Source: Gemmobacter aquaticus (GTDB lineage Bacteria; Pseudomonadota; Alphaproteobacteria; Rhodobacterales; Rhodobacteraceae). Taken from it: DNA of 64,000 bases. Below, piece by piece: positions 1 through 64,000 of this stretch. A program made the position numbers and the translations under genes. Positions within the stretch are counted from its first letter, which is position 1. Every line of letters begins with the position of its first letter. The notes below the pieces were generated by a model, which saw only the letters and a list, made by a program, of their open reading frames with translations, ran no database searches and had not been told where the DNA came from. The stretch covers positions 372,001-436,000 of the forward strand of contig NZ_VOAK01000011.1 of the NCBI RefSeq assembly GCF_007859075.1, given 5' to 3'.

Positions 1-184
1 GCGCAGGGTCCGACGAGGGGCCGGGCGCAAAGATCAGAAGCATTTGCTGACCGCACCGCAGGAAGTTGAACCTGCCCGGCACGGCACGCGTTTCGGTCAG
101 CCCAAGCACCTCTACATAGAACGCGGCGCAGGCTGCGGGGTCATCGGCGTAAAGCACCGTCTCCAGTATGGCCGTTACCCGCAT
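1..184 (-). CDS. VOC (glyoxalase/bleomycin-resistance) family protein, 3' part outside the window
   Basis: The visible N-terminal 61 residues begin MRVTAILETVLYADD and continue with AAFYVEVLGLTETRA. This is the first beta-alpha-beta unit of the vicinal oxygen chelate fold: a strand, the loop 'Y..D..A...FY', then 'VLGL'. The fold covers glyoxalases, dioxygenases and antibiotic-binding proteins, so the substrate cannot be stated. The gene starts 24 bases after the metG stop on the same strand, so it is probably co-transcribed with metG. The rest of the protein lies before base 1. Confidence 0.8.
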   Translation of the reverse strand, partial: MRVTAILETVLYADDPAACAAFYVEVLGLTETRAVPGRFNFLRCGQQMLLIFAPGPSSDPA

Positions 185-208
185 GACGCCCCCTTTTCCG
201 GGCCGCGA

Positions 209-1927
209 TCAGTCCCGCGTGCCCGCGAACTTCTGCTGCCACTCTGCCCGTTCCTCATCCGTGATCTTGCGGAACAGGTTCTCCGGCACGGCGAAGGCAT
301 GGCCCGGCGGCAAGGCGCGCAGCGCGGCCCCGGCGTCGGTCGGCCAGGACCAGTCGTCAGACCCCATAGCCGACATCATCGCCTGCGCCGCATCGGGTAT
401 GAACGGCTGCGAAAGGATCGCATAAAGACGGATCAGGTTCAACGACAGGCGGATCATCGCCTCGGCCCGCGCCGGATCGGTCTTGACCGCGCTCCAGGGG
501 GCGGCGGACTGCAGGTATTCGTTGCCCACCACCCAGATCGCCCGCAACTCGGCAGCGGCCTTGCGGACCTCCATCTGGTCCATGCAGCGCTCATAGTCGC
601 GGATGCGCGCGCCCAGATCGGCGATGAGTGCGGTTTCCTGCGGGCCGAACTCGCCCCCCGCGGGGACCGTATCGCCCAGCTTCGATTTGGCGAATTTCGT
701 CACGCGGCTGACAAAGTTACCCAGAACGTCGGCCAGATCCTTGTTCACGGATGCCTGGAAATTGTCCCAGGTAAACTCGCTGTCGGCCGATTCCGGGGCG
801 TGCGACAGCAGCCACCAGCGCCAGTAGTCGCTGGGCAGGATCGACAGCGCCTGATCCATGAACACCCCCCGCCCGCGCGAGGTAGAGAACTGGCCGCCAT
901 CATAGTTCAGATAGTTGAAGGACTTGAGGTAATCGACCATCTTCCACGGCTCGCCCGAGCCGAGGATGGTCGCCGGGAACGACAACGTGTGGAAGGGGAC
1001 GTTGTCCTTGCCCATGAACTGATAGTAGGTCACGTCGTCCGCGCCCTTGTCGGTGCGCCACCAGCGTTCCCAGTCGGCCTCTGACTTGCCATTCGCATCT
1101 GCCCATTCGGCGGTGCCCGCAATGTATTCGATCGGCGCATCGAACCAGACGTAGAAGACCTTGCCCTCCATCCCCGGCCACGGATCATTGCCTTTCATCA
1201 CCGGGATGCCCCAGTGCAGATCGCGGGTGATGCCGCGGTCCTGCAGCCCGTCGCCATCGTTCAGCCATTTCTTGGCAATCGAGGTGGTCAGGATCGGCCA
1301 GTCGGTCTTTGAATCGATCCAGGCCTCGATCTTGTCCTTCAGCGTGCGCTGCATCAGGTAGAGGTGCTTGGTTTCCCGCACCTCGAGGTTGGTCGAGCCC
1401 GAGATGGTCGAATGCGGGTTGATCAGATCGGTCGGGTCAAGCTGCTTGGTGCAGTTGTCGCACTGGTCGCCCCGCGCACTGTCATAGCCGCAGTTGGGGC
1501 AGGTGCCCTCGATATATCGGTCGGGCAGGAAGCGGCCATCGTCGACCGAATAGACCTGACGCTCGGTCACTTCCCGGATCAGGCCGTTCTCGGCAAGCTT
1601 GCCGGCGAAATGCTGGGTCAGACGGTGGTTGCGCTGGCTGGAAGAGCGACCGAAATGGTCAAACGACAGGCGGAATCCGGCGGCGAGCTCTTTCTGCACC
1701 TCGTGCATCTCGGCGCAGTATTCGGCGACTGGCTTGCCGGCCTTGGCGGCGGCGAGTTCGGCCGGGGTGCCGTGTTCGTCGGTGGCGCAGATGAACATCA
1801 CCTCATGCCCGCGGGCGCGGTTGTAGCGGGCGAACAGGTCGGCGGGCAGCTGGCTTCCCACAAGGTTGCCCAGATGCTTGATCCCGTTGATGTAGGGAAT
1901 CGCCGAAGTGATGAGAATCCGTGCCAT
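209..1927 (-). CDS. metG: Methionyl-tRNA synthetase
   Basis: Charges tRNA-Met with methionine in the cytoplasm (class I synthetase). The 572-residue product starts [21 protein letters not shown], where HLGN near residue 18 is the family form of the HIGH signature. A zinc knuckle of two CxxC pairs (CPNCGY and CDNCTKQ) lies near residues 143-160. The KMSKS-equivalent loop reads FSTSRGRG near residue 350. The anticodon-binding domain follows, and no C-terminal tRNA-binding (Trbp111) extension is present, which makes it a short-form enzyme. The stop lies 24 bases before the VOC gene start, suggesting one transcript. Confidence 0.97.
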
Positions 1928-2002
1928 GCGCCTGTCCCCTTGCCGTGCAGGGGGCTGTTTAACGCTGCTCGCGCGCAGGGAAAAGGGTCTTTGGGACAGG
2001 GG

Positions 2003-2578
2003 TCAGCCGCCCGCGCGCTGGATGCGGGCCAGAATGTCGAGCGTAATCACATCGCCAACCATCCCCGCCCAGCCGTCGGCGCCAAACGCCGAGCGGCTGA
2101 CCTGCCCGCGCAGCGCAACGGTCAGCCGCGAAAAGTCATCCTCTGCCGCCCCGCTCTGGCGCAGGATGCGGCCTCGCAGGACAACGGGCCGGGTCACGCC
2201 CCGCAGGGTCAGTTGGCCGCCGACCTCGACTGCAGATGGGTCGCCACGGACGCTTTCACTGACAAATCGCGCTTCGGGAAAGCGGCGGGTGGCAAGCACG
2301 CTTTCGCCGCGCATCGCCTCTGCCGCCAGAAGCGAGCTCGCCTTGACGCCGGCCACGTTCAGCGTGACATCGATCTGGCTGCGCGCGGGCTTTTCGACGT
2401 CGATCACGACGCTGGCCGAGCGGATCGGGAATGTGCCGGTGATCGGTTGGCCGTCGGATGGAGCGGAGAAGGCAACGCGCGATGCCTCTGCCTGCAGCAG
2501 GTATCGTTCGGGTGCGGCCCAGACAGGGACGGCGGAAATCAAAGCCAGAACAACGCCCAGAGTGCCTACGGCTTTCAT
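2003..2578 (-). CDS. YceI-family periplasmic protein
   Basis: A 191-residue secreted protein. Residues 1-21 form a signal peptide (hydrophobic GVVLALISAVPVWAA, with cleavage after the AXA-type VWA). The mature part carries the YceI pattern: an N-terminal 'Y.L....S.V.F', a central 'V.INV.KP' type segment, then 'GQLTLRGVTRPVVL', the most diagnostic family stretch. YceI proteins are lipocalin-like barrels that bind isoprenoid or other lipids; the ligand here is unknown. It is transcribed towards metG with a gap of about 75 bases. Confidence 0.87.
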   Translation of the reverse strand: MKAVGTLGVVLALISAVPVWAAPERYLLQAEASRVAFSAPSDGQPITGTFPIRSASVVIDVEKPARSQIDVTLNVAGVKASSLLAAEAMRGESVLATRRFPEARFVSESVRGDPSAVEVGGQLTLRGVTRPVVLRGRILRQSGAAEDDFSRLTVALRGQVSRSAFGADGWAGMVGDVITLDILARIQRAGG

Positions 2579-2710
2579 GACTTTTCTCCCTTGGGCCCCA
2601 GCCTAAGCCCCTTTTGCCCTGCATGCACGCACGTTTGAGTGATGGGATGCTGCGACACCCCTTGTTCACCCCGGCCAAGGCGCTAGGCTTCGGGGTGACA
2701 GGAGACTGCA

Positions 2711-3742
2711 ATGAAAAAGATCCCGCTTGGCCGTTCTGGCCTGACCGTATCCGAATACTGCCTTGGCACGATGACATGGGGCACCCAGAACACCGAGGCC
2801 GAGGGGCATGAGCAGATGTCCTATGCGCTGGAACACGGCGTCACCTTCTGGGACACGGCCGAAATGTATCCGGTCAACCCCGCGCTGGTCGAAACAGCCG
2901 GGCGCACCGAAGAGATCATCGGGACCTGGTTTGCAGCCAACGGCGGGCGCGACAAGGTGGTGCTTGCCACCAAGATCGCGGGCGAGGGGGGCTTGCACCC
3001 CGAAGGGATCACGGCGGCCAGCTTTACCGCCGCCCTCGATGCCTCGCTGAAGCGGTTGCGGACGGATTACATCGACCTCTACCAATTGCACTGGCCCAAC
3101 CGGGGCAGCTATCACTTCCGCCAGAACTGGAATTATCGACCCAAGACCAACCGGGCGGGCACGCTGACCCATATGGAAGAGGTGCTGCGCGCCGCGCAGG
3201 CAGCGGTCGCTGCGGGCAAGATCCGGGCGGTCGGCCTGTCAAACGAATCCGTCTGGGGGGCCGCGCAATGGCTGCGGCTGGCCGACGAATGCGGACTGCC
3301 GCGGATGGTGTCGATCCAGAACGAGTATTCGCTGCTGCATCGCCAGTTCGATACCGACTGGGCAGAGCTTTCGGCGATGGAGGATGTGCCGCTGCTGGCG
3401 TGGTCGCCCTTGGCTACGGGGATCCTGTCTGGCAAATATGCGGGCGATGTGACGCCAGATCACACGCGACGTGCGGTCAACCCCACGCTGGGTGGGCGGA
3501 TCACGCATCAGTTGTTCGCCGCCGTATCGGCATATCTGGGGCTTGCGCGGGAGCACGGGCTGGATCCCTGCCAGATGGCGCTGGCCTTCACCCGGACGCG
3601 GCCGTGGCCGTGTATCCCGATCATCGGGGCGACGAGCCTTGCGCAGTTGAAGACGAATATAGCGGCGGCCGAACTGCGCCTTACGGATGAAGTGCTTTCC
3701 GGCATCAATGCGATTTATCGCGAGTATCCAGCACCGTTCTGA
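2711..3742 (+). CDS. Aldo/keto reductase (Tas-like)
   Basis: NADPH-dependent aldo/keto reductase of 343 residues. The N-terminus MKKIPLGRSGLTVSEYCLGT is typical of the AKR12/Tas group. The catalytic tetrad is visible: Asp and Tyr in FWDTAEMYP (about 49-56), Lys in KVVLATKIAG (about 84), His in LYQLHWPN (about 123). The cofactor-binding end reads IPIIGATSLAQLKTNI. The ATG has a good ribosome site (GGAGAC, 6-8 bases upstream). It stands alone between divergent YceI and the lipoprotein pair. The substrate is not predictable. Confidence 0.92.
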   Translation: MKKIPLGRSGLTVSEYCLGTMTWGTQNTEAEGHEQMSYALEHGVTFWDTAEMYPVNPALVETAGRTEEIIGTWFAANGGRDKVVLATKIAGEGGLHPEGITAASFTAALDASLKRLRTDYIDLYQLHWPNRGSYHFRQNWNYRPKTNRAGTLTHMEEVLRAAQAAVAAGKIRAVGLSNESVWGAAQWLRLADECGLPRMVSIQNEYSLLHRQFDTDWAELSAMEDVPLLAWSPLATGILSGKYAGDVTPDHTRRAVNPTLGGRITHQLFAAVSAYLGLAREHGLDPCQMALAFTRTRPWPCIPIIGATSLAQLKTNIAAAELRLTDEVLSGINAIYREYPAPF

Positions 3743-3807
3743 CACCATATCTTGCGCTTCCTGTGGTTTTGTAGCCAATAGGCACAAACTTCGGGGAAGG
3801 GCATGAC

Positions 3808-4353
3808 ATGCGTGTGCGACGGTTCGGCATCCTGCTTTGCCTTGGGCTTGCGGCATGTCAGATGTCGCTGCCGTTCAAGAAGGACACGCCGGACGCCGCC
3901 TCTGCCGGTGTGACGGCCCCGGCGGGCACGATCATGGGCGGGCCGATCACGGCCACACCGATCACGCCGGGTGGCAGCGCTGCGGGTGCTGCGCCTGTCG
4001 CGGCGCCAGCCCCGCCAGAACCCTTCCCATCCTCGATCGAAACGACGACCGAGGGTGGGGCCACGACCACTGTCGAGACCCTGCCCGCCGCAGCCGCACC
4101 TCCGCCGCCCGAGCCCAAGTCCGAGGCGCAGCTTGCCTGCGAGCGGCGCGACGGCACCTGGACGAGCGCGGGCAAAGGCTTCAAGTCCTGCGTTTACCGC
4201 ACACGCGACGGGGGCAAGACGTGCCGGAAGGAAACCGACTGCGACGGGCTTTGCCTGGCGCGCTCGGGCACCTGTTCGCCCTACAAGCCGCTCTTCGGCT
4301 GCAACGAAATTCTCGATTCCATGGGCCGAAAGGTGACCCTTTGCATAGACTGA
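3808..4353 (+). CDS. Pro/Ala-rich lipoprotein with a C-terminal cysteine-rich domain
   Basis: A 181-residue predicted lipoprotein. A short basic N-terminus and hydrophobic stretch end in the lipobox LAAC (lipidated Cys at about residue 17). Residues 20-110 are Ala/Pro/Thr-rich and probably unstructured. The last 70 residues hold about eight cysteines (LACERR, SCVYR, TCRKETDCDGLCL, TCSPY, GCNE, LCID), suggesting a small disulfide-bonded domain. I do not recognise the domain. The stop overlaps the next lipoprotein by 13 bases, so the two are probably translationally coupled. Confidence 0.75.
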   Translation: MRVRRFGILLCLGLAACQMSLPFKKDTPDAASAGVTAPAGTIMGGPITATPITPGGSAAGAAPVAAPAPPEPFPSSIETTTEGGATTTVETLPAAAAPPPPEPKSEAQLACERRDGTWTSAGKGFKSCVYRTRDGGKTCRKETDCDGLCLARSGTCSPYKPLFGCNEILDSMGRKVTLCID

Positions 4354-4874
4354 CAATCCTGCCGCTGGTTCTGCTTGCGGCCTGCGGTGGCAAGCGCGAT
4401 GGCATGCCCGAGAGCTTTCGGGATACGGACACGCCCATTTACTCCAACGCGGTCCTCGACCCGGCCGAGCTGGAGGGAACCTGGACCCAGGCCGCGACCT
4501 TTGCGCCCGAGGCCGGTGGTTGCAAGCCGGGAACGGTACGCTTTGGACGACCCGACGGCGGGGCGATCCCGGTGACGGCTGACCTGTGCCTGGGGGGCAA
4601 GTCGCAAAAGATCTCGGGCCGCGCCGCGATGCCGGTGCCGGGCCGGCTGGTGCCCGAAAGCGTGGGCAGCGCCGCCGTCGCCGACGGCATCGGTCAGGCG
4701 TGGTGGATCGTCTGGGCCGACGTGGATATGCGCACGCTGGTTATCGGCACGCCCTCGGGCGAAATGGGGTTCATCCTGAACCGTGACGGGCGGCTGCCCG
4801 CTGACCGGCTTGCCGCCGCGCGCGAGATCCTCGAATGGAACGGCTACGATCTGGAACGTCTGCAGACGTTCTAG
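4341..4874 (+). CDS. Lipocalin-like lipoprotein, TTG start
   Basis: A 177-residue lipoprotein. I place the start at TTG 4341, with the ribosome site AAGGTG 5 bases upstream, giving the N-terminus MHRLTILPLVLLAACGG with a clear lipobox LAAC (Cys15). No ATG gives a signal peptide in this frame. The mature part contains 'ELEGTWTQAATF', 'WIVWADVDMRTLVIGTP' and 'ILNRDGRLP', which resemble the strands of a bacterial lipocalin (Blc-type; the EGTW start is the family's G-x-W motif). It probably sits in a membrane and binds a small hydrophobic ligand. It overlaps the upstream lipoprotein by 13 bases and meets the Nudix gene tail to tail with shared stop bases. Confidence 0.75.
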   Translation: MHRLTILPLVLLAACGGKRDGMPESFRDTDTPIYSNAVLDPAELEGTWTQAATFAPEAGGCKPGTVRFGRPDGGAIPVTADLCLGGKSQKISGRAAMPVPGRLVPESVGSAAVADGIGQAWWIVWADVDMRTLVIGTPSGEMGFILNRDGRLPADRLAAAREILEWNGYDLERLQTF

Positions 4875-5536
4875 GCCGTCAACCGCCGAAAGGTCGGCCG
4901 TGTGCCCGAGTTGTCGAAGAACGGCACGCCGGGTTGCGGCTGGCCCGCCAGTAGTGCCGCAACCTCTGCCAGAACCACTTCGGTGATGAATGGCAGGTCC
5001 AGACGACGCACCTCGGCCAGCGCAATCCAGTGCAGGTGCGAAAGCTCGTCAGCGGCGGCCGAGAAGTCATCGGGGTCGCCGGCGAGCGAGCCTGCATCGG
5101 CAAGAAAGAACCGCGCGTCGAACCGCCGGGGGCGGCCGGGCGGGGTGATCGCGCGGAAAATCAGCCGCAGGCCAGAGGCGTCGGGCACAAGACCGCGTGC
5201 GGCAAAACCGTGCCAGCCTTCGGGCGGCAACGGCCAGGCTCCGGATCTGCCGAGCGTCAGGCCAGTTTCCTCGAACAACTCGCGGATGGCGGCCACCGCC
5301 AATGCATGGGCCGATGGGACCGAGCCTGCCAGAAGGGCCGCGCTGTGATCGGGCAGGGGCGCGGCCAGCGGTACCTCAGCGTCGCCTGCATCGACCGCGC
5401 CACCCGGAAACACATACTTCGACGGCATGAACACGGCACCTGCGCCGCGCTGACCCATCAGCACCTCGGGGCTGCCGCCACGGCTTCGGGTCAAGATGAT
5501 GCTGGCGGCAGGCCGGATCGGCGGGTCAGCCGTCAC
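4871..5536 (-). CDS. Nudix hydrolase (CoA-diphosphatase/NUDT19-like)
   Basis: A 221-residue Nudix protein. The start reads PAASIILTRSRGG, then VLMGQRGAGAVFMPSKYVFPGG. The Nudix box is spread by an insertion, with the helix part AIRELFEETGLTLG (REx2EExG) at about 84-97. 'FMP..YVFPGG' and a long insertion before the Nudix helix are typical of NUDT7/NUDT19-like CoA or acyl-CoA diphosphatases, so that is the more likely activity. It overlaps the DUF983 gene upstream by 11 bases, suggesting one operon. Confidence 0.88.
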   Translation of the reverse strand: MTADPPIRPAASIILTRSRGGSPEVLMGQRGAGAVFMPSKYVFPGGAVDAGDAEVPLAAPLPDHSAALLAGSVPSAHALAVAAIRELFEETGLTLGRSGAWPLPPEGWHGFAARGLVPDASGLRLIFRAITPPGRPRRFDARFFLADAGSLAGDPDDFSAAADELSHLHWIALAEVRRLDLPFITEVVLAEVAALLAGQPQPGVPFFDNSGTRPTFRRLTA

Positions 5537-5930
5537 GCCCGAACCCGTGCATCCGCCGCGACCATTGCAGCGCCACGAAGGCGCCCTTGACCCTTGGCAA
5601 AAGCCAGAGCGTCATCGCAACCGTCATCACCGAAAAGACTGCAACCATGATCAGCGGATCGGGCTCCCAGCGGGTAAAGGCCCAAAGCATCAGCGGCGCC
5701 ACGACATGGCCCACGATCAGGATCGTGATATAGGCCGGGCCGTCATCGGCGCGCTGGTGGTGCAGGGCCTCGCCGCAGACGGGGCAGCTTTCGCGCACCT
5801 TCAGATAGCCACGCAGCATGGGCCCCGATCCGCAACTGGGGCAACGCCGTTGCCAGCCCTTTTTCAAGGCGGGCACAAGCGGCCGGTCATCCTCGGGGGG
5901 CGAGGCGGTGCTCATCGTCTGCATGTCCAT
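5526..5930 (-). CDS. DUF983 membrane protein with two CxxC zinc-ribbon-like pairs
   Basis: A 134-residue protein. Two cysteine pairs, CPSCGSG and CPVCGEA (about residues 30-55), precede two transmembrane helices (ITILIVGHVVAPLMLWAF and VAVFSVMTVAMTLWLLP). This is the DUF983 architecture. The function of the family is not established. The gene is the first of a pair with the overlapping Nudix hydrolase. The start ATG at 5930 has AGGAAA as ribosome site. Confidence 0.88.
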   Translation of the reverse strand: MDMQTMSTASPPEDDRPLVPALKKGWQRRCPSCGSGPMLRGYLKVRESCPVCGEALHHQRADDGPAYITILIVGHVVAPLMLWAFTRWEPDPLIMVAVFSVMTVAMTLWLLPRVKGAFVALQWSRRMHGFGRDG

Positions 5931-6132
5931 GTCTTTCCTGTCGCGCGAAGCGGCACAATAGGCACTTGGCGGCTGGCGTCAAAGGGGACATTCCGCCGCG
6001 GCGCCACAAACGTCGCGTTTTCGTGAACGTGGCCACCCGACGGAAAGCACCCGGTGCCGCGTTTGTCCCGTAACGGCGCCAGAAAGAGGGCGCGCCGTGA
6101 CCCTTTACCCGAACCTCTACAGGAGACGGAAG

Positions 6133-6792
6133 ATGACGAAACGGACAATTGGATATTCGCTGGCACTGGCCGCCGTGCTGATGGGCGGGCTTGGAACCGC
6201 TGCCTTGGCTGACCGTGGCCGGGGCATGTTTCCGATGCATGACGTGGATGCGGTGGGACCCTTCGACGGGCCGGGCTTTGACTTTGCCGCGATCGACGCG
6301 GACAAGGACGGCAAGCTGACCGAGGCTGAACTCAAGGCCTTTCGTGCCGCCCGGATCAAGACGGTCGATGCCGATGGCAATGGTGTGATCTCTGAGGACG
6401 AGCTGGTCGCCTTTCGCCTGAAGGAAGCCGAAGCAGCGATGCGCGGTCATGCCAAATTCGCGATGACGCGCCTGGATGTCGATGGTGACGGCGCAGTCAG
6501 CGTGACCGAGCTGCAGGCGGCCCCGAACCCGTCGCTGCGGATGTTTGAACGGGTCGACACCGATGGCGATGGAGCGATCTCGCAAGCCGAGCTTGATGCC
6601 GCAAAAGTCCGGATGGCCGAAATGCGCGAGCGTGGAGGCCATGAGGGTCGTGAGGGCAAAGGTATGCGCGGTCACGGTCACAAGATGATGCGTGGCGAGG
6701 GAATGCAGGGTGGAATGGGCATGCAGGGCGGAGGAATGGGCATGCAGGGCGGGCCCGGCATGCCGCCGCCGGATGCGCCTCAGGGCAACTGA
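6133..6792 (+). CDS. Secreted EF-hand calcium-binding protein with Met/Gly-rich tail
   Basis: I start this at ATG 6133, which has AGGAGAC upstream; an in-frame ATG 36 bases earlier would place 12 residues before the signal peptide. The 219-residue product has a signal sequence (MTKRTIGYSLALAAVLMGG...ALA). Four EF-hand loops follow: DADKDGKLTEAE, DADGNGVISEDE, DVDGDGAVSVTE and DTDGDGAISQAE. The tail from about residue 175 is rich in His, Arg, Met and Gly, with GMQGG repeats, and may bind metal. The protein is probably periplasmic. It lies 59 bases upstream of an ECF sigma factor gene on the same strand, with a hairpin between, so it may be the calcium-responsive partner or a target of that system. 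Confidence 0.9.
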   Translation: MTKRTIGYSLALAAVLMGGLGTAALADRGRGMFPMHDVDAVGPFDGPGFDFAAIDADKDGKLTEAELKAFRAARIKTVDADGNGVISEDELVAFRLKEAEAAMRGHAKFAMTRLDVDGDGAVSVTELQAAPNPSLRMFERVDTDGDGAISQAELDAAKVRMAEMRERGGHEGREGKGMRGHGHKMMRGEGMQGGMGMQGGGMGMQGGPGMPPPDAPQGN

Positions 6793-6804
6793 GACAAAAC
6801 CTGT

Positions 6805-6828
6805 CCCGCCCGGTGCTTGCCGGGCGGG
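6805..6828 (+). terminator. GC-rich hairpin between the EF-hand and sigma factor genes
   Basis: A 9-bp perfect stem (CCCGCCCGG / CCGGGCGGG) with a 6-base loop, not followed by a T run. It could be a partial terminator that lowers expression of the downstream sigma factor genes relative to the EF-hand gene. Confidence 0.5.
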
Positions 6829-6851
6829 GCTCTGAGGGTTAACCCTGCTGG

Positions 6852-7457
6852 ATGACCATGGCCTTCGACGACCTTGCCGACCAGAGCGATGAGGCGCTGC
6901 TGCAGCTTTATGCACGCGGCGACCGTGCTGCGGCGCGCACGCTGGTGTTGCGGCTCTCGCCCCGTGTGCTTGGCTATGCCACGCGCCTTCTGGCGGACCG
7001 GGCCGAGGCCGAGGATGTCGCGCAAGAGGCGATGCTGCGTCTGTGGCGTATGGCCCCGGAATGGCGGACGGGCGAAGCGCAGGTCACGACCTGGCTTTAC
7101 CGTGTTGTGACCAATCTGGTGACTGACCGTCAGCGTGCGCGCCAGCGGCGGCAGGCAACCACGCTGGATGATGCGCCCGAGGTGGCCGATGACGCCCCCG
7201 CCGCCGTCGCCCAGTTGATCGAGGCCGACCGGATGGCCGCGCTTGACCGCGCGCTGGACGGCCTGCCTGACCGGCAACGCCAGGCACTGATTCTGCGGCA
7301 TATCGAAGGGATGTCGAACCCCGAGATCGCAGAGATCATGCAGATCGGTGTCGAAGCAGTGGAAAGCCTGACCGCACGCGCCAAGCGGGCACTCGCCTCG
7401 GCGCTTGGTGGCCAAAGAGAAGAACTTGGATATGCGGATGTGGAGGGCGGATCATGA
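6852..7457 (+). CDS. ECF-type RNA polymerase sigma factor
   Basis: A 201-residue sigma-70 family factor with only regions 2 and 4. Region 2 runs from about 15 to 85 (DRAEAEDVAQEAMLRLWR, then TWLYRVVTNLVTDRQRARQR). Region 4 is at about 130-180 (LPDRQRQALILRHIEGMSN, then EIMQIGVEAVESLTARAKRA). ATG 6852 and 6858 are both possible starts. The stop overlaps the next gene by ATGA, a sign of tight coupling with a putative anti-sigma factor. A GGGTTAACCC palindrome lies just upstream of the start. Confidence 0.93.
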   Translation: MTMAFDDLADQSDEALLQLYARGDRAAARTLVLRLSPRVLGYATRLLADRAEAEDVAQEAMLRLWRMAPEWRTGEAQVTTWLYRVVTNLVTDRQRARQRRQATTLDDAPEVADDAPAAVAQLIEADRMAALDRALDGLPDRQRQALILRHIEGMSNPEIAEIMQIGVEAVESLTARAKRALASALGGQREELGYADVEGGS

Positions 7458-7870
7458 CGAAGAGGCTTTCCGGTGCCGATGGGTCCCATAAGGATGAGGG
7501 TGCGATGAATCCGAAGGATCTTGATGACCTGCTTGCTAGCGCGCGTCATACCCGCGCCGAGCCCTCGGCTGAGTTTCTGTCGCGCCTTCTGGTCGACGCC
7601 TATGCGAATATGCCCGAACCTGCCGCCGTTCCCGTGGTGCCTCCGCGCGTGGGGTGGAGGGCTGTGCTGCGTGGCTGGCTGAATGATTTCGGTGCGCCAG
7701 CGGCGGGTCTTGCCTGTGCAACGGCTGCAGGGCTCTGGATCGGCTTTGCGCAACCGGCCACGCTTGATCCGGTGACCGGCGCATTGACGCTGGCCGCAGC
7801 CTCGACCGATACGACCGAAGAAACCGTTGAGCTTATCCCACGTCTGGATACCTGGCTTGGGGAAGGATGA
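7454..7870 (+). CDS. Single-pass membrane protein, possible anti-sigma factor
   Basis: A 138-residue protein coupled by ATGA overlaps to the sigma factor before it and to the periplasmic sensor after it. The N-terminal 70 residues are soluble and include 'LDDLLASARHTRAEPSAEFLSRLL'. One hydrophobic segment (APAAGLACATAAGLWIGFA, about 77-96) follows, then a short acidic tail. Position and topology fit an anti-sigma factor, but no zinc-binding ZAS motif (HxxxCxxC) is seen and the sequence is not one I recognise. Confidence 0.72.
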   Translation: MTKRLSGADGSHKDEGAMNPKDLDDLLASARHTRAEPSAEFLSRLLVDAYANMPEPAAVPVVPPRVGWRAVLRGWLNDFGAPAAGLACATAAGLWIGFAQPATLDPVTGALTLAAASTDTTEETVELIPRLDTWLGEG

Positions 7871-8418
7871 TCATGACGACTGGACCGGAAATGCCCGAAG
7901 ACGTGTCGCAAAAGCCGCCTGTTGCTGTCGCGACGGCGCCAGAGGCGCGGATCAAGCGCTGGCGCATGGCGTTTTTCGCCTCGCTCGCAGTCAATCTGCT
8001 GTTTCTCGGTGTCGTGGGGGGCGCGATCCTCAAGGGGCCGCCGCCGCGCATGTCGGGGGGCGATCCTGGTCTTGGCGCCTATGCCGATGCATTGGATGAT
8101 GAGGATCGCAAGGCGCTGCGCATGGCGTTTCGCGGCAGTGAATCCTCGGTGCGTGAAGTGCGTCGTGCCATTGCTGAACAGCAGGCAGCGGTGATCGCCG
8201 CGCTGCGTGCCCAACCTTTCCAGCCTGAGGCGCTGGACAGCGCCTTGCAGCGCCAGCACACCACGATTGCCGACCAGATCGCACTTGGCCAGCAGATCCT
8301 GCGAGACCGTCTGGTTGCAATGACTGATGACCAGCGCGCCGCTTTTGCCGACCGGCTGGAGCACAGCCAGAAACGCAAGCGCGATGATCGCCACGGTGAT
8401 CGGCCAGGCAAGCCTTGA
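7867..8418 (+). CDS. Periplasmic heavy-metal sensor/resistor-like protein (Spy/CnrR type)
   Basis: A 183-residue protein with one N-terminal transmembrane anchor (MAFFASLAVNLLFLGVVGGAIL, about 34-55). A helical periplasmic domain of about 120 residues follows, with LDDEDRKALRMAFRG, VREVRRAIAEQQAAVIAAL and MTDDQRAAFADRLEH. This helical hairpin with a terminal 'LtpeQR..f...l' resembles the Metal_resist/CnrR and Spy/CpxP families, which sense metals or bind misfolded proteins. The start overlaps the upstream stop (ATGA). With the two genes before it, this forms a likely sigma/anti-sigma/sensor unit like CnrH-CnrY-CnrX. Confidence 0.8.
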   Translation: MIMTTGPEMPEDVSQKPPVAVATAPEARIKRWRMAFFASLAVNLLFLGVVGGAILKGPPPRMSGGDPGLGAYADALDDEDRKALRMAFRGSESSVREVRRAIAEQQAAVIAALRAQPFQPEALDSALQRQHTTIADQIALGQQILRDRLVAMTDDQRAAFADRLEHSQKRKRDDRHGDRPGKP

Positions 8419-8464
8419 TCCGGGCGCGGTCTGGGCCTGGTCTTCTGGGCCTGATCTGCGCTCG

Positions 8465-9847
8465 TCAGGCGGCCTCGGGCCACAGCATGATCTGATTGCG
8501 CCCTTCGGACTTTGCGCGCAGCAAGGCGCGGTCAGCACGATCGAGGACGGCACTGCCGTCCTGCAGGTCTGACAGACTCTGGGCCAGTGCAACGCCGATC
8601 GAGGCGGTAACATGTGCCTCCGCGCCACCAGAAAGCCGCACCGGCTTGTCGCCGATGACACGGCGAAGACGTTCGGCGACCCTCTGGGCATCATCCGCCG
8701 CGCAGTCGGGAAGGACCACCAGAAACTCTTCCCCCCCGATGCGGGCCAGAAGGTCGGGCGCGCGCAGATTTTCGGTCAGGCGCCGTGCGATCTCGACCAG
8801 CACGGTATCGCCGCCAGCATGGCCGTGCCGGTCATTCACAGCCTTGAACCGGTCCAGATCCACCAGAAGCACCGCAAAACCTGCCGCAAGCTCATGCGCC
8901 CGCTGGGCAATCGTGGCGAGCCGCGACACGGCGTAGCGGCGATTGTAGAGCCCGGTCAGGGGATCGATCACCGCAAGGCGCAATCCGTCCTGCACCGACA
9001 TGCGCACCCGGTCTGCCGACTGCTTGCGCCGCATAAGCCCGCGCAGGCGGAGGGCAAGCTCCTCCGTCGGCAGTCCTGCCGGAAGCACCTCGTTTGCGCC
9101 GATATCAAAGGCCACGGCCTGCTCGGCGCTATTGGGGGTCGACTGCATCAGCACGATCCCGGCATGGCGCGTCGCGGCATGGGACCGCAGTTCTGACATC
9201 AGTTGCAGCCCGCCGCCTGGCCCTCCCAGATCTGAGGCAATGATGAATATGTCGGCGGCGGCCATTTCCGGGGTCTGTTCAGCCAAGGTGTCGGTGCGCG
9301 ACAGGACAACCATCCGGTCCTCGACCAGACATTTCAGTGCGTCATACCGCGCGTGGACATGATCGTTTCGATCCTGCACCAGCGCGATCGTGCCGGGCAG
9401 GGCGAATTCCGGCTGCGTCTCGGCAAGCCCGAGGGCGCGCAGGGTATCGTCGCGCTGGCCAAGTTCGGCCACCGCAGTCTGGGTGCGCAACAGGTTCCGG
9501 ATGCGCGCCAGTACCACGGAATCGTCAACGCTGCGGGCAAGCACCTCATCCGCGCCCGCCATCAGGGCGGCGATCCGCGCCTCGGCCCCGCCACGGGCTG
9601 TCAGCGCGATGATGGGTACGGTACGGCTGCGGGCGTCGGCACGCAAAAGCCGCAGCAGCGCCGGGCCGGGCGGATTTTGCAGATCAAGGTTAAGAAGGAT
9701 CAGGTCGGGTCGCAAATCCCGCAAGGCCAAACGGCAGGCGCGACCATCCGCCACCGCCAGTGTCTGATGGCATGCGGCCGCAAGCATCGCTTGCCAAGCG
9801 TCACGGTTCGTTGCCACATCGTCAACGATGAGGATACGACCAGCCAT
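8465..9847 (-). CDS. pleD: PleD-like response regulator diguanylate cyclase (REC-REC-GGDEF) with altered phosphoacceptor
   Basis: A 460-residue protein if started at ATG 9847 (MAGRILIVDDVATNR); the frame stays open upstream for 63 codons that do not look coding. It has two receiver-like domains (about 1-125 and 150-275) and a C-terminal GGDEF domain (about 290-455) that makes cyclic di-GMP. The active motif is GGEEF, and RAPD five residues before it is a product-inhibition I-site (RxxD). Odd points: receiver 1 has Asn53 where PleD has its phosphorylated Asp53 (context LILLNLDLQNP), and the conserved KP is RS (EVLARSVDD). Phosphorylation control by the usual route therefore looks lost. It is divergent from DUF3572. 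Confidence 0.92.
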   Translation of the reverse strand: MAGRILIVDDVATNRDAWQAMLAAACHQTLAVADGRACRLALRDLRPDLILLNLDLQNPPGPALLRLLRADARSRTVPIIALTARGGAEARIAALMAGADEVLARSVDDSVVLARIRNLLRTQTAVAELGQRDDTLRALGLAETQPEFALPGTIALVQDRNDHVHARYDALKCLVEDRMVVLSRTDTLAEQTPEMAAADIFIIASDLGGPGGGLQLMSELRSHAATRHAGIVLMQSTPNSAEQAVAFDIGANEVLPAGLPTEELALRLRGLMRRKQSADRVRMSVQDGLRLAVIDPLTGLYNRRYAVSRLATIAQRAHELAAGFAVLLVDLDRFKAVNDRHGHAGGDTVLVEIARRLTENLRAPDLLARIGGEEFLVVLPDCAADDAQRVAERLRRVIGDKPVRLSGGAEAHVTASIGVALAQSLSDLQDGSAVLDRADRALLRAKSEGRNQIMLWPEAA

Positions 9848-9978
9848 GCGAAACCTCGTTGGAAACTGTATGTTCACCAACCGAATTTGCGCAGTAAAGG
9901 TTAACAAAAGCTTTTGAATTGTTAATTCATCGGCGTGCAATGTGCGTTTCGCAGAGTTCAGGAACCGGAGATTGACTG

Positions 9979-10257
9979 ATGCGGCAAGAATCCGCCGAGA
10001 CACTCGCCCTGCAGGCCTTGGGGTGGCTCTTGTCACGCGACGATCTGGTGCCGCAATTCATGGCCGCCACCGGGGCTTCGCCGGACGATCTGCGCGCCCT
10101 GGCCGCCGATCCAGGATTTCTTGGCGCAGTGCTGGATTTCCTGCTGACCGATGATCAGATGGTGCAAGCCTTTGCCGGGGACGCGGGCCTCGCGCCGGAT
10201 CTGCCGATGCGCGCGCGGGCAGCCCTTCCGGGCGGCATGGTTCCTGACTGGACCTGA
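9979..10257 (+). CDS. DUF3572 family protein
   Basis: A 92-residue cytoplasmic protein starting MRQESAETLALQALGWLL and containing 'FLGAVLDFLLTDDQMVQAFA', the core of the DUF3572 family of alphaproteobacteria. Function unknown. In related genomes it is often found beside a pleD-like gene, as here in divergent arrangement. The 130-base gap to pleD is AT-rich, with two GTTAA(C/T) elements, and must hold both promoters. Confidence 0.85.
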   Translation: MRQESAETLALQALGWLLSRDDLVPQFMAATGASPDDLRALAADPGFLGAVLDFLLTDDQMVQAFAGDAGLAPDLPMRARAALPGGMVPDWT

Positions 10258-10341
10258 TCCGAGCCGTTGGCCCTTGCCTTTGGCTCTCGACGCAGGCCAA
10301 TTAGCGCGCGGTCATAACATGCGGGCAGGACATCAAAAGCC

Positions 10342-11076
10342 ATGATCAAGGCGCTCATCTTCGACAAGGACGGCACGCTTTTCGACTTCCGCCGCAGTTG
10401 GGGGGCCTGGGTCGAGGCGCTTTTGCCTGTGCTGACACCCGATGTCGGGCGGCAGGCGATCCTGTCCGAGGTTCTGGGCTATGACCGTGCACGGGGCGAT
10501 TTTCTGCCCAGCAGTCCCGTCATCGCCGGAACCGCACACGAGATCGCAGAATCCCTCGTGCCGCATCTGCCGGGAGAAGCGGTCGAGACCCTGGCTGCCC
10601 GCATGAATGCGGGTGCAGCCGAGGCGCGGATGGTTCCGGCGGTGCCGCTGCGCCCGCTGTTTCTGACCTTGCGGGCGCGGGGCCTTTTGATCGGTCTGGC
10701 CACCAACGATAGCGAACTGCCCGCCCGCCGCCATCTTGAGGCGCATGACCTGCTCGATCTGTTCGACTTTGTTGCCGGCTACGATTCGGGCTTCGGCGGC
10801 AAGCCCGCGCCGGGGCAACTTCTGGCTTTTGCGGACCAGTGCGATCTGCACCCTACGCAGGTGGGCATGGTTGGGGACAGCCGGCACGACATGGTCGCGG
10901 CCGCCAACGCCGGCATGGCGCGCATCGCAGTGCTGACGGGCATCGCACTGGCTGACGAGTTGGCACCGCATGCCGATGTGGTCCTGCCCCATATCGGGGC
11001 GCTGCCGGACTGGCTCGATTCGTTGCCGCCCGCGTCAGCAGCAGGCAAAGCGGCGCATGGTGCAAAAGCGACATGA
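10342..11076 (+). CDS. HAD-superfamily hydrolase (phosphoglycolate-phosphatase-like)
   Basis: A 244-residue haloacid-dehalogenase fold phosphatase. Motif I is FDKDGTLFDF at about 7-16; Lys replaces the more common Leu/Met in DxDGTL and both Asp residues are intact. Motif II is GLATNDSE near 115. Motif III Lys is in GFGGKPAPGQL, and motif IV is VGMVGDSRHDMVAA near 178. The helical cap between motifs I and II fits the Gph/phosphoglycolate phosphatase subfamily. Substrate undetermined. It is a single gene between DUF3572 and the MttB-like gene. Confidence 0.9.
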   Translation: MIKALIFDKDGTLFDFRRSWGAWVEALLPVLTPDVGRQAILSEVLGYDRARGDFLPSSPVIAGTAHEIAESLVPHLPGEAVETLAARMNAGAAEARMVPAVPLRPLFLTLRARGLLIGLATNDSELPARRHLEAHDLLDLFDFVAGYDSGFGGKPAPGQLLAFADQCDLHPTQVGMVGDSRHDMVAAANAGMARIAVLTGIALADELAPHADVVLPHIGALPDWLDSLPPASAAGKAAHGAKAT

Positions 11077-11172
11077 TCAGGGTTCGCTGAGGGTCAGCGA
11101 AAGCCACGCACTTGCGACAAGCTGATCCCATGTGGCCAGATAGGGCGCAGGGACGACGACGGAGGGACGACC

Positions 11173-12717
11173 ATGGCGGATGATACTGGCAGCAGCCGGA
11201 GCAAACCGGGGCCGCGCCCCCGCCCGCAGGTTCCGCCAGTTCAGATGCCTTGGGCGCCGCCGATCCTGCAGGATCGCCCGATTGACCCGCTTTCGCCCGA
11301 AAATGTGGTGCGGCTGGACGCGGCGGTTCGGCGCATCCTTTCAGACGTGGGCATTGACGTGCAATCGACCGAAGTCGCGCAGATCCTGCGTCAGGCCGGT
11401 TGCCGCGTCACAGGCACACTGGTCCGCATGGATGGCGACTTTCTGACCGAGATGCTGGCGCGCGCGCCGCGTCGGTTCGACATCATTCCGCGCAACCCGG
11501 ACCGGACGATCACCGTAGGTGACGGGCATCTGCTGTTCGGCTCTGTCTCTTCACCACCCAATGCATGGGACATGGAACGGGGCAAGCGTCCGGGCGACCG
11601 GGCTGCGATGCGCGATCTGCTCCGTCTGTCGCAGCACTTCAACTGCATCCACTTTATCGGCGGCTATCCGGTGGAGCCGGCCGAGGTTCCTCCGTCCCTG
11701 CGCCATGTCGAATGCCTGGCCGAGATGCTGCGCCTGTCTGACAAGGCCTGCAACGTCTATGCGCTGAACGCGACGCAGGCTGAGGAATCCATGGAGATGG
11801 TGCGCATCGCCGCTGGCCTCTCGGCGGACGAATTCCGGCAGGCGCCCCGGATGTTCAGCAACATCAACTCGGTCTCACCCCTGAAGCATGACGGCGCGGT
11901 ACTTGAGGCGGCCTTGCGCTTTGCGCGGGCGGGTCAGGCGGTATTTGTCACGCCATTTGCCGCTGCAGGGATTTCGGCGCCAACGACACCGGCCGGGGCG
12001 GTTGCGCTTTCGCTGGCCGAGGCGCTGTCGGCCATTGCGCTGCTGCAATACGCAAGTCCGGGCTGCCCTGTGGCGCTTGGCAGCTTTACCCCGACCGCCG
12101 ACATGAAGTCGGGTGCGATGCTCTTTGCCACGCCCGAAAGCCTGCGAGCAACACAGATCGCCGGACAGATGGCCCGGCACTACGGGCTGCCACTGCGCGC
12201 CTCGAATGCCTGCAGCGCGCCTGTGCCTGATGGTCAGGCCATGTGGGAAAGTGCGGCGATGCTGTGGACTGCCGTGCGATCCGGCGCGTCGATCATCTAT
12301 CACGCCGCAGGCTGGATCGAGGGGGGCATGTCGGCAAGCTGCGAAAAGTTCCTGATGGATTGCGAGGTGTTGCAGCAGATTCAGCGCTATTGTGCGCCCG
12401 GCTTGAACGACTGCGGCGACGAGGGCCTGTCGCTTGATCTGATTGCGCGGATCGGCCATGGGGGCCACTACTTCGGGCACGCCCAGACCGATGCGCAATC
12501 GCGCGATGCTTTCCTGCGTGGCTTTCTGTCAGACACCCGCTCGTATGAAAACTGGGCGCAGGATGGCGCCGTCTGGACGTCCGAGCGCGCGCACCGGATG
12601 GTGCCGCGGATGCTGGCGGATTGTGTCGATCCGCCCCTTCCCGAGGGCGCGCAGGATCAGCTTGACCGTTTCCTTGACGGGCGCAGACGGGCCGCGGGTG
12701 TGGCCGAACCCGCCTGA
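11173..12717 (+). CDS. MttB-superfamily (trimethylamine methyltransferase-like) protein without pyrrolysine
   Basis: A 514-residue member of the trimethylamine methyltransferase superfamily. Features are a Pro/Arg-rich N-terminus, 'RLDAAVRRILSDVGIDV' (near 50), 'NPDRTITVGDGHLLFG' and 'CLAEMLRLSDKACNVYALN'. A Gly-rich C-terminal barrel end follows with 'GMSASCEKFLMDCEVLQQ' and 'IGHGGHYFGHAQTDAQSRDAFL'. The frame is uninterrupted, so no in-frame amber codon encodes pyrrolysine; it belongs to the non-Pyl group, whose members demethylate quaternary amines such as glycine betaine (MtgB-like) with a corrinoid protein. No corrinoid protein or reactivator gene is nearby, so substrate and partner must be encoded elsewhere. 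Confidence 0.88.
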   Translation: MADDTGSSRSKPGPRPRPQVPPVQMPWAPPILQDRPIDPLSPENVVRLDAAVRRILSDVGIDVQSTEVAQILRQAGCRVTGTLVRMDGDFLTEMLARAPRRFDIIPRNPDRTITVGDGHLLFGSVSSPPNAWDMERGKRPGDRAAMRDLLRLSQHFNCIHFIGGYPVEPAEVPPSLRHVECLAEMLRLSDKACNVYALNATQAEESMEMVRIAAGLSADEFRQAPRMFSNINSVSPLKHDGAVLEAALRFARAGQAVFVTPFAAAGISAPTTPAGAVALSLAEALSAIALLQYASPGCPVALGSFTPTADMKSGAMLFATPESLRATQIAGQMARHYGLPLRASNACSAPVPDGQAMWESAAMLWTAVRSGASIIYHAAGWIEGGMSASCEKFLMDCEVLQQIQRYCAPGLNDCGDEGLSLDLIARIGHGGHYFGHAQTDAQSRDAFLRGFLSDTRSYENWAQDGAVWTSERAHRMVPRMLADCVDPPLPEGAQDQLDRFLDGRRRAAGVAEPA

Positions 12718-12826
12718 GCCGCGTCAGAATTTTGCGCGTGCGTCGGGCCTTTCGCGCGCGCGTCGGGGGCGATAGGCTGCGATCGGCGCAGGCAAAACCT
12801 GTCGCGCCCGGCGAAAGGAGCAGCCC

Positions 12827-14572
12827 ATGATTGACCGGCCGATGGGACAACGGCTTGCCATGACGGCGACGGGGGCGTTGGCAGGCTTGTCCTTCTTCAA
12901 TCTGGCCGAGGCGCTGAACCGTCAGCTTTTGCCCGACCGCGTGATCTTTGGTGCGATTGCCTGGGCGATGGTCTTCTTTGTCGGGGTCCTCGGCATGTCG
13001 GGAACGCTGCGCCTGCCGCGCGCGGCGGCAATGTCGGCGCTGCTCGCCACGCTGGTTGCGGGTCTTCTGGCGCTCGCCGGTCTACGCTTTGATCGTCCGG
13101 ACCAACTTTTTGAGGGCGCGATTCCGGTGATATGTGTCGGTGTGTTGACCTTCGTGCCGCTGCCTTTCCTTATCGCGGCCAGTACAGGCAACTGGCGGGA
13201 TTACCGGGTGTTATTCAGCGAAGCCTGGGCAATCCTGATCCGCTTTGCCGCTGCCGCACTGTTCGTGCTGCTGGTCTGGGCGGTTCTTGCGCTGAGCGAT
13301 GCCTTGCTCCGAATGGTCGACGTAGAGGCCATGACGCCGCTGCTTGAGTCGCGCTTTGTCATGTCGGCGATTGTCGGCGCGACCTTCGGGCTTGGCGTGG
13401 CGATGGTTGACGAGCATGTGGAGGTCGTGGCGCCGACGCTTCTTTTGCGTCTTTTGCGGCTGTTCTTGCCTGTGGTTCTGGGTGTCGTTGGGGTGTTTCT
13501 TGGCGCACTCGCTACGCGTGGGCTTGAGGGGCTGTTCGGCGATCTGTCGACCGGCACCATGCTGCTGGTCATCACTGCCCTTTGCGCCACGCTGATTGCT
13601 GCGGCGGTCGACCAGTCCCCGACCGAGGCCAGTCGCAGTCGGATCATCCGCTGGTCGGCGATTGCGCTCTCAGCCCTTCTGGTGCTGCCTGCTGCCTTGG
13701 CCGCATGGGCTGTTGGGCTGCGTGTCGGGCAATATGGCTGGACACCTGATCGCATACTGGCCGCCTCGATTGCGGCTTTGGGGCTGGGCTATGGCATCCT
13801 CTACCTGCTGGCGGTGCTGCGCGGTCGCGGGTGGGAAGGGCGGATCCGTCAGGCCAATGTTACCATGGCGCTGGTGACGCTGGTCCTTGCCGCTACTCTG
13901 CTGACGCCCTTGATCGACCCGCAACGGATCTCGGCGCAGAGCCAGCTATCGCGCCTGAAATCCGGCATCATGGGGCCAGATCAGCTCGATCTGTCGGGGC
14001 TCATGCAATGGGGTCGTGCGGGCGAGGCCGTACTTGCCGAACTGGCCGTGATGGCGGCAGAGCCGGGGCGCGAGGCGCTGGCCGCGCGCCTTGCCGCCCG
14101 TGAGCGCCCGCCAGAGGCGACGCCGAAAGCCGAACCTGCGGTCGATCTGCGGGCAGAGCTGGTGGACAACATGACCTTGCGCCCCGCGACTGAAACCGCG
14201 ATGCGCGACGCGGTGCTGGCCTCCCTCGACCGGGTCGAGCTGGCGAACTGGGTGCGTCAATGCACGCTCGGAACGCCGATCAACGGCAAGGCGCCCTGCG
14301 TCATGGTGGTTGGCAAACTCTGGCCGGACGCTGGAGGGCAGCAGGCGATTGTTGTGATCGCGGAACTTGATGGCTTCATCCGTACCGAAGGCTTCACTCG
14401 ATCGGACGGGGTCGTCGCGCGCCGCAGTGTTGTGGCCTTCGGGATGCCCTCGCCAGATCAGGCGACCGGCATGCAGATGATCGAGGATCTGCAATCCGCC
14501 GACCCGGTGATTGCAGCGCCTGTGGTCAAGGCCCTGCGCGTCGGCGGGATCGACCTTCTGGTCGTGCCCTGA
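12827..14572 (+). CDS. DUF4153 multi-pass membrane protein
   Basis: A 581-residue protein. The first 370 residues contain about ten hydrophobic helices (for example ALAGLSFFNLAEALN and LFVLLVWAVLALSDALLRMV). A soluble C-terminal part of about 200 residues follows, with 'LRAELVDNMTLRP' and 'RRSVVAFGMPSPDQATG'. The layout and 'W..YRVLFSEAWAILIRFAAA' match DUF4153, a family of unknown function. It sits between the methyltransferase and the H-NOX operon in the same direction, but with promoter-sized gaps on both sides. Confidence 0.8.
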   Translation: MIDRPMGQRLAMTATGALAGLSFFNLAEALNRQLLPDRVIFGAIAWAMVFFVGVLGMSGTLRLPRAAAMSALLATLVAGLLALAGLRFDRPDQLFEGAIPVICVGVLTFVPLPFLIAASTGNWRDYRVLFSEAWAILIRFAAAALFVLLVWAVLALSDALLRMVDVEAMTPLLESRFVMSAIVGATFGLGVAMVDEHVEVVAPTLLLRLLRLFLPVVLGVVGVFLGALATRGLEGLFGDLSTGTMLLVITALCATLIAAAVDQSPTEASRSRIIRWSAIALSALLVLPAALAAWAVGLRVGQYGWTPDRILAASIAALGLGYGILYLLAVLRGRGWEGRIRQANVTMALVTLVLAATLLTPLIDPQRISAQSQLSRLKSGIMGPDQLDLSGLMQWGRAGEAVLAELAVMAAEPGREALAARLAARERPPEATPKAEPAVDLRAELVDNMTLRPATETAMRDAVLASLDRVELANWVRQCTLGTPINGKAPCVMVVGKLWPDAGGQQAIVVIAELDGFIRTEGFTRSDGVVARRSVVAFGMPSPDQATGMQMIEDLQSADPVIAAPVVKALRVGGIDLLVVP

Positions 14573-14634
14573 ACGTGCTTCGGTAGGTCTTCGTTAACAT
14601 CCGCCTCCTATGTTTCGGAAAACAGGGGGCTGCG

Positions 14635-15222
14635 ATGCATGGGCTAATCAATCGATCGATCCAGTGCTTTCTGCGCGAAACCTTTGGCGCGGCCTTCTGG
14701 CAGCACGTCGCGCAGGAGGCGCGGCTCGGCATCGATGGGTTCGAAGCGATGCTCGACTATGACGATGCGCTCAGCGAAGCGGTGATCGCGGCGGCGGGCC
14801 GCCTGCTGGATCGCAGCCGCGATAGCCTGCTTGAGGATATGGGCACCTATCTTGTCACCGGGACCGGAGATCGGGGTCTGCGCCGTCTGTTGCGATTTGG
14901 CGGCCCCACCTTTGCTGACTTTCTCCACTCTCTGGACGAAATTCCTGACCGTGCCCGACTGGCGCTTCCCGATATCGAACTGCCGGCACTCGAGGTCGTC
15001 GAACATGCGGGCGCAAACCTGACGCTGTGGTGCCGCTTTCCGCTGTCAGGGGCAGGGCATGTCATCGTCGGGCTGTTGCGCGCGATGGCGGATGACTATG
15101 GCGCGCTCTGCCTTGTCGAGCACCGTGGAGAGGTTGCGGGGGCCGAAGTCGTGGGGGTAAGCCTCGCCGCTGCGGCCTTTGCCGCGCCGCGCCCCTTTGA
15201 CCTTGCCATGCCGCCGGTGTGA
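14635..15222 (+). CDS. H-NOX (heme NO-binding, HNOB) domain protein lacking the heme ligand His and the YxSxR motif
   Basis: A 195-residue single-domain H-NOX homologue that aligns end to end with the soluble guanylate cyclase beta1 H-NOX domain (MHGLINRSIQCFLRETFG against MYGFVNHALELLVIRNYG; FLHSLDEIPD against FLQNLDALHD; LTLWCRFPL against LILHYYSER). Canonical H-NOX binds heme through a His and anchors its propionates with YxSxR. Here the His position is Pro104, and the Tyr, Ser and Arg positions are Cys133, Phe135 and Leu137. The nearest His is His98, six residues upstream on the same helix. The downstream HNOBA-GGDEF gene begins 7 bases after the stop, so the pair keeps the classical H-NOX/cyclase operon arrangement although canonical heme binding looks impossible. 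Confidence 0.9.
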   Translation: MHGLINRSIQCFLRETFGAAFWQHVAQEARLGIDGFEAMLDYDDALSEAVIAAAGRLLDRSRDSLLEDMGTYLVTGTGDRGLRRLLRFGGPTFADFLHSLDEIPDRARLALPDIELPALEVVEHAGANLTLWCRFPLSGAGHVIVGLLRAMADDYGALCLVEHRGEVAGAEVVGVSLAAAAFAAPRPFDLAMPPV

Positions 15223-15229
15223 TCCCTTG

Positions 15230-16249
15230 ATGTTGCCCGCCCTCGCCCCTTTCCCCAAAGGCCTTACGCAGGCCGCGCTCGATACACTCATGCCCATGCA
15301 CGTGGCGCTTGACGCCGCCGGGCGCGTCCGCGCGACCGGCCCCACCATTGGCAGGATCGTCGAGGCCCCGTTCGGCGCGCCGTTCTTCGATCTCTTCGCA
15401 ATCAGACGGCCGGAGGGGATAGGTGATCCCGCGACTTTACGGGCCCGCGCGGGAGAGCGGCTGTTTCTCAGGTCGCGCGGGGCGGAGGGGACCTTTCGAG
15501 GCGTCGCTGTGGCGGATGCAGAGGACGGGACGCTTGTGAACCTGTCCTTCGGGCCAGGGATAATCGAGGCGGTTCGACGATACGGTCTGACAGAGGCGGA
15601 TTTCGCCGCCACCGATCTTGCGATTGAGCTGCTCTATGTCGTCGAGGCGAAATCGATGATCATGGAAGAGCTGCGAACCCTGAACGTTCGCCTGCGCGGC
15701 GCCAAGAACGAGGCAGAGCAACAGGCCCGCACCGACCCGCTGACCGGGGTACGCAACCGGCGCGCTTTCGACCTTGCCTTGGACGAAGTACTATCGGGTC
15801 AAGGCGCACGCCCCTTTGGCCTGATGCATGTGGATCTTGATTTCTTCAAGGCCGTCAATGACACGCTCGGGCACGCTGCCGGTGATGCGGTGCTACGCCA
15901 CGTCGCGACCGTGCTTACGCAAGAGACGCGGACCTCTGACACCGTGGCGCGTATTGGTGGAGATGAGTTCATGGTCCTTCTGCCGAATGTGGCTGACCGC
16001 GCGCGTCTTTTCGAAATCGCCGAACGCGTCATCAGCCAGCTTAGCCAGCCTATCGATCAGTCCGGTAAACGATGTCAGGTCGCGGCGTCCGTCGGCCTCT
16101 GGTCTTCGGTGGGCGCACAAGGCCCGTTGCTGAACACCGAGATCCTCGCGCAGCTCGACGCCGCACTTTATGCAGCCAAACGACAGGGCAGGGCGCGGGC
16201 GTGCTTCGCACCGGATGGGTATGGCTCCGCTTGGCCATCACGTCCTTGA
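15230..16249 (+). CDS. HNOBA-GGDEF diguanylate cyclase
   Basis: Start taken at ATG 15230, 7 bases after the H-NOX stop, giving 339 residues. Residues 20-150 form an H-NOX-associated (HNOBA, PAS-like) domain, with MHVALDAAGRVRATG, 'FFDLFAIRRPEG' and 'YGLTEADFAATDLAIELLYV'. A short coiled-coil linker (residues 150-170, MEELRTLNVRLRGAKNEAE) joins it to a GGDEF domain with DLDFFKAVND and RIGGDEFMVLLP. An RTSD I-site lies five residues before the motif. It should make cyclic di-GMP with product inhibition. In Shewanella and Legionella, H-NOX proteins bind HNOBA-type partners and tune their activity with NO; this gene pair has the same layout. Confidence 0.92.
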   Translation: MLPALAPFPKGLTQAALDTLMPMHVALDAAGRVRATGPTIGRIVEAPFGAPFFDLFAIRRPEGIGDPATLRARAGERLFLRSRGAEGTFRGVAVADAEDGTLVNLSFGPGIIEAVRRYGLTEADFAATDLAIELLYVVEAKSMIMEELRTLNVRLRGAKNEAEQQARTDPLTGVRNRRAFDLALDEVLSGQGARPFGLMHVDLDFFKAVNDTLGHAAGDAVLRHVATVLTQETRTSDTVARIGGDEFMVLLPNVADRARLFEIAERVISQLSQPIDQSGKRCQVAASVGLWSSVGAQGPLLNTEILAQLDAALYAAKRQGRARACFAPDGYGSAWPSRP

Positions 16250-16359
16250 CACCATAATGCCGGGGAAGTGAGCGGGACTGTTCATCATTCAACATTCCAT
16301 CGCTTGCGTGGTTGCCGGATCACCGTAAACTGCGCCCAAACCATGATGGAGCTTTCAAG

Positions 16360-17160
16360 GTGATTTTCAGAAAGTCGATACTGCCAATTCTGGCTATTGT
16401 AGCGGTTGCCGGCCCGGCGCTTTCCGCGCCATGCAGCAATACCGGTGCCGAGTATGAATCGTGGAAGCCGGTCATGGCGCAGGAAGCAGCTGCCGCCGGT
16501 GTCGGTGAACGTGGTCTGGCGGCCCTGATGGGATCGAGCTACGCATCCAAGACGATTGCCGCTGATCGCAACCAGAAGAGCTTCAAGTATTCGCTCGACA
16601 AATTCCTGCAAGTGCGCGGCGCCGATACGATCATCGCGCAGGGGCGCAAGCGCAAGGCGGCCAGTGCCGGTTTCTATCAGTCGCTTGAGCAGCGATACGG
16701 CGTACCGGCTGGTGTGTTGATCGCCATTCACGGCATGGAAACCGGGTTTGGCAGCTTCATGGGCGACAGCAATGTGATCTCGGCGATTGCGACGCTGGCC
16801 TATGACTGTCGGCGCAGCGATTACTTCACCCCGCATCTGGTTGCGGCGCTGCAGCTTGTCGACATGGGTGTGCTGTCGCCAAAGTCGGTGGGTGCAAAGC
16901 ACGGTGAGGTCGGCCATACCCAGTTCCTTCCAGGCAACGTGCTGCGTTACGGAATCGATGGCGACGGCGATGGTCGAGTTGACCTGACAAAACAGGCAGA
17001 TGCCTTGGCTTCGACTGCGAACTTCCTGGCGCAGAAGGGATGGCGTCCAGGGGCCGGCTACCAGGAGGGTGAGCCCAACTTTGCCGTGATCCGCGAATGG
17101 AATGCGGCCAAGGTCTACCAGCAGGCCATCGCACTGATGGGCGCAAAAATCGACGCCTGA
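16360..17160 (+). CDS. Lytic murein transglycosylase (MltB/GH103-like)
   Basis: GTG 16360 is the preferred start: it is preceded by ATGGAG at a normal distance and opens directly on a signal peptide (VIFRKSILPILAIVAVAGPALSA). The product is 266 residues and secreted. The catalytic Glu is in IAIHGMETGFGSFMG (about residue 127), the 'E-(S/T)-x-(F/Y)-G' site of GH103 enzymes. 'HGEVGHTQFLPGNVLRYGID' matches the MltB active-site groove, and 'GDGDGRVDLTKQADALASTANFL' is the calcium-binding EF-like loop known in this family. It cleaves peptidoglycan to 1,6-anhydro-muropeptides. Confidence 0.92.
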   Translation: MIFRKSILPILAIVAVAGPALSAPCSNTGAEYESWKPVMAQEAAAAGVGERGLAALMGSSYASKTIAADRNQKSFKYSLDKFLQVRGADTIIAQGRKRKAASAGFYQSLEQRYGVPAGVLIAIHGMETGFGSFMGDSNVISAIATLAYDCRRSDYFTPHLVAALQLVDMGVLSPKSVGAKHGEVGHTQFLPGNVLRYGIDGDGDGRVDLTKQADALASTANFLAQKGWRPGAGYQEGEPNFAVIREWNAAKVYQQAIALMGAKIDA

Positions 17161-17221
17161 TCCCGCTTTTTCCCCCTTGCACAGGTGGGGCGGCTGTCAT
17201 AGATAGCCGCCTACCAACCGC

Positions 17222-17296
17222 GGCCCGTTCGTCTATCGGTTAGGACACCAGGTTTTCAACCTGGGAAGAGGGGTTCGACTCCCCTACGGGCTGCCA
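17222..17296 (+). tRNA. tRNA-Glu (anticodon TTC)
   Basis: A full cloverleaf, 75 nt including an encoded CCA. The acceptor stem is GGCCCGT with ACGGGCT (one G-U pair), the anticodon stem is CCAGG/CCTGG with loop TTTTCAA (anticodon TTC), and the T stem is AGGGG/CCCCT with loop TTCGACT. Confidence 0.97.
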
Positions 17297-17696
17297 AGGT
17301 TCTCCCCATACACACCACGAATTCTTGCGACTTAAGTCGGCTCGCCAGAATTGGTGGGCAATCCCGTCGCGAAGACTGCGGTACTGCCCGATGGAGCGGG
17401 GGGCCTTGGTGGTTCCATTTCATTCGACACATCTGCGCCTGCATCTCTCGCCATCCGGTTCCGTCGTCTCTGTATGGTTCCAGTTTTAAGATGTTGCTCG
17501 GGTTGACGGCCGGAGGGAAAGAGGTTCCTGCGGCGCAAGATCGACCCTTCACGCCGAGCGCTAAAAGCAATTGGCACCGGCTCTCCTGTCCTGACAACGC
17601 CACGGTTCAACATCATGGAACCACTACCGGGAGCAGATGCTGCAAGACCGAAAAAACCGCTTGTCTGTCCCGAGGACCACAAATATACGGGTCGGC
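17297..17696. other. Intergenic region between tRNA-Glu and tRNA-Ser
   Basis: 400 bases in which I see no gene, hairpin terminator or repeat that I can support. Open frames here run through the flanking tRNA and look non-coding. It presumably holds the tRNA-Ser promoter. Confidence 0.5.
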
Positions 17697-17786
17697 GGAG
17701 ACGTGGCCGAGTGGTCGAAGGCACACCCCTGCTAAGGGTGCAGGCCCGGAAGGGTCTCGAGGGTTCGAATCCCTTCGTCTCCGCCA
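17697..17786 (+). tRNA. tRNA-Ser (anticodon GCT)
   Basis: A class II tRNA of 90 nt including CCA. The acceptor stem is GGAGACG/CGTCTCC, the anticodon loop is CTGCTAA (anticodon GCT) on stem CACCC/GGGTG, there is a long variable arm (CCCGGAAGGG region), and the T loop is TTCGAAT. An insertion sequence begins about 150 bases downstream. Confidence 0.97.
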
Positions 17787-17939
17787 TTTCCCTATTGCCG
17801 TGGAATTCGTATTGCGCTGATTTTGCGCGATATTTTTGCGAGTATAGCTGGAACTGGCTCTGCGCAACGCGCAATCTGCTGCACATTTTGCTGCACAAAG
17901 CGCTGCACGCAGACTTGAGAGGCAGGTGCAGGCTTGCTA

Positions 17940-17957
17940 GGGTCAGGACCCATTGAT
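17940..17957 (+). repeat. Left inverted repeat of the IS427-group element
   Basis: GGGTCAGGACCCATTGAT. It matches the right end in 15 of 18 positions and is directly preceded by the TA of a CTAG target site. Confidence 0.88.
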
Positions 17958-18013
17958 CGGCTTGAGGCCGCTCGGCCTGCGTGATTCAAGGCCCCGACCT
18001 GACGGGGGTGATG

Positions 18014-18373
18014 ATGAGCAATCTATTCTGGCTGACAGATGAGCAGATGGAGCGGTTGAAGCCATTCTTCCTGAAGAGCCACGGCAAGCCGCGGGTGGAT
18101 GATCTGCGGGTTTTGAGCGGCATAATCTTCATCAATCGCAATGTCTTGAGGTGGCGCGCCGCGCCGCGTGAGTATGGTCTGCCAAAGACACTCTATAACC
18201 GGTGGAAGCGGTGGGGGGACATGGGGGTCTTTGCCCTGATGATGGAGGGGCTGGCCCCGACAGGCACCGAGCTGAAGACGGTAATGATCGACGCGACCTA
18301 TCTTAAGGCGCACCGCACGGCTTCGAGCCTGCGGGTGAAAAAGGGGGACCTGACGACCAGAGCGGGCGTTTGA
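18014..18373 (+). CDS. IS427-group transposase, orfA
   Basis: 119 residues starting MSNLFWLTDEQMERLKPFF, with GGGGG as ribosome site. It is the N-terminal, helix-turn-helix part of an IS5-family transposase and includes the first catalytic Asp in 'TVMIDATYLKAHRTASS'. Translation must shift -1 at GTGAAAAAGGGGG (18340-18352) to read on into orfB as KKGGPDDQ...GRLIGRTKGG, the usual continuation in this group. Without the shift it ends 9 codons later. Confidence 0.88.
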   Translation: MSNLFWLTDEQMERLKPFFLKSHGKPRVDDLRVLSGIIFINRNVLRWRAAPREYGLPKTLYNRWKRWGDMGVFALMMEGLAPTGTELKTVMIDATYLKAHRTASSLRVKKGDLTTRAGV

Positions 18374-18782
18374 TCGGGCGGACCAAGGGAGGGCTGAACA
18401 CCACATGGCATGCCGTCACGGACGCCAAGGGAAGGCCCCTGAAATTCTTCATGACTGCAGGCCAGGTCAGCGACTACACTGGAGCCGCCGCCTTTCTGGG
18501 CAGCTTGCCTGCTGCCGAATGGTTGATCGCGGACCGGGATTATGACGCCGACTGGTTCCGAGATGCGTTGAAAGACGAGGGATGCGCCCCTGTATCCCCG
18601 GTTGGAAGTCGCGCGGCAAAGCTGTCCGCTACGACAAGCGACGCTATCGCCGCCGCAACCGCATCGAGATCATGTTCGGCCGACTGAAAGACTGGCGCAG
18701 GGTCGCAACCCGATACGACAGGTGCGCCAAGACCTTCCTGTCCGCCGTCGCCCTCGCCGAAACCGTCATATTCTGGCTTTGA
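18370..18782 (+). pseudogene. IS427-group transposase, orfB, with a second frame break
   Basis: The catalytic part begins LIGRTKGGLNTTWHAVTDA and includes the second Asp (WLIADRDYDADWF). After 'ALKDEG' the frame is lost by an apparent one-base deletion near 18581. The correct sequence continues in another frame as PCIPGWKSRGKAVRYDKRRY...IEIMFGRLKDWRRVATRYDR, which holds the catalytic Glu (IEIMFGRLKDW), and ends at 18782. As given, no single frameshift yields a complete DDE transposase, so the copy is probably dead unless this is a sequencing error. Confidence 0.85.
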
Positions 18783-18784
18783 CG

Positions 18785-18802
18785 ATCAATGAGTCCGGAC
18801 GC
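18785..18802 (-). repeat. Right inverted repeat of the IS427-group element
   Basis: Read on the minus strand it is GCGTCCGGACTCATTGAT, followed on the plus strand by the duplicated TA of the target. Confidence 0.88.
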
Positions 18803-18819
18803 TAGAACGGGTCATCACA

Positions 18820-19605
18820 CTAGTCGATGATATGGTAGCCGCCATCGACATAGATGACCTGTCCGGTCATGTGGCGGGCCGCATCGAGTGCCAGAAAGGC
18901 GCAGGTCGCGCCGACATCGTCGATCGTGACAAGGGCGCGGGCGGGTGCATCCGATTTGGCCTTGTCCAGCAGGGCGTCGAATTCGGCGATGCCGGATGCT
19001 GCCCGTGTCGCCAGCGGGCCAGGCGAGATGGCGTGGACACGGATGCCCTTTGGCCCAAGCTCGGCTGCCATATAGCGCACGGCGCTTTCCAGCGCGGCCT
19101 TGGCCACGCCCATGATATTGTAGTTCTCGACCACCATCTGCGCGCCGTAATAGGTCATGGTGAACAGGGTGCCGCCCTTCGTCATCAGCGGTTCGGCCAG
19201 ATGCGCCATCCGCAGGAAGGACCAGCACGAGACGTCCATGGTCTTCAGAAACCCGTCGCGCGGGGCATCGGTCACACGCCCATGCAACGTATCGCGCGGT
19301 GAGAAGGCAATCGAATGGATCACGAAATCTAGCGCGCCCCAGTCTTGCGCGATACGGTCGAACACCGCCTCCATCTGGCCATCCTGCATGACATCGAGCG
19401 GCAGGAAGATCTCGGCGTCAACCTCTTGCGCCAATGGCTCTACATGCGGCTTTGCCTTGTCGCCCAGATAGGTGATCGCCAGTTCAGCCCCAAGCGCCCG
19501 GAAGGCGCGCGCGCAGCCCCATGCGATGGACTGATCATTCGCGATGCCGACAATCAGGCCACGTTTGCCCTCAAGAAGTTTGGCCTTTGCGGTGGGAAGC
19601 GTCAT
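18820..19605 (-). CDS. fabI: Enoyl-[acyl-carrier-protein] reductase (NADH)
   Basis: A 261-residue short-chain dehydrogenase of the FabI type, which reduces enoyl-ACP in the last step of fatty acid elongation. The N-terminal cofactor site is GLIVGIANDQSIAWGCARA (FabI form of the glycine loop). Residues 93-100 read IHSIAFSP, and the catalytic pair lies in Y-x6-K (NYNIMGVAKAAL, about 156-163). The C-terminal GQVIYVDGGYHI is diagnostic. It is the last gene of a minus-strand run DUF3141-pta-ackA-fabI, 26 bases from ackA. The IS insertion lies just beyond its stop, where the natural terminator would be. Confidence 0.95.
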   Translation of the reverse strand: MTLPTAKAKLLEGKRGLIVGIANDQSIAWGCARAFRALGAELAITYLGDKAKPHVEPLAQEVDAEIFLPLDVMQDGQMEAVFDRIAQDWGALDFVIHSIAFSPRDTLHGRVTDAPRDGFLKTMDVSCWSFLRMAHLAEPLMTKGGTLFTMTYYGAQMVVENYNIMGVAKAALESAVRYMAAELGPKGIRVHAISPGPLATRAASGIAEFDALLDKAKSDAPARALVTIDDVGATCAFLALDAARHMTGQVIYVDGGYHIID

Positions 19606-19631
19606 TTCGGTCTCCAGGTCAATGGGGCGTG

Positions 19632-20807
19632 TCAGTCCAGCAATGCAAGCGTCTGGCGGGCGATCATCAGTTCTTCGTCGGTGGGAATGACCATCAGGCG
19701 CAGCTTTGAGCCGGGGGTCGAGATCACCATCTCGTTCCGCTCATTGGCCGCAGCATCCAGTTCTGCGCCCAGCCAGCCGATACGTTCCGCGATGCGCGTA
19801 CGCACCTGCGGCGCGTTCTCGCCAATCCCTGCGGTGAAGACCAGCGCATCCAGCCCACCCAGGGCCGCCGTCAGACCTCCGATACTGATGGCGCACCGGT
19901 GGACGAAGTGATCGATTGCAAAGGCTGCGCGCGGGTCAGTGCTGACCAGCAGGTCGCGCATGTCGTTCGACACCCCCGACAGGCCCTTCAGCCCCGACTG
20001 CTTGTAGAGAAGGTCTGAAACCTCGGCCGCGCTCATGCCCTTTTGGTCAATGAGGTAGAGAACAACGCCTGGATCAAGCTGGCCGGGGCGCGTGCCCATT
20101 GGCAGGCCGTCCAGCGCCGTGAACCCCATGGTGCTTTCGACGCTGCGCCCTCCGCGGATCGCGCACATCGACGCACCTGACCCCAGATGCGCCACGATGA
20201 TGCGGCCCGCGCTCAGGTCGGGCGCCACCGTCTGCAGACGGTTGGCGATGTATTCGTAGGACAGGCCGTGGAACCCGTAGCGCCGGACACCTTCGTCATA
20301 AAGCGCCGCCGGAATTGCGTAACAATCGGCAACGGGCGCATGGCCCCGGTGAAAGGCCGTGTCGAAACAGGCGACCTGCGCCATGTCGGGGGCTGCCGCC
20401 ATGACCATGCGGATGGGGGCAAGGTTGTTGGGTTGATGCAGCGGCGCCAGATCCTCAAACCGTTCGAGCCGTTTCAGCACATCGGCGTCGATCCGCACCG
20501 CGCGGTCATAATCCGGGCCGCCATGCACGACACGATGGCCGATGGCGCGCAGCGTCATGCCCTCGGCGTGCTCGACAAGCCACTGGCGCAGGCGCCCTGT
20601 CGCCGCAGCGAGATCCGGAATTTCGGCGGCAGGGTAAGACTGATCGAGCAGTGCCGCACCATCCCTGTCCGCCACGCGGAACCGGGGATGCACACCGATC
20701 CCGTCGATCTGACCCTTGTACAGCCGTTCAGGGCCGGCGGGTGTGATGTCGAAGATCTGGAACTTGAGGCTGGAGGAGCCGGCGTTCAGGACAAGGATGA
20801 CATCCAT
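19632..20807 (-). CDS. ackA: Acetate kinase
   Basis: A 391-residue acetate/propionate kinase. The start [20 protein letters not shown] is the family signature 1 (N7, S10, S12, K14 bind phosphate). 'GHRVVHGG' (His and Gly, near 111) and '[17 protein letters not shown]' (catalytic His, near 175) follow, and [13 protein letters not shown] near 325 is the adenosine site. It converts acetyl phosphate to acetate with ATP formation, or the reverse. The start lies 3 bases after the pta stop. Together they interconvert acetyl-CoA and acetate. Confidence 0.96.
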
Positions 20808-20810
20808 GGA

Positions 20811-21764
20811 TCAGACCCTTGGCACCGCGGCCTTGGCGCGGCGCGCGGCGGCGAGGATATTGCCCACGGCGGCCGAGGCGAGCCGGGTGCGTACACTATC
20901 GGCCCGGCTGGTCAGGATCACCGGCACGCGGGCGCCCAGAACGATGCCCGCGGCATCGGCATGCGCCATGAAGGTCAGGTTCTTGGCCAGCATGTTCCCG
21001 GCCTCCAGATCCGGCACGACAAGGATCTGCGCGCGCCCAGCGACGGGGCCGTTGATGCCCTTGATGCGTGCGGCCTCGGGGTCAATTGCATTGTCAAAGG
21101 CCAGGGGGCCGTCCAGCGTTCCCCCGGTGATCTGTCCCCGGTCGGCCATCTTGCAAAGTGCTGCCGCCTCGATGGTTGAGGGGATCTTGGTCGTCACCGT
21201 TTCAACGGCCGAGAGGATGGCCACGCGGGGCTCTGCGTTGCCCAGGGCGTGGCACAGGTCAATCGCGTTCTGGATGATGTCGCGCTTGGTCTCGAGGTCG
21301 GGAAAGATGTTGATCGCCGCATCGGTGATGAAGAGGGTCTCTTCATGTCCGGGGACGTCCATGATGAAGACATGGCTGATCCGCCGCCCCGTGCGCAGAC
21401 CCGTCGCCGAGGAGGTGATCTCATGCATCAACTCATCAGTGTGCAGGCTGCCCTTCATCAGAAGTTCGGCCTTGCCTTCGCGGATCATCGCAACGGCAAG
21501 CGCCGCTCCGGCCTCGCTGTTGGGCGCGGACACGATCTCGACCCCGGTCAGGTCAAGCCCGCACTGGCTGGCCACGCCGCGGATGCGCGCTTCGGGCCCG
21601 ACAAGAATGGGCACGATCAGCCCGGCATCGCGGGCCTCCAGCGCCCCGGCCAGAGAGCTTTCGTCGCAGGGATGCACGACCAGCGTGGTCGCGGCCGGAA
21701 GGTCATTCGCGGCATCGATCAGCAGGTCATACTTTGCGTGGCTCGTCGGTTCCTGTGCGGTCAT
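20811..21764 (-). CDS. pta: Phosphate acetyl/butyryltransferase
   Basis: A 317-residue stand-alone PTA/PTB domain that transfers acetyl from CoA to phosphate. Key stretches are 'IVPILVGPEARIRGVA', 'AELLMKGSLHTDELMHEI' (near 100), 'SHVFIMDVPGHEETLFITDAAINI' split around 130-150, and 'NILVVPDLEAGNMLAKNL' type sequence near 245. It lacks the MaoC hydratase domain fused to this enzyme in some proteobacteria. It lies 30 bases after the DUF3141 gene and 3 bases before ackA. The substrate range (acetyl, propionyl, butyryl) is not certain. Confidence 0.92.
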   Translation of the reverse strand: MTAQEPTSHAKYDLLIDAANDLPAATTLVVHPCDESSLAGALEARDAGLIVPILVGPEARIRGVASQCGLDLTGVEIVSAPNSEAGAALAVAMIREGKAELLMKGSLHTDELMHEITSSATGLRTGRRISHVFIMDVPGHEETLFITDAAINIFPDLETKRDIIQNAIDLCHALGNAEPRVAILSAVETVTTKIPSTIEAAALCKMADRGQITGGTLDGPLAFDNAIDPEAARIKGINGPVAGRAQILVVPDLEAGNMLAKNLTFMAHADAAGIVLGARVPVILTSRADSVRTRLASAAVGNILAAARRAKAAVPRV

Positions 21765-21794
21765 GCGTCATTCCCTTTGCGGCATCGAATGCGA

Positions 21795-23978
21795 TTACGG
21801 CGTTTTGGTCCCTGCTGGTCGCGCCTTGACCGGTGTGATGCGGGGCTCGGGGTCGAAAATGCCCTCAACCCTATGCATCCGTTCGGCCACCTCTCCCTCC
21901 AGCGGGCCTGTGCCCTCAAGGATATGCCGGATAGTGTCGATCGTCGCGCGGCGGGGGGCGCTGTCTTCGGGCAAGAGGTCGGGCAGCGCGGCCATTGCGG
22001 CCTCTTCATTGATCTTCAGCATCAGGAACTGACGCCGGACAATCTGCTTGAATTCTGAAAGGCTCAGCCCGGAACTGCCGGTCTGGCTCTGCCGAAGCCG
22101 GCGGATCACCTCGAATCCGCGCTCATCCACGGCGGCGCGGGGCAGGCCCACATAGATCAGCGCCCGGATCGCAGCCTCGCGCAGCCCCCCCTTGCTGAAA
22201 TCGACGCGCAACTCGTCGACCTTTTGGCGAACCAGCTCGGCATGCAAGGGGCTTTTCGCGGCGCGGCGGGGCCGCTTGTCCGAGGCCGTATCGACGCCAA
22301 GCGCGGTTTGCAGGGCGGGCGAGCCATAGATGCGGTGGAAGGCATCCTCTGCCGATCGCTCTGCCATCTTCCGAAAATCTTCAAGCCCCGTGACGATCGC
22401 GTCCGAAAGCTTTGCCTGCCAGGCGAGGAAAGGGTTCTCGGGGTCGGCCTGCTTGCGATCTTCGCGCACCTTTTCGGCCGATGACGCGACCCAGGCCATG
22501 AAGGGGTTTGCCGGCCCGAAGACATCATACTGCAGACGCAACGGATGCATCCGCTTCATCGTCTCGGCCACGGCCGGGGTGACCATGGCCTTGACGACCG
22601 GCTGGGCGAATGTGCGGTACAGCGCGAGGTTGAGCTCGGATGCGCGCGCGGCGGCGGCGAACATGCGCTCGTCCTCGATGGAGTTGCCACCAAGGGCGCG
22701 GATGTCGTCAAGCGTCCGTGCCTCGCAACGCATGACCCATTCTCCGGTCGCAAGGCCGCTTGCGTCGGCCTCACGCGGGGTCAGCACCGCCTCGTAGAGG
22801 CCGGGTGGAAGTATGTCGATCAGATCGATGTTCGAGGCAAACTCGTCATGTTCCTTCCGCGCGACGCCGGCCGAGACGAAGATGCCAAGGTGGCCGATGC
22901 TATCGTGGATGGTGTAGACAATGGTCTGACCATGGGCGCGGATTTCGTCCACGCTGTCATAAAGGTCAAGGATCCAGTCCAGCGCCTGCTGCGGCGGGGT
23001 GATGTTGTCACCCTTGGAGCAGAAAACCACGATGGGCGAGCGGATGTTGCGCAGATCGATGCTGGTGCCGTCAGAAGTACGGATCTCGCCCGCCGCCAGC
23101 TTGTTGCCGACGAAAAGCTCATCGACGATGAACTGCATCTCCTCGGCATTCAGCGAAACATGACCGCCCCACCACTTCTCGAACCCCAGATAGCGGTCGG
23201 CCTCGGTGTCGATCTTGGAGTAGAGGTTGTATTGCTTGGACCAGAGCGTGTTTGCCGGGTTCTGGTTCTCGAAATTGCTGACAAGCCAGGCGCCGTCAAA
23301 GACGCCCGCACCCAAGTCACCAGCAAGCGCAGTCAACCAGCTGCCGCCCAAGAGGCCGCCGGAATAGCGCATCGGGTACTGCCCGCGTACCCCTGCCCAA
23401 TATGACAGGGGCGAGCCCGCGACGATAATCGGACCGAAGAGCTCGGGGCGCAGCGCCGCCAGCATCATGACAGCCCAGCCCGCCTGGCAGTTGCCGATTA
23501 CGCAGGGCTTGCCGTCGGCCTCGGGGTGCAGGGTGATGACATGTTCCAGAAACTCTGCCTCGGCGCGGGCAACGTCCTCGATGGTCTGCCCTGGCACCGG
23601 ATCGGGCAGAAACCCCACGAAATAGCACGGATGCCCCGCCCGCATTGCGACGCCGATCTCGCTGTCGGCCTTGAAGCCGCCGATGCCCGGCCCATGGCCC
23701 GCGCGCGGGTCCACAACCACGAAGGGCCGTTTGCGCGCATCAAGGATGATGCCCTCGGGTGGCAGGATGCGGACCAGCAGATAGTTGACCGGACGTTTGA
23801 GGCGACGCCCGTCGCAGACAAGCTCGGCCCTGAAGTCGAGCACGTTCGGCACGGCCTCGGCGTTATGGGCGGCAGACTGCGCGGACCTTTGGCGCATCAC
23901 GTCCAGAAACAGGATCGCGCGCTGGCGTGCATCGGCCAGATAGCCCATGGCATCGGCGGGGGTGGGAAGCTCTGACAT
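21795..23978 (-). CDS. DUF3141 alpha/beta-hydrolase related to PHA synthase
   Basis: A 727-residue protein, the first gene of the pta-ackA-fabI run. Residues 60-370 form an alpha/beta hydrolase core with a PHA-synthase-like box, VIGNCQAGWAVMM (Cys164; PHA synthases have G-x-C-x-G-G). An Asp follows in VVFCSKGDNITPPQQALDW (Asp324) and a His in IHDSIGHLGIF (His363), so a complete Cys-Asp-His triad is present. The C-terminal 350 residues are helical and family specific. DUF3141 proteins are annotated as PHA-synthase-like, but polymerase activity is not shown. Linkage to acetyl-CoA/acetyl-phosphate and enoyl-ACP enzymes suggests a role in acyl-CoA or polyester metabolism. Confidence 0.85.
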   Translation of the reverse strand: MSELPTPADAMGYLADARQRAILFLDVMRQRSAQSAAHNAEAVPNVLDFRAELVCDGRRLKRPVNYLLVRILPPEGIILDARKRPFVVVDPRAGHGPGIGGFKADSEIGVAMRAGHPCYFVGFLPDPVPGQTIEDVARAEAEFLEHVITLHPEADGKPCVIGNCQAGWAVMMLAALRPELFGPIIVAGSPLSYWAGVRGQYPMRYSGGLLGGSWLTALAGDLGAGVFDGAWLVSNFENQNPANTLWSKQYNLYSKIDTEADRYLGFEKWWGGHVSLNAEEMQFIVDELFVGNKLAAGEIRTSDGTSIDLRNIRSPIVVFCSKGDNITPPQQALDWILDLYDSVDEIRAHGQTIVYTIHDSIGHLGIFVSAGVARKEHDEFASNIDLIDILPPGLYEAVLTPREADASGLATGEWVMRCEARTLDDIRALGGNSIEDERMFAAAARASELNLALYRTFAQPVVKAMVTPAVAETMKRMHPLRLQYDVFGPANPFMAWVASSAEKVREDRKQADPENPFLAWQAKLSDAIVTGLEDFRKMAERSAEDAFHRIYGSPALQTALGVDTASDKRPRRAAKSPLHAELVRQKVDELRVDFSKGGLREAAIRALIYVGLPRAAVDERGFEVIRRLRQSQTGSSGLSLSEFKQIVRRQFLMLKINEEAAMAALPDLLPEDSAPRRATIDTIRHILEGTGPLEGEVAERMHRVEGIFDPEPRITPVKARPAGTKTP

Positions 23979-24229
23979 CGCTGATCTCCTTGCTGATCCG
24001 ACTCAGCACCAAGTCACGTTCCGTGCGCCTTCAATTGCCCCGGCGTGCATCGGGTCGGCCATGACCCAGATCAAGCCCGGACCGATACCTGACGTTTCCC
24101 CTGCCACTTCTTCAGGCCCATGACCGAGGTCAGGCATAGACGGGTATCAGTCTTGCTAATGTTAGGCGAAACTGACGGCTCCGTCGCTCAGTTTTGCCGC
24201 TCCAATTGGCGGGCGTGGGCGAAGAAGAC
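23979..24229. other. Start of a decayed region, no gene seen
   Basis: About 250 bases upstream of the DUF3141 gene, which must include its promoter. I see no intact gene, terminator or repeat. Confidence 0.4.
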
Positions 24230-24457
24230 TTACACCAGCGTGGAACTCCGCCAGTCTTGCGGGCAGATCAACGCCTCTTTCATCATCATCTGGTCCTTCG
24301 GATCCAGTCGAATCGGGACCAGCCCGTGGTCCTCGTCAAACTCGGCCAGCGAAACAGAACCGATACTTGGGCCAGAAGCCACGATCTCGCGCTTTTCGGC
24401 CACGGTCGCAGGCCTAGGGTCCACACCCGCAGACTTAGCCGCGACTTCCAGCTTCAT
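24230..24457 (-). pseudogene. Short open frame, possible gene fragment
   Basis: 75 codons starting MKLEVAAKSAGVDP and including 'SVSLAEFDEDHGLVPIRLDP'. The codon use and the segment 'GLVPIRL' look like once-coding DNA. There is a faint resemblance to the porter-domain stretch of RND efflux pumps ('REGD.LIPIVLR'), but it is too weak for a name. The surrounding sequence is clearly decayed. Confidence 0.25.
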
Positions 24458-24459
24458 CC

Positions 24460-24730
24460 GTGTCCTGGAGCCGCGTTATCAAAGTACCAGCAGGTATTCT
24501 GCCAGTCGCGCGAAGGTCAGGCGCCTTGTCCGCGTAATGGCCGTAAAGACTGCTGACAACCGTTTCGGCGTTTCCGGTGCAGGCCGAAATGCGCACGCCC
24601 GGATATCGCTGCCGGAAGCCGTGACCCTCGGTGCCCATTTATCTTGCCGAGGCCGTGTCGGGGATGATCGACCACGACATCGAACGGGCGGCAAACAACT
24701 GCGCTGCAATCCTGCAAGAATGTTGAGGGT
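24460..24730 (-). pseudogene. Frameshifted receiver-domain remnant
   Basis: Two frames together read like the second half of a response-regulator receiver. One has RPFDVVVDHPRHGLGKINGH, comparable with 'FDLVLTDIRMPGM.G'. The other continues FRQRYPGVRISACTGNAE and then RIPAGTLITRLQD, comparable with '..PGLPVLLTSGY....KPFT...LLARV'. At least one frameshift separates them and no start is visible, so this is probably a fragment of a lost two-component gene. Confidence 0.42.
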
Positions 24731-24865
24731 CTTCGGCAGACCATACAGCCCCAGCGTATTGCTCCACCACAAGTGATTGTTATCAAACGATATTATACCA
24801 TCCAAGGCCCCGTGGTCATCTGCCCGCGCCAGCCGCGCGTCTGTGGGCCAGAAAAGGTTTCTCAT
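24700..24865 (-). pseudogene. IS5-family transposase N-terminal remnant
   Basis: Reads MRNLFWPTDARLARADDHG, then GIISFDNNHLWW and YGLPKTLNI. It aligns with the N-terminus of the intact orfA of this window (NLFWLTDEQ, VDDLRVLSGIIFINRN, EYGLPKTLYN) with a deletion of about ten residues and many substitutions. It is an old relic of an IS427-like element, distinct from the copy at 17940. Confidence 0.7.
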
Positions 24866-24926
24866 CCGTCAGTCTGCTCGCGGAGGCCGAATCATGCCGT
24901 AGACACAAGGTCGATGGGTCCGGGCC

Positions 24927-26810
24927 CTAGGCGTGTGGGCGTCGGCTCACCGCCTTGCTTGCGCGGGTCAGGCCGTGGCGGGCCATCCGGCGATGGATCG
25001 TGGTGCGGTCAACGCCAAGCGCCTCGGCCACGGCCGAGATATTCCAGCCGTGCTGGTTCAGCACATGGCGCAACATGGCCGGGGTATCGGCGCGAGGGGT
25101 GGGGCCAACGTCCCACAACTCTGGCGGAAGCTGCGCCAGACCCAGATGAACGCCCGAGGCAGGGCAGGGGGCGTAGCTTGTGGCGATGGACTGGGCCATT
25201 GCTTCCAGTTCGTGCAGGTTGCCCTGCCACGGATGGCGGGTCAGGGCAGAGGCAGCGGCGGTTTCGAAGGTGACGGGGCAGCCGAGTGCCTGACCAAAGA
25301 CCCGCCCTGCCAAGGATACCAGGTCCTGCCGCTGTGCCAACGGGGGCAGGGTCAGCCGATACCCCGAAAGGCGGTGAAACAGATCGCGCCGCAGGCTGTC
25401 GGTCTGTGCTGACCCACGACTGGTGACGATCACGCGCGCGGTCGTGGTCCTTTCGCGCAGCGCGCCAACCGGACGGAAGCGGCGCTCGGCGATCAGGCTG
25501 ACAAGCCGTGCCTGCAGGCGCGGGGGCAACTCTTCGAGATTGTCGAGCACAAGCGTTCCGCCCTCGGCCGAGGCGATGAGGCCCGCCTCATGTCCACGCG
25601 CGTCGCCGCGACCGAACAGCACCGCCGCTTCGTCTTCCCCGATTGTCTCGCAGGCAATGGTGACGAACGGCCCACGTCTGCCAGTCGCGTGGATTGCCCG
25701 CGCAAGCGTCGACTTGCCGCACCCGCTTGGGCCTTCGATCAAAAGGGGCACATCGCGAGGCGCCAGCGCTGCAGCCTGTTCCGCGATCCGGCGCATCACC
25801 GGATCATCGCCTGCAAGCTGGCGCAGTTCGGGCGACAGGGTCCGCGCGGGTTCGGCCCGTGGCGCGGGGGTGCGGCGCGGTTCGATGGCATGGGCAAAAA
25901 GACGATAGCCGTCACGGGTTTCGATCAGCCGGTCGCGTGCGGCATGCTGTCGGGTCAGCCCCTCAAGCGTGTCGATGTCCAGATCAAACACCTCTGACAC
26001 ATGGCGACCGATCAGCGTAGGGCCGTGGCGCCAGTCCTGACCCAGAACCCGCGCCATCAGTCGCGCGGCACCATTGGTCATGCCGATCACGCGGCCCCCT
26101 GCATCAAGCCGCAGTGCTGCCTGCGGGTCGACATCCAGAAAGTCGGGGCTTCCCGCCAGCCGCAGCACCCAATCGGCGCGGCTTTCGGCCATGATGTTCG
26201 CCATCTCGATCCGCCGCGCGGTCTGCCGCACGAGGTTGAGTGCGAGCAATTGGCTGGTGCGCGCCACGGGCGAGGACAGGAGCGAGATATCCAGCACTGC
26301 CGCCAGTCGTCCGGCCGTGTCATAGATCGGTGCGGCGGTGCAGGACAGTCCGCCATGCGTGACGTCGAAATGGTCGCTCTGGTGGATGATCAGCGGCTCG
26401 CCCGTCTCGATACAGGCGCCAAGGGCACAGGTGCCCGCCCGCGCCTCGGACCATTCCGCGCCGAGGTAGAGACCAGACCTGCGCAGTTCGGCCTTGTGGC
26501 TTTCCTCGCCAAGATACTCGACGGTCACGCCGCAGCCATCGGACAGAAGCAGGACATAGTTCTGGCCCGCGACAAGGCGGTAGAGGTCATCGATCCCCGA
26601 CCGTGCGATGCGGATCAGATCCTCGGACCGCTGGCGATGCTGGCGCAGGGCGGCGTCCGGCACGATATAGGCCTCGGACCGCGCCGTCGGGTCGAGCCCG
26701 TGCTTCTCAAGGCAGCGCAGCCAGCTTTCCACGACGATGGGATCACGGCTTTCGCTGCCGTGCTGTGCGACGATCTCGATCTCGCGGATGTGCTCGACAT
26801 CGGTCTGCAT
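24927..26810 (-). CDS. AcoR-like bacterial enhancer-binding protein (GAF-AAA+-Fis) lacking the GAFTGA loop
   Basis: A 627-residue transcriptional activator. The N-terminal half is a GAF-type sensor (about 75-210; 'GTCALGACIETGEPLIIHQSDHF' is typical of AcoR relatives) plus a PAS-like stretch. The AAA+ domain (about 325-540) has Walker A EGPSGCGKSTLAR, Walker B GGTLVLDNLEELP (Asn for the usual Glu) and 'DLFHRLSGYRLTLPPLAQR'. The loop after LFG, where sigma-54 activators have GAFTGA, reads RGDARGHEAGLIA and is shorter, so sigma-54 contact looks lost. The C-terminus is a Fis helix-turn-helix (NISAVAEALGVDRTTIHRRM). It is divergent from the ADH and flavin monooxygenase genes, its probable targets. 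Confidence 0.92.
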   Translation of the reverse strand: MQTDVEHIREIEIVAQHGSESRDPIVVESWLRCLEKHGLDPTARSEAYIVPDAALRQHRQRSEDLIRIARSGIDDLYRLVAGQNYVLLLSDGCGVTVEYLGEESHKAELRRSGLYLGAEWSEARAGTCALGACIETGEPLIIHQSDHFDVTHGGLSCTAAPIYDTAGRLAAVLDISLLSSPVARTSQLLALNLVRQTARRIEMANIMAESRADWVLRLAGSPDFLDVDPQAALRLDAGGRVIGMTNGAARLMARVLGQDWRHGPTLIGRHVSEVFDLDIDTLEGLTRQHAARDRLIETRDGYRLFAHAIEPRRTPAPRAEPARTLSPELRQLAGDDPVMRRIAEQAAALAPRDVPLLIEGPSGCGKSTLARAIHATGRRGPFVTIACETIGEDEAAVLFGRGDARGHEAGLIASAEGGTLVLDNLEELPPRLQARLVSLIAERRFRPVGALRERTTTARVIVTSRGSAQTDSLRRDLFHRLSGYRLTLPPLAQRQDLVSLAGRVFGQALGCPVTFETAAASALTRHPWQGNLHELEAMAQSIATSYAPCPASGVHLGLAQLPPELWDVGPTPRADTPAMLRHVLNQHGWNISAVAEALGVDRTTIHRRMARHGLTRASKAVSRRPHA

Positions 26811-26908
26811 GGGTGCCCTCCGGCCCGGCCCCTGAAGGGGCGGACCCGCGTGATCCTAGCCCACATTCCCCTGTCATAGAACCTACCCATGACGGGGGCG
26901 CAGCATCG

Positions 26909-26968
26909 TGCCGCACTGCGGCAAAGGTGTTGCGGCCCGGTGCAACAGTTGCCGCACTTGATGCAACA
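26909..26968. promoter_or_regulatory. Cluster of inverted and direct repeats, candidate activator binding sites
   Basis: The gap between the regulator and ADH genes holds TGCCGC-ACT-GCGGCA (26909-26923, perfect palindrome) and TGTTGC-N8-GCAACA (26928-26947, perfect). There is also a second TGCAACA exactly 21 bases after the first (26941 and 26962) and a second TGCCGCAC 41 bases after the first (26909 and 26950). Helical-turn spacing and the distance upstream of the ADH start fit enhancer sites for the divergent Fis-type regulator. Binding is inferred. Confidence 0.6.
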
Positions 26969-26997
26969 GGTGTTTCCGGCAAGCCATTGAAATCACG

Positions 26998-27012
26998 TGG
27001 CTCGCGTTTTGC
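26998..27012 (+). promoter_or_regulatory. Sigma-54-like -24/-12 promoter of the ADH gene
   Basis: TGGCTCGCGTTTTGC has GG and GC exactly 10 bases apart and matches the RpoN consensus TGGCACR-N4-TTGC except at one position. The predicted start near 27023 is 47 bases upstream of the ADH ATG. Its presence conflicts with the missing GAFTGA loop in the neighbouring activator. Confidence 0.5.
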
Positions 27013-27069
27013 GTTTCGTCCCTGTCGCGCAAGCGGCCACCCTGTCTCTGCATTCGAGGAGGAGACAGA

Positions 27070-28140
27070 ATGAAGGCCCTGCGTTTCCATGCCGCCAAAG
27101 ATCTGCGTATCGAGGAGATCGCGGCGATTCCCGCCCCCGGCCCCGGTCAGGTGGCGATCCGGAACCGGTTTGTCGGCATTTGCGGCACGGATCTGCACGA
27201 ATATGCCTACGGCCCGATCTTCATCCCGACGGCGCCGCATCCCTTTACCGGCGCCCATGGCCCGCAGGTTCTGGGGCACGAGTTCGGCGGCGTCGTCACC
27301 GCAGTTGGTGCCGGTGTGACCCATGTCGCCGTGGGCGACCGCGTGTCGGTCCAGCCGCTGATCATGCCACGGTCGGGTGACTACTTTGCCGATCGTGGCC
27401 TTTTTCACCTGAGCGAGAATCTGGCGCTTGCCGGACTGAGCTGGGTGTCCGGCGGCATGGCCGAGGCAGCGCTGCTCAATGACTATAACGTGGTCCGCAT
27501 CCCTGACAGGATGAGTGACGAGGAGGCAGCTCTGGTCGAGCCCACCGCCGTCGCCGTCTATGCCTGCGACCGCGGCAAGGTTACCGCCGGCCATTCGGTG
27601 TTGATCACCGGCGCGGGGCCGATCGGCATCCTGACCCTGCTGACCGCAAAGGCCTTTGGCGCGACCACCCTGTTCCTGTCCGATCTGAACGACACCCGGC
27701 TGGAGCTTGCCCGGAAGATGCTGCCCGGCGTCATCACGCTGAACCCCAAGCGCGACGACATCGGGGCCGCGGTGCGGGCCGCGACCGAGGGGGGTGTCGG
27801 CTGTGATGTGGCTCTGGAATGCGTGGGCAATGAACGCGCGCTGCAAGGCTGCCTCGATGCGGTGCGCAAGCAGGGCACCGTCGTGCAGGTCGGGCTGCAT
27901 CCTGGCAATTCGGGTCTGCACTGGCACACGGTCACCTTCAAGGACGTCGACCTGCGTGGATCGTGGGCCTATCCGACCCACCTCTGGCCGCGCGTCATCG
28001 ATCTTATCGCTTCGGGCGCGATCCCGGCGGCGCGGGTGGTGACACGCAAGATCCGTCTCGATCAAGCCGTTACCGAGGGCTTCGATGCGCTTCTCGATCC
28101 GGCGGGGACGCAGCTCAAGATCCTTATCGATCTGACCTGA
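27070..28140 (+). CDS. Zinc-dependent alcohol dehydrogenase, 2,3-butanediol dehydrogenase-like
   Basis: A 356-residue MDR-superfamily enzyme. The catalytic zinc site includes Cys in GICGTDLHEY (about 37) and GHEFGG (about 76). The Rossmann motif is ITGAGPIGILTLL near 180. The structural-zinc cysteines of classical ADHs are missing; that lobe reads QPLIMPRSGDYFADRG, a form found in a butanediol-dehydrogenase-like subgroup. It probably oxidises a secondary alcohol or acetoin/diol with NAD. The ribosome site GAGGAGG is strong. The flavin monooxygenase follows after 74 bases in the same direction, and the AcoR-like regulator is divergent, which is usual for acetoin, butanediol or acetone/propanol operons. 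Confidence 0.9.
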   Translation: MKALRFHAAKDLRIEEIAAIPAPGPGQVAIRNRFVGICGTDLHEYAYGPIFIPTAPHPFTGAHGPQVLGHEFGGVVTAVGAGVTHVAVGDRVSVQPLIMPRSGDYFADRGLFHLSENLALAGLSWVSGGMAEAALLNDYNVVRIPDRMSDEEAALVEPTAVAVYACDRGKVTAGHSVLITGAGPIGILTLLTAKAFGATTLFLSDLNDTRLELARKMLPGVITLNPKRDDIGAAVRAATEGGVGCDVALECVGNERALQGCLDAVRKQGTVVQVGLHPGNSGLHWHTVTFKDVDLRGSWAYPTHLWPRVIDLIASGAIPAARVVTRKIRLDQAVTEGFDALLDPAGTQLKILIDLT

Positions 28141-28214
28141 TCCATCACCACGGGGCGGTGGGGTTGGGAGGCCCCTCTGCCCGGACATATCCAAAGCAAA
28201 TGGGAGGAGAAACC

Positions 28215-30017
28215 ATGCTTGATACAACATCCGAAGGCGCGCTTGCGGCGCTGGTGGCTGACCTTGAACGCGCATTGGTCGCGCAGGATGCCGATGCAGT
28301 GGCAGGCCTGTTCCTTGAAACAGGCTTCTGGCGCGATCTGGCGGCCTTTACCTGGAATCTGAAGACCTGCGAGGGGCGCAGCCAGATTGCCGAAATGGCC
28401 CGCGCGCAACTGCCACGGATTGCACCCAAGGCCCTGTCGCTCGACCCGACTGAGACGGTGGCCGAGGCGGGCGGTGTGACCGAGGGCTGGCTGGTGATCG
28501 AAACCGCTGCCGGGCGCGGCCAGGGCTATATCCGCATGAAGGAGGGCAAGATCTGGACGCTGCTGACCACCTTGCACGAGTTGAAGGGGCATGAAGAGCC
28601 GCGTCGCTTTCGCAGGCCCATGGGGGCAGAGCATGGCCACGATCCAAAGCGCCAGACGTGGAAGGAAAAGCGCGAGGCAGAAGCCGCACGCCTGGGCCAT
28701 GAAGAGCAGCCCTATGTGCTGGTGATTGGCGGCGGGCAGGGCGGTATCGCCCTTGGCGCGCGGTTGCGCCAGCTGTCGGTTCCGACCATCGTGATCGACA
28801 AGCACCCGCGCCCGGGCGATCAGTGGCGCAACCGCTACAAATCGCTCTGCCTGCATGATCCGGTCTGGTACGACCACCTGCCTTACATCCCCTTCCCGGA
28901 CAACTGGCCGGTCTTCGCCCCCAAGGACAAAGTGGGCGACTGGCTGGAGATGTATACCAAGGTCATGGAGTTGAACTACTGGTCCTCGACCACCGCGAAG
29001 TCGGCCAAGTACGACGACGCCAAGGCAGAATGGACCGTCATTGTAGAACGCGACGGGCAAGAGATCACCCTGCGCCCCAAGCAGCTGGTGCTGGCAACCG
29101 GCATGTCGGGCAAAGCGAATGTGCCAAAGTTCAAGGGGCAGGATGTCTTCAAGGGCGAGCAGCAGCACTCCAGCCAGCACCCCGGCCCCGATGCCTATCG
29201 TGGCAAGAAGGTTGTGGTCATCGGTGCCAACAACTCGGCCCATGACATCTGCGCCGCCCTTTGGGAGAACGGTGCAGATGTGACGATGGTGCAGCGCTCG
29301 TCCACGCATATCGTCAAGTCCGACAGCCTGATGGAGGTCTGTCTGGGTGGGCTCTATTCAGAACAGGCGGTGGCGAACGGGATCACGCATGAAAAGGCCG
29401 ACATGATCTTCGCAAGCGTGCCCTACAAGATCATGGCCGATTTCCACGTCCCGCAATACGCCGAGATCAAAAAGCGCGACGCCGACTTCTATGCCGCGCT
29501 TGAGAAGGCGGGCTTCATGCTCGACTTCGGCGATGACGAAAGCGGGCTCTTCATGAAGTATCTGCGCCGCGGGTCGGGCTATTACATCGATGTGGGTGCC
29601 TGCGATCTGATCATCGACGGGTCGATCAAGCTGCAATCGGGCAAGGGCATCAGCCATCTGTCGGAAACGGCGGTCGTGCTGGACGACGGAACCGAACTGC
29701 CCGCCGATCTGGTGGTCTATGCCACGGGCTATGGGTCGATGAATGGCTGGGCTGCCGATCTGATCAGCCAGGAGGTTGCGGACAAGGTGGGCAAATGCTG
29801 GGGCCTCGGGTCCAATACCACCAAAGACCCCGGTCCGTGGGAGGGGGAAGAGCGCAACATGTGGAAGCCCACGATGCAGCAGGGGCTGTGGTTCCACGGT
29901 GGAAACCTGCACCAGTCGCGGCACTATTCGCGCTATCTTTCGCTGCAGCTCAAGGCCCGGTACGAGGGGATCGACACGCCCGTCTGGGGGCTTGAAGCGC
30001 CGCATCATCTGGCCTGA
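28215..30017 (+). CDS. Flavin-containing monooxygenase with N-terminal NTF2-like domain
   Basis: A 600-residue protein starting at ATG 28215, with GGGAGGAGA as ribosome site. Residues 1-125 look like an NTF2/SnoaL-like domain (DLERALVAQDADAVAGLFLE; ETAAGRGQGYIRMKEGKIW). The rest is an NAD(P)/FAD monooxygenase: FAD site VLVIGGGQGGIALGARL (about 175), motif FKGEQQHSSQH (about 315; the FMO/BVMO form is FxGxxxHxxx[Y/F/W]) and a second nucleotide site VVVIGANNSAHDIC (about 335). It probably oxygenates a small substrate with NADPH and O2, for example Baeyer-Villiger oxidation of the ketone made by the ADH. That coupling is inference from the operon. Confidence 0.9.
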   Translation: MLDTTSEGALAALVADLERALVAQDADAVAGLFLETGFWRDLAAFTWNLKTCEGRSQIAEMARAQLPRIAPKALSLDPTETVAEAGGVTEGWLVIETAAGRGQGYIRMKEGKIWTLLTTLHELKGHEEPRRFRRPMGAEHGHDPKRQTWKEKREAEAARLGHEEQPYVLVIGGGQGGIALGARLRQLSVPTIVIDKHPRPGDQWRNRYKSLCLHDPVWYDHLPYIPFPDNWPVFAPKDKVGDWLEMYTKVMELNYWSSTTAKSAKYDDAKAEWTVIVERDGQEITLRPKQLVLATGMSGKANVPKFKGQDVFKGEQQHSSQHPGPDAYRGKKVVVIGANNSAHDICAALWENGADVTMVQRSSTHIVKSDSLMEVCLGGLYSEQAVANGITHEKADMIFASVPYKIMADFHVPQYAEIKKRDADFYAALEKAGFMLDFGDDESGLFMKYLRRGSGYYIDVGACDLIIDGSIKLQSGKGISHLSETAVVLDDGTELPADLVVYATGYGSMNGWAADLISQEVADKVGKCWGLGSNTTKDPGPWEGEERNMWKPTMQQGLWFHGGNLHQSRHYSRYLSLQLKARYEGIDTPVWGLEAPHHLA

Positions 30018-30024
30018 ACCAAGT

Positions 30025-30054
30025 GGGCTGCCCTGCCTGCGTGCGGGGTGGCCC
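30025..30054. terminator. Hairpin downstream of the monooxygenase gene
   Basis: Stem GGGC/GCCC plus CCC/GGG with a small internal loop and a 12-base loop, followed by AATTT on the plus strand. It can serve the monooxygenase gene and, from the other side, the tmRNA gene. Confidence 0.45.
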
Positions 30055-30084
30055 AATTTCTCCAACCTTACGATTGGCCTGCTG

Positions 30085-30430
30085 GCAAATAGGGGGAAGG
30101 TGCAGGTTTCTGTTGCCAGGTACCTGCGAACCCCGCCTTACGCGGCTAAGCGCAAGGGCTTAAGTTTCGGTTACCCGAGCTGCTTACGCAGCCAGAGCGA
30201 CCGGAGCACGGTTGTCGTTGGCAACTGTACTTTTGGACCGATAACGGTGGTACCTCACCGAGCGAAAGCTGGCCTCTTTAGACGTTCGTCGATCCTGTTT
30301 CGGCCCCCTCCGCGCCCAACGAGCGAGTATTGGTGGAGCCGCCGGGTACCGCCCCCGGGTCCGATCCGCTTATTCCAGGTGCGTTTATCGCCATAGTCCG
30401 GGCGAACCCGAACAAGACAGATATAGGCCG
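30085..30430 (-). ncRNA. ssrA: tmRNA, circularly permuted two-piece form (alpha-tmRNA)
   Basis: Rescues stalled ribosomes and tags the nascent protein for proteolysis. On the minus strand the acceptor piece comes first (about 30430 to 30331) and ends GGCTCCACCA with a T-arm stem CCGGG/CCCGG. A 23-base spacer (30330-30308) follows, then the coding piece starting GGGGCCG at 30307. GGGGCCG pairs perfectly (7 bp, one G-U) with CGGCTCC of the acceptor piece. The tag frame at 30222-30184 reads ANDNRAPVALAA and stop TAA. Outer ends are approximate. Permutation is typical of alphaproteobacteria. The sspB adaptor gene lies 3 kb away. Confidence 0.95.
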
Positions 30431-30487
30431 GGGGGAAACGGGGCGCAAGGTGGCGCAGGCCGGTCATGAAAAACGTGCCTGCCATGC

Positions 30488-30518
30488 AAAAGGGGCCGGT
30501 CAGAAACCGGCCCCTTTT
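30488..30518 (-). terminator. Rho-independent terminator of the solute-binding protein gene
   Basis: A perfect 9-bp stem (GGGGCCGGT/ACCGGCCCC) with loop TTCTG and flanking A4/T4 runs, placed 23 bases after the stop codon at 30541. The symmetric A and T runs would allow action in both directions. Confidence 0.85.
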
Positions 30519-30540
30519 CAAACTGTGGTCTGATGACGGA

Positions 30541-31587
30541 TCAGAAGCCCGCCTTGATCGCCTCGAACTCGTCGATCATGCGGGTGCGCATTTCGGTCGG
30601 GATCGGGGTCTGCGCAAGGATCGTGGTCGAAACCGGATCCACATAATGCGCCTTCAGCGTCTCGGCCGGGATGGTCGCCATCGCGGCGTCATTCGACAGC
30701 GCATAGCCCAGTCCATCGAGCAGGGCAGGGGCCGAGGTCGGCGCCAGCAGGCTGTTGATGAAGTCATAGGCCTTTTCTTCGTTGCCGGGGCCGTCCTTGG
30801 CGTTCACAAAGCCGCAGAACCAGGTGGCGGCACCCTCAGCAGGGCTGCGCTGGAAGCCGATGGGGAAGCCCTCGTCCTGCAGAAGCGCCACGCCGTCATT
30901 CCACGACCAGGCGACCAGAACCTCACCTGTCGCCATCAGCTGCGACATCTCGGCCGGGTCCGACCAATAGGCGCGGACATTCGGGTGCACGGCGCGCAGC
31001 CAGTCGGCGGCCGCCTGGAACTGTTCATCGGTGACGTTTTCCCAGCTGGTCAGGCCCGTCGCAAGGAAGGCCAGCGACCACACGTCATCAGTGGAATCGG
31101 GCAGCGAGATGCGGCCTGCGTATTTCGGGTCCTCAAACACCTTGAGCGAGGCGACATCAGCCTCGGGCACTTCCTTGGTGTTATAGGCAATCGCGGTATA
31201 GGCGTAGTCTGTCGGAATGAACCAGACGCCTTCGCCATCCTTGAACACCTCGGAATCCAGCATCCGTGCGCCGATGTTCGCGAACTCCGGGATCTTCGAG
31301 ACATCCCATGGCTCGATCAGGCCGGCCTCGCGATAGCGGGCAACGTGGGCGGCGCAGGGGTGCACGATGTCGGCCTTGAAGCCCGACGAGAATTTCTGGA
31401 AGGCCTCATCGTCGTCGGCGAAAAACGAATAGGTCGGCTTGTCGCCGTTCTTGGCAACATAGCCATCCATGATCCCGTCAATGTCCCAGCCGGCCCAGTC
31501 GAGAACCGTCAGTTCGGAATCGGCGGCGAAGGCGGGCAGGGCGAATGCGAATGCGGCGCCGGCCAGCAAGGTCGTGCGAATGGTCAT
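30541..31587 (-). CDS. Extracellular solute-binding protein (PotD/PotF-like, family 1)
   Basis: Start at ATG 31587, with GAGGAG upstream. The frame is open for 40 more codons without a plausible start. The 348-residue product has a signal peptide (MTIRTTLLAGAAFAFALPAFA, cleaved before ADSEL), then LTVLDWAGWDIDGI, 'FIPTDYAYTAIAYNTKEV' and 'MATGEVLVAWSWNDGVALLQ', typical of polyamine-type ABC binding proteins. No ABC permease or ATPase gene is adjacent, so it is an orphan binding protein or its partners are elsewhere. It is divergent from a class V aminotransferase, which may act on the ligand. Confidence 0.9.
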   Translation of the reverse strand: MTIRTTLLAGAAFAFALPAFAADSELTVLDWAGWDIDGIMDGYVAKNGDKPTYSFFADDDEAFQKFSSGFKADIVHPCAAHVARYREAGLIEPWDVSKIPEFANIGARMLDSEVFKDGEGVWFIPTDYAYTAIAYNTKEVPEADVASLKVFEDPKYAGRISLPDSTDDVWSLAFLATGLTSWENVTDEQFQAAADWLRAVHPNVRAYWSDPAEMSQLMATGEVLVAWSWNDGVALLQDEGFPIGFQRSPAEGAATWFCGFVNAKDGPGNEEKAYDFINSLLAPTSAPALLDGLGYALSNDAAMATIPAETLKAHYVDPVSTTILAQTPIPTEMRTRMIDEFEAIKAGF

Positions 31588-31826
31588 GGAAGCTCCTCGG
31601 CTGTTGGTGCATCCGACCGATCCCCCGGTGCTGCGGATGCATGATGGGCTGACGCTAAGCGAGCGGTTTTCACCCGACAAGAAAAAATTTCGCGAGCAAA
31701 TCCCCATCGGCGGGAAAACGCAAAATTTTGATCAAAATATGATCGAAGCGTGTCGCGCTGGTCGGTCCTGAGGTTGCGGCAGGGGCCGCACTTCGACAGA
31801 ATCACCCACGACATACCGAGGATGAC

Positions 31827-33092
31827 ATGACCCAGACCAGCCAGACCCTTCGCCCGACGCTTGACCTCGACTTCGTCCGTGGCCAGTTCCCGGCCTTTTC
31901 CAGCGCGGCGCTGCAAGGCCAGATGTTCTTCGAGAATGCGGGCGGATCCTATACCTGCAAACCGGTGATCGACCGGTTGTTCCGCTTCTATCATGAACGC
32001 AAGGTTCAGCCCTATGCCCCCTATGAGGCAAGCCGCCTTGGCGGGGCCGAGATGGACGAGGCGCGCGCCCGTCTGGCAGCCCTGATGGGAGTTGAGACGG
32101 ACGAGCTGTCGTTTGGCCCGTCGACCAGCGCCAATACCTTTGTGCTGTCGAACGCGGTCCGCATGTGGCTCGAGGGCAAGAACGCGGCGATCGTCGTCAC
32201 CAATCAGGATCATGAAGCGAACAGCGGTGTCTGGCGCCGTCTGGCGGACGAGGGCATAGAGGTGCGCGAGTGGCGGATCGACCCGCAGACAGGCCATCTT
32301 GATCCTGCAGCACTTGCGCCACTGCTTGCGGACGGCAAGGTGAAGCTGGTGTGCTTCCCGCATTGCTCGAACATCGTGGCCGAGATCAACCCGGTGGCCG
32401 AGATCTGCGCCATGGCGCGGGCGGCGGGCGCGTTTACCTGTGTTGATGGTGTCAGCTATGCCCCGCACGGCTTTCCCGACATGGCGGAACTGGGGGCCGA
32501 CGTTTACCTGTTTTCGGCCTACAAGACCTACGGGCCGCATCAGGGGATCATGGTCCTCCGTCGCGGCATCGGGGCAGAGCTGCCCAATCAGGCGCATTTC
32601 TTCAACGGCGATGTCCTTTACAAGCGCTTTACGCCCGCAGGTCCCGATCATGCCCAGGTCGCGGCCTGTGCTGGCATGGCCGATTATGTCGATGCGCTCT
32701 ACGCCCACCATTTCGGTGCGGCCGCGGCCAGCCCGGTGCAACGGAATACGGCCGTGCATGGTTTGATGCGCGACCACGAGATTGCACTGACCGCGCCTCT
32801 TCTCGACTATCTGGCCGCGCGCAACGATCTTCGCCTGATCGGCCCGCGCCAAGCCGCGCGGCGGGCGCCCACGCTTGCCGTGGCGCTGGATCGCCCGGCC
32901 CTGCCGGTTGCCACCGCGCTTGCGGGTCATGGCATCATGGCGGGGGGCGGCGATTTCTACGGCGTCCGTCCGCTGGGGGCGCTTGGCGTTGACCTGGAAA
33001 AGGGCGTACTGCGGCTGAGCTTCGTGCATTATACGACGAAGGCCGAGGTCGACCACCTGATCGGCGCACTGGACCATGTTCTGAAGGCCTGA
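31827..33092 (+). CDS. Class V aminotransferase, cysteine-desulfurase-like
   Basis: A 421-residue PLP enzyme of fold type I. The PLP Lys is Lys233 in LFSAYKTYGPHQG, the pyridine-binding Asp is in CVDGVSYAPHG (Asp207), and the ring-stacking His is in TNQDHEANSGVW (His129). 'FGPSTSANTFVLSNAVRMW' is the phosphate loop. The sequence resembles the SufS/Csd-related 'cysteine desulfurase-like' group rather than IscS, and no Cys-containing active-site loop of the IscS type is clear. The substrate is uncertain. It is transcribed away from the orphan solute-binding protein. Confidence 0.87.
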   Translation: MTQTSQTLRPTLDLDFVRGQFPAFSSAALQGQMFFENAGGSYTCKPVIDRLFRFYHERKVQPYAPYEASRLGGAEMDEARARLAALMGVETDELSFGPSTSANTFVLSNAVRMWLEGKNAAIVVTNQDHEANSGVWRRLADEGIEVREWRIDPQTGHLDPAALAPLLADGKVKLVCFPHCSNIVAEINPVAEICAMARAAGAFTCVDGVSYAPHGFPDMAELGADVYLFSAYKTYGPHQGIMVLRRGIGAELPNQAHFFNGDVLYKRFTPAGPDHAQVAACAGMADYVDALYAHHFGAAAASPVQRNTAVHGLMRDHEIALTAPLLDYLAARNDLRLIGPRQAARRAPTLAVALDRPALPVATALAGHGIMAGGGDFYGVRPLGALGVDLEKGVLRLSFVHYTTKAEVDHLIGALDHVLKA

Positions 33093-33170
33093 GTCCACGC
33101 AATGGGGGAATCCCCTTTCCATCGCTTCGGGTGCGCCTTATGGTGAACCCGAGGCTGCAAGAGGTGCTTG

Positions 33171-33632
33171 ATGTCCCGCTCTATAGACTATGGCAACCTG
33201 ATGCACCGCGCCATGCGGGGGCTGATCCAGACTGTCCTGAAGGACGTGGCCGATCACGGTTTGCCCGGGGCGCACCATTTCTTCATCACCTTCGACACGA
33301 CTTACCCCGGTGTCGAGATCGCCGACTGGTTGCGCGCGCGCTATCCTGAGGAAATGACTGTTGTCATCCAGCACTGGTTCGAGAACCTCGAGGTGACGGA
33401 TGAGGGGTTCTCGGTCACGCTGAATTTCGGCAATGCGCCCGAACCGCTGATCATCCCGTTCGATTCCGTGCGCACCTTTGTCGACCCGTCGGTAGAGTTC
33501 GGGCTGCGGTTCGAAACCCATGCCGATGATGAGGATGACGACGACGAGATCGACGACGAGGACGATGTGGAAGAATCGCCCGCCCGTCCGCACGAGGCCG
33601 AGATCGTCAGTCTGGACAAATTCCGCAAGTAA
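33171..33632 (+). CDS. sspB: ClpXP adaptor SspB (alphaproteobacterial type)
   Basis: ATG 33171 with AAGAGGTG upstream gives 153 residues; TTG 33168 is an alternative. The SspB fold is recognisable: YGNLMHRAMRGLIQTVL, GAHHFFITFDTTYPGVEI, 'LNFGNAPEPLIIPFDSVRTFVDPSVEFGL'. A very acidic linker (DDEDDDDEIDDEDD) and a C-terminal tail EIVSLDKFRK that would dock on ClpX follow. It tethers ssrA-tagged proteins to ClpXP; the tag itself is encoded at 30184-30222. It lies just upstream of fumC in the same direction. Confidence 0.92.
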   Translation: MSRSIDYGNLMHRAMRGLIQTVLKDVADHGLPGAHHFFITFDTTYPGVEIADWLRARYPEEMTVVIQHWFENLEVTDEGFSVTLNFGNAPEPLIIPFDSVRTFVDPSVEFGLRFETHADDEDDDDEIDDEDDVEESPARPHEAEIVSLDKFRK

Positions 33633-33734
33633 CCATCCAGAAATGCAGGATGTTAGCGGTATACATATGTATGCCGATTGATTTCCCATGTTCCGGCGCA
33701 TAGAAGAGGCGGGCAAATTTCTGGAGGCTTGCCC

Positions 33735-35129
33735 ATGACCGCCACCCGCACCGAGACCGACAGCTTTGGCCCGCTCGAGGTTCCCGCCGACAAGTACTGG
33801 GGCGCGCAGACCCAGCGTTCGATCATGAACTTCCCCATCGGCTGGGAAAAGCAGCCCGTGGCCATCGTGCGCGCGCTTGGCGTCATCAAGAAGGCTTGCG
33901 CCCTGGTGAACAAGGCGCAGGGTGACATGGCGCCCGAACTTGCCGACGCGGTCGCCGCTGCCGCGCAAGAGGTGATCGACGGCAAGTTTGATGACAACTT
34001 CCCGCTGGTGGTCTGGCAGACCGGATCGGGCACGCAGTCGAACATGAACGCCAACGAGGTGATCTCGAACCGCGCGATCGAGATGCTGGGCGGCGTGAAA
34101 GGCTCCAAAAAGCCGGTCCACCCGAACGATCATGTGAACATGGGGCAGTCGTCGAACGATACATTCCCCACGGCGATGCACGTGGCGATTGGCATGATGG
34201 CTCGCGATGTGCTGATCCCCGGCCTTGAGAAACTGCACAAGGCACTTGTCGCCAAGTCGGAAGAGTTCAAGGACATCATCAAGATCGGCCGCACCCACAC
34301 GCAGGATGCAACGCCCCTGACTCTGGGCCAGGAATTCGGCGGCTATGCCAAGCAGGTGGAAAAGGGCATCGCCCGCGTCAAGGCCTGCCTGCCCGACATC
34401 TATGAACTGGCGCAAGGCGGCACCGCCGTCGGCACCGGGCTGAATACGCGCGTCGGCTGGGATACCCGCGTCGCCGCACAGATCGCCGAGATCACGGGCC
34501 TTCCGTTCGTCACCGCGCCCAACAAGTTCGAGGCGCTGGCCGCGCATGATGCAATGGTCATGTTCTCGGGCGCGCTGAAGACCGTGGCGGCGAGCCTCTT
34601 CAAGATCGCGAACGACATGCGCCTGCTTGGCTCGGGCCCCCGCTCGGGTCTGGGCGAGCTGATCCTGCCAGAGAACGAGCCGGGCAGCAGCATCATGCCG
34701 GGCAAGGTGAACCCGACCCAGGCCGAGGCGCTGACCATGGTGTGCGCGCATGTCATGGGCAATGACGCGGCGATTGGCTTTGCCGGTTCGCAGGGCCATT
34801 TCGAACTGAATGTCTACAATCCGATGATGTCCTACAACGTGCTGCAATCGATGCAGCTTCTGGGCGATGCGGCAGGGTCGTTCACCGACAACATGGTGGT
34901 CGGCACGCAGGCCAATGTCGCGCGCATCGACAAGCTGATGAAGGAATCGCTGATGCTGGTGACGGCGCTGGCACCGACCATCGGCTATGACAACGCCACG
35001 AAGGTCGCGAAGACCGCGCACAAGAACGGCACCACGCTGCGCGAAGAGGCGATTGCGCTTGGCTTTGTCGATGGCGAGACTTTCGACCGCGTCGTGCGCC
35101 CGGAAGACATGATCAGCCCGAAAGGGTGA
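33735..35129 (+). CDS. fumC: Fumarate hydratase class II
   Basis: Converts fumarate to malate in the TCA cycle (iron-independent, tetrameric). The start at ATG 33735 has CTGGAGG upstream and gives 464 residues, the normal length. The signature [13 protein letters not shown] is near 317, the A-site residues lie in [13 protein letters not shown] (about 98-110), and '[21 protein letters not shown]' (catalytic His/Asn region) spans about 130-150. It is followed by a hairpin terminator and the small DUF4169 gene, a usual neighbour in this group. Confidence 0.97.
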
Positions 35130-35138
35130 GGCACGGTC

Positions 35139-35160
35139 GGGGGCGCACTTCGCGCCCCCT
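35139..35160 (+). terminator. Hairpin terminator after fumC
   Basis: An 8-bp stem GGGGGCGC/GCGCCCCC with loop ACTTC, starting 10 bases after the fumC stop. The following T tract is weak. Confidence 0.65.
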
Positions 35161-35238
35161 ATGAGGCGCTCCGGTGGAGCGTTTCGAGTGCCGAACGCCC
35201 GAGCAAACCTGCGAGGGTAGTCGATCAAGGAGATGCCG

Positions 35239-35430
35239 ATGGCCGAGGTGGTAAACCTCAACCGGTTTCGCAAGGACAGGCAGCGCGCGGAAAAGCGCGC
35301 CGAGGCCGATGCCAATGCCGTGCGGTTTGGTCGGACCAAGGCCGAGAAGGATCTGGAAAAGCAAAGGGCGGCCAAGGCCGCCCGAGAGCTTGATGCGCAT
35401 CAGCGCGAAGCTGACAAAGATCAGGAATAA
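35239..35430 (+). CDS. DUF4169 family small protein
   Basis: 63 residues: MAEVVNLNRFRKDRQRAEKR, then a highly charged helix to the end. Start at 35239, because AAGGAG lies 6 bases upstream; the in-frame ATG at 35233 directly touches the ribosome site. The 'VVNLNRFRK....EK..A..NA..FGRTKAE' pattern defines DUF4169, a short basic alphaproteobacterial family of unknown function. It is linked to fumC and to the ribbon-helix-helix gene downstream. Confidence 0.85.
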   Translation: MAEVVNLNRFRKDRQRAEKRAEADANAVRFGRTKAEKDLEKQRAAKAARELDAHQREADKDQE

Positions 35431-35669
35431 AGCGCGGCGCGCACACGTTCGGCAACCGAGGTGGCCGAGGGGTCAGTTTTCTCTGTCTCGCGCGCCTTGG
35501 CCTCACGGCTGCGCAGCGCGTTCTGCTTTCGGCAAATCTCTGCGCGGGATACTTTAGGAACCGTTTCGATCGCAGGTGTGACCGACCGCGATTTCCGACC
35601 AAACAACGCCAACCCCAGACGGAACCGCGAGCCACCATTCCGTGCCCCGGAGCTGTCGAAACCCATCAT
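35421..35669 (-). CDS. Small hypothetical protein
   Basis: 82 residues on the minus strand (MMGFDSSGARNGGSRFRLGL, then Ser/Arg/Glu-rich sequence ending VAERVRAALYS). It is preceded by GGGGG at ribosome-site distance. It overlaps the end of DUF4169 tail to tail by 10 bases. The C-terminal half has a regular amphipathic charge pattern and is more protein-like than the opposite strand. No family is recognised; it could be a chance frame. Confidence 0.45.
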   Translation of the reverse strand: MMGFDSSGARNGGSRFRLGLALFGRKSRSVTPAIETVPKVSRAEICRKQNALRSREAKARETEKTDPSATSVAERVRAALYS

Positions 35670-35905
35670 GCGAAACCCCCAGTTTCGGTATTTTTCGTCG
35701 CTTGAACATGCGACCGGTGGCAGCCGACTCGCATTTGATCACCCTAGCAGGATGTCCCGATTTTGGGGAGAATGATTCAACGATGCGATCAATTTCCGGT
35801 TATTGACTGGCGATCGGAAACAGCGCTTGCGTGCATTTGCATGTTTCGGTGGCATTCCCGCAACTTGCCCGCCAGAACGGAGCGGGACCAGATCAGGAGA
35901 AGGCG

Positions 35906-36130
35906 ATGACGATGCGCCCCACGAAACACTCGCTGACACTGCGCGGTCATCGCACCAGCGTATCACTGGAGGCCGAGTTCTGGGATGGGTTCAAGGCAAT
36001 GGCACTTGCGCGTGGCAAGGGGTTGAACGAGCTGGCGGTCGAGATTGACGAGGCGCGTGACGGCGATATCGGTCTTGCCAGTGCCATCCGCCTAGCTGTG
36101 TTGCGGCACTACAGGGCCAGCCAGACCTGA
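35906..36130 (+). CDS. Ribbon-helix-helix domain protein
   Basis: 74 residues starting MTMRPTKHSLTLRGHRTSVS with AGGAGAAGG upstream. 'SLTLRGHRTSVSLEAEFWDGF' provides the beta strand and first helix, and 'GKGLNELAVEID' and 'GLASAIRLAVLRHY' the second part of an RHH_4-type DNA-binding fold common in alphaproteobacteria. Probably a small dimeric regulator; the target is unknown. It precedes the photolyase gene. Confidence 0.82.
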   Translation: MTMRPTKHSLTLRGHRTSVSLEAEFWDGFKAMALARGKGLNELAVEIDEARDGDIGLASAIRLAVLRHYRASQT

Positions 36131-36163
36131 GGCGGGAATTTGCGTCATTTGGCGATGCGTCGG

Positions 36164-36193
36164 TGATCCGCTTTGATATCCTGATCGTAAAGA
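36164..36193 (+). promoter_or_regulatory. RpoE (singlet-oxygen sigma E) type promoter of the photolyase gene
   Basis: TGATCC, 18 bases, then TAAAGA. The Rhodobacter sphaeroides RpoE consensus is TGATCC-N18-TAAG-like, and phrA and cfaA are known members of its regulon. The predicted start lies about 8 bases before ATG 36208 and 20 before ATG 36220. Confidence 0.6.
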
Positions 36194-36207
36194 CGTGAAA
36201 GATCAGG

Positions 36208-37632
36208 ATGTTCGCCGATATGTCTGCCCAACCGCTTCTCGTCTGGTTTCGCCGGGACCTTCGGCTGAACGACCATCCGATGCTGACTGCAGCCGTCCAG
36301 GAAGGGCGTCCTCTGATCCCGGTGTTCATCCTGGACCCCGAGACCGAAGAGATCGGTGCTGCGGCGAAGTGGCGGCTTGGATTGGCGCTCGCCGCCTTTG
36401 CGGAGAGCCTTGGCGCCATGGGCCAGCGTCTGGTGCTGCGGCGTGGCCCGGCGCTTGAGACGCTTCGCGCCCTGATCAGTGAAAGCAACGCCACAGGGGT
36501 ATATTGGACGCGCGCCTATGATCCGGCGTCGCGCGCGCGCGACAGCGCAATCAAGGAAGCGCTGCGGGCCGAGGGAATCGAGGCGCAAAGCCATCCCGGA
36601 TTCACCCTGCACGAACCCTGGCAGGTCGAGACCGGGCAGGGTGGGTGCTACCGTGTCTATTCACCATTCTGGCGCGCGGTGAAGGACCGCCCGGTTGCCG
36701 CGCCCTTGCCTGCGCCGGCCCGGCTGCTGATCCCGGCCGCATGGCCCCGGTCGGACAAGCTGGACGACTGGCGGTTGGGGGCAGCCATGCGCCGGGGGGC
36801 TGCGGTCTGCGCACCCTATCAGCATGTCGGTGAACCCGCCGCGCAGGATCGGCTGGCCGCGTTTCTGGACCAAAAGGTCGCGGGCTATCGTGCCGCGCGG
36901 GACTTGATGGGTGAGGATGCCACCTCTGGCCTGTCCGAGAACCTGACCTATGGCGAGATTTCCCCGCGTACCATCTGGCATGCAGGATTTCGCGCGATGC
37001 AGCAGGGTGCCGCAGGCGCCGAGCATTTCCTCAAGGAACTGGTCTGGCGCGAGTTCGCCTGGCATCTGCTCTATCACTTCCCGACGCTTGCCGATCAGAA
37101 CTGGCGCGAAGGCTGGGACGCCTTTCCATGGCGCGGCGACAACGAGGATGCCGAGCGGTGGCGTCGGGGCTTGACGGGTGAGCCGCTGGTCGATGCGGCC
37201 ATGCGGCAGATGTATGTGACCGGCACCATGCACAACCGCGCCCGGATGATTGCTGCAAGCTATCTGACCAAGCACCTGATGACCGATTGGCGGGTAGGCC
37301 TGCGCTGGTTTGCCGACTGCCTGACAGACTGGGACCCGGCGGCGAATGCGATGGGCTGGCAATGGGTTGCGGGCTGTGGCCCCGATGCTGCCCCGTATTT
37401 CCGCATCTTCAATCCGGCAGGGCAGGCCGATAAGTTCGATGTCGATGCCCGATACCGCCGCCGTTTCGTGGCAGAACTGTCCCGCACCCCCGAGCCCGAG
37501 GCCATCGCCTATTTCCGCGCTGTGCCGAAACGCTGGGGCCTTGATCCCGCGCAACCCTATCCCGCGCCCCTGATCTCGCTGGACGCAGGGCGCAGGCGTG
37601 CTTTGGAAGCCTATGAACAACGTAACGCTTGA
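36208..37632 (+). CDS. phrA: Deoxyribodipyrimidine photolyase (class I)
   Basis: Repairs cyclobutane pyrimidine dimers using light and FAD. It has 474 residues from ATG 36208; ATG 36220 (MSAQPLLVWFRRDLRLNDHP) is also possible and leaves a more normal 5' leader behind the predicted RpoE promoter. The N-terminal antenna-binding domain (about 5-130) is followed by the FAD domain with 'TYGEISPRTIWH', 'ELVWREFAWHLLYHFP', 'MYVTGTMHNRARMIAAS' and 'DWDPAANAMGWQWVAGCG'. The cyclopropane synthase gene follows in the same direction. The same pair, phrA-cfaA, belongs to the singlet-oxygen response of R. sphaeroides. Confidence 0.94.
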   Translation: MFADMSAQPLLVWFRRDLRLNDHPMLTAAVQEGRPLIPVFILDPETEEIGAAAKWRLGLALAAFAESLGAMGQRLVLRRGPALETLRALISESNATGVYWTRAYDPASRARDSAIKEALRAEGIEAQSHPGFTLHEPWQVETGQGGCYRVYSPFWRAVKDRPVAAPLPAPARLLIPAAWPRSDKLDDWRLGAAMRRGAAVCAPYQHVGEPAAQDRLAAFLDQKVAGYRAARDLMGEDATSGLSENLTYGEISPRTIWHAGFRAMQQGAAGAEHFLKELVWREFAWHLLYHFPTLADQNWREGWDAFPWRGDNEDAERWRRGLTGEPLVDAAMRQMYVTGTMHNRARMIAASYLTKHLMTDWRVGLRWFADCLTDWDPAANAMGWQWVAGCGPDAAPYFRIFNPAGQADKFDVDARYRRRFVAELSRTPEPEAIAYFRAVPKRWGLDPAQPYPAPLISLDAGRRRALEAYEQRNA

Positions 37633-37699
37633 GTGATGGCCCACCTTCGGGAATCATCTGGAAAGACCCGGCCGCAGAATGCCGGGGGAGGTATGTGAA

Positions 37700-38914
37700 A
37701 TGACGGTGCTTACTTCGTCGCAGGGCCAGCACGGCCTGCCGCGATACTTTGCGCAGGTGTTGCGCGTGCTGGAGCGGTTGCAGACCGGGCAGCTTGACTT
37801 CGTTCTGCCTGACGGGCGGCGGTTTCGGTCACAGGGCAGCCAGCCCGGCCCGGTGGCCGAGGTTCGGGTGCGCAACGCCGATGTATTCTCGCGGCTGATC
37901 CGCGAGGGGGATCTGGGCTTCTGCGATGCCTATCTGGATGGTGACTGGGATACGCCCGACCTGCAGGCCTTCATGGATCTGGTGCAGATCCCCGCCAACA
38001 ACGCGGTGAACGACGGCTTTCCCGGCATGGGTCTGGTGCGGGCCTATGAGCGGATGCGCCACTGGATGCGCTCGAACTCTCGCACGCAGGCCCGGCGCAA
38101 CATTGCCTACCACTACGATCTGGGGAACGACTTCTACAAGTTGTGGCTGGACGATACGATGACCTATTCCAGCGCGCTTTTCACCAGCGGGCAGGAAAGC
38201 CTCGAAGCCGCGCAGACGGCGAAATACGCCTCGATGATCGATCAGATGGGCGCCAAGGCTGGCGATCATCTGCTGGAGATCGGCTGCGGTTGGGGGGGAT
38301 TTGCCGAATATGCGGCGCGCGAGCGGGGTATGCGCGTGACCGGTCTGACGATCTCGAAAGAGCAGCATGACTTCGCCCAGGATCGCATCCAGAAGGCCGG
38401 CCTTGCCGACCGGGTAGAGATCCGTCTGCAAGATTACCGCGATGAGAGGGGGCGCTACGACGGCATAGCCTCAATCGAGATGTTCGAGGCGGTGGGCGAA
38501 AAGTACTGGCCCACCTACTTCAACGCGGTGCACAACTGCCTGAAGCCCGGCGCCAATGCGACGCTGCAGATCATCACTGTGCCCGACCACAGATTTGAAT
38601 CCTATCGCAGGACGGTGGATTTCATCCAGAAATACATCTTCCCCGGCGGGATGCTTCCCTCGCCTTCGGCCTTGCAGCGCGAGATCACAACAGCGGGATT
38701 GCGGCTGAAAGGCTCGATAGAGTTCGGCCACAGCTACAGCCTGACCCTGCGCCGCTGGTATGACACCTTCAACGGGCGCTGGCCCGAGGTGAGCCGTTTG
38801 GGCTTTGATGACCGCTTCCGCAGGATGTGGAATTTCTACCTGACCTCTTGCGCAGGTGCCTTTGAGGGCGGAAACTGCGACGTGACGCAGATCACGATGA
38901 CGCGGCCGGGTTGA
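37700..38914 (+). CDS. cfa: Cyclopropane-fatty-acyl-phospholipid synthase
   Basis: Start at ATG 37700 with GGGGGAGG upstream, 404 residues. It transfers a methylene from SAM to unsaturated acyl chains of membrane phospholipids. Motifs are 'AYHYDLGNDFYKLWLDDTMTYSSALF' split near 140-165, SAM site LLEIGCGWGGFAEYA (about 190), 'GLTISKEQHDFA', and the active-site stretch SIEMFEAVGEKYW with 'DFIQKYIFPGGMLPS'. It may have its own promoter in the 67-base gap after the photolyase gene or be read through from it. Homologues modify membranes under singlet oxygen stress. Confidence 0.95.
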   Translation: MTVLTSSQGQHGLPRYFAQVLRVLERLQTGQLDFVLPDGRRFRSQGSQPGPVAEVRVRNADVFSRLIREGDLGFCDAYLDGDWDTPDLQAFMDLVQIPANNAVNDGFPGMGLVRAYERMRHWMRSNSRTQARRNIAYHYDLGNDFYKLWLDDTMTYSSALFTSGQESLEAAQTAKYASMIDQMGAKAGDHLLEIGCGWGGFAEYAARERGMRVTGLTISKEQHDFAQDRIQKAGLADRVEIRLQDYRDERGRYDGIASIEMFEAVGEKYWPTYFNAVHNCLKPGANATLQIITVPDHRFESYRRTVDFIQKYIFPGGMLPSPSALQREITTAGLRLKGSIEFGHSYSLTLRRWYDTFNGRWPEVSRLGFDDRFRRMWNFYLTSCAGAFEGGNCDVTQITMTRPG

Positions 38915-38939
38915 GGGCTGCGCGAGGGGCAGGAAAAGC

Positions 38940-39380
38940 ATGCCGACAGCGGGAAAGCTGGCAGGTGCCGTGGTGTTCGCGGCCATAGCTTGGGTGGTGA
39001 CTGAACTCTACGCGCGCGCGATCCCGCCCGATCAGGCCTTTGGCGACTACCGGTCCATCGCGGCCTTCATTGGCCTTGTATGCGGCTGGCGTATCATGGG
39101 CCCACAGGCTGACCGGCCCCTGATGGTCACGTTGAGCGCAGGGCTTCAGACATCGCTGATGACCGTGGTCTTCTGCCTGCTTGCGCTCTCGATCTATCAG
39201 ATGGTCATCAAGTCGCTTCGGATGCTCTACGACGGGCCGGTTGCCGCGGTCGTGGGCATCTTCGAGATGGCTGTGGAATATGGTCTTGTGCTGATCAATG
39301 GCCCCGTCCTTCTGGCCATCGTTCTGGGCGGGTTCATCGGCGGCTGGATCTCGGGCATCGTCGGGCGGAACTATCCGTGA
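38940..39380 (+). CDS. trgA: TrgA-like membrane protein (tellurite resistance)
   Basis: A 146-residue protein with four hydrophobic helices (AGAVVFAAIAWVVTELYA, RSIAAFIGLVCGWRIMG, TSLMTVVFCLLALSIYQMV, PVLLAIVLGGFIGGWISG). Sequence and linkage match TrgA of R. sphaeroides, where trgAB raises tellurite resistance. The stop overlaps the trgB GTG start (GTGA), so the two are coupled. cysK, which neighbours trgAB in R. sphaeroides, is not adjacent here. The molecular role is unknown. Confidence 0.85.
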   Translation: MPTAGKLAGAVVFAAIAWVVTELYARAIPPDQAFGDYRSIAAFIGLVCGWRIMGPQADRPLMVTLSAGLQTSLMTVVFCLLALSIYQMVIKSLRMLYDGPVAAVVGIFEMAVEYGLVLINGPVLLAIVLGGFIGGWISGIVGRNYP

Positions 39381-40522
39381 CGGTGCTGTTCTTTTACGGA
39401 ACGCTGCGGCACCTGCCGCTCTTGCAGCAGGTCCTGGGGCGAGAGGTCGCGGTAGAACCGGCGGCTCTGCCAGGCCATACCGTCGCACGGGCCGAGGCTG
39501 GTGACTGGCCGACCCTTGTTCCGCTTGCAGGCGCTTTGGCGTCGGGGTCCCTGATGCGGGATGTGACCGACAGCGATCTGGAGCGGCTGGATTTCTATGA
39601 GGGTGGTTTCGGATACCGTCTCGCCGCGCAATCGGTGCGGGTCTCGGATGGCACGACCCTGACGGCGCTGGTCTATATGCCGCCAGAGGGGCAGGGCAGC
39701 GCGGGCGATTGGAGCCTTGATGACTGGCGCCTCAATTGGGGCGATGTTGCGGTCGCAACGGCGGCCGATGTGATGATGCTGATGGGCCAGCGCAGCGGGG
39801 CAGAGGTCGCGCGGCGCTATGGTCTGATGCAGGTGCGCGGCGCCAGTCGGTTGCGTGCGGCAACAGCGGCCCCGGCAACCCGGCGCCACCATGCCGGCGA
39901 TAGCGATGTGCAGGTTCTGCGTCACCGGCAAAGCTATGCGAATTTCTTTGCGCTTGAAGAATACGACCTGACCTATCGCCGCTTCGACGGATCGCGCAGC
40001 CCGGTGATCAACCGCGCGGTTTTCGTCTCGGGCGATGCCGTGACGGTACTGCCCTATGATCCGGCGCGCGACCGCGTGCTGCTGATCGAACAGTTCCGTG
40101 CCGGGCCGATGGGGCGGGGTGATCCGCAGCCCTGGCTGCTTGAAGCCATCGCAGGGCGCATCGATGCGGGCGAGACACCCGAACAGGCCGCGCGGCGCGA
40201 GGCGGTCGAGGAGGCCGGCCTGAACCTCGGGGCGCTGGAATTCGTTGCGGGCTATTACCCGTCGCCCGGTGCGAAAAGCGAATACATCTATTCCTATGTC
40301 GCCCTGACCGATCTGCCCGATGGCATCGAGGGCGTGTTCGGCGTCGAGGGCGAGGCCGAGGATATCCGCGGACATCTTATTGAATTTGAAGCCCTTATGT
40401 CGCTGATCGCGAGTGGCGAGGTGAACAACGCCCCCCTGATGCTGACGGCATTGTGGCTTCAGCGTGAGCGGGCACGTTTGCGAACGCCGCGCCACGGCGA
40501 TAGCGATAACACGTCTGTGTGA
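39377..40522 (+). CDS. trgB: TrgB: gamma-glutamylcyclotransferase-like domain fused to a Nudix hydrolase
   Basis: A 381-residue two-domain protein starting with GTG in the trgA stop (GTGA). Residues 1-150 form an AIG2/GGCT-like domain (LFFYGTLRHLPLLQQVLG; 'SDLERLDFYEGGFGYRL'). Residues 185-370 are an ADP-ribose-pyrophosphatase-like Nudix domain with the box GRIDAGETPEQAARREAVEE followed by AGLNLG. Such Nudix enzymes hydrolyse ADP-sugars. With trgA it forms the tellurite-resistance pair described in R. sphaeroides. Confidence 0.9.
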   Translation: MTVLFFYGTLRHLPLLQQVLGREVAVEPAALPGHTVARAEAGDWPTLVPLAGALASGSLMRDVTDSDLERLDFYEGGFGYRLAAQSVRVSDGTTLTALVYMPPEGQGSAGDWSLDDWRLNWGDVAVATAADVMMLMGQRSGAEVARRYGLMQVRGASRLRAATAAPATRRHHAGDSDVQVLRHRQSYANFFALEEYDLTYRRFDGSRSPVINRAVFVSGDAVTVLPYDPARDRVLLIEQFRAGPMGRGDPQPWLLEAIAGRIDAGETPEQAARREAVEEAGLNLGALEFVAGYYPSPGAKSEYIYSYVALTDLPDGIEGVFGVEGEAEDIRGHLIEFEALMSLIASGEVNNAPLMLTALWLQRERARLRTPRHGDSDNTSV

Positions 40523-40677
40523 AGTGGTGTTACATTCCTCGAATCCGCGACGGATGCGTCCTATCTTGACGTAAAATGTCGGAAACCGTGCAGGCACTGG
40601 TTGTGGTTTGTGCGGTCCGTTGTAAAGTGTCTGCCCCGCAAGGCTTTTGGCTTCGGGGCGAGAAAGGGGGACAGTCA

Positions 40678-41574
40678 ATGTCGAGCTATGCGAACCTTCC
40701 GGCGCCCAGCCCAGAACAGGGGCTGAACCGCTATCTTCAAGAGATCCGCAAGTTCCCGCTGCTGGAACCGGAAGAAGAATACATGCTGGCCAAGGCCTGG
40801 GTTGATCATCAGGACCCCAAGGCCGCCCACCGGCTTGTGACCAGTCACCTTCGGCTGGCCGCAAAGATCGCCATGGGCTATCGCGGCTACGGTCTGCCGC
40901 AGGCCGAGGTGATTTCCGAAGCGAACGTCGGCCTGATGCAGGCCGTGAAGCGGTTTGACCCCGAAAAGGGCTTCCGCCTCGCGACCTATGCCATGTGGTG
41001 GATCCGCGCCTCGATCCAGGAATACATCCTGCGGTCCTGGAGCCTTGTGAAACTGGGTACCACCTCGGCGCAGAAAAAGCTGTTCTTCAACCTCCGCAAG
41101 GCCAAGGCCAAGGTCGGTGCGCTTGAAGACGGCGACCTGCGTCCCGAAAACGTGGCTCAGATCGCCAAGGATCTGTCGGTGACCGAGGATGAGGTCATCG
41201 ATATGAACCGGCGCCTGTCTGGCTCGGATGCCTCGCTGAATGCGACGGTGGGTTCGGACGGCGATTCCTCGACCCAATGGCAGGACTGGCTTGAGGATGA
41301 GGACAGCGATCAGGCAGGCGCCTATGCCGAGCGTGACGAACTGGACGCCCGCCGTGCCTTGCTGGCGCAGGCGATGTCGGTGCTCAACGACCGCGAAAAG
41401 GACATCCTGGTGCAGCGCCGTCTGAGCGAAGACCCGGTCACGCTTGAAGAGTTGTCCGATAGCTACGGCGTCAGCCGCGAGCGGATCCGCCAGATCGAGG
41501 TGCGTGCCTTTGAAAAACTGCAGGCCAAGATGAAAGAACTGGCCCGCGGCAAGGGGATGCTGGCCAAAGTCTGA
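40678..41574 (+). CDS. rpoH: RNA polymerase heat-shock sigma factor RpoH (sigma-32)
   Basis: A 298-residue sigma-70 family factor from ATG 40678, with AAAGGGGG upstream. Region 2 has 'HLRLAAKIAMGYRGYGLPQAEVISEANVGL' split across 55-85 and 'RLATYAMWWIRASIQEYILRSWSLVK'. The RpoH box-like region (QKKLFFNLRKAKAKV, about 135-149) distinguishes it from RpoD. Region 4 is 'LEELSDSYGVSRERIRQIEVRAFEKLQ'. Rhodobacter species carry two paralogues, RpoH-I and RpoH-II; this sequence alone does not tell me which one this is. The stress genes phr, cfa and trgAB lie directly upstream. Confidence 0.95.
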   Translation: MSSYANLPAPSPEQGLNRYLQEIRKFPLLEPEEEYMLAKAWVDHQDPKAAHRLVTSHLRLAAKIAMGYRGYGLPQAEVISEANVGLMQAVKRFDPEKGFRLATYAMWWIRASIQEYILRSWSLVKLGTTSAQKKLFFNLRKAKAKVGALEDGDLRPENVAQIAKDLSVTEDEVIDMNRRLSGSDASLNATVGSDGDSSTQWQDWLEDEDSDQAGAYAERDELDARRALLAQAMSVLNDREKDILVQRRLSEDPVTLEELSDSYGVSRERIRQIEVRAFEKLQAKMKELARGKGMLAKV

Positions 41575-41596
41575 TCGCAGCAACGCAGACAGAAGG

Positions 41597-41627
41597 AAAA
41601 GGGGCGGCTTTCGGGCCGCCCCTTTTT
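41597..41627 (+). terminator. Rho-independent terminator of rpoH
   Basis: An 8-bp GC stem (GGGGCGGC/GCCGCCCC) with flanking A4 and T5 runs, 23 bases after the rpoH stop. Classical form. Confidence 0.92.
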
Positions 41628-41843
41628 CGTATCGCGGCCAGCCCATCCTGCCCGTGATCCGCCGAGGCCATGCCCTGCAGTTGAAAATGTGATCGGGCAG
41701 GGGTTTACTTCGCGTCGCGTTTCGTGTCCAAAGCGTCGTATTTAGTTGCTTTGTCGTTTGCGCGCATGTTGCGCGGCGGCGTGGCGTTGATCCTGCGGGC
41801 AGGTGTCAGTACCAAGGCGCAAACGGAACAAGGACCCTGACCG

Positions 41844-42548
41844 ATGACCATGCCCTCTGACATGCTGAAGACGTTCATAAAGCCGATGCACCCCGAAGGC
41901 ATCAAGTTCGTCGCGATCTTTGGTCTGGTTACCCTGCTGCTGTTCTGGCTTTGGGACCCGCTGGGCTGGATCGGGGTCGGGCTGACCATCTGGTGCTACT
42001 ACTTCTTCCGCGATCCCAAGCGTGCCGTGCCGCAGGGCGATGGCTTGATGATCTCTCCCGCCGACGGTGTCGTGTCGCTGATCGAACGTGCGGTTCCGCC
42101 GCCTGAGCTGGGCATGGCAAGCGACCCGCTGCTGCGCGTTTCCGTATTCATGTCAGTCTTCAACTGCCATGTGAACCGTGCGCCCATCGCGGGTAAGCTG
42201 GTGGAGATGGCCTACCGCCCTGGCAAATTCCTGAACGCCTCGCTCGACAAGGCGTCCGAGGACAACGAGCGCAACTCGCTGTGCCTTGAGCTTGCCGACG
42301 GCCGCCGCATCGCAGTCGTGCAGATCGCAGGTCTGGTCGCGCGCCGGATCGTGCCCTTTGTGTCAGAAGGGCAGAGCCTGAAGACGGGTGAGCGTTTTGG
42401 CCTTATCCGCTTTGGCAGCCGCGTCGATGTCTATCTTCCCGAAGGTGTGTCGCCGCTGGTCGCCGTGGGACAGACCTGTATTGCAGGCGAGACGGTGATC
42501 GCCGAGCTGGGCCGCGAGTTGCCCCAACGCCTTGCAAAGCTGGTCTGA
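41844..42548 (+). CDS. psd: Phosphatidylserine decarboxylase (short, type II)
   Basis: A 234-residue proenzyme that converts phosphatidylserine to phosphatidylethanolamine. It has two N-terminal hydrophobic segments ([29 protein letters not shown]). The catalytic core has '[14 protein letters not shown]', '[17 protein letters not shown]' (catalytic His) and the self-cleavage site at Gly-Ser in [12 protein letters not shown] (about residue 190), where the Ser becomes the pyruvoyl group. It lies 3 bases before pssA, then pmtA, in pathway order. ATG 41850 is an alternative start. Confidence 0.95.
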
Positions 42549-42551
42549 GCG

Positions 42552-43301
42552 ATGGAACCCGCGCCGCGTCGCCTTTCGCTGATCGGGCTTGTGCCCAATA
42601 TGCTGACGGTTGGCGCGCTTTGCGCTGGCCTGACGGCCATTCGGTTTGCCATCGAGGGCCACTTTCGTCTGGCATTGTTGCTGATTGTGCTGGCGGCGAT
42701 CATGGACGGACTCGACGGCCGGATTGCGCGCCTGCTGAGGTCTGAGAGCCAGATCGGTGCCGAACTGGACAGCCTGTGCGACTTTGTCAATTTCGGCGTG
42801 GCGCCGGGCCTGATCCTGTGGATCTGGGCGCTGCAGGACATGCGCGCGGCGGGCTGGATTGCCGTGCTGATCTATGCCGTCTCGTGCCTTCTGCGGCTTG
42901 CGCGGTTCAATCTGGGCAACCGCGCAATCGACAAGGTGGCCGAGAAGGCGGGCTTTCAGGGTGTGCCCTCGCCTGCCGGGGCGATGCTGGCCTTCCTGCC
43001 CATGTTCCTCAGCTTCGCCATCGATGCCGAACAGCCGTTCCATGGCAGCATCGTCGCGGTTTACATGGCGGGCGTCGGGGCGCTGATGATCGGGCGTTTC
43101 CGCACGCCGTCGTTCAAGAAGCTGACCTTCGAGGCACGGTATGTGCGCTATGTGGTGGTGGCCTTTGCAGGTCTGATCGCAGCGCTGATCGCCTACCCAT
43201 GGGCCACGCTGGTGGCGCTAGACCTGATCTATGTCGGCATCGTCGGCTTCAGCATGGTCCGCCGCGACAAGACACCCGATGCAGGGCCGACCGAAACCTG
43301 A
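42552..43301 (+). CDS. pssA: CDP-diacylglycerol-serine O-phosphatidyltransferase
   Basis: A 249-residue integral membrane enzyme that makes phosphatidylserine from CDP-diacylglycerol and serine. The CDP-alcohol phosphotransferase signature D-x2-DG-x2-AR-x8-G-x3-D-x3-D is complete (DGLDGRIARLL, then IGAELDSLCDFVNFG, about 55-87). About six to eight transmembrane helices follow. It is co-directional with psd (3-base gap) and pmtA (20-base gap), giving the full PS-PE-PC route. Confidence 0.95.
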   Translation: MEPAPRRLSLIGLVPNMLTVGALCAGLTAIRFAIEGHFRLALLLIVLAAIMDGLDGRIARLLRSESQIGAELDSLCDFVNFGVAPGLILWIWALQDMRAAGWIAVLIYAVSCLLRLARFNLGNRAIDKVAEKAGFQGVPSPAGAMLAFLPMFLSFAIDAEQPFHGSIVAVYMAGVGALMIGRFRTPSFKKLTFEARYVRYVVVAFAGLIAALIAYPWATLVALDLIYVGIVGFSMVRRDKTPDAGPTET

Positions 43302-43321
43302 TGATTTGAAAGGAGCCCCGG

Positions 43322-43942
43322 ATGGAGCTTGAAGCCGTCGCGAAATCCTATGCCCGCTGGGCCCCGGTTTATGATCGCACCTTTGGCGCGGTCACCCATG
43401 CTGGACGGCGGCGCGCGACGAGCTTTGCCAACCATGTCGGCGGCACGGTGCTGGAAGTCGGGGTTGGCACTGGCCTGGCCTTGCCATTCTATGCCCCGCA
43501 TATGCAGGTGACAGGCATCGACTTTTCCGAAGAGATGCTGGCCAAGGCGCATGAACGGGTGGCCGAGCAAGGGCTGCGCCATGTGCGCGAACTGCGTCAG
43601 ATGGATGCGCGGGCGCTGGATTTCGCGGACGAGAGTTTCGACACCGTTTGCGCCATGCATATCATGTCGGTCGTCCCTGAGCCCGAGCGCGTTCTGGCCG
43701 AAATGGCGCGGGTTTGTCGGCGCGGTGGCCATGTGCTGATCACCAACCACTTCGCGGCCGAGGGCAAGGGGGCGCTGGCCAGGATCGAGCGGATGGTTGC
43801 GCCGCTGTCCGATCTGCTTGGCTGGCACAGCGACTTTGATCGTGCCCGTGTGCTGGGCGATGCCCGGCTCGAACTGGTCGAAGAGGACGGGTTGCCGCCA
43901 CTTGGCCTCATGACCTATCTGCGGCTACGTCGCCGCGACTAA
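43322..43942 (+). CDS. pmtA: Phosphatidylethanolamine N-methyltransferase (Rhodobacter PmtA type)
   Basis: A 206-residue class I SAM-dependent methyltransferase. SAM site VLEVGVGTGLALPFY is near 42-56, with 'VTGIDFSEEMLAKA', and 'DTVCAMHIMSVVPEPERVLAEM' follows. The N-terminal 'YARWAPVYDRTFGAVTHAGR' matches the R. sphaeroides PmtA family, which methylates phosphatidylethanolamine three times to phosphatidylcholine. The position after psd and pssA strongly supports that role. The ribosome site AAAGGAG is strong. Confidence 0.92.
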   Translation: MELEAVAKSYARWAPVYDRTFGAVTHAGRRRATSFANHVGGTVLEVGVGTGLALPFYAPHMQVTGIDFSEEMLAKAHERVAEQGLRHVRELRQMDARALDFADESFDTVCAMHIMSVVPEPERVLAEMARVCRRGGHVLITNHFAAEGKGALARIERMVAPLSDLLGWHSDFDRARVLGDARLELVEEDGLPPLGLMTYLRLRRRD

Positions 43943-44023
43943 GGCTGTTTGCGCTAACTTCCGAGCTTGCGGCGGGCATGCCACCCGCCTAACCTTCGCA
44001 CGACACGGGCGGGAGGGAACGCG

Positions 44024-45004
44024 ATGAGCGTGCGTTGGGGTATTCTAGGGGCGGCGAAGTTCGCGCAGAACCACATGGGACCGGCGATCCACGCGGCCAA
44101 GGGGGCCGAGCTGGCGGCGCTGGCAACCTCATCCGAGGAAAAAGCGGCGGGATTTCGTGCCTTTGCGCCCGGACTGCGCCTGCATGACAGCTACGAGGCG
44201 TTGCTGGCCGATCCCGGCATCGATGCGGTCTATATCCCGCTGCCCAACACCCTGCATCTGGAGTGGTCGCTGAAGGCCATCGCTGCCGGCAAGCATGTGT
44301 TGACCGAAAAGCCCATGACCATGCAGGCGGCCGAGTTCGAGCAGCTGATCGCCGCGCGCGATGCCAGCGGGCTCGTGGTGGCCGAGGCCTATATGATCGT
44401 GCATCACCCGCAATGGCAGAAGGCGCGCGACCTGATTGCCGAGGGCGCGATTGGCCGGCTGGAGCATGTCGATACCGCCTTCAGCTATGACAACCGGACC
44501 GAGCCGGGCAATATCCGCAACCGTCCCGAAACCGGGGGCGGCGGCATCCGTGACATCGGGGTCTACACCTATGGATCGGTGCGCTTTGCCGCAGCGGCCG
44601 AACCCGTGAACCTGCAGGCGCGTTTGCGTCGGGAGAATGGGGTCGATACCTTTGCCCATGTCACCGGCGAGATGGAGGGGCCGCAGGGGCGTTTCACCTA
44701 TTCGGCCATCACCTCGATGCGGCTTTTCCCGCGTCAGGAAGTGATCTTCCAGGGCACGACCGGCCTGATCCGCCTGACCGCACCGTTCAATGCGGGGCTC
44801 TTCGGCGAGGCGCAGGTAGAGCTACATCGCGGCGGCGGGGTCTCTGAGCTGTTCCGTTATTCCGGCGTCAACCACTATGTCCTGCAGGTTGAAGCCTTTG
44901 GGCGCAGCGTGACAGAGGGGGCGCCCTATCCATGCTCGATGGAGTTCTCGAAGGGCACGCAGGCCATGATCGACACGATCTTCGCCTGCGGTGTGGAATT
45001 CTGA
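44024..45004 (+). CDS. Gfo/Idh/MocA-family oxidoreductase
   Basis: Start at ATG 44024 with GGGAGGGAA upstream, 326 residues. The N-terminal Rossmann domain (VRWGILGAAKFAQNHMGPAI) has the usual 'IPLPNTLHLEWSLKAIAAGKHVLTEKPM', with the catalytic Lys in EKP. The C-terminal beta-sheet domain begins near 125 ('RDLIAEGAIGRLEHVD'; 'GGGGIRDIGVYTYGSVRF'). It oxidises a sugar or cyclitol with NAD(P), but the substrate cannot be inferred here; the neighbours give no pathway. Confidence 0.9.
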   Translation: MSVRWGILGAAKFAQNHMGPAIHAAKGAELAALATSSEEKAAGFRAFAPGLRLHDSYEALLADPGIDAVYIPLPNTLHLEWSLKAIAAGKHVLTEKPMTMQAAEFEQLIAARDASGLVVAEAYMIVHHPQWQKARDLIAEGAIGRLEHVDTAFSYDNRTEPGNIRNRPETGGGGIRDIGVYTYGSVRFAAAAEPVNLQARLRRENGVDTFAHVTGEMEGPQGRFTYSAITSMRLFPRQEVIFQGTTGLIRLTAPFNAGLFGEAQVELHRGGGVSELFRYSGVNHYVLQVEAFGRSVTEGAPYPCSMEFSKGTQAMIDTIFACGVEF

Positions 45005-45012
45005 GAGGGCGC

Positions 45013-45031
45013 AGGGGGCTGTCCGCCCCCT
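45013..45031. terminator. Hairpin between convergent genes
   Basis: Stem AGGGGGC/GCCCCCT with loop TGTCC, 9 bases after the Gfo/Idh gene stop. It lies between this gene and the convergent oxidoreductase. The T run is weak. Confidence 0.6.
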
Positions 45032-45083
45032 CTGGTCGGCGGCCAGCTCACCCCCGAAAGTTCTTGGTGCCCGGATGAAGGGG

Positions 45084-46049
45084 TCAGGCCGCCATCGTGA
45101 CCACGATCTTGCCGGTCGAGCGGCGTTCGCGCAGGCAGGAGAGTGCCTCGGAGGCATGTGACAAGGGGAAGCGGTGGCTGATGTGGGGTTTCAGGCTGCC
45201 ATCCGCGATCCAGTCGGCAAGCGTGCGCAGGCTTGCGGTCAGAACATCGGGGCGGAACGTCAGGTAGCCGCCCCAGTAGAGGCCCATCACGGTCAGGTTC
45301 TTGACGAGCAGCAGGTTGGCCGGGATCTGCGGCACTTCGCCACCGGCAAAGCCGATGGTCAGGATGCGCCCCTCAGGCCGTGTGGCGCGCAGCGCTTCAG
45401 AAAAGGCGGGCTCGCCCACCGAGTCATAGACGACATCCACCCCGCCAAGCTCGCGCAGGGCCTCGCGCAGGCCGGGGGCGTCGCTGTCGATCACATGGTC
45501 GGCACCGGCCTGGCGCGCAACCTCCAGCTTTTCGGCGCCGCGGGCCGAGGCGATGACCCGCGCGCCCATCCGTTTGCCGATCTCGACTGCCGTCAGGCCA
45601 ACGCCGCCCGCCGCACCGGTCACGAACAGCGTCTCACCTGGCTGCAGGTGCGCGCGGTGATCGAGCGACAGGTGCGACGTCCCGTAGGCGATCTGGAACG
45701 CGGCGGCGGTTTCGAAATCAAGCGCTGCTGGCAGGGGAAGGCAGCGGCTTGCGGCGACATTCGCCTCGGTTGCAAGGCCGCCCTGTCCGGCAAAGGCCGC
45801 GACCCGGTCGCCGATCCTGAACCCGGTCACATCTTCCCCAAGGGCGATGACGGTTCCCGCCATCTCCATCCCGAGGGTGAAGGGGAGCGCGGGTTTTTCC
45901 TGATAGCGCCCGTCGATCATCAGAAGGTCCGCAAAGTTCAGCGCACAGGCCGCAATCCGCAGGCGCAACTCGCCACGGGCGGGCGCAGGCAGGGTGATCT
46001 CGCGCAGGACAGGCGCGACGTGAAGGGTTTCGAGTTGTAGCGCTTGCAC
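45084..46049 (-). CDS. NADPH:quinone oxidoreductase-like zinc-free MDR protein
   Basis: A 321-residue medium-chain dehydrogenase. The N-terminal GroES-like part has 'ALNFADLLMIDGRYQEKPALPFTLGMEMAGTV'. The nucleotide site is ETLFVTGAAGGVGLTAVEIG (AAxGGVG, typical of quinone reductases), then 'AGADHVIDSDAP'. The catalytic zinc ligands of alcohol dehydrogenases are absent. It probably reduces quinones or enones with NADPH. It is transcribed convergently to the Gfo/Idh gene and divergently from the XRE regulator. Confidence 0.9.
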   Translation of the reverse strand: MQALQLETLHVAPVLREITLPAPARGELRLRIAACALNFADLLMIDGRYQEKPALPFTLGMEMAGTVIALGEDVTGFRIGDRVAAFAGQGGLATEANVAASRCLPLPAALDFETAAAFQIAYGTSHLSLDHRAHLQPGETLFVTGAAGGVGLTAVEIGKRMGARVIASARGAEKLEVARQAGADHVIDSDAPGLREALRELGGVDVVYDSVGEPAFSEALRATRPEGRILTIGFAGGEVPQIPANLLLVKNLTVMGLYWGGYLTFRPDVLTASLRTLADWIADGSLKPHISHRFPLSHASEALSCLRERRSTGKIVVTMAA

Positions 46050-46401
46050 GTCAGAATCGCTCCGGTTGCAGGACTGGAATCATTGTCGAAAAAGGACCTT
46101 AGCGAAGAGAGAATCGCTGTCCAGAAGGGGGAAGATTGGGCTTGCGTGGTGGTCAAAAACTGGGCACAACTATTTGGTGAAAGCCCCTGTATCAGAGAAA
46201 GCAGGGGCGGAATGCGGTGGCCAAGGGTGAATTTGCGCTGCAATCCCGGACTGTTGTTCGATGGTGCGACGGGCACTGTCTAAAAAGACAGGTAGCCGTT
46301 TTGAGTGTTACATGACAATAAGGAGAAGCCGGGCAGCATCCTACACCCATAGGCTGCAAACCGGTGGTAACGGTAAATTTTGTCACTTGGGAGTATTGAA
46401 G
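46050..46401. other. Long regulatory gap upstream of the XRE regulator
   Basis: 352 bases without a convincing gene. It holds an AT-richer stretch before the regulator start and a hairpin GCCCCTG/CAGGGGC at 46183-46208 with a 12-base loop. It must contain the promoters of both flanking genes. The unusual length for this genome suggests a complex control region or a small RNA. Confidence 0.45.
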
Positions 46402-46764
46402 ATGAAGCACCCCGTTGATGCGCATGTGGGCAAGCGTATCCGGCATCGCCGCTGGATGGTGGGCATGACCCAGCAACAGCTGGCTGATCAGGTCGGGATT
46501 AAATTTCAGCAGATTCAGAAATACGAAACCGGCATGAACCGTGTCAGCGCCTCCCGCCTGTGGGACATCGCCGAGACGCTTGGTGTGCACATCGGTTTCT
46601 TCTTTGAAGGTCTTGATGAAAAACGCGACGTGGCCGTGCCCGTCGAAGGCGACATGCTGGCCGACAAAGAGGCGCTGGAGCTGGTTCGGTCTTACTACGC
46701 CATCCCCGAAGCGCAGCGCCGCCGCCTGTTTGATCTGGCGCGCGTGCTGAGCGACGCTGCCTGA
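46402..46764 (+). CDS. XRE-family helix-turn-helix transcriptional regulator
   Basis: Start at ATG 46402, giving 120 residues (MKHPVDAHVGKRIRHRRWMV). The helix-turn-helix lies at about 12-65 (GMTQQQLADQVGIKFQQIQKYETGMNRV in the phage-repressor form). A 50-residue C-terminal helical part follows (ALELVRSYYAIPEAQRRRLFDLARVL), which in this alphaproteobacterial family probably mediates oligomerisation. The regulon is unknown. Confidence 0.9.
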   Translation: MKHPVDAHVGKRIRHRRWMVGMTQQQLADQVGIKFQQIQKYETGMNRVSASRLWDIAETLGVHIGFFFEGLDEKRDVAVPVEGDMLADKEALELVRSYYAIPEAQRRRLFDLARVLSDAA

Positions 46765-46901
46765 ACACCGGGCTCCGCCCCTGGTGCGGAAGAAGACGGG
46801 GTGCCGGGAAAGGCGCGCCGGTGATGTGATGAAACGCCTCTTTGCTTGACCGGCCTGACGGGCATCGCTAGCCCTTGGACGGCAAGCAAGAGGTGACAGA
46901 T

Positions 46902-47702
46902 ATGACGGTGCTGACAGAGGCGACACGCGCGGACCTGATTTCAGTCGCGCATGAACTGGCAGACGCGGCGCGGACAGCGACGTTGAGCCATTTCCGCAGC
47001 GCCGATTTGACCGCAGACAACAAGGAAAGCCACCGGTTTGATCCGGTAACTGTTGCCGACCGCCTCTCGGAACAGCGCATGCGTGAGATTCTGGGGCGGC
47101 GTCGCCCCTTGGATGGCATTCTTGGCGAGGAATTCGGCGCCAGTGTCGGAAGTTCGGGCCTGACCTGGGTGCTCGACCCCATTGATGGCACGCGGTCTTA
47201 TCTTTGCGGCACGCCCACCTGGGGGGTGCTGATCTCGGTCGCAGATGCCTCGGGGCCGATCTATGGCCTGATCGACCAGCCCTATACCGGCGAGCGGTTC
47301 GAGGGCGGCTTTGGCATTGCCAGAATGGTGGGTCCGCATTGGACGCGTCCTCTGGCCACCCGGACGGCGCGTGACCTAGGCGAATGCATCATCATGTCGA
47401 CATTCCCAGAAGTCGGGACAGCAGAAGAGGGCGCGGCATTCCACGCGCTTGCGCGCGAGTGTCGGCTGACGCGCTATGGCACAGACTGCTACGCCTATGC
47501 GCTGCTGGCGGCGGGACATATCGATCTGGTCGTCGAAGCAGGGCTGCAGGCCTATGACGTTCAGGCCCCCATTGCCGTGATCGAGGCTGCGGGCGGCATC
47601 GTCACCGACTGGGAGGGCAGGCCCGCGCATCAGGGCGGGCGGATACTGGCGGCTTCGTCCCCGGCGGTCCACAAGGCAGCGATGGCCGTCCTGCGGGGCT
47701 GA
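46902..47702 (+). CDS. hisN: Inositol-monophosphatase-family histidinol phosphatase
   Basis: Start at ATG 46902 with AAGAGGTGAC upstream, 266 residues. Metal-binding motifs of the IMPase family are present: GILGEEFG (Glu, about 75), WVLDPIDGTRSYLCG (about 94-107) and YDVQAPIAVIEAAGG (about 215). Sequence style ('SHRFDPVTVADRLSEQRMRE', 'TPTWGVLISV') resembles HisN, which dephosphorylates histidinol phosphate in histidine synthesis. Inositol or other sugar phosphates are the alternative. Confidence 0.85.
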   Translation: MTVLTEATRADLISVAHELADAARTATLSHFRSADLTADNKESHRFDPVTVADRLSEQRMREILGRRRPLDGILGEEFGASVGSSGLTWVLDPIDGTRSYLCGTPTWGVLISVADASGPIYGLIDQPYTGERFEGGFGIARMVGPHWTRPLATRTARDLGECIIMSTFPEVGTAEEGAAFHALARECRLTRYGTDCYAYALLAAGHIDLVVEAGLQAYDVQAPIAVIEAAGGIVTDWEGRPAHQGGRILAASSPAVHKAAMAVLRG

Positions 47703-47822
47703 GCCCACTCTTGCGTCAGCACGGCGTTTCAGGGCAGATTGGCCCTGACGCGCCGAGTCCTTCCCCCCTTCTGTCGCGCGTCCGGCCGGGAAACCGAAGG
47801 GGCAAGACAAAGGACCCGGGAA

Positions 47823-49169
47823 ATGACCCAACAGATATTGATCCGTAACGCATTGGCCGTGGTGACGATGGACCACGCGCGGCGCGAGATTGCGGGCGGC
47901 GATGTGCTGATCCGCGATGGCATAGTTGAGGCGGTGGGGCAGGGGCTGCAGGCATCCGGCGCAGAGGTGGTGGATGCCACGGGCTGCGTTGTGACTCCGG
48001 GCCTGGTGAACACGCACCATCACCTCTATCAGACGCTGACGCGGGCGGTGCCGGGCGGACAGGATGCGCTGCTCTTTGGCTGGCTCAAGACGCTCTACCC
48101 GATCTGGGCGCGGTTCGGCCCGGAAGAGATGTTCGTCTCGGCCGAGATCGGGTTGGCCGAACTTGCACTCTCGGGCTGCAGCCTGACCTCGGACCACCTT
48201 TATCTCTACCCAAACGGCGCGCGGCTTGATGACACGATTGCCGCCGCGACTGAGGTGGGTCTGCGCTTCCATCCGACGCGCGGGGCGATGAGCATTGGCG
48301 AAAGCGCCGGTGGATTGCCACCGGACAGTCTGGTGGAGGCCGAGGATGCGATCCTGAAGGACAGCATCCGCGTTATCGACACCTTCCACGACCCTGCCGA
48401 GGGCGCGATGGTGCGTGTGGGGCTGGCCCCCTGTTCACCGTTCTCGGTCAGCCGCGATCTGATGCGCGATGCAGCCCTGCTGGCCCGCGACAAGGGGGTG
48501 ATGCTGCATACGCACCTTGCCGAGAATGACGAGGATATCGCCTATAGCCTTGCCAATTTCGGCTGCCGCCCCGGACAGTATGCCGAGGATCTGGGCTGGA
48601 CGGGGGCCGATGTCTGGCATGCGCATTGCGTGAAGCTGGACGGGGCCGAGATCGACCTGTTTGCTCGCAGCCAGACCGGGGTGGCGCATTGCCCCTGTTC
48701 CAACTGTCGGCTTGGGTCGGGCATCGCGCCTGTGCGTGCCATGCGGGACAACGGGGTGCGTGTCGGGCTTGGCGTCGATGGCTCTGCATCGAATGATGCG
48801 GGCAATCTGATGGATGAGGTGCGCCAGACGCTGCTTCTGCAACGGGTGGCGCGTGGGGCGGATGCGATGTCGGCGCGCGAGGCGCTGGAGATTGCCACGC
48901 TGGGGGGCGCTCAGGTGCTGGGGCGCAATGACTGCGGCAGCCTTGCGCCGGGCAAACGGGCCGATATTGCTGTCTGGGACATGCGCGGCATTGAGGCGGC
49001 AGGTGCGTGGGACCCGGTCGCGGCGCTGGTCCTCTGTGGTCCCGGTCAGGCGCGGCATCTGTTCGTCGAAGGGCGGCAGGTGGTGCGCGATCACCAGCTT
49101 GCTACCATCGACCTTCCCCTGGTGATCGAGCGGCAGAACGCACTGGCACGGCGGCTGGCCAACGCTTGA
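47823..49169 (+). CDS. 8-oxoguanine deaminase-like amidohydrolase
   Basis: A 448-residue metal-dependent amidohydrolase, start ATG 47823. The metal site includes GLVNTHHHLYQTLTRAVPG (HxH, about 62-66). The later ligands are His in 'GVMLHTHLAEN' (about 225), His in 'WHAHCVKLDGAE' and Asp in 'VGLGVDGSASND' (about 320). 'HHHLYQTLTRAV' and 'DHLYLYPNGA' are characteristic of 8-oxoguanine/guanine deaminases in the atrazine-chlorohydrolase branch. It converts 8-oxoguanine to urate, or acts on a related base. Confidence 0.87.
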   Translation: MTQQILIRNALAVVTMDHARREIAGGDVLIRDGIVEAVGQGLQASGAEVVDATGCVVTPGLVNTHHHLYQTLTRAVPGGQDALLFGWLKTLYPIWARFGPEEMFVSAEIGLAELALSGCSLTSDHLYLYPNGARLDDTIAAATEVGLRFHPTRGAMSIGESAGGLPPDSLVEAEDAILKDSIRVIDTFHDPAEGAMVRVGLAPCSPFSVSRDLMRDAALLARDKGVMLHTHLAENDEDIAYSLANFGCRPGQYAEDLGWTGADVWHAHCVKLDGAEIDLFARSQTGVAHCPCSNCRLGSGIAPVRAMRDNGVRVGLGVDGSASNDAGNLMDEVRQTLLLQRVARGADAMSAREALEIATLGGAQVLGRNDCGSLAPGKRADIAVWDMRGIEAAGAWDPVAALVLCGPGQARHLFVEGRQVVRDHQLATIDLPLVIERQNALARRLANA

Positions 49170-49222
49170 CGCTTGCGCCGCGCCGTGCGCTTTGGCATGA
49201 CCGCCCCAAAGGGAGACCTGCG

Positions 49223-49540
49223 ATGAGTCACGACTACAAAGCCCAGAAAGCCGAGACCTTTGAAAGCTTCGAGGCCTTCGCCGCCGATGCGCCCGAGGTC
49301 GCCATCATCACCTATCAGTTCTACCCCGAGGATATCGACGCCAATTGGGACGGGGTGCAGAAGGCGCTGCAGGATCGCGGTTTCCGCACCAACCGCGACG
49401 ATGAGGACGAACTTCTCGACGCGATGATCGGCCCCTTGAAGATTTCGGCCGATGTCATCTGGCAGCACGAGAAAATCGCCACCGAAATCGCGTTGAAGTT
49501 CGACTTCACGCCGGATGGCTGGGGTCTGCTGGAAGAGTAA
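49223..49540 (+). CDS. RraB-like ribonuclease E regulator family protein
   Basis: A 105-residue acidic protein, start ATG 49223 with GGGAGACC upstream. 'VAIITYQFYPEDIDANWDGVQKALQDRGFRT' and 'ISADVIWQHEKIATEIALKFDFTPDGWGLLEE' fit the RraB/DUF1260 fold (two small alpha-beta units). In E. coli RraB binds and inhibits RNase E; whether this distant homologue does so is unknown. Confidence 0.75.
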   Translation: MSHDYKAQKAETFESFEAFAADAPEVAIITYQFYPEDIDANWDGVQKALQDRGFRTNRDDEDELLDAMIGPLKISADVIWQHEKIATEIALKFDFTPDGWGLLEE

Positions 49541-49669
49541 GCGAACCCCGGACCGGGAGGGGATCTCGGCCCGGGGAATTGGCCGCGAGGATGCCTTGGG
49601 GGACGGCGGCCCGAATCGCGCTGTGCGCCTGCCCATTAGCTCGTGATCCTGCAACAGGATCGTGACGGC

Positions 49670-50749
49670 TTAGGCCAGCCGGCGCATGCCCCCACGCAAA
49701 AGGCGCAGGCCCAGCGATTTGGCAAAGCTGATCGCGGCGGCGACCATCCCCGCCAGCCCGGCAAACAGCTCTTGCGCCAGATCCGAAAGGCGGATGCCAA
49801 GGCGCATCATGCGGGCCTTGCCCAGAACCTCGATGCTGCCCAAGGTGCGCGGCCCGAGTGCCGTGGAGGCACGCGCCATGCGGCGGGCGTCATTGGCATC
49901 ATCAATATGGGGCAGAAGGCGCAGCGCGGTCTTGGGGTCGGTCGCCTCGGCCACGCGCCACAGATCGGTCGCGGCAGCACCGATGGCGGCAACGGGGGCA
50001 CGGTTGAATACACAGGGCAGGTCAGTTGGCCAGCGCACTTGCTTGAGCGCGGCCATGTCCACGGCCTCATCCCCCATGCGCAGAAGCCAGCGTTCCATCC
50101 CGGGCGACAGAAGCCGCATACCGCGCGCAAGCTTCAGCCCCGATGCGCCTGCCTTGACCGCAATTGAGCTGCCTTCGGTCACGACAATCGCCGCCGTCGC
50201 GCCCAGTCCGATGGCCGAGAGCGTCAGGTTCAAGGTGTCCACCGGTCGGCCCCGTGCGGCGTTCAACCCCTCTTGCGCAAGGCCCGCCACATCGCCCACC
50301 GGCGTAAAGCTGATCGGGACATTGCAGATCAGCGTTTCTGATATCGAGCAGCTTTCCACGTCGAACATGCAGCGCCCGCAAGCCGTGGCCTTGGCGAGCA
50401 TGCTCGAATCCTCGTCCCAGGCAGCGCTGATGCGCAGTGCCAGCGCCGGGTCGACAGGGATGCCCCGTTCCGCCGCGACATCCTCGACCGCACGCAGTGC
50501 GATCCAGTCGCGCGGTGTCTCGTTCAGATAGCCCTCAATCAGCGTGTGGATCCGCTGGGGCGTTGCGGCCCGCGCCATGGCCGCATCGACCGCGGCCCGG
50601 AATTCGGCCTCGCCACGTTCCACATAGGGCGTCAGCGCAGGGTTCTCGCGCAGTTCAAGCACGCCGCGCACGACCAGCACGACAGAAATCACGAACAGGA
50701 CATGAAGCCCTGCCCGTGCAATCAATCGCAGGCCGCGCCCGGCCATCAC
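49670..50749 (-). CDS. Conserved membrane-anchored protein of unknown function
   Basis: 359 residues. One N-terminal transmembrane helix ([19 protein letters not shown]) is followed by a periplasmic or cytosolic region with a possible disulfide cluster ([12 protein letters not shown], about 123-134, and ICNV). Two further hydrophobic segments follow ('[18 protein letters not shown]' and '[16 protein letters not shown]'). I do not recognise the family. The start overlaps the trpS stop by four bases, so it is probably co-translated with trpS. Confidence 0.75.
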
Positions 50750-51789
50750 ACCTGCCGCGAACGCACCATGCCGACGATGTCATAGACCTCGTCGAGGATG
50801 GGGCGGGCGATGGCCTCGGCGCGGGCAGACCCTTCGCCAAGGATCCGGTCGATCTCGGCCGGGTCGGCCATCAGGCGGTTCATCTCGGTCGTGATGGGCG
50901 ACAGCACGCTGACGGCAAGTTCCGCAAGCCGGGGCTTGAAGGTGCCGAACTGGGCGCCTGCATGCTCGGCCACCACCGCAGCGGGCGTAAGCCCCGCGAG
51001 GGCTGCGTAGATGTTCACCAGATTGCGCGCCTCGGGCCGGTCTTTCAGGCCGTCGAGCGTGTCGGGCAGCGGCTCGGGGTCGGTCTTGGCCTTGCGGATC
51101 TTGGCGGCGATGGCGTCGGCATCGTCGGTCAGGTTGATGCGGCTCTGGTCCGAGGGGTCGGACTTCGACATCTTCTTCGATCCGTCGCGCAAGCTCATGA
51201 CGCGGGTGGCCGCGCCTTCGATCACCGGCTCGGTGATGGGGAAGAAGTTCACGCCGTAGTCGTTGTTGAACTTGGCCGCGATGTCGCGTGTCAGCTCAAG
51301 ATGCTGCTTCTGATCCTCGCCCACCGGCACATGGGTTGCCTTGTAGGCCAGAATGTCGGCCGCCATCAGCGCGGGATAGGCAAAGAGACCCAGCGAGGCA
51401 TTCTCGCTGTTCTTGCCGGCCTTGTCCTTCCACTGCGTCATGCGGCCCATCCAGCCCATCCGCGCGACGCAGTTGAATATCCAGCCGAGTTCCGCATGCG
51501 CGCTGACCTGGCTCTGGTTGAAGAGGATCGAGCGTTTCGGGTCGATCCCGGCGGCGATGAAGGCGGCAGCCCCCTCACGCGTTTGCCGGCGCAAGTCTGC
51601 GGGGCTTTGCCAGACAGTGATCGCATGCATGTCCACGAGGCAGTAGATCGTCTCGATCCCTTCGTCCTGCTTCTCGACAAAGCGCTTCAGCGCGCCAAGG
51701 TAATTGCCAAGAGTAAGACCGCCCGAGGGCTGGATTCCCGAAAAGATCCGGGGGGTGAAGGTCTGAGGCGTTTGGACCGGCTCGGACAT
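50746..51789 (-). CDS. trpS: Tryptophanyl-tRNA synthetase
   Basis: A 347-residue class I synthetase that charges tRNA-Trp. The N-terminal [20 protein letters not shown] contains the TxGN form of the HIGH motif; GDxxQ reads '[18 protein letters not shown]' near 150. KMSKS is exact in [14 protein letters not shown] (about 205). The C-terminal anticodon region follows. Downstream the stop overlaps an unknown membrane protein gene by ATGA. Confidence 0.97.
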
Positions 51790-51879
51790 ATGCGTTCTCC
51801 GTCTGGAAATGGCTGGGGCTTCGGCTTACCTTCCGGGCGGCGGGCCGTCAATGAAGGCACCCGCAGGAGTGAGGTGCCC

Positions 51880-52566
51880 ATGCGCGATACCCTGAATGCC
51901 CCGCCGCTGAACCCGCTGCCGCCGGTGGTCTGGCTGCTTGCCCTGCCGATCATCGCGATGGAGGTGGTGCTGGCGGCTGGCGCAGGTGGTCTGGTCGGTG
52001 GTCCTGCGGCGATTGGCTGGCGGATCGAGGCGCTGCAGCGCTTTGCCGTGATCCCGGATCTGACGCGCTACATGTGGACGAATGGTGTCTGGCCCATCGA
52101 GGCCCTCGCGCGGTTCATCCTTTACCCCTTTGTTCAGGGCACGACGACGCAGGCGGTATTCGTGGTTGTGATCCTGCTGGCGCTTGGCAAGAAGGTGGCC
52201 GAGATCTTTCGCTGGTGGGCGGTGCTCGTCATCTTCTTTGGCGCGTCGATCATCGGCGCGCTTGCCTTCAGTGCCCAACCTTGGGTGACCGCCCCGCTGT
52301 TCGGGGGGTATCCGGGTAACTACGGGCTGATCGGGGCCTTCACCTATCTGCTGCTCATGCGGCAAGACGCGGTGGGGGCGGCACGCCTGCCCGCGTTCCG
52401 CATGATCCTGTTCCTTCTGGGCGCCCAATTGCTTTTCAGCCTGCTGTTCGGGGGGGCGGATTACTGGGTTGCCGACCTCGCGGGCTTTGTTGCAGGCTTT
52501 GCGCTCAGCTTCGTGGTCAGTCCCGGCGGTGTGTCGCGGCTGACCTCGCGCCTGCGTCAGCGCTGA
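51880..52566 (+). CDS. Rhomboid-like membrane protein lacking catalytic residues
   Basis: 228 residues from ATG 51880 (AGGAG upstream). About six hydrophobic helices have rhomboid spacing. The loop 'WPIEALARFILYPFVQG' corresponds to the L1 region. The catalytic GxSG motif reads GNYG (Tyr148 for Ser), and the HxxGxxxG helix reads DLAGFVAG (Asp199 for His). Both catalytic residues are therefore replaced, which makes it a pseudoprotease of the iRhom/derlin type if functional. It ends in a 10-base tail-to-tail overlap with the phosphatase gene. Confidence 0.8.
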   Translation: MRDTLNAPPLNPLPPVVWLLALPIIAMEVVLAAGAGGLVGGPAAIGWRIEALQRFAVIPDLTRYMWTNGVWPIEALARFILYPFVQGTTTQAVFVVVILLALGKKVAEIFRWWAVLVIFFGASIIGALAFSAQPWVTAPLFGGYPGNYGLIGAFTYLLLMRQDAVGAARLPAFRMILFLLGAQLLFSLLFGGADYWVADLAGFVAGFALSFVVSPGGVSRLTSRLRQR

Positions 52567-53027
52567 TCCGTGCTGAGCAGCGCGGCGATCAATCCATCGG
52601 TCGCGGCCTCCAGCAGATCAAGCGTCTGGTCAAAATCGCCGGTGTACCAAGGGTCTGGCACTTCGGTCAGGCCGCAATCCGGGGCGTAGCTCAAGAACAG
52701 TTTGGGCAGGGGTCCCATACCCGCCTGCGCCCGCAGGGCCGAGGCTTTGCGCTGGTTGGCGTTGTCCATCGTCAGGATCATGTCAAACCGCGCGAAGTCC
52801 GAGACGGAGAGCTGGCGCGCTCGCAGAGCCTCCAGCCGGTATCCGCGCGCCGTCGCGGCGGCGATCATCGGCGGATGTGGCGGCTCTCCCACATGCCAGT
52901 CACCGGTGCCGGCGCTGTCGACCTCTACCATCAGGCCTGCGCGGGCGGCCTTTGCGCGCAGCACGGCTTCAGCCGCCGGGGAACGGCAGATATTGCCAAG
53001 GCAGACAAACAGGATGTGCCGGGTCAT
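52557..53027 (-). CDS. Low-molecular-weight protein-tyrosine phosphatase
   Basis: Start at ATG 53027 with AAGGAA upstream, 156 residues. The N-terminal VCLGNICRSP is the P-loop (CxxxxxR-S, here C-L-G-N-I-C-R-S). The general-acid Asp lies in VPDPWYTGDF near 128, the classical DPWY motif. It dephosphorylates tyrosine residues or small acyl/phospho substrates. It is convergent with the rhomboid-like gene, and the copper-chaperone gene lies upstream on the same strand. Confidence 0.94.
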   Translation of the reverse strand: MTRHILFVCLGNICRSPAAEAVLRAKAARAGLMVEVDSAGTGDWHVGEPPHPPMIAAATARGYRLEALRARQLSVSDFARFDMILTMDNANQRKASALRAQAGMGPLPKLFLSYAPDCGLTEVPDPWYTGDFDQTLDLLEAATDGLIAALLSTDQR

Positions 53028-53083
53028 GTGTGGTTCCTTGGGTGGGCCTGCGGAGCCAGACATAGCCCCGCTGGCCCGCTTGA

Positions 53084-53590
53084 TCAGTTTGAGGCGCCAT
53101 GCTTGTGCATCTGGCCTTCGCCCATGCCGCCGCCCATCTGCATGCCGGGCCCGTCCTGACGTTCCAGGTCGACGGGGATCTTGATGGTGACGTCGCCCGC
53201 CTTTTCAAAGGTCAGCGTCACGTCGACCATGTCGCCATGTGCCAGCCCACGGTTCAGGCCAAGGAACATCACATGGTCGCCCCCACGCGCCAGCGCATGG
53301 CTGCCGTGGGCGGGAATGGCAAAGCCCTCCTTCACCTCGAGCATCTGCATGTTTCCGGCCGAATCCGCCCGATGGGTATGCAACTCTACACGCTGCGCTA
53401 CATCCGAAGTGGCCGAGATCAGGCGGTCGTCCGTGTCGGTGGTGTTTTCGATCACCATGAAGGCAGCGCCTGCCTTCGCGTTCATGGAGGAAGAGCGCGC
53501 GTAGGCGTCATTCACGACGATCCCTTCGGCGAGGGCGGGCAGGGCGAAAATTGCCAACATGGTGGCAGAGAGCAGCGATGTCTTGAGCAT
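53084..53590 (-). CDS. Periplasmic copper chaperone PCu(A)C
   Basis: Start at ATG 53590, 168 residues with a signal peptide (MLKTSLLSATMLAIFALPALAEG). The copper site fits H-x(n)-M-x(n)-H-x-M: His in ELHTHRAD, Met in NMQMLEV, His in PAHGSHAL and HVMFLGLN. A C-terminal Met/His-rich tail (GMQMGGGMGEGQMHKHG) may add copper sites. PCu(A)C delivers Cu(I) to the CuA site of cytochrome oxidase. The next gene upstream encodes a small CPDC protein that may belong to the same copper system. Confidence 0.9.
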   Translation of the reverse strand: MLKTSLLSATMLAIFALPALAEGIVVNDAYARSSSMNAKAGAAFMVIENTTDTDDRLISATSDVAQRVELHTHRADSAGNMQMLEVKEGFAIPAHGSHALARGGDHVMFLGLNRGLAHGDMVDVTLTFEKAGDVTIKIPVDLERQDGPGMQMGGGMGEGQMHKHGASN

Positions 53591-53627
53591 CGGTCGGATC
53601 CTTGTCTGAAAGTTCAATAACTGGGGT

Positions 53628-53972
53628 TCAGCAGGGATCAGCGGGTGGGTCACGGGCCGAGCGGAGAGGCGGCGCATGGTCGGCAACGGCCGCACGTTGC
53701 CCGGCTGCGCGCGGGGCCACGGTATCTGGCGCCGGTGGCACGAGAATCGGCTCGGGCAGAATCGAGAGACCCGCGATGACGCAATCCGGGCAAGGGTGCA
53801 CGGGCTTCTGCGAGCCGCCAGAGGCCAGCTTCAACGTGATGATCTGATCGCCCGAGCAGATCTCGATCACGTCCATCAGCGCCGGCTGCATACGTGCCAA
53901 GGCAATGCCGCCGCTGCCGATGGCAAGGACAAGACAGATAAGTCCGGCGATTGCACTGCGCAGGCGGGTCAT
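53628..53972 (-). CDS. Small secreted/anchored protein with a CPDC motif (DUF2946-like)
   Basis: 114 residues. The N-terminal hydrophobic segment (SAIAGLICLVLAIGSGGIALA) is a signal or anchor. The mature part has Cys in EICSGDQIITLKL and a CPDCVIAG motif near 81-84, then a Pro/Ala-rich tail. The spacing 'C....G......P.H.CPDC' resembles DUF2946 proteins that sit beside copper genes. It is 37 bases upstream of the PCu(A)C gene and probably co-transcribed with it. Function unknown. Confidence 0.72.
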   Translation of the reverse strand: MTRLRSAIAGLICLVLAIGSGGIALARMQPALMDVIEICSGDQIITLKLASGGSQKPVHPCPDCVIAGLSILPEPILVPPAPDTVAPRAAGQRAAVADHAPPLRSARDPPADPC

Positions 53973-54041
53973 GCCGAAAGACTACCTGCTGGTGCGAAAA
54001 AGGCAAATGCGACAAAGCGTGCGCAGGGCCTTTCGCAAACG

Positions 54042-54073
54042 ACAAAAGCCCCGCGAGCACATCGCAGGGCCTT
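54042..54073 (-). terminator. Terminator of rpmB
   Basis: On the minus strand AGGCCCTGCGA and TCGCGGGGCTT pair (two G-U pairs) around a 6-base loop and are followed by TTTTG, about 20 bases after the rpmB stop. Confidence 0.75.
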
Positions 54074-54093
54074 CATGCATCGACCGGAAAGGA

Positions 54094-54381
54094 TCAGGCT
54101 GCTGCCTGGGCCTTTTCGATGTCTTTCTTGATTTTCAGCGCCTTAGCCGACAGCTCTTCGTCCTTGGCCTTGGCCAGGAAGGCGTCCAGACCGCCGCGGT
54201 GGTCAACAGTGCGCAGGGCAGCCGCCGAAACGCGCATCTTGAACGACTGGCCCAGAACGTCCGACAGCAGGGTGACGTCGTTCAGGTTCGGCAGGAAGCG
54301 CCGCTTGGATTTGTTGTTGGCGTGGCTGATGGTGTTACCAACCATCGGGCCTTTACCGCTCAGTTCGCAGACGCGCGACAT
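54094..54381 (-). CDS. rpmB: 50S ribosomal protein L28
   Basis: Start at ATG 54381 with AAGGAAC upstream, 95 residues as is usual in alphaproteobacteria. [24 protein letters not shown] and [10 protein letters not shown] are the L28 signatures; '[23 protein letters not shown]' is the C-terminal core. Single gene. Confidence 0.97.
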
Positions 54382-54549
54382 CTTGTTGTTCCTTGTCTTT
54401 CGGACCATTGCCCAAAGGCGGCAGCCCGGAGTAACACCCATGGAGCCCGCTGAGCCAGCCGGCACCGAATTCCATCGCCGCCGTTTAGGCGGATTTCCCG
54501 GCATCGTCAAGCGATTCACCATGGACATGCGGCATTGATTTGGCGCGCC

Positions 54550-55524
54550 TCAGCGACCGAGATGGGCCAGCAGTTCTGCCGCCGCCTCGTCTGGCGTGCG
54601 TTCGCCCCGGCCCACGGCTGCGCCCAGCCCCTCCATCAGCCCGCGCAGAGGTTCGCGCGCCAGACGGGCCAGAAGGCTGTGGCGCACCTCTTCCTCGAAC
54701 CAGTGGCGGGCCTGTTCGGTGCGTCGGCGCTGCCAGTGCCCGGTTTCACGCCGCCAGGCGGTCAGCCTCTCCATCTCGTCCCATGCCTGGGCAAGCCCGT
54801 TCTCCTCAAGCGCCGAGACGGCCAGTGCCTTGGGAAAACCCTCAGGATCCTGCGGGCGGCGGCGCAACAGGCGAAGGGCGCCGGCGTAATCGGCCTGCGT
54901 GCGCAATGCCGCAGGCTTCAGATCGCCATCGGCCTTGTTCACCAGAATGATGTCGGCCATCTCCATGATACCACGCTTGACGCCCTGCAACTCGTCGCCA
55001 CCGGCGGGCGCCAGCAGCAGCAGGAACAGGTCGCACATTTCGGCCACCATGGTTTCCGACTGGCCCACGCCTACGGTTTCGATCAGCACGACGTCAAACC
55101 CTGCACCCTCACACAACGCGACTGCCTCACGCGTGCGGCGGGCAACACCGCCCAGATGCGTCTGACTGGGCGAAGGGCGGATAAAGGCCCGCGGATCGCG
55201 GCTAAGCCGCTCCATCCGGGTCTTGTCGCCAAGGATCGAACCACCTGACCGGGCCGAGGAGGGGTCTACCGCCAGCACGGCAACGCGCAGGCCAAGCCCT
55301 GTCAGGAAGCACCCGAAGGATTCGATGAAGGTAGACTTGCCCACCCCAGGCGTGCCGGAAAGGCCGATCCGCAGGGCCTCGCGCCCCGACTTGGCCACCT
55401 CGGCCACAAGGACGCGGGCCTCGGCACGGTGATCCTCGCGCGCGCTTTCCACGAGTGTGATCGCGCGGGCCAACGCCCGCCGGTCGCCCGCGATCACGGA
55501 TTGTGCAAGCGCTGAAACATCCAT
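54550..55524 (-). CDS. meaB: Methylmalonyl-CoA mutase-associated GTPase MeaB
   Basis: Start at ATG 55524, 324 residues. A G3E-type GTPase that protects and reloads B12-dependent methylmalonyl-CoA mutase. Walker A is [16 protein letters not shown] (about 55-70), with '[24 protein letters not shown]', '[14 protein letters not shown]' and guanine motif ILVNKADGD (NKxD). The C-terminal dimerisation helix '[15 protein letters not shown]' is present. The mutase gene is not in the window. Divergent from the DUF3108 gene. Confidence 0.95.
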
Positions 55525-55681
55525 CTGCCGGCTCCGCAAGTTTGCCAAGTTCGGGCGCGCCAATTCGGCACGAAGGGGCCGATCCTGACAGCTTTGCGCT
55601 GTAATGCCCCAGACCGTCCCTATATTCCAGTAGCCAAACGGCGCAGGCGACGCGCTCTGTGCCTTTACAGGAGCGGGCAGG

Positions 55682-56401
55682 ATGGTTTCGACGATACGTA
55701 TGCTGGCGGCCGCAGCCATCGCGCTGGCGCTGTCTGGTGCGGCGCGGGCCGAAGAGGCGCAGTTCGATTTCGTGTTGCGCGGGATCAAGGCGGGCAGTCT
55801 GGCCTGGGCGGGCGAAGGCGAGGCCGGCGGAAACTATGTCGTTCGCGCCCAACTGAAATCGGGCGGACTTGCTGCGCTGATCCGGACCGTGCGCTATGAC
55901 GCCACCGCCCGTGGCGTGATCACTGACAAGGGCACCTATATCGCGACCACCTATACCGAGGATGCGGACACCGGCAAACGCCAGTCCAAATCCAGCATGT
56001 CATGGGTGAAGGGTGTTCCCACGGTGCGCAGCTACCAACCCGCACGCGAGCCGCGCCCTTATGACGTCGATCCCGCGACGCAGGCGGGCACCGTCGACCC
56101 GCTGACGGCGATGTTTGCCACCTTGCGCGACGTGGCGCCGGGGCAGGAATGCGGCGTGGACCTGAAGATGTTCGACGGTCGACGCGCCACGGCCATTGTG
56201 CTGGGCGCCCCGAAGGCGGATGGCGCAAATGTCGTCTGTGCCGGAGAGTATCGGCGGATCGGCGGCTTCCCTCCGGATGATATGGCGGAACGGACGCGGT
56301 TTCCCTTTACTTTGACCTATGCGCCTGCAGGAGACCGGATGCAGGTGGTTGAGGTCGCGATGGACACGCTTTATGGCAAGGCTCGGCTGGTCAGAAGGTA
56401 G
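55682..56401 (+). CDS. DUF3108 secreted protein
   Basis: 239 residues with a signal peptide ([17 protein letters not shown]). The mature domain starts '[20 protein letters not shown]' and includes '[27 protein letters not shown]', '[13 protein letters not shown]' and '[15 protein letters not shown]', the DUF3108 pattern. It probably forms a periplasmic beta-barrel or sandwich; function unknown. A 55-residue basic protein follows 5 bases after its stop. Confidence 0.85.
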
Positions 56402-56406
56402 GCGCT

Positions 56407-56574
56407 ATGGATTACAGCAAATCAGGCTCCGTCGCAGGCGCAAAAAAAGCGCCGACGCGGTACAACGAGAAAAACCAGAAGGGCGGCGAAAAGAACCCCT
56501 TCGGATCAAAGGACGACAAGGCCACGCTCATTGCCCGCATGAAGGCGGCGGCCGAGGCCAAGAAAAAGCCCTGA
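56407..56574 (+). CDS. Small basic Lys-rich protein
   Basis: 55 residues, MDYSKSGSVAGAKKAPTRYN, then EKNQKGGEKNPFGSKDDKAT and a C-terminal helix LIARMKAAAEAKKKP. The start lies 5 bases after the DUF3108 stop, so it is probably coupled. 14 of 55 residues are Lys. The ordered codon use and direct coupling argue that it is real. No family is recognised; it could bind nucleic acid. Confidence 0.65.
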   Translation: MDYSKSGSVAGAKKAPTRYNEKNQKGGEKNPFGSKDDKATLIARMKAAAEAKKKP

Positions 56575-56581
56575 GAGGGGA

Positions 56582-56602
56582 GGCCCCGGCCAGGCCGGGG
56601 CC
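56582..56602. terminator. Perfect GC-rich inverted repeat between convergent genes
   Basis: GGCCCCGGCC-A-GGCCGGGGCC, 8 bases after the small protein stop and 10 bases before the convergent nucleotidase stop. There is no T tract, but it is suited to act on both transcripts. Confidence 0.6.
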
Positions 56603-56611
56603 AGTCGGCCC

Positions 56612-58207
56612 TTACTTGCGGGTGATGCGCCCGTCGGTAAAGGGCGCATAGGGGGCGTTCTTCGCCAGATACTCGGCCGTCACATCGGCAAGGTCGGGGC
56701 CAAAGTCATAGGCGTCTTTCGCATCGACGAACATCTTGTAGCCGTCTCCACCACCGCGAACATAGTTGTTCGACACGGCGAGATACTCCTTGGCCGGATC
56801 AATGGCGACCCAGGCCTCGCCGTCCTTGACCATGACATCAGAGACGCGGCTGCCCGCAGGCTGGGCCGGATCGAAAGTGTATTTCAGACCCGCAACCTGC
56901 GCAAAACGCCCGGCGCCTTCCTCGATCTGGCTGACGCCGTTTTCCAGGGCGGCGATCACGGTCGCACCTGTGACGGTAAAGGTGGACAGCGTGTTCTGGA
57001 ACGGCAGAACCGTCAGGACTTCACCCATGGTCACTGGTCCTGCGTCGATCGAGGCGCGCAGTCCCCCGCCGTTGGCAATGGCGATCTGTGCACCCTGCGC
57101 TGCCACGCGGTCCAGCATCGCCTCGGCCACCAGATTGCCCATCTGGCATTCCACCGCCCGGCAGGTATCGCGCGAGCCGTCGATGGCTTCGGCCGTTTCG
57201 GCAACAACACGGTTCTTCAACTCGGCAATCGGGCCAGCCAGTTCTGCGACTTTCGCCTCAAGTGCCGGATCGGGGGTGATGGAGCTGTCGAGCAGCTTCG
57301 TGTCACCCTTGGCCGCGGTCAGCACGCCCGCATCGTCGAAGGTCAGCTCCAGATGGCCAAGGTATTTGGAATAGGCATAGGCCTGCACGACCGGCACCTT
57401 GCCGGTCGGACCATCAACCCAGGTGGGGTAGGGACCTGCCGCCTCGGGGTCGGACGCCGAAAGGTACGTGTGGCTGTGACCGCCCACCACCGCGTCAAGC
57501 CCCGGCACCGCGGCGGCGATCTCCTGGTCGCGCTTGTAGCCCACATGGGTCAGAGCGATGATCTTGGTGACGCCTGCGGCCTCAAGCTCGGCGACGTCTG
57601 ATTTCAGGCTGTCGATATCGTCGCGGAAGATCACCGTCGGGCCGGGGGAGGCGGTTTCGGGCGTGTCGGTCGCAAGGGCAGAGACGATGCCCACCTTCTC
57701 GCCCCCGACATCGAGCACCGTGTAGCGTTGAACGCGGCCCTTCAGCATGTTGTTCTGGCTGACGTCGATATTGCCCGAGATGATCGGGAACTTCACGCGA
57801 TCAAGAAAAGTCGCCACGCCCTCGGGGCCGTTGTCGAATTCATGGTTGCCGATGGCCATGGCATCAAAGCCGATCTGTGCCATGAAATCGGCCTCGGCTG
57901 CGCCGTGATAGGTGGTGAACATCAGGCTGCCCTGCGACTGGTCGCCTGCATCCAGAACGATGACATTCTGACCCTCGGCGCGCAACGTGTCGCGCAGCCC
58001 GTCAATTGCCGCCTTTACCCGCGCAACGCCACCAAAGCAGCCATCCTCAGCCGCGTCCTTTTCCGTGCAGGTGCTGTCGAACTTGTTGATCGGCTCGATC
58101 CGGCTGTGAAAATCGTTGATGTGCAGGACATGCAAGGAAAACTCTGCCTGTGCGCTGCCCGCGCAGAGCGCGAGCGCCGCCGTTGCCATCAAAAGGTGGA
58201 TGCGCAT
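56612..58207 (-). CDS. Periplasmic 5'-nucleotidase/metallophosphatase (UshA-like)
   Basis: 531 residues with a signal peptide (MRIHLLMATAALALCAGSAQA). The N-terminal metallophosphatase has all motifs: LHINDFHSRIEP, VLDAGDQSQGS, IGNHEFDNGP and GGHSHTYLS (about 28-245). The C-terminal nucleotide-binding domain (about 340-510) has 'MGNLVAEAMLDRV', 'IANGGGLRASIDAG' and 'NNYVRGGGDGYKMF'. It hydrolyses extracellular nucleotides to supply nucleosides and phosphate. Single gene, convergent with the DUF3108 pair. Confidence 0.93.
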   Translation of the reverse strand: MRIHLLMATAALALCAGSAQAEFSLHVLHINDFHSRIEPINKFDSTCTEKDAAEDGCFGGVARVKAAIDGLRDTLRAEGQNVIVLDAGDQSQGSLMFTTYHGAAEADFMAQIGFDAMAIGNHEFDNGPEGVATFLDRVKFPIISGNIDVSQNNMLKGRVQRYTVLDVGGEKVGIVSALATDTPETASPGPTVIFRDDIDSLKSDVAELEAAGVTKIIALTHVGYKRDQEIAAAVPGLDAVVGGHSHTYLSASDPEAAGPYPTWVDGPTGKVPVVQAYAYSKYLGHLELTFDDAGVLTAAKGDTKLLDSSITPDPALEAKVAELAGPIAELKNRVVAETAEAIDGSRDTCRAVECQMGNLVAEAMLDRVAAQGAQIAIANGGGLRASIDAGPVTMGEVLTVLPFQNTLSTFTVTGATVIAALENGVSQIEEGAGRFAQVAGLKYTFDPAQPAGSRVSDVMVKDGEAWVAIDPAKEYLAVSNNYVRGGGDGYKMFVDAKDAYDFGPDLADVTAEYLAKNAPYAPFTDGRITRK

Positions 58208-58369
58208 GCTGAAACTCCCAGTTGAATGAACACTGAAAGTCTGCGGGCAGTTGGTGCCTGCGTCAAACGTTCGCGTCCTGATTGTTGGCGATTTGCGACC
58301 CTTGGACGAGGTTCAGCGAAAAGATGCCTGAGGATTGACCGCGTGGCGCGTTAGGTGCATGGAGACATC

Positions 58370-58708
58370 ATGCTGATCTACAAGATCTTCCGTCGCCCCG
58401 AATGGGATGCATTTCGTGCCGCCGGTCAGACACTTGGCGCGCCGGTCGATCTTGCTGACGGGTTCATTCACTTTTCGACCGTGTCCCAGGTTGCGGAAAC
58501 CGCGGCCAAATGGTTCTCGACCGAAAGTGATCTGGTGCTGGTTGCCGTGCGCGCCGAACCGCTGGGGGCAGACCTGAAGTGGGAGCCGTCGCGGGGTGGG
58601 GCGCTGTTTCCGCATCTTTACCGGCCTTTGCGCATGGCTGACGTGCTTTGGGACAAGTCGCTTCCCATGGGCGTCTCTGGCCATATCTTTCCCGAGGGTG
58701 TGATTTGA
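58370..58708 (+). CDS. DUF952 family protein
   Basis: Start at ATG 58370, 6 bases after GGAG, 112 residues. [19 protein letters not shown], '[19 protein letters not shown]' and '[16 protein letters not shown]' define DUF952, a small ADP-ribosyltransferase-fold-like family without an established role. Its stop overlaps the TTG start of pyrD by TTGA. This coupling suggests co-expression with pyrimidine synthesis. Confidence 0.9.
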
Positions 58709-59781
58709 GCCTTCCTGGCCTGACCTTGACCGAAAAGCTGGGCCTTGCCGCCCTGCATCGTTGCGATCCCGAAAAGGCGCATGGGCTGTCGCTTTGGGCG
58801 CTGAGGGCTGGGCTTGCAAGCCTGCCGGGTGTCATCACGTCGGCCCGTCTGGAAACCAGACTGGCGGGGCTTGCGCTGCCCAATCCCGTTGGGCTTGCTG
58901 CGGGTTACGACAAGAACGCGGTGGCGCTGGCGCCCCTTATGCGCTCGGGCTTCGGGTTTCTGGAGGTGGGGGCCGCGACGCCCCGGCCGCAGCCGGGCAA
59001 CCCCAAGCCGCGCCTTTTCCGCCTGTCCGAGGATCGCGCTGCGATCAACCGCTTTGGTTTCAACAATGACGGCGCCTGCGAGATTGCGGCGCGTCTGGCG
59101 CTTCGGCCCAAGGGTCCGGTGCCCGTGGGGCTGAACCTTGGTGCGAACAAGGACTCCACCGATCGCGCCGCCGACTTTGCCGAGGTGCTGGCCACTTGTG
59201 GACCGCATGTCGATTTCGCCACCGTGAACGTCAGTTCCCCCAATACCGAGCGCCTGCGCGACCTGCAGGGCCGTGCGGCGCTGGCGGGCCTTCTGGCCGG
59301 GGTGGTCGAGGTTCGGGCAGGCCTGTCCCGTCCGGTGCCGGTGTTCCTGAAGATCGCCCCCGATCTGACCCCGGCCGAGATCGAGGACGTGGCCGAGGTT
59401 GCACTGTCGTCAGGGATCGACGGGATCATCGCTACAAACACCACACTTTCGCGCGAAGGTTTGAAATCTGAACATCGCGACGAAAAAGGCGGGCTTTCCG
59501 GCGCGCCATTGTTCGAAAAGTCCACGCGCGTTCTGGCGCAGCTTTCGCGTCTGACCGAAGGCCGGCTGCCGCTGATCGGGGTTGGCGGGATCACCACGCC
59601 CGAACAGGCATGGGAGAAGATCCGGGCCGGTGCCACGGCCGTGCAGGTTTATACTGCGATGGTCTATGAAGGGATTTCGCTGGCGGCCAAACTGGCGCGC
59701 GGGCTTGAGTTGATTGCCGCGCGCGAGGGGTTTGCCCGCGTCAGCGATGCGGTGGGCACCGGGCGCGACCGCTGGTTGTGA
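58705..59781 (+). CDS. pyrD: Dihydroorotate dehydrogenase (quinone), class 2; TTG start
   Basis: Oxidises dihydroorotate to orotate in pyrimidine synthesis and passes electrons to the quinone pool at the membrane. I place the start at TTG 58705 ([19 protein letters not shown]), because GAGGG lies upstream and no ATG gives the expected N-terminal quinone-tunnel helices ([16 protein letters not shown] type). It has 358 residues. FMN and active-site motifs are '[15 protein letters not shown]', '[11 protein letters not shown]', '[15 protein letters not shown]' (catalytic Ser of class 2), 'FLKIAPDLT' and '[13 protein letters not shown]'. Confidence 0.94.
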
Positions 59782-59791
59782 TCCGGGGGAA

Positions 59792-59814
59792 CCCGCGCCT
59801 GTGCAAGGCGCGGG
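59792..59814. terminator. Hairpin between convergent pyrD and the small secreted protein gene
   Basis: Stem CCCGCGCC/GGCGCGGG with loop TGTGCAA, 11 bases after the pyrD stop. A weak T tract (AACTTA) follows. It probably serves both genes. Confidence 0.7.
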
Positions 59815-59824
59815 AACTTACGGC

Positions 59825-60136
59825 TTAGCCGCAATAGGCGGCGGCGGCGTCGCCAAAGGCCTTGTAGTGCTCCCAGAACTCATCGTCGGATTCGCGCTTG
59901 GAGATCCAGACCTCATGCGCCAGATCGGGGTCGTTCATCAGCTTGGCCGCGCGGCGCTGGTATGATCCGCGCAGGGTCGAGTCCGCAACCTGCTGGATGC
60001 AGCTGCATGTCGCGCGATTGGCGTTGTTGCTGCCCGAACGATTGCAGGCGCGCTCAATGGGGCCTGCAGATGCCAGACCTGCGGTCAGGGAAATGGCGAG
60101 GCCAATAAAGGCGCCTGCCAGATAAGGTTTCGTCAT
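59825..60136 (-). CDS. Small secreted protein
   Basis: 103 residues from ATG 60136 (GAGG 6 bases upstream). Signal peptide MTKPYLAGAFIGLAISLTAG..ASAG. The mature part has four Cys (ERACNRS, ATCSCIQQ, AAYCG), suggesting two disulfides, and a helical 'YQRRAAKLMNDPDLAHEVW'. Homologues occur widely in Rhodobacterales, but I know no tested function. Confidence 0.8.
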   Translation of the reverse strand: MTKPYLAGAFIGLAISLTAGLASAGPIERACNRSGSNNANRATCSCIQQVADSTLRGSYQRRAAKLMNDPDLAHEVWISKRESDDEFWEHYKAFGDAAAAYCG

Positions 60137-60455
60137 GATCTGCCTCATACACCGCCGGCGGTTCGCCGCCGTGCCTTGGGTTCATTGGGCGATACTATGC
60201 CGTCATCCGTGCGAATTTTCAATGCAGCAAAGTGGTTTGCAGGTTTTTCTTCATGCGGCTGCGCAGCCGCAATTGGCTGGTGTTGGCCTGCGCTCTGACA
60301 CAATGGGTTGCGTCTGGCCGCCCGTAACGTGCCGAAGGCGGTCATAGCCGCGCGATTCTGTCGCAACCGTGCAACACAAGTCCCCTGACGGTATAGCGCG
60401 ATGCCCTGTGGATGCCCCCTTTCCGGCCCTGTGCTTACAGGCTATATCCGCGCCC
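60137..60455. other. Intergenic region upstream of lepA
   Basis: 319 bases without a supportable gene. It holds two palindromes, CGGCGGTTCGCCGCCG (60154-60169) and GCGGCTGCGCAGCCGC (60253-60268), and presumably divergent promoters for lepA and the small secreted protein. Confidence 0.45.
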
Positions 60456-62255
<1,800 letters not shown>

Positions 62256-62258
62256 TCC

Positions 62259-62912
62259 CTAGGGATCAAAGCGATAGCCGAAGCGCGCGATGTCTTCGGC
62301 GCAGTCCTCGGCGACGATCCGCGCCAGATCATCGGTATAGGCCGCCCGCCAGTCACGCGGGCGGTCTGATGCGTTCGCGCGGGGCAGGGGCGCAAGGCGG
62401 AAACCCAGATGCGCCTCGACCGGGGCGAGGTCGGTTTCAAGATGCTCCAGCCGCACAAAGGCCGAAGCGCGCTCGGTGCCGGTCCGGTCGGTCATATAGG
62501 CCCGCGCGGGCCAGAGCCGGAATGCGGTGCGGATCTGCGGGTGGCGCAAGAAGGCGTCGAAGGGCAGGGTCTTGGCCAGCGCCACCGACGGATGCGCGAA
62601 TCCCTGCACGCGCAGCCAGCTGTAATAGCTCAGCGCCCGGTCCCAGGGGTTGCGCACCAGCGTAAAGGTGAAAAACCCCGCGATCTCTTCGTCAGAGGCA
62701 AGCCCCGCGATATCGGCCAGTGTCGAATGTTTCCAGAGCCGCCCATGCGCCTTGACCCCGCGCCAGCGACGTGACCGGGCGCGGGCCTTCGGGGTGTCGC
62801 CGATCAGGATATCATCCTTCATGGCCCGCCCCTCCAGCGCGAGCGCAAGCGCCGTGCCGCCCGTTTTGGGGATGTGGACGAAAATGAACCGGCGCCCGCG
62901 CGACAGGATCAT
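62259..62912 (-). CDS. Sulfotransferase-family protein
   Basis: 217 residues. The 5'-phosphosulfate loop FVHIPKTGGTALALAL (about 11-26) and the 3'-phosphate site VRNPWDRALSYYSWL (about 85-99) are those of the Sulfotransfer_2 family. It transfers sulfate from PAPS to a sugar or other acceptor, possibly of a surface polysaccharide. It lies 7 bases downstream of the hydroxyacid dehydrogenase gene, on the same strand. It converges on lepA with only 3 bases between stops. Confidence 0.88.
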   Translation of the reverse strand: MILSRGRRFIFVHIPKTGGTALALALEGRAMKDDILIGDTPKARARSRRWRGVKAHGRLWKHSTLADIAGLASDEEIAGFFTFTLVRNPWDRALSYYSWLRVQGFAHPSVALAKTLPFDAFLRHPQIRTAFRLWPARAYMTDRTGTERASAFVRLEHLETDLAPVEAHLGFRLAPLPRANASDRPRDWRAAYTDDLARIVAEDCAEDIARFGYRFDP

Positions 62913-62919
62913 CGCCGCC

Positions 62920-63867
62920 TCAGTTCACCTGATTGGGCAGGGGGCGCCCTTCGGCAAAGGCCAGCAGATTGTCGAGCGCCATCAGACCCATGGCCTCGCG
63001 CACCTCGAGCGCGGCGGTGCCCAGATGCGGCAGCAGGGTCACGTTCTCCATCGCGCGCAGCGCTTCGGGCACATGGGGTTCGTGCTCATACACATCCAGA
63101 CCTGCACCTGCGATGCCGCCCGCTTGCAGATGGGCGATCAACGCGGCCTCATCGATCACATCCCCGCGCGAGATGTTCACCAGGAAGCCGTCGGGTCGCA
63201 TCTGGGACAGAGCGCGCGCGTCAATCAGGTGGTGGGTCGAGGCCCCACCCGGAACCGCGATGACCACGATATCTGCGGCCAGCGCCTCGGCCATCGGCAC
63301 CTGCTGTGCCGGAAAACCAGGGTCGATGACAGATCGGTTGTGAAAGATCACCGCCATACCAAAACCGAAATGACAGCGACGACCGATGGCCTGGCCAATG
63401 CGCCCCATGCCGATGATCCCGACCTTGCGGCCAGTCACATGCCGGCCCAGCATCTGCGTAGGGTGCCAGCCCGCCCACGCGCCACGACGCAGCATCCGTT
63501 CACCTTCGCCAGCGCGGCGGCAGGTCATCAGGATCAGCGTCATCGCAATATCGGCTGTGGCATCTGTCACGGCGCCAGGCGTATTGGTCACGGGAATGCC
63601 GGCTGCGCGCGCCGCCGCCACGTCGATGTGGTTGTATCCCACCCCGAAATTCGCCAGCAGCCGTGCCCGAGGTTCGGGCACTTGCGCGAAGACCGCGGCC
63701 GAAAAGCGATCACCGAGCGTGGGCATGATGAGATCAAACTCTGCCAGCGATTGCACGAGTTCCGCATCAGACAGGGGCTGGGTGCTCTGTCGCAGGGTGA
63801 CGTCGAAATGCTCTTGCGCCTGTGCAACAACACGCTCGGGCTGCGGTCGTGTGATCAGAAGGCGCAT
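62920..63867 (-). CDS. D-isomer-specific 2-hydroxyacid dehydrogenase (glyoxylate/hydroxypyruvate reductase-like)
   Basis: A 315-residue NAD(P)-dependent dehydrogenase. 'LLANFGVGYNHIDVAAARAAGIPVTNTPGAV' is typical of GyaR-like enzymes. The NAD site is KVGIIGMGRIGQAIG (about 148). The catalytic residues are Arg in 'LVNISRGDVIDEAAL', Glu in 'GAGLDVYEHEPHVP' and His in 'VTLLPHLGTAA'. The start overlaps the stop of the gene before it by one base (TGATG), so it is the second gene of a coupled pair. Confidence 0.93.
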   Translation of the reverse strand: MRLLITRPQPERVVAQAQEHFDVTLRQSTQPLSDAELVQSLAEFDLIMPTLGDRFSAAVFAQVPEPRARLLANFGVGYNHIDVAAARAAGIPVTNTPGAVTDATADIAMTLILMTCRRAGEGERMLRRGAWAGWHPTQMLGRHVTGRKVGIIGMGRIGQAIGRRCHFGFGMAVIFHNRSVIDPGFPAQQVPMAEALAADIVVIAVPGGASTHHLIDARALSQMRPDGFLVNISRGDVIDEAALIAHLQAGGIAGAGLDVYEHEPHVPEALRAMENVTLLPHLGTAALEVREAMGLMALDNLLAFAEGRPLPNQVN

Positions 63868-64000
63868 CAGAACATCCTTCCACCGAGGGGCACGTCATGG
63901 CCGGGGCCAATAAGCACCACCTCGCCATCGGCGTCAGGCAGGCCCAGAACCAGCACCTCGGATCGCACCGGCCCGATCTGGCGGGGCGGGAAGTTGACCA
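63867..64000 (-). CDS. C-terminus of an unrecognised protein, continues beyond the window
   Basis: The last 43 residues read VNFPPRQIGPVRSEVLVLGL, then PDADGEVVLIGPGHDVPLGG and RMF before TGA. The stop shares a base with the ATG of the hydroxyacid dehydrogenase. It is too short to name. Confidence 0.6.
   Translation of the reverse strand, partial: VNFPPRQIGPVRSEVLVLGLPDADGEVVLIGPGHDVPLGGRMF

Follow-up and report, generated by a model that had tools for sequence, protein, structure and literature searches.

The regulator encoded at 24927-26810 of the analysed DNA (the window, a 64,000-nucleotide stretch of the Gemmobacter aquaticus genome) is probably a local, ligand-responsive regulator of a divergent gene pair for a zinc-type alcohol dehydrogenase (ADH) and an FMO-like flavoprotein (FMO), which descends from a sigma-54 enhancer-binding protein (bEBP) and now most likely activates RNA polymerase of the sigma-70 family. 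Its independence of sigma-54 is strongly supported.

The regulator protein and its orthologues

The regulator gene is a minus-strand reading frame that translates into 627 residues with zero internal stops; its features (window coordinates) are listed below.

24927..26810, minus strand: AcoR/DhaR-like regulator with GAF, AAA+ and Fis HTH parts, 627 aa (ORF translation, Pfam, NCBIfam)
26199..26621, minus strand: GAF sensor domain, residues 64-204 (Pfam PF01590, E 8e-12)
25707..25733, minus strand: Walker A GPSGCGKST, residues 360-368, Lys kept (translation, alignment)
25563..25610, minus strand: shortened L1 region without GAFTGA, residues 401-416 (alignment to GAFTGA-bearing orthologues)
25539..25553, minus strand: Walker B LVLDN, residues 420-424, with Asn in place of the catalytic Glu (translation, alignment)
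24978..25076, minus strand: Fis-type HTH (HTH_8), residues 579-611 (Pfam PF02954, E 2.1e-9)

The Sigma54_activat domain (PF00158, residues 333-486) was recognised in Pfam with 99.4 bits (cut-off 20.2). Of the features of a functional sigma-54 enhancer-binding protein, the homologous AAA+ domain is present, whereas GAFTGA and the Walker B DE are absent. Between LFG (residues 398-400) and GGT (417-419) the window regulator carries the 16 residues RGDARGHEAGLIASAE; the same interval of the aligned GAFTGA-bearing relative L056 holds the 22 residues YLPGAFTGASAKGRKGLIEQAD. A preliminary description of this DNA had seen here a shorter, unrelated loop in place of GAFTGA: the segment is indeed shorter and GAFTGA is gone, but its end, GLIxxAxGG, is homologous in both proteins, and the change amounts to a six-residue deletion plus divergence. 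The Walker B reading of that description, DN and not DE, was confirmed by the translation (Asp423-Asn424). Sensor II reads GNLHEL in the window regulator versus mostly GNLREL in the relatives. In an AlphaFold2 model built from 29 sequences (mean pLDDT 87.8, pTM 0.52) two short strands are predicted in the L1 region (401-403 and 406-408); among PDB structures, the model matched NtrX, ZraR, FleQ and NtrC1 best, the TM-score over the whole query being at most 0.37 because these matches cover mainly the AAA+ part.

The family sample comprised 115 proteins, from 80 loci (the best 80 of 322 relatives found) and loci of further relatives; in the second sample of relatives, 35 genomes had a match and 30 of these yielded loci, and the loops read do not include those of G275, G360, G095 and G148. 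A GAFTGA-type loop (counted as such were GAFTGA, GAFSGA, GAYTGA, GTYTGG, NAFTGA, HAFTGA in L123, NSFTGA and the like) was aligned in 71/115 proteins. The preliminary description had proposed to search homologues for the same deletion, and one unique to this sequence was to count against it; in fact 44/115 family proteins lack GAFTGA, namely 18 of clade 1 (window regulator included), 25 of clade 2, in which the loop deletions are larger than in clade 1, and L132. A single-sequence artefact, chance or a sequencing error can be ruled out, the same shortened loop being present in orthologues of other genomes. All GAFTGA-less proteins come from the family of the window's organism or from Paracoccaceae/Roseobacteraceae; GAFTGA-type members occur within the former family as well (L126, L127, L140, L141).

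According to a tree of the N-terminal part (65 rows), at least two loop changes are needed on the starred branches, and trees that need one single change made up 0% of 200 bootstrap trees. A single loop loss, with the 42 GAFTGA-less rows (long branch L132 among them) held together, was rejected (p-AU 0.0035). From the rows, L015 (a copy of L045) was dropped, and L017, L094, L140, L141 and L072 were dropped from the final tree. At least two losses of the loop have occurred.

The catalytic Walker B Glu parallels the loop: it is found in 71/71 GAFTGA-bearing versus 1/44 GAFTGA-less proteins, L132 being the exception. Clade 1 shows N (10), K (7) or G (1) at this position, and in 23/25 proteins of clade 2 the Walker B Asp is gone too. 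The Walker A Lys, in turn, is kept in 71/71 and 43/44 proteins, respectively. With the catalytic Glu gone, nucleotide binding at most would therefore be expected of the window regulator, and the motifs suggest ATP binding without hydrolysis.

In pairs that are 80-90% identical N-terminally, identity of the AAA+ domain without L1 was 52% in clade 1, 60% in clade 2 and 70% among GAFTGA-bearing proteins (L017, L094 and L132 left out). The AAA+ dN/dS was 0.11-0.35 in five GAFTGA-less pairs (with a dS of 1.65, near saturation, for the pair containing the window's gene) and 0.14 and 0 in two GAFTGA-bearing pairs, the former value falling inside the GAFTGA-less range; the AAA+ domain of the GAFTGA-less proteins is, on account of these ratios, under constraint. 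L017 and L094, apparently one sequence, have a frame break near residue 135, either real or a fault of a fragmented Gemmobacter assembly; the frames of all other orthologues read are open. Decay of the AAA+ domain or of the whole gene, leaving no regulatory role of note, would fit the lower AAA+ conservation at equal N-terminal identity, the loss of the Walker B Asp in clade 2 and this frame break; set against the open frames elsewhere, the retention of half-sites and gene linkage (see below) and dN/dS values of no more than 0.35 in the domains of all seven pairs, it is very improbable.

RpoN and loop state

In the window's genome (assembly of 3.99 Mb, 99.97% complete) RpoN gave no match with PF04552 or PF04963, profiles that yielded matches in 4/14 control genomes, E. 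coli and Caulobacter included; a two-sequence RpoN profile from relatives (one canonical, one divergent sequence) reached only 12 bits (E 0.14). The expectation of the preliminary description, that the protein should not open sigma-54 promoters, is thus supported by all three profiles. By reading of 13 matches, the genome encodes seven bEBP-type proteins including this regulator (L013, a 48-position match, left out of the tally), none of which has GAFTGA. One of them, L001 (G000:C1:1483916-1484410), which reads as a DctD-type response regulator, has GAFPGA in its place. Broken GAFTGA motifs are described for the sigma-54-less Jannaschia and Fusobacterium in the available part of PMC3162934.

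In the best-80 set, RpoN was over the cut-off in 8/13 GAFTGA-less genomes (best 128-181 bits) and not over it in 5, compared with at least 211 bits in 13/13 GAFTGA-bearing genomes tested (of 67). Among the further relatives, 15/22 GAFTGA-less genomes with loops read had RpoN over the cut-off, three of them at 199-207 bits; of the four GAFTGA-bearing genomes, two reached 214-227 bits and two, with a divergent RpoN alone (122 and 136 bits), carry the NSFTGA loop. In the first genome sample, RpoN was found in 6/10 orthologue-bearing genomes. A divergent RpoN persists in many GAFTGA-less genomes and a near-canonical one in some. Loss of the loop is therefore not a simple sequel to loss of RpoN, and an explanation along that line is weakened. 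In most cases the loop state tracks canonical RpoN together with the target promoter, not total RpoN absence.

In three relatives (G006, G001 and G003) a divergent RpoN adjoins another GAFTGA-less AcoR-like gene (L153, L154 and L150, respectively); against canonical RpoN its Region I shows a gap, 2-8 residues long according to how the sequences are aligned, and the AcoR-like proteins L153 and L154 have Walker A and LDE intact. The neighbours may possibly constitute a co-diverged sigma/activator pair. As a conserved arrangement, a variant RpoN with a GAFTGA-less activator was rejected: RpoN neighbours the AcoR-like gene in L150, L153 and L154, whereas the ~1.5-kb flanks read around 15 further homologues contain none. 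By coordinates, RpoN lies ~5 kb from the homologue in G185 and G299. The RpoN of G007 has the same Region I gap, yet AcoR-like genes a few kb away carry GAFTGA. A second family of AcoR-like paralogues in Rhodobacteraceae (L153, L154, L160-L174) lacks GAFTGA in 17/17 aligned members.

Target genes, presumed operator and promoter elements

The presumed targets and the elements of the intergenic region are as follows.

27070..28140, plus strand: zinc-type ADH, divergent presumed target (PF00107/PF08240, linkage)
28224..30017, plus strand: FMO-like flavoprotein, presumed target, start codon assigned by reading (PF00743/PF13738, linkage)
26928..26947, plus strand: perfect palindrome TGTTGC-N8-GCAACA, presumed operator (sequence, relatives' alignment)
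26963..26968, plus strand: further presumed operator half-site GCAACA (sequence, clade-1 alignment)
26987..26992, plus strand: candidate -35 element TTGAAA, exactly 18 bp past the half-site
26998..27012, plus strand: -24/-12-like word TGGCTCGCGTTTTGC, near-consensus, 72 bp before the ADH start

FMO and/or ADH adjoins the regulator in 75/80 loci of the best 80 and in 31/36 loci of further relatives; the genes are divergent in clade 1 and collinear in Rhizobiales and in the clade-2 loci with a nearby target. L047, L044 and L054 gave no match to ADH, and the operon appears to have lost this gene there; in L047 the first ADH codons alone seem to be left before FMO. The palindrome is the sole exact copy of TGTTGC-N8-GCAACA in the window's genome. 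Half-sites of this kind (TGTTGC/GCAACA, in some loci TGTGGC/GCCACA) are present in both the GAFTGA-bearing and the GAFTGA-less group, arranged as TGTTG-N10-CAACA in 9/14 clade-1 regions and as GCAAC-N4-GTTGC in 35/62 GAFTGA-bearing regions. The boxes probably represent the operator of the window regulator.

The loop states differ in their promoters. A -24/-12 site (starting with TGGC, within 160 bp of the target, score of at least 12) precedes the target in 60/63 GAFTGA-bearing loci, compared with 2/17 loci of clade 1 (the window and L053) and 0/24 of clade 2; under a looser rule (350 bp, no more than 2/100 shuffles as good) the word was found in 61/62 versus 5/14 loci with and without GAFTGA. 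These counts left out the loci without a nearby ADH/FMO of >60% identity (L072, L077, L079, L111 and L116 of the 80) and, from the further relatives, L126, L130, L132, L140 and L141. On independent pairs, loop state and promoter were concordant in most pairings, with only two pairs, too few for significance.

The score of TGGCTCGCGTTTTGC before ADH was matched by 0/100 shuffles; across the window, TGGCNCGN4TTGC has one match versus 0.42 expected, and 35/100 shuffles have one. In a genome with no detected RpoN the word may be a relic or a coincidence. A sigma-54 promoter that is still activated, with a variant RpoN and a changed contact, could draw on the correct orientation and 72-bp position of this word, as well as on the divergent RpoN beside another GAFTGA-less AcoR-like gene in G006, G001 and G003. 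It is, however, hardly credible: the three profiles detected no RpoN in the window's genome, the word TGGCTCGCGTTTTGC is absent from the seven relatives aligned with the window region, and no clade-2 locus has a -24/-12 site within the 160 bp.

By contrast, the distance between the last half-site and a -35-like word is constant in clade 1, exactly 18 bp in 15/17 loci (L017 not included); half-site, 18 bp and -35-like word together occurred in 9/3400 mononucleotide shuffles, for a list of -35-like words that was chosen after inspection of the clade-1 alignment. In GAFTGA-bearing loci the last half-site and the -24 element are separated by 27 different distances among 59 loci, 26 of which have 72-73 bp (3/62 loci are without a site by the pattern used). 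A consensus sigma-70 promoter had 0 matches in 26800-27120, and the clade-1 alignment likewise shows no evident -10 element. Sigma-54 activators act remotely and are driven by ATP, whereas activation of sigma-70 polymerase is proximal and proceeds by recruitment. That no RpoN was found, and that the spacing is a constant 18 bp, points to action on sigma-70-type RNA polymerase.

The same intergenic region, common to both transcription units, is where a TyrR-like protein acting mainly as a repressor would sit, keeping the operon, and perhaps also the regulator gene itself, shut when unliganded and being released by the ligand. With the motor lost, repression would be the simplest activity left, and Caulobacter NtrC represses at hvyA and sciP despite its missing GAFTGA (PMC10274813, available part). 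Repression is nevertheless rather unlikely, in that the last clade-1 half-site keeps its 18 bp upstream of the -35-like word with no overlap, and the region 26800-27120 yielded no consensus promoter in need of repression. Activation is the more probable reading.

Known GAFTGA-less regulators and the proposed mode of action

GAFTGA-less, sigma-54-independent regulators are already known, an AcoR-like one included. E. coli DhaR, named as a GAFTGA-less, sigma-70-dependent regulator in the part of PMC3162934 at hand, is likewise AcoR-like with sensor, AAA+ and HTH parts; it serves the dihydroxyacetone kinase operon, unlike the window regulator with its other neighbouring genes. DhaR (NF008485) was the best NCBIfam match of the window regulator, although at 204.9 bits not over the cut-off of 551, and the DhaR structure 4lrx was matched over residues 23-239 (E 3e-8). 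The N-terminal domain of VpsR differs from that of the window regulator. VpsR of Vibrio cholerae senses c-di-GMP (title of 7v2b, the structure found at rank 47 among the structural matches of the model); in the excerpted PMC10274813 it is a GAFTGA-less bEBP at sigma-70 promoters for which ATP is said not to be required. TyrR is also counted with the GAFTGA-less sigma-70 kind (PMC3162934 and PMC10274813, in the parts available).

From the same part of PMC10274813, the NtrC proteins of R. capsulatus and Caulobacter are alphaproteobacterial bEBPs with GAFTGA deleted from L1 and are reported at sigma-70 promoters; the former is said to need ATP binding but not hydrolysis, the latter its Walker A and B residues. 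Both have a receiver domain, in contrast to the window regulator with its GAF domain and without a catalytic Walker B Glu. The parallel to R. capsulatus NtrC within the AcoR branch, suggested by the preliminary description, consequently holds for the missing GAFTGA, but here the residue for ATP hydrolysis is gone as well and DhaR precedes as an AcoR-like case (PMC3162934, as excerpted). With the bEBP-derived sigma-54-independent regulators as a whole (DhaR, TyrR, HupR, R. capsulatus NtrC, VpsR) the window regulator shares bEBP homology and the lost GAFTGA. Its GAFTGA-bearing relatives (Rhizobiales, Burkholderiales and others) have the same domains at ~44-50% identity, the same half-sites and the same neighbours, and differ in the Walker B DE and the -24/-12 site described above. 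For a link to BmoR of Thauera butanivorans, no butane monooxygenase gene was recognised among the ORFs listed beside homologue L118. Among the matches listed by searches of open-licence PMC papers, none was on this regulator family; what appears to be new, as far as our searches show, is that loop, catalytic Glu and -24/-12 promoter were repeatedly lost together while half-sites and neighbours were conserved.

We propose that the window regulator, derived from a sigma-54 enhancer-binding protein, would sense a small molecule with its GAF domain and use its Fis HTH to bind the TGTTGC/GCAACA boxes of the intergenic region. Having lost its sigma-54 loop and its catalytic Walker B Glu, the AAA+ domain would no longer remodel sigma-54 and would serve as a scaffold for oligomerisation or nucleotide binding. 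Transcription in this genome would have to rely on a sigma-70-family holoenzyme, which the protein most likely activates at a fixed proximal position beside the -35-like element. The ligand, the sigma factor used and the lack of ATP hydrolysis are presumptive parts of this scheme. Extended to the Rhodobacteraceae, the proposal becomes tentative: separation of an AcoR-like bEBP from sigma-54 may have happened two or more times, with the L1 loop, the Walker B Glu and the -24/-12 promoter lost on every occasion and sensor and half-sites retained. The AAA+ domain would have turned into a nucleotide-binding scaffold that no longer hydrolyses, and sigma-70 RNA polymerase would be activated through it, in clade 1 at a fixed distance of 18 bp before the -35 element.

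A Pfam domain alone is, as a warning, insufficient to annotate such proteins as sigma-54-dependent. A switch from sigma-54 to sigma-70 is seldom visible because promoter and activator must change together. Here one family has loop-bearing and loop-less regulators beside the same genes and half-sites, and the steps are therefore comparable and could be tested by swaps of loops and promoters. If the proposal is true, the family would represent a replicated natural experiment in which one promoter was moved from sigma-54 to sigma-70 control.
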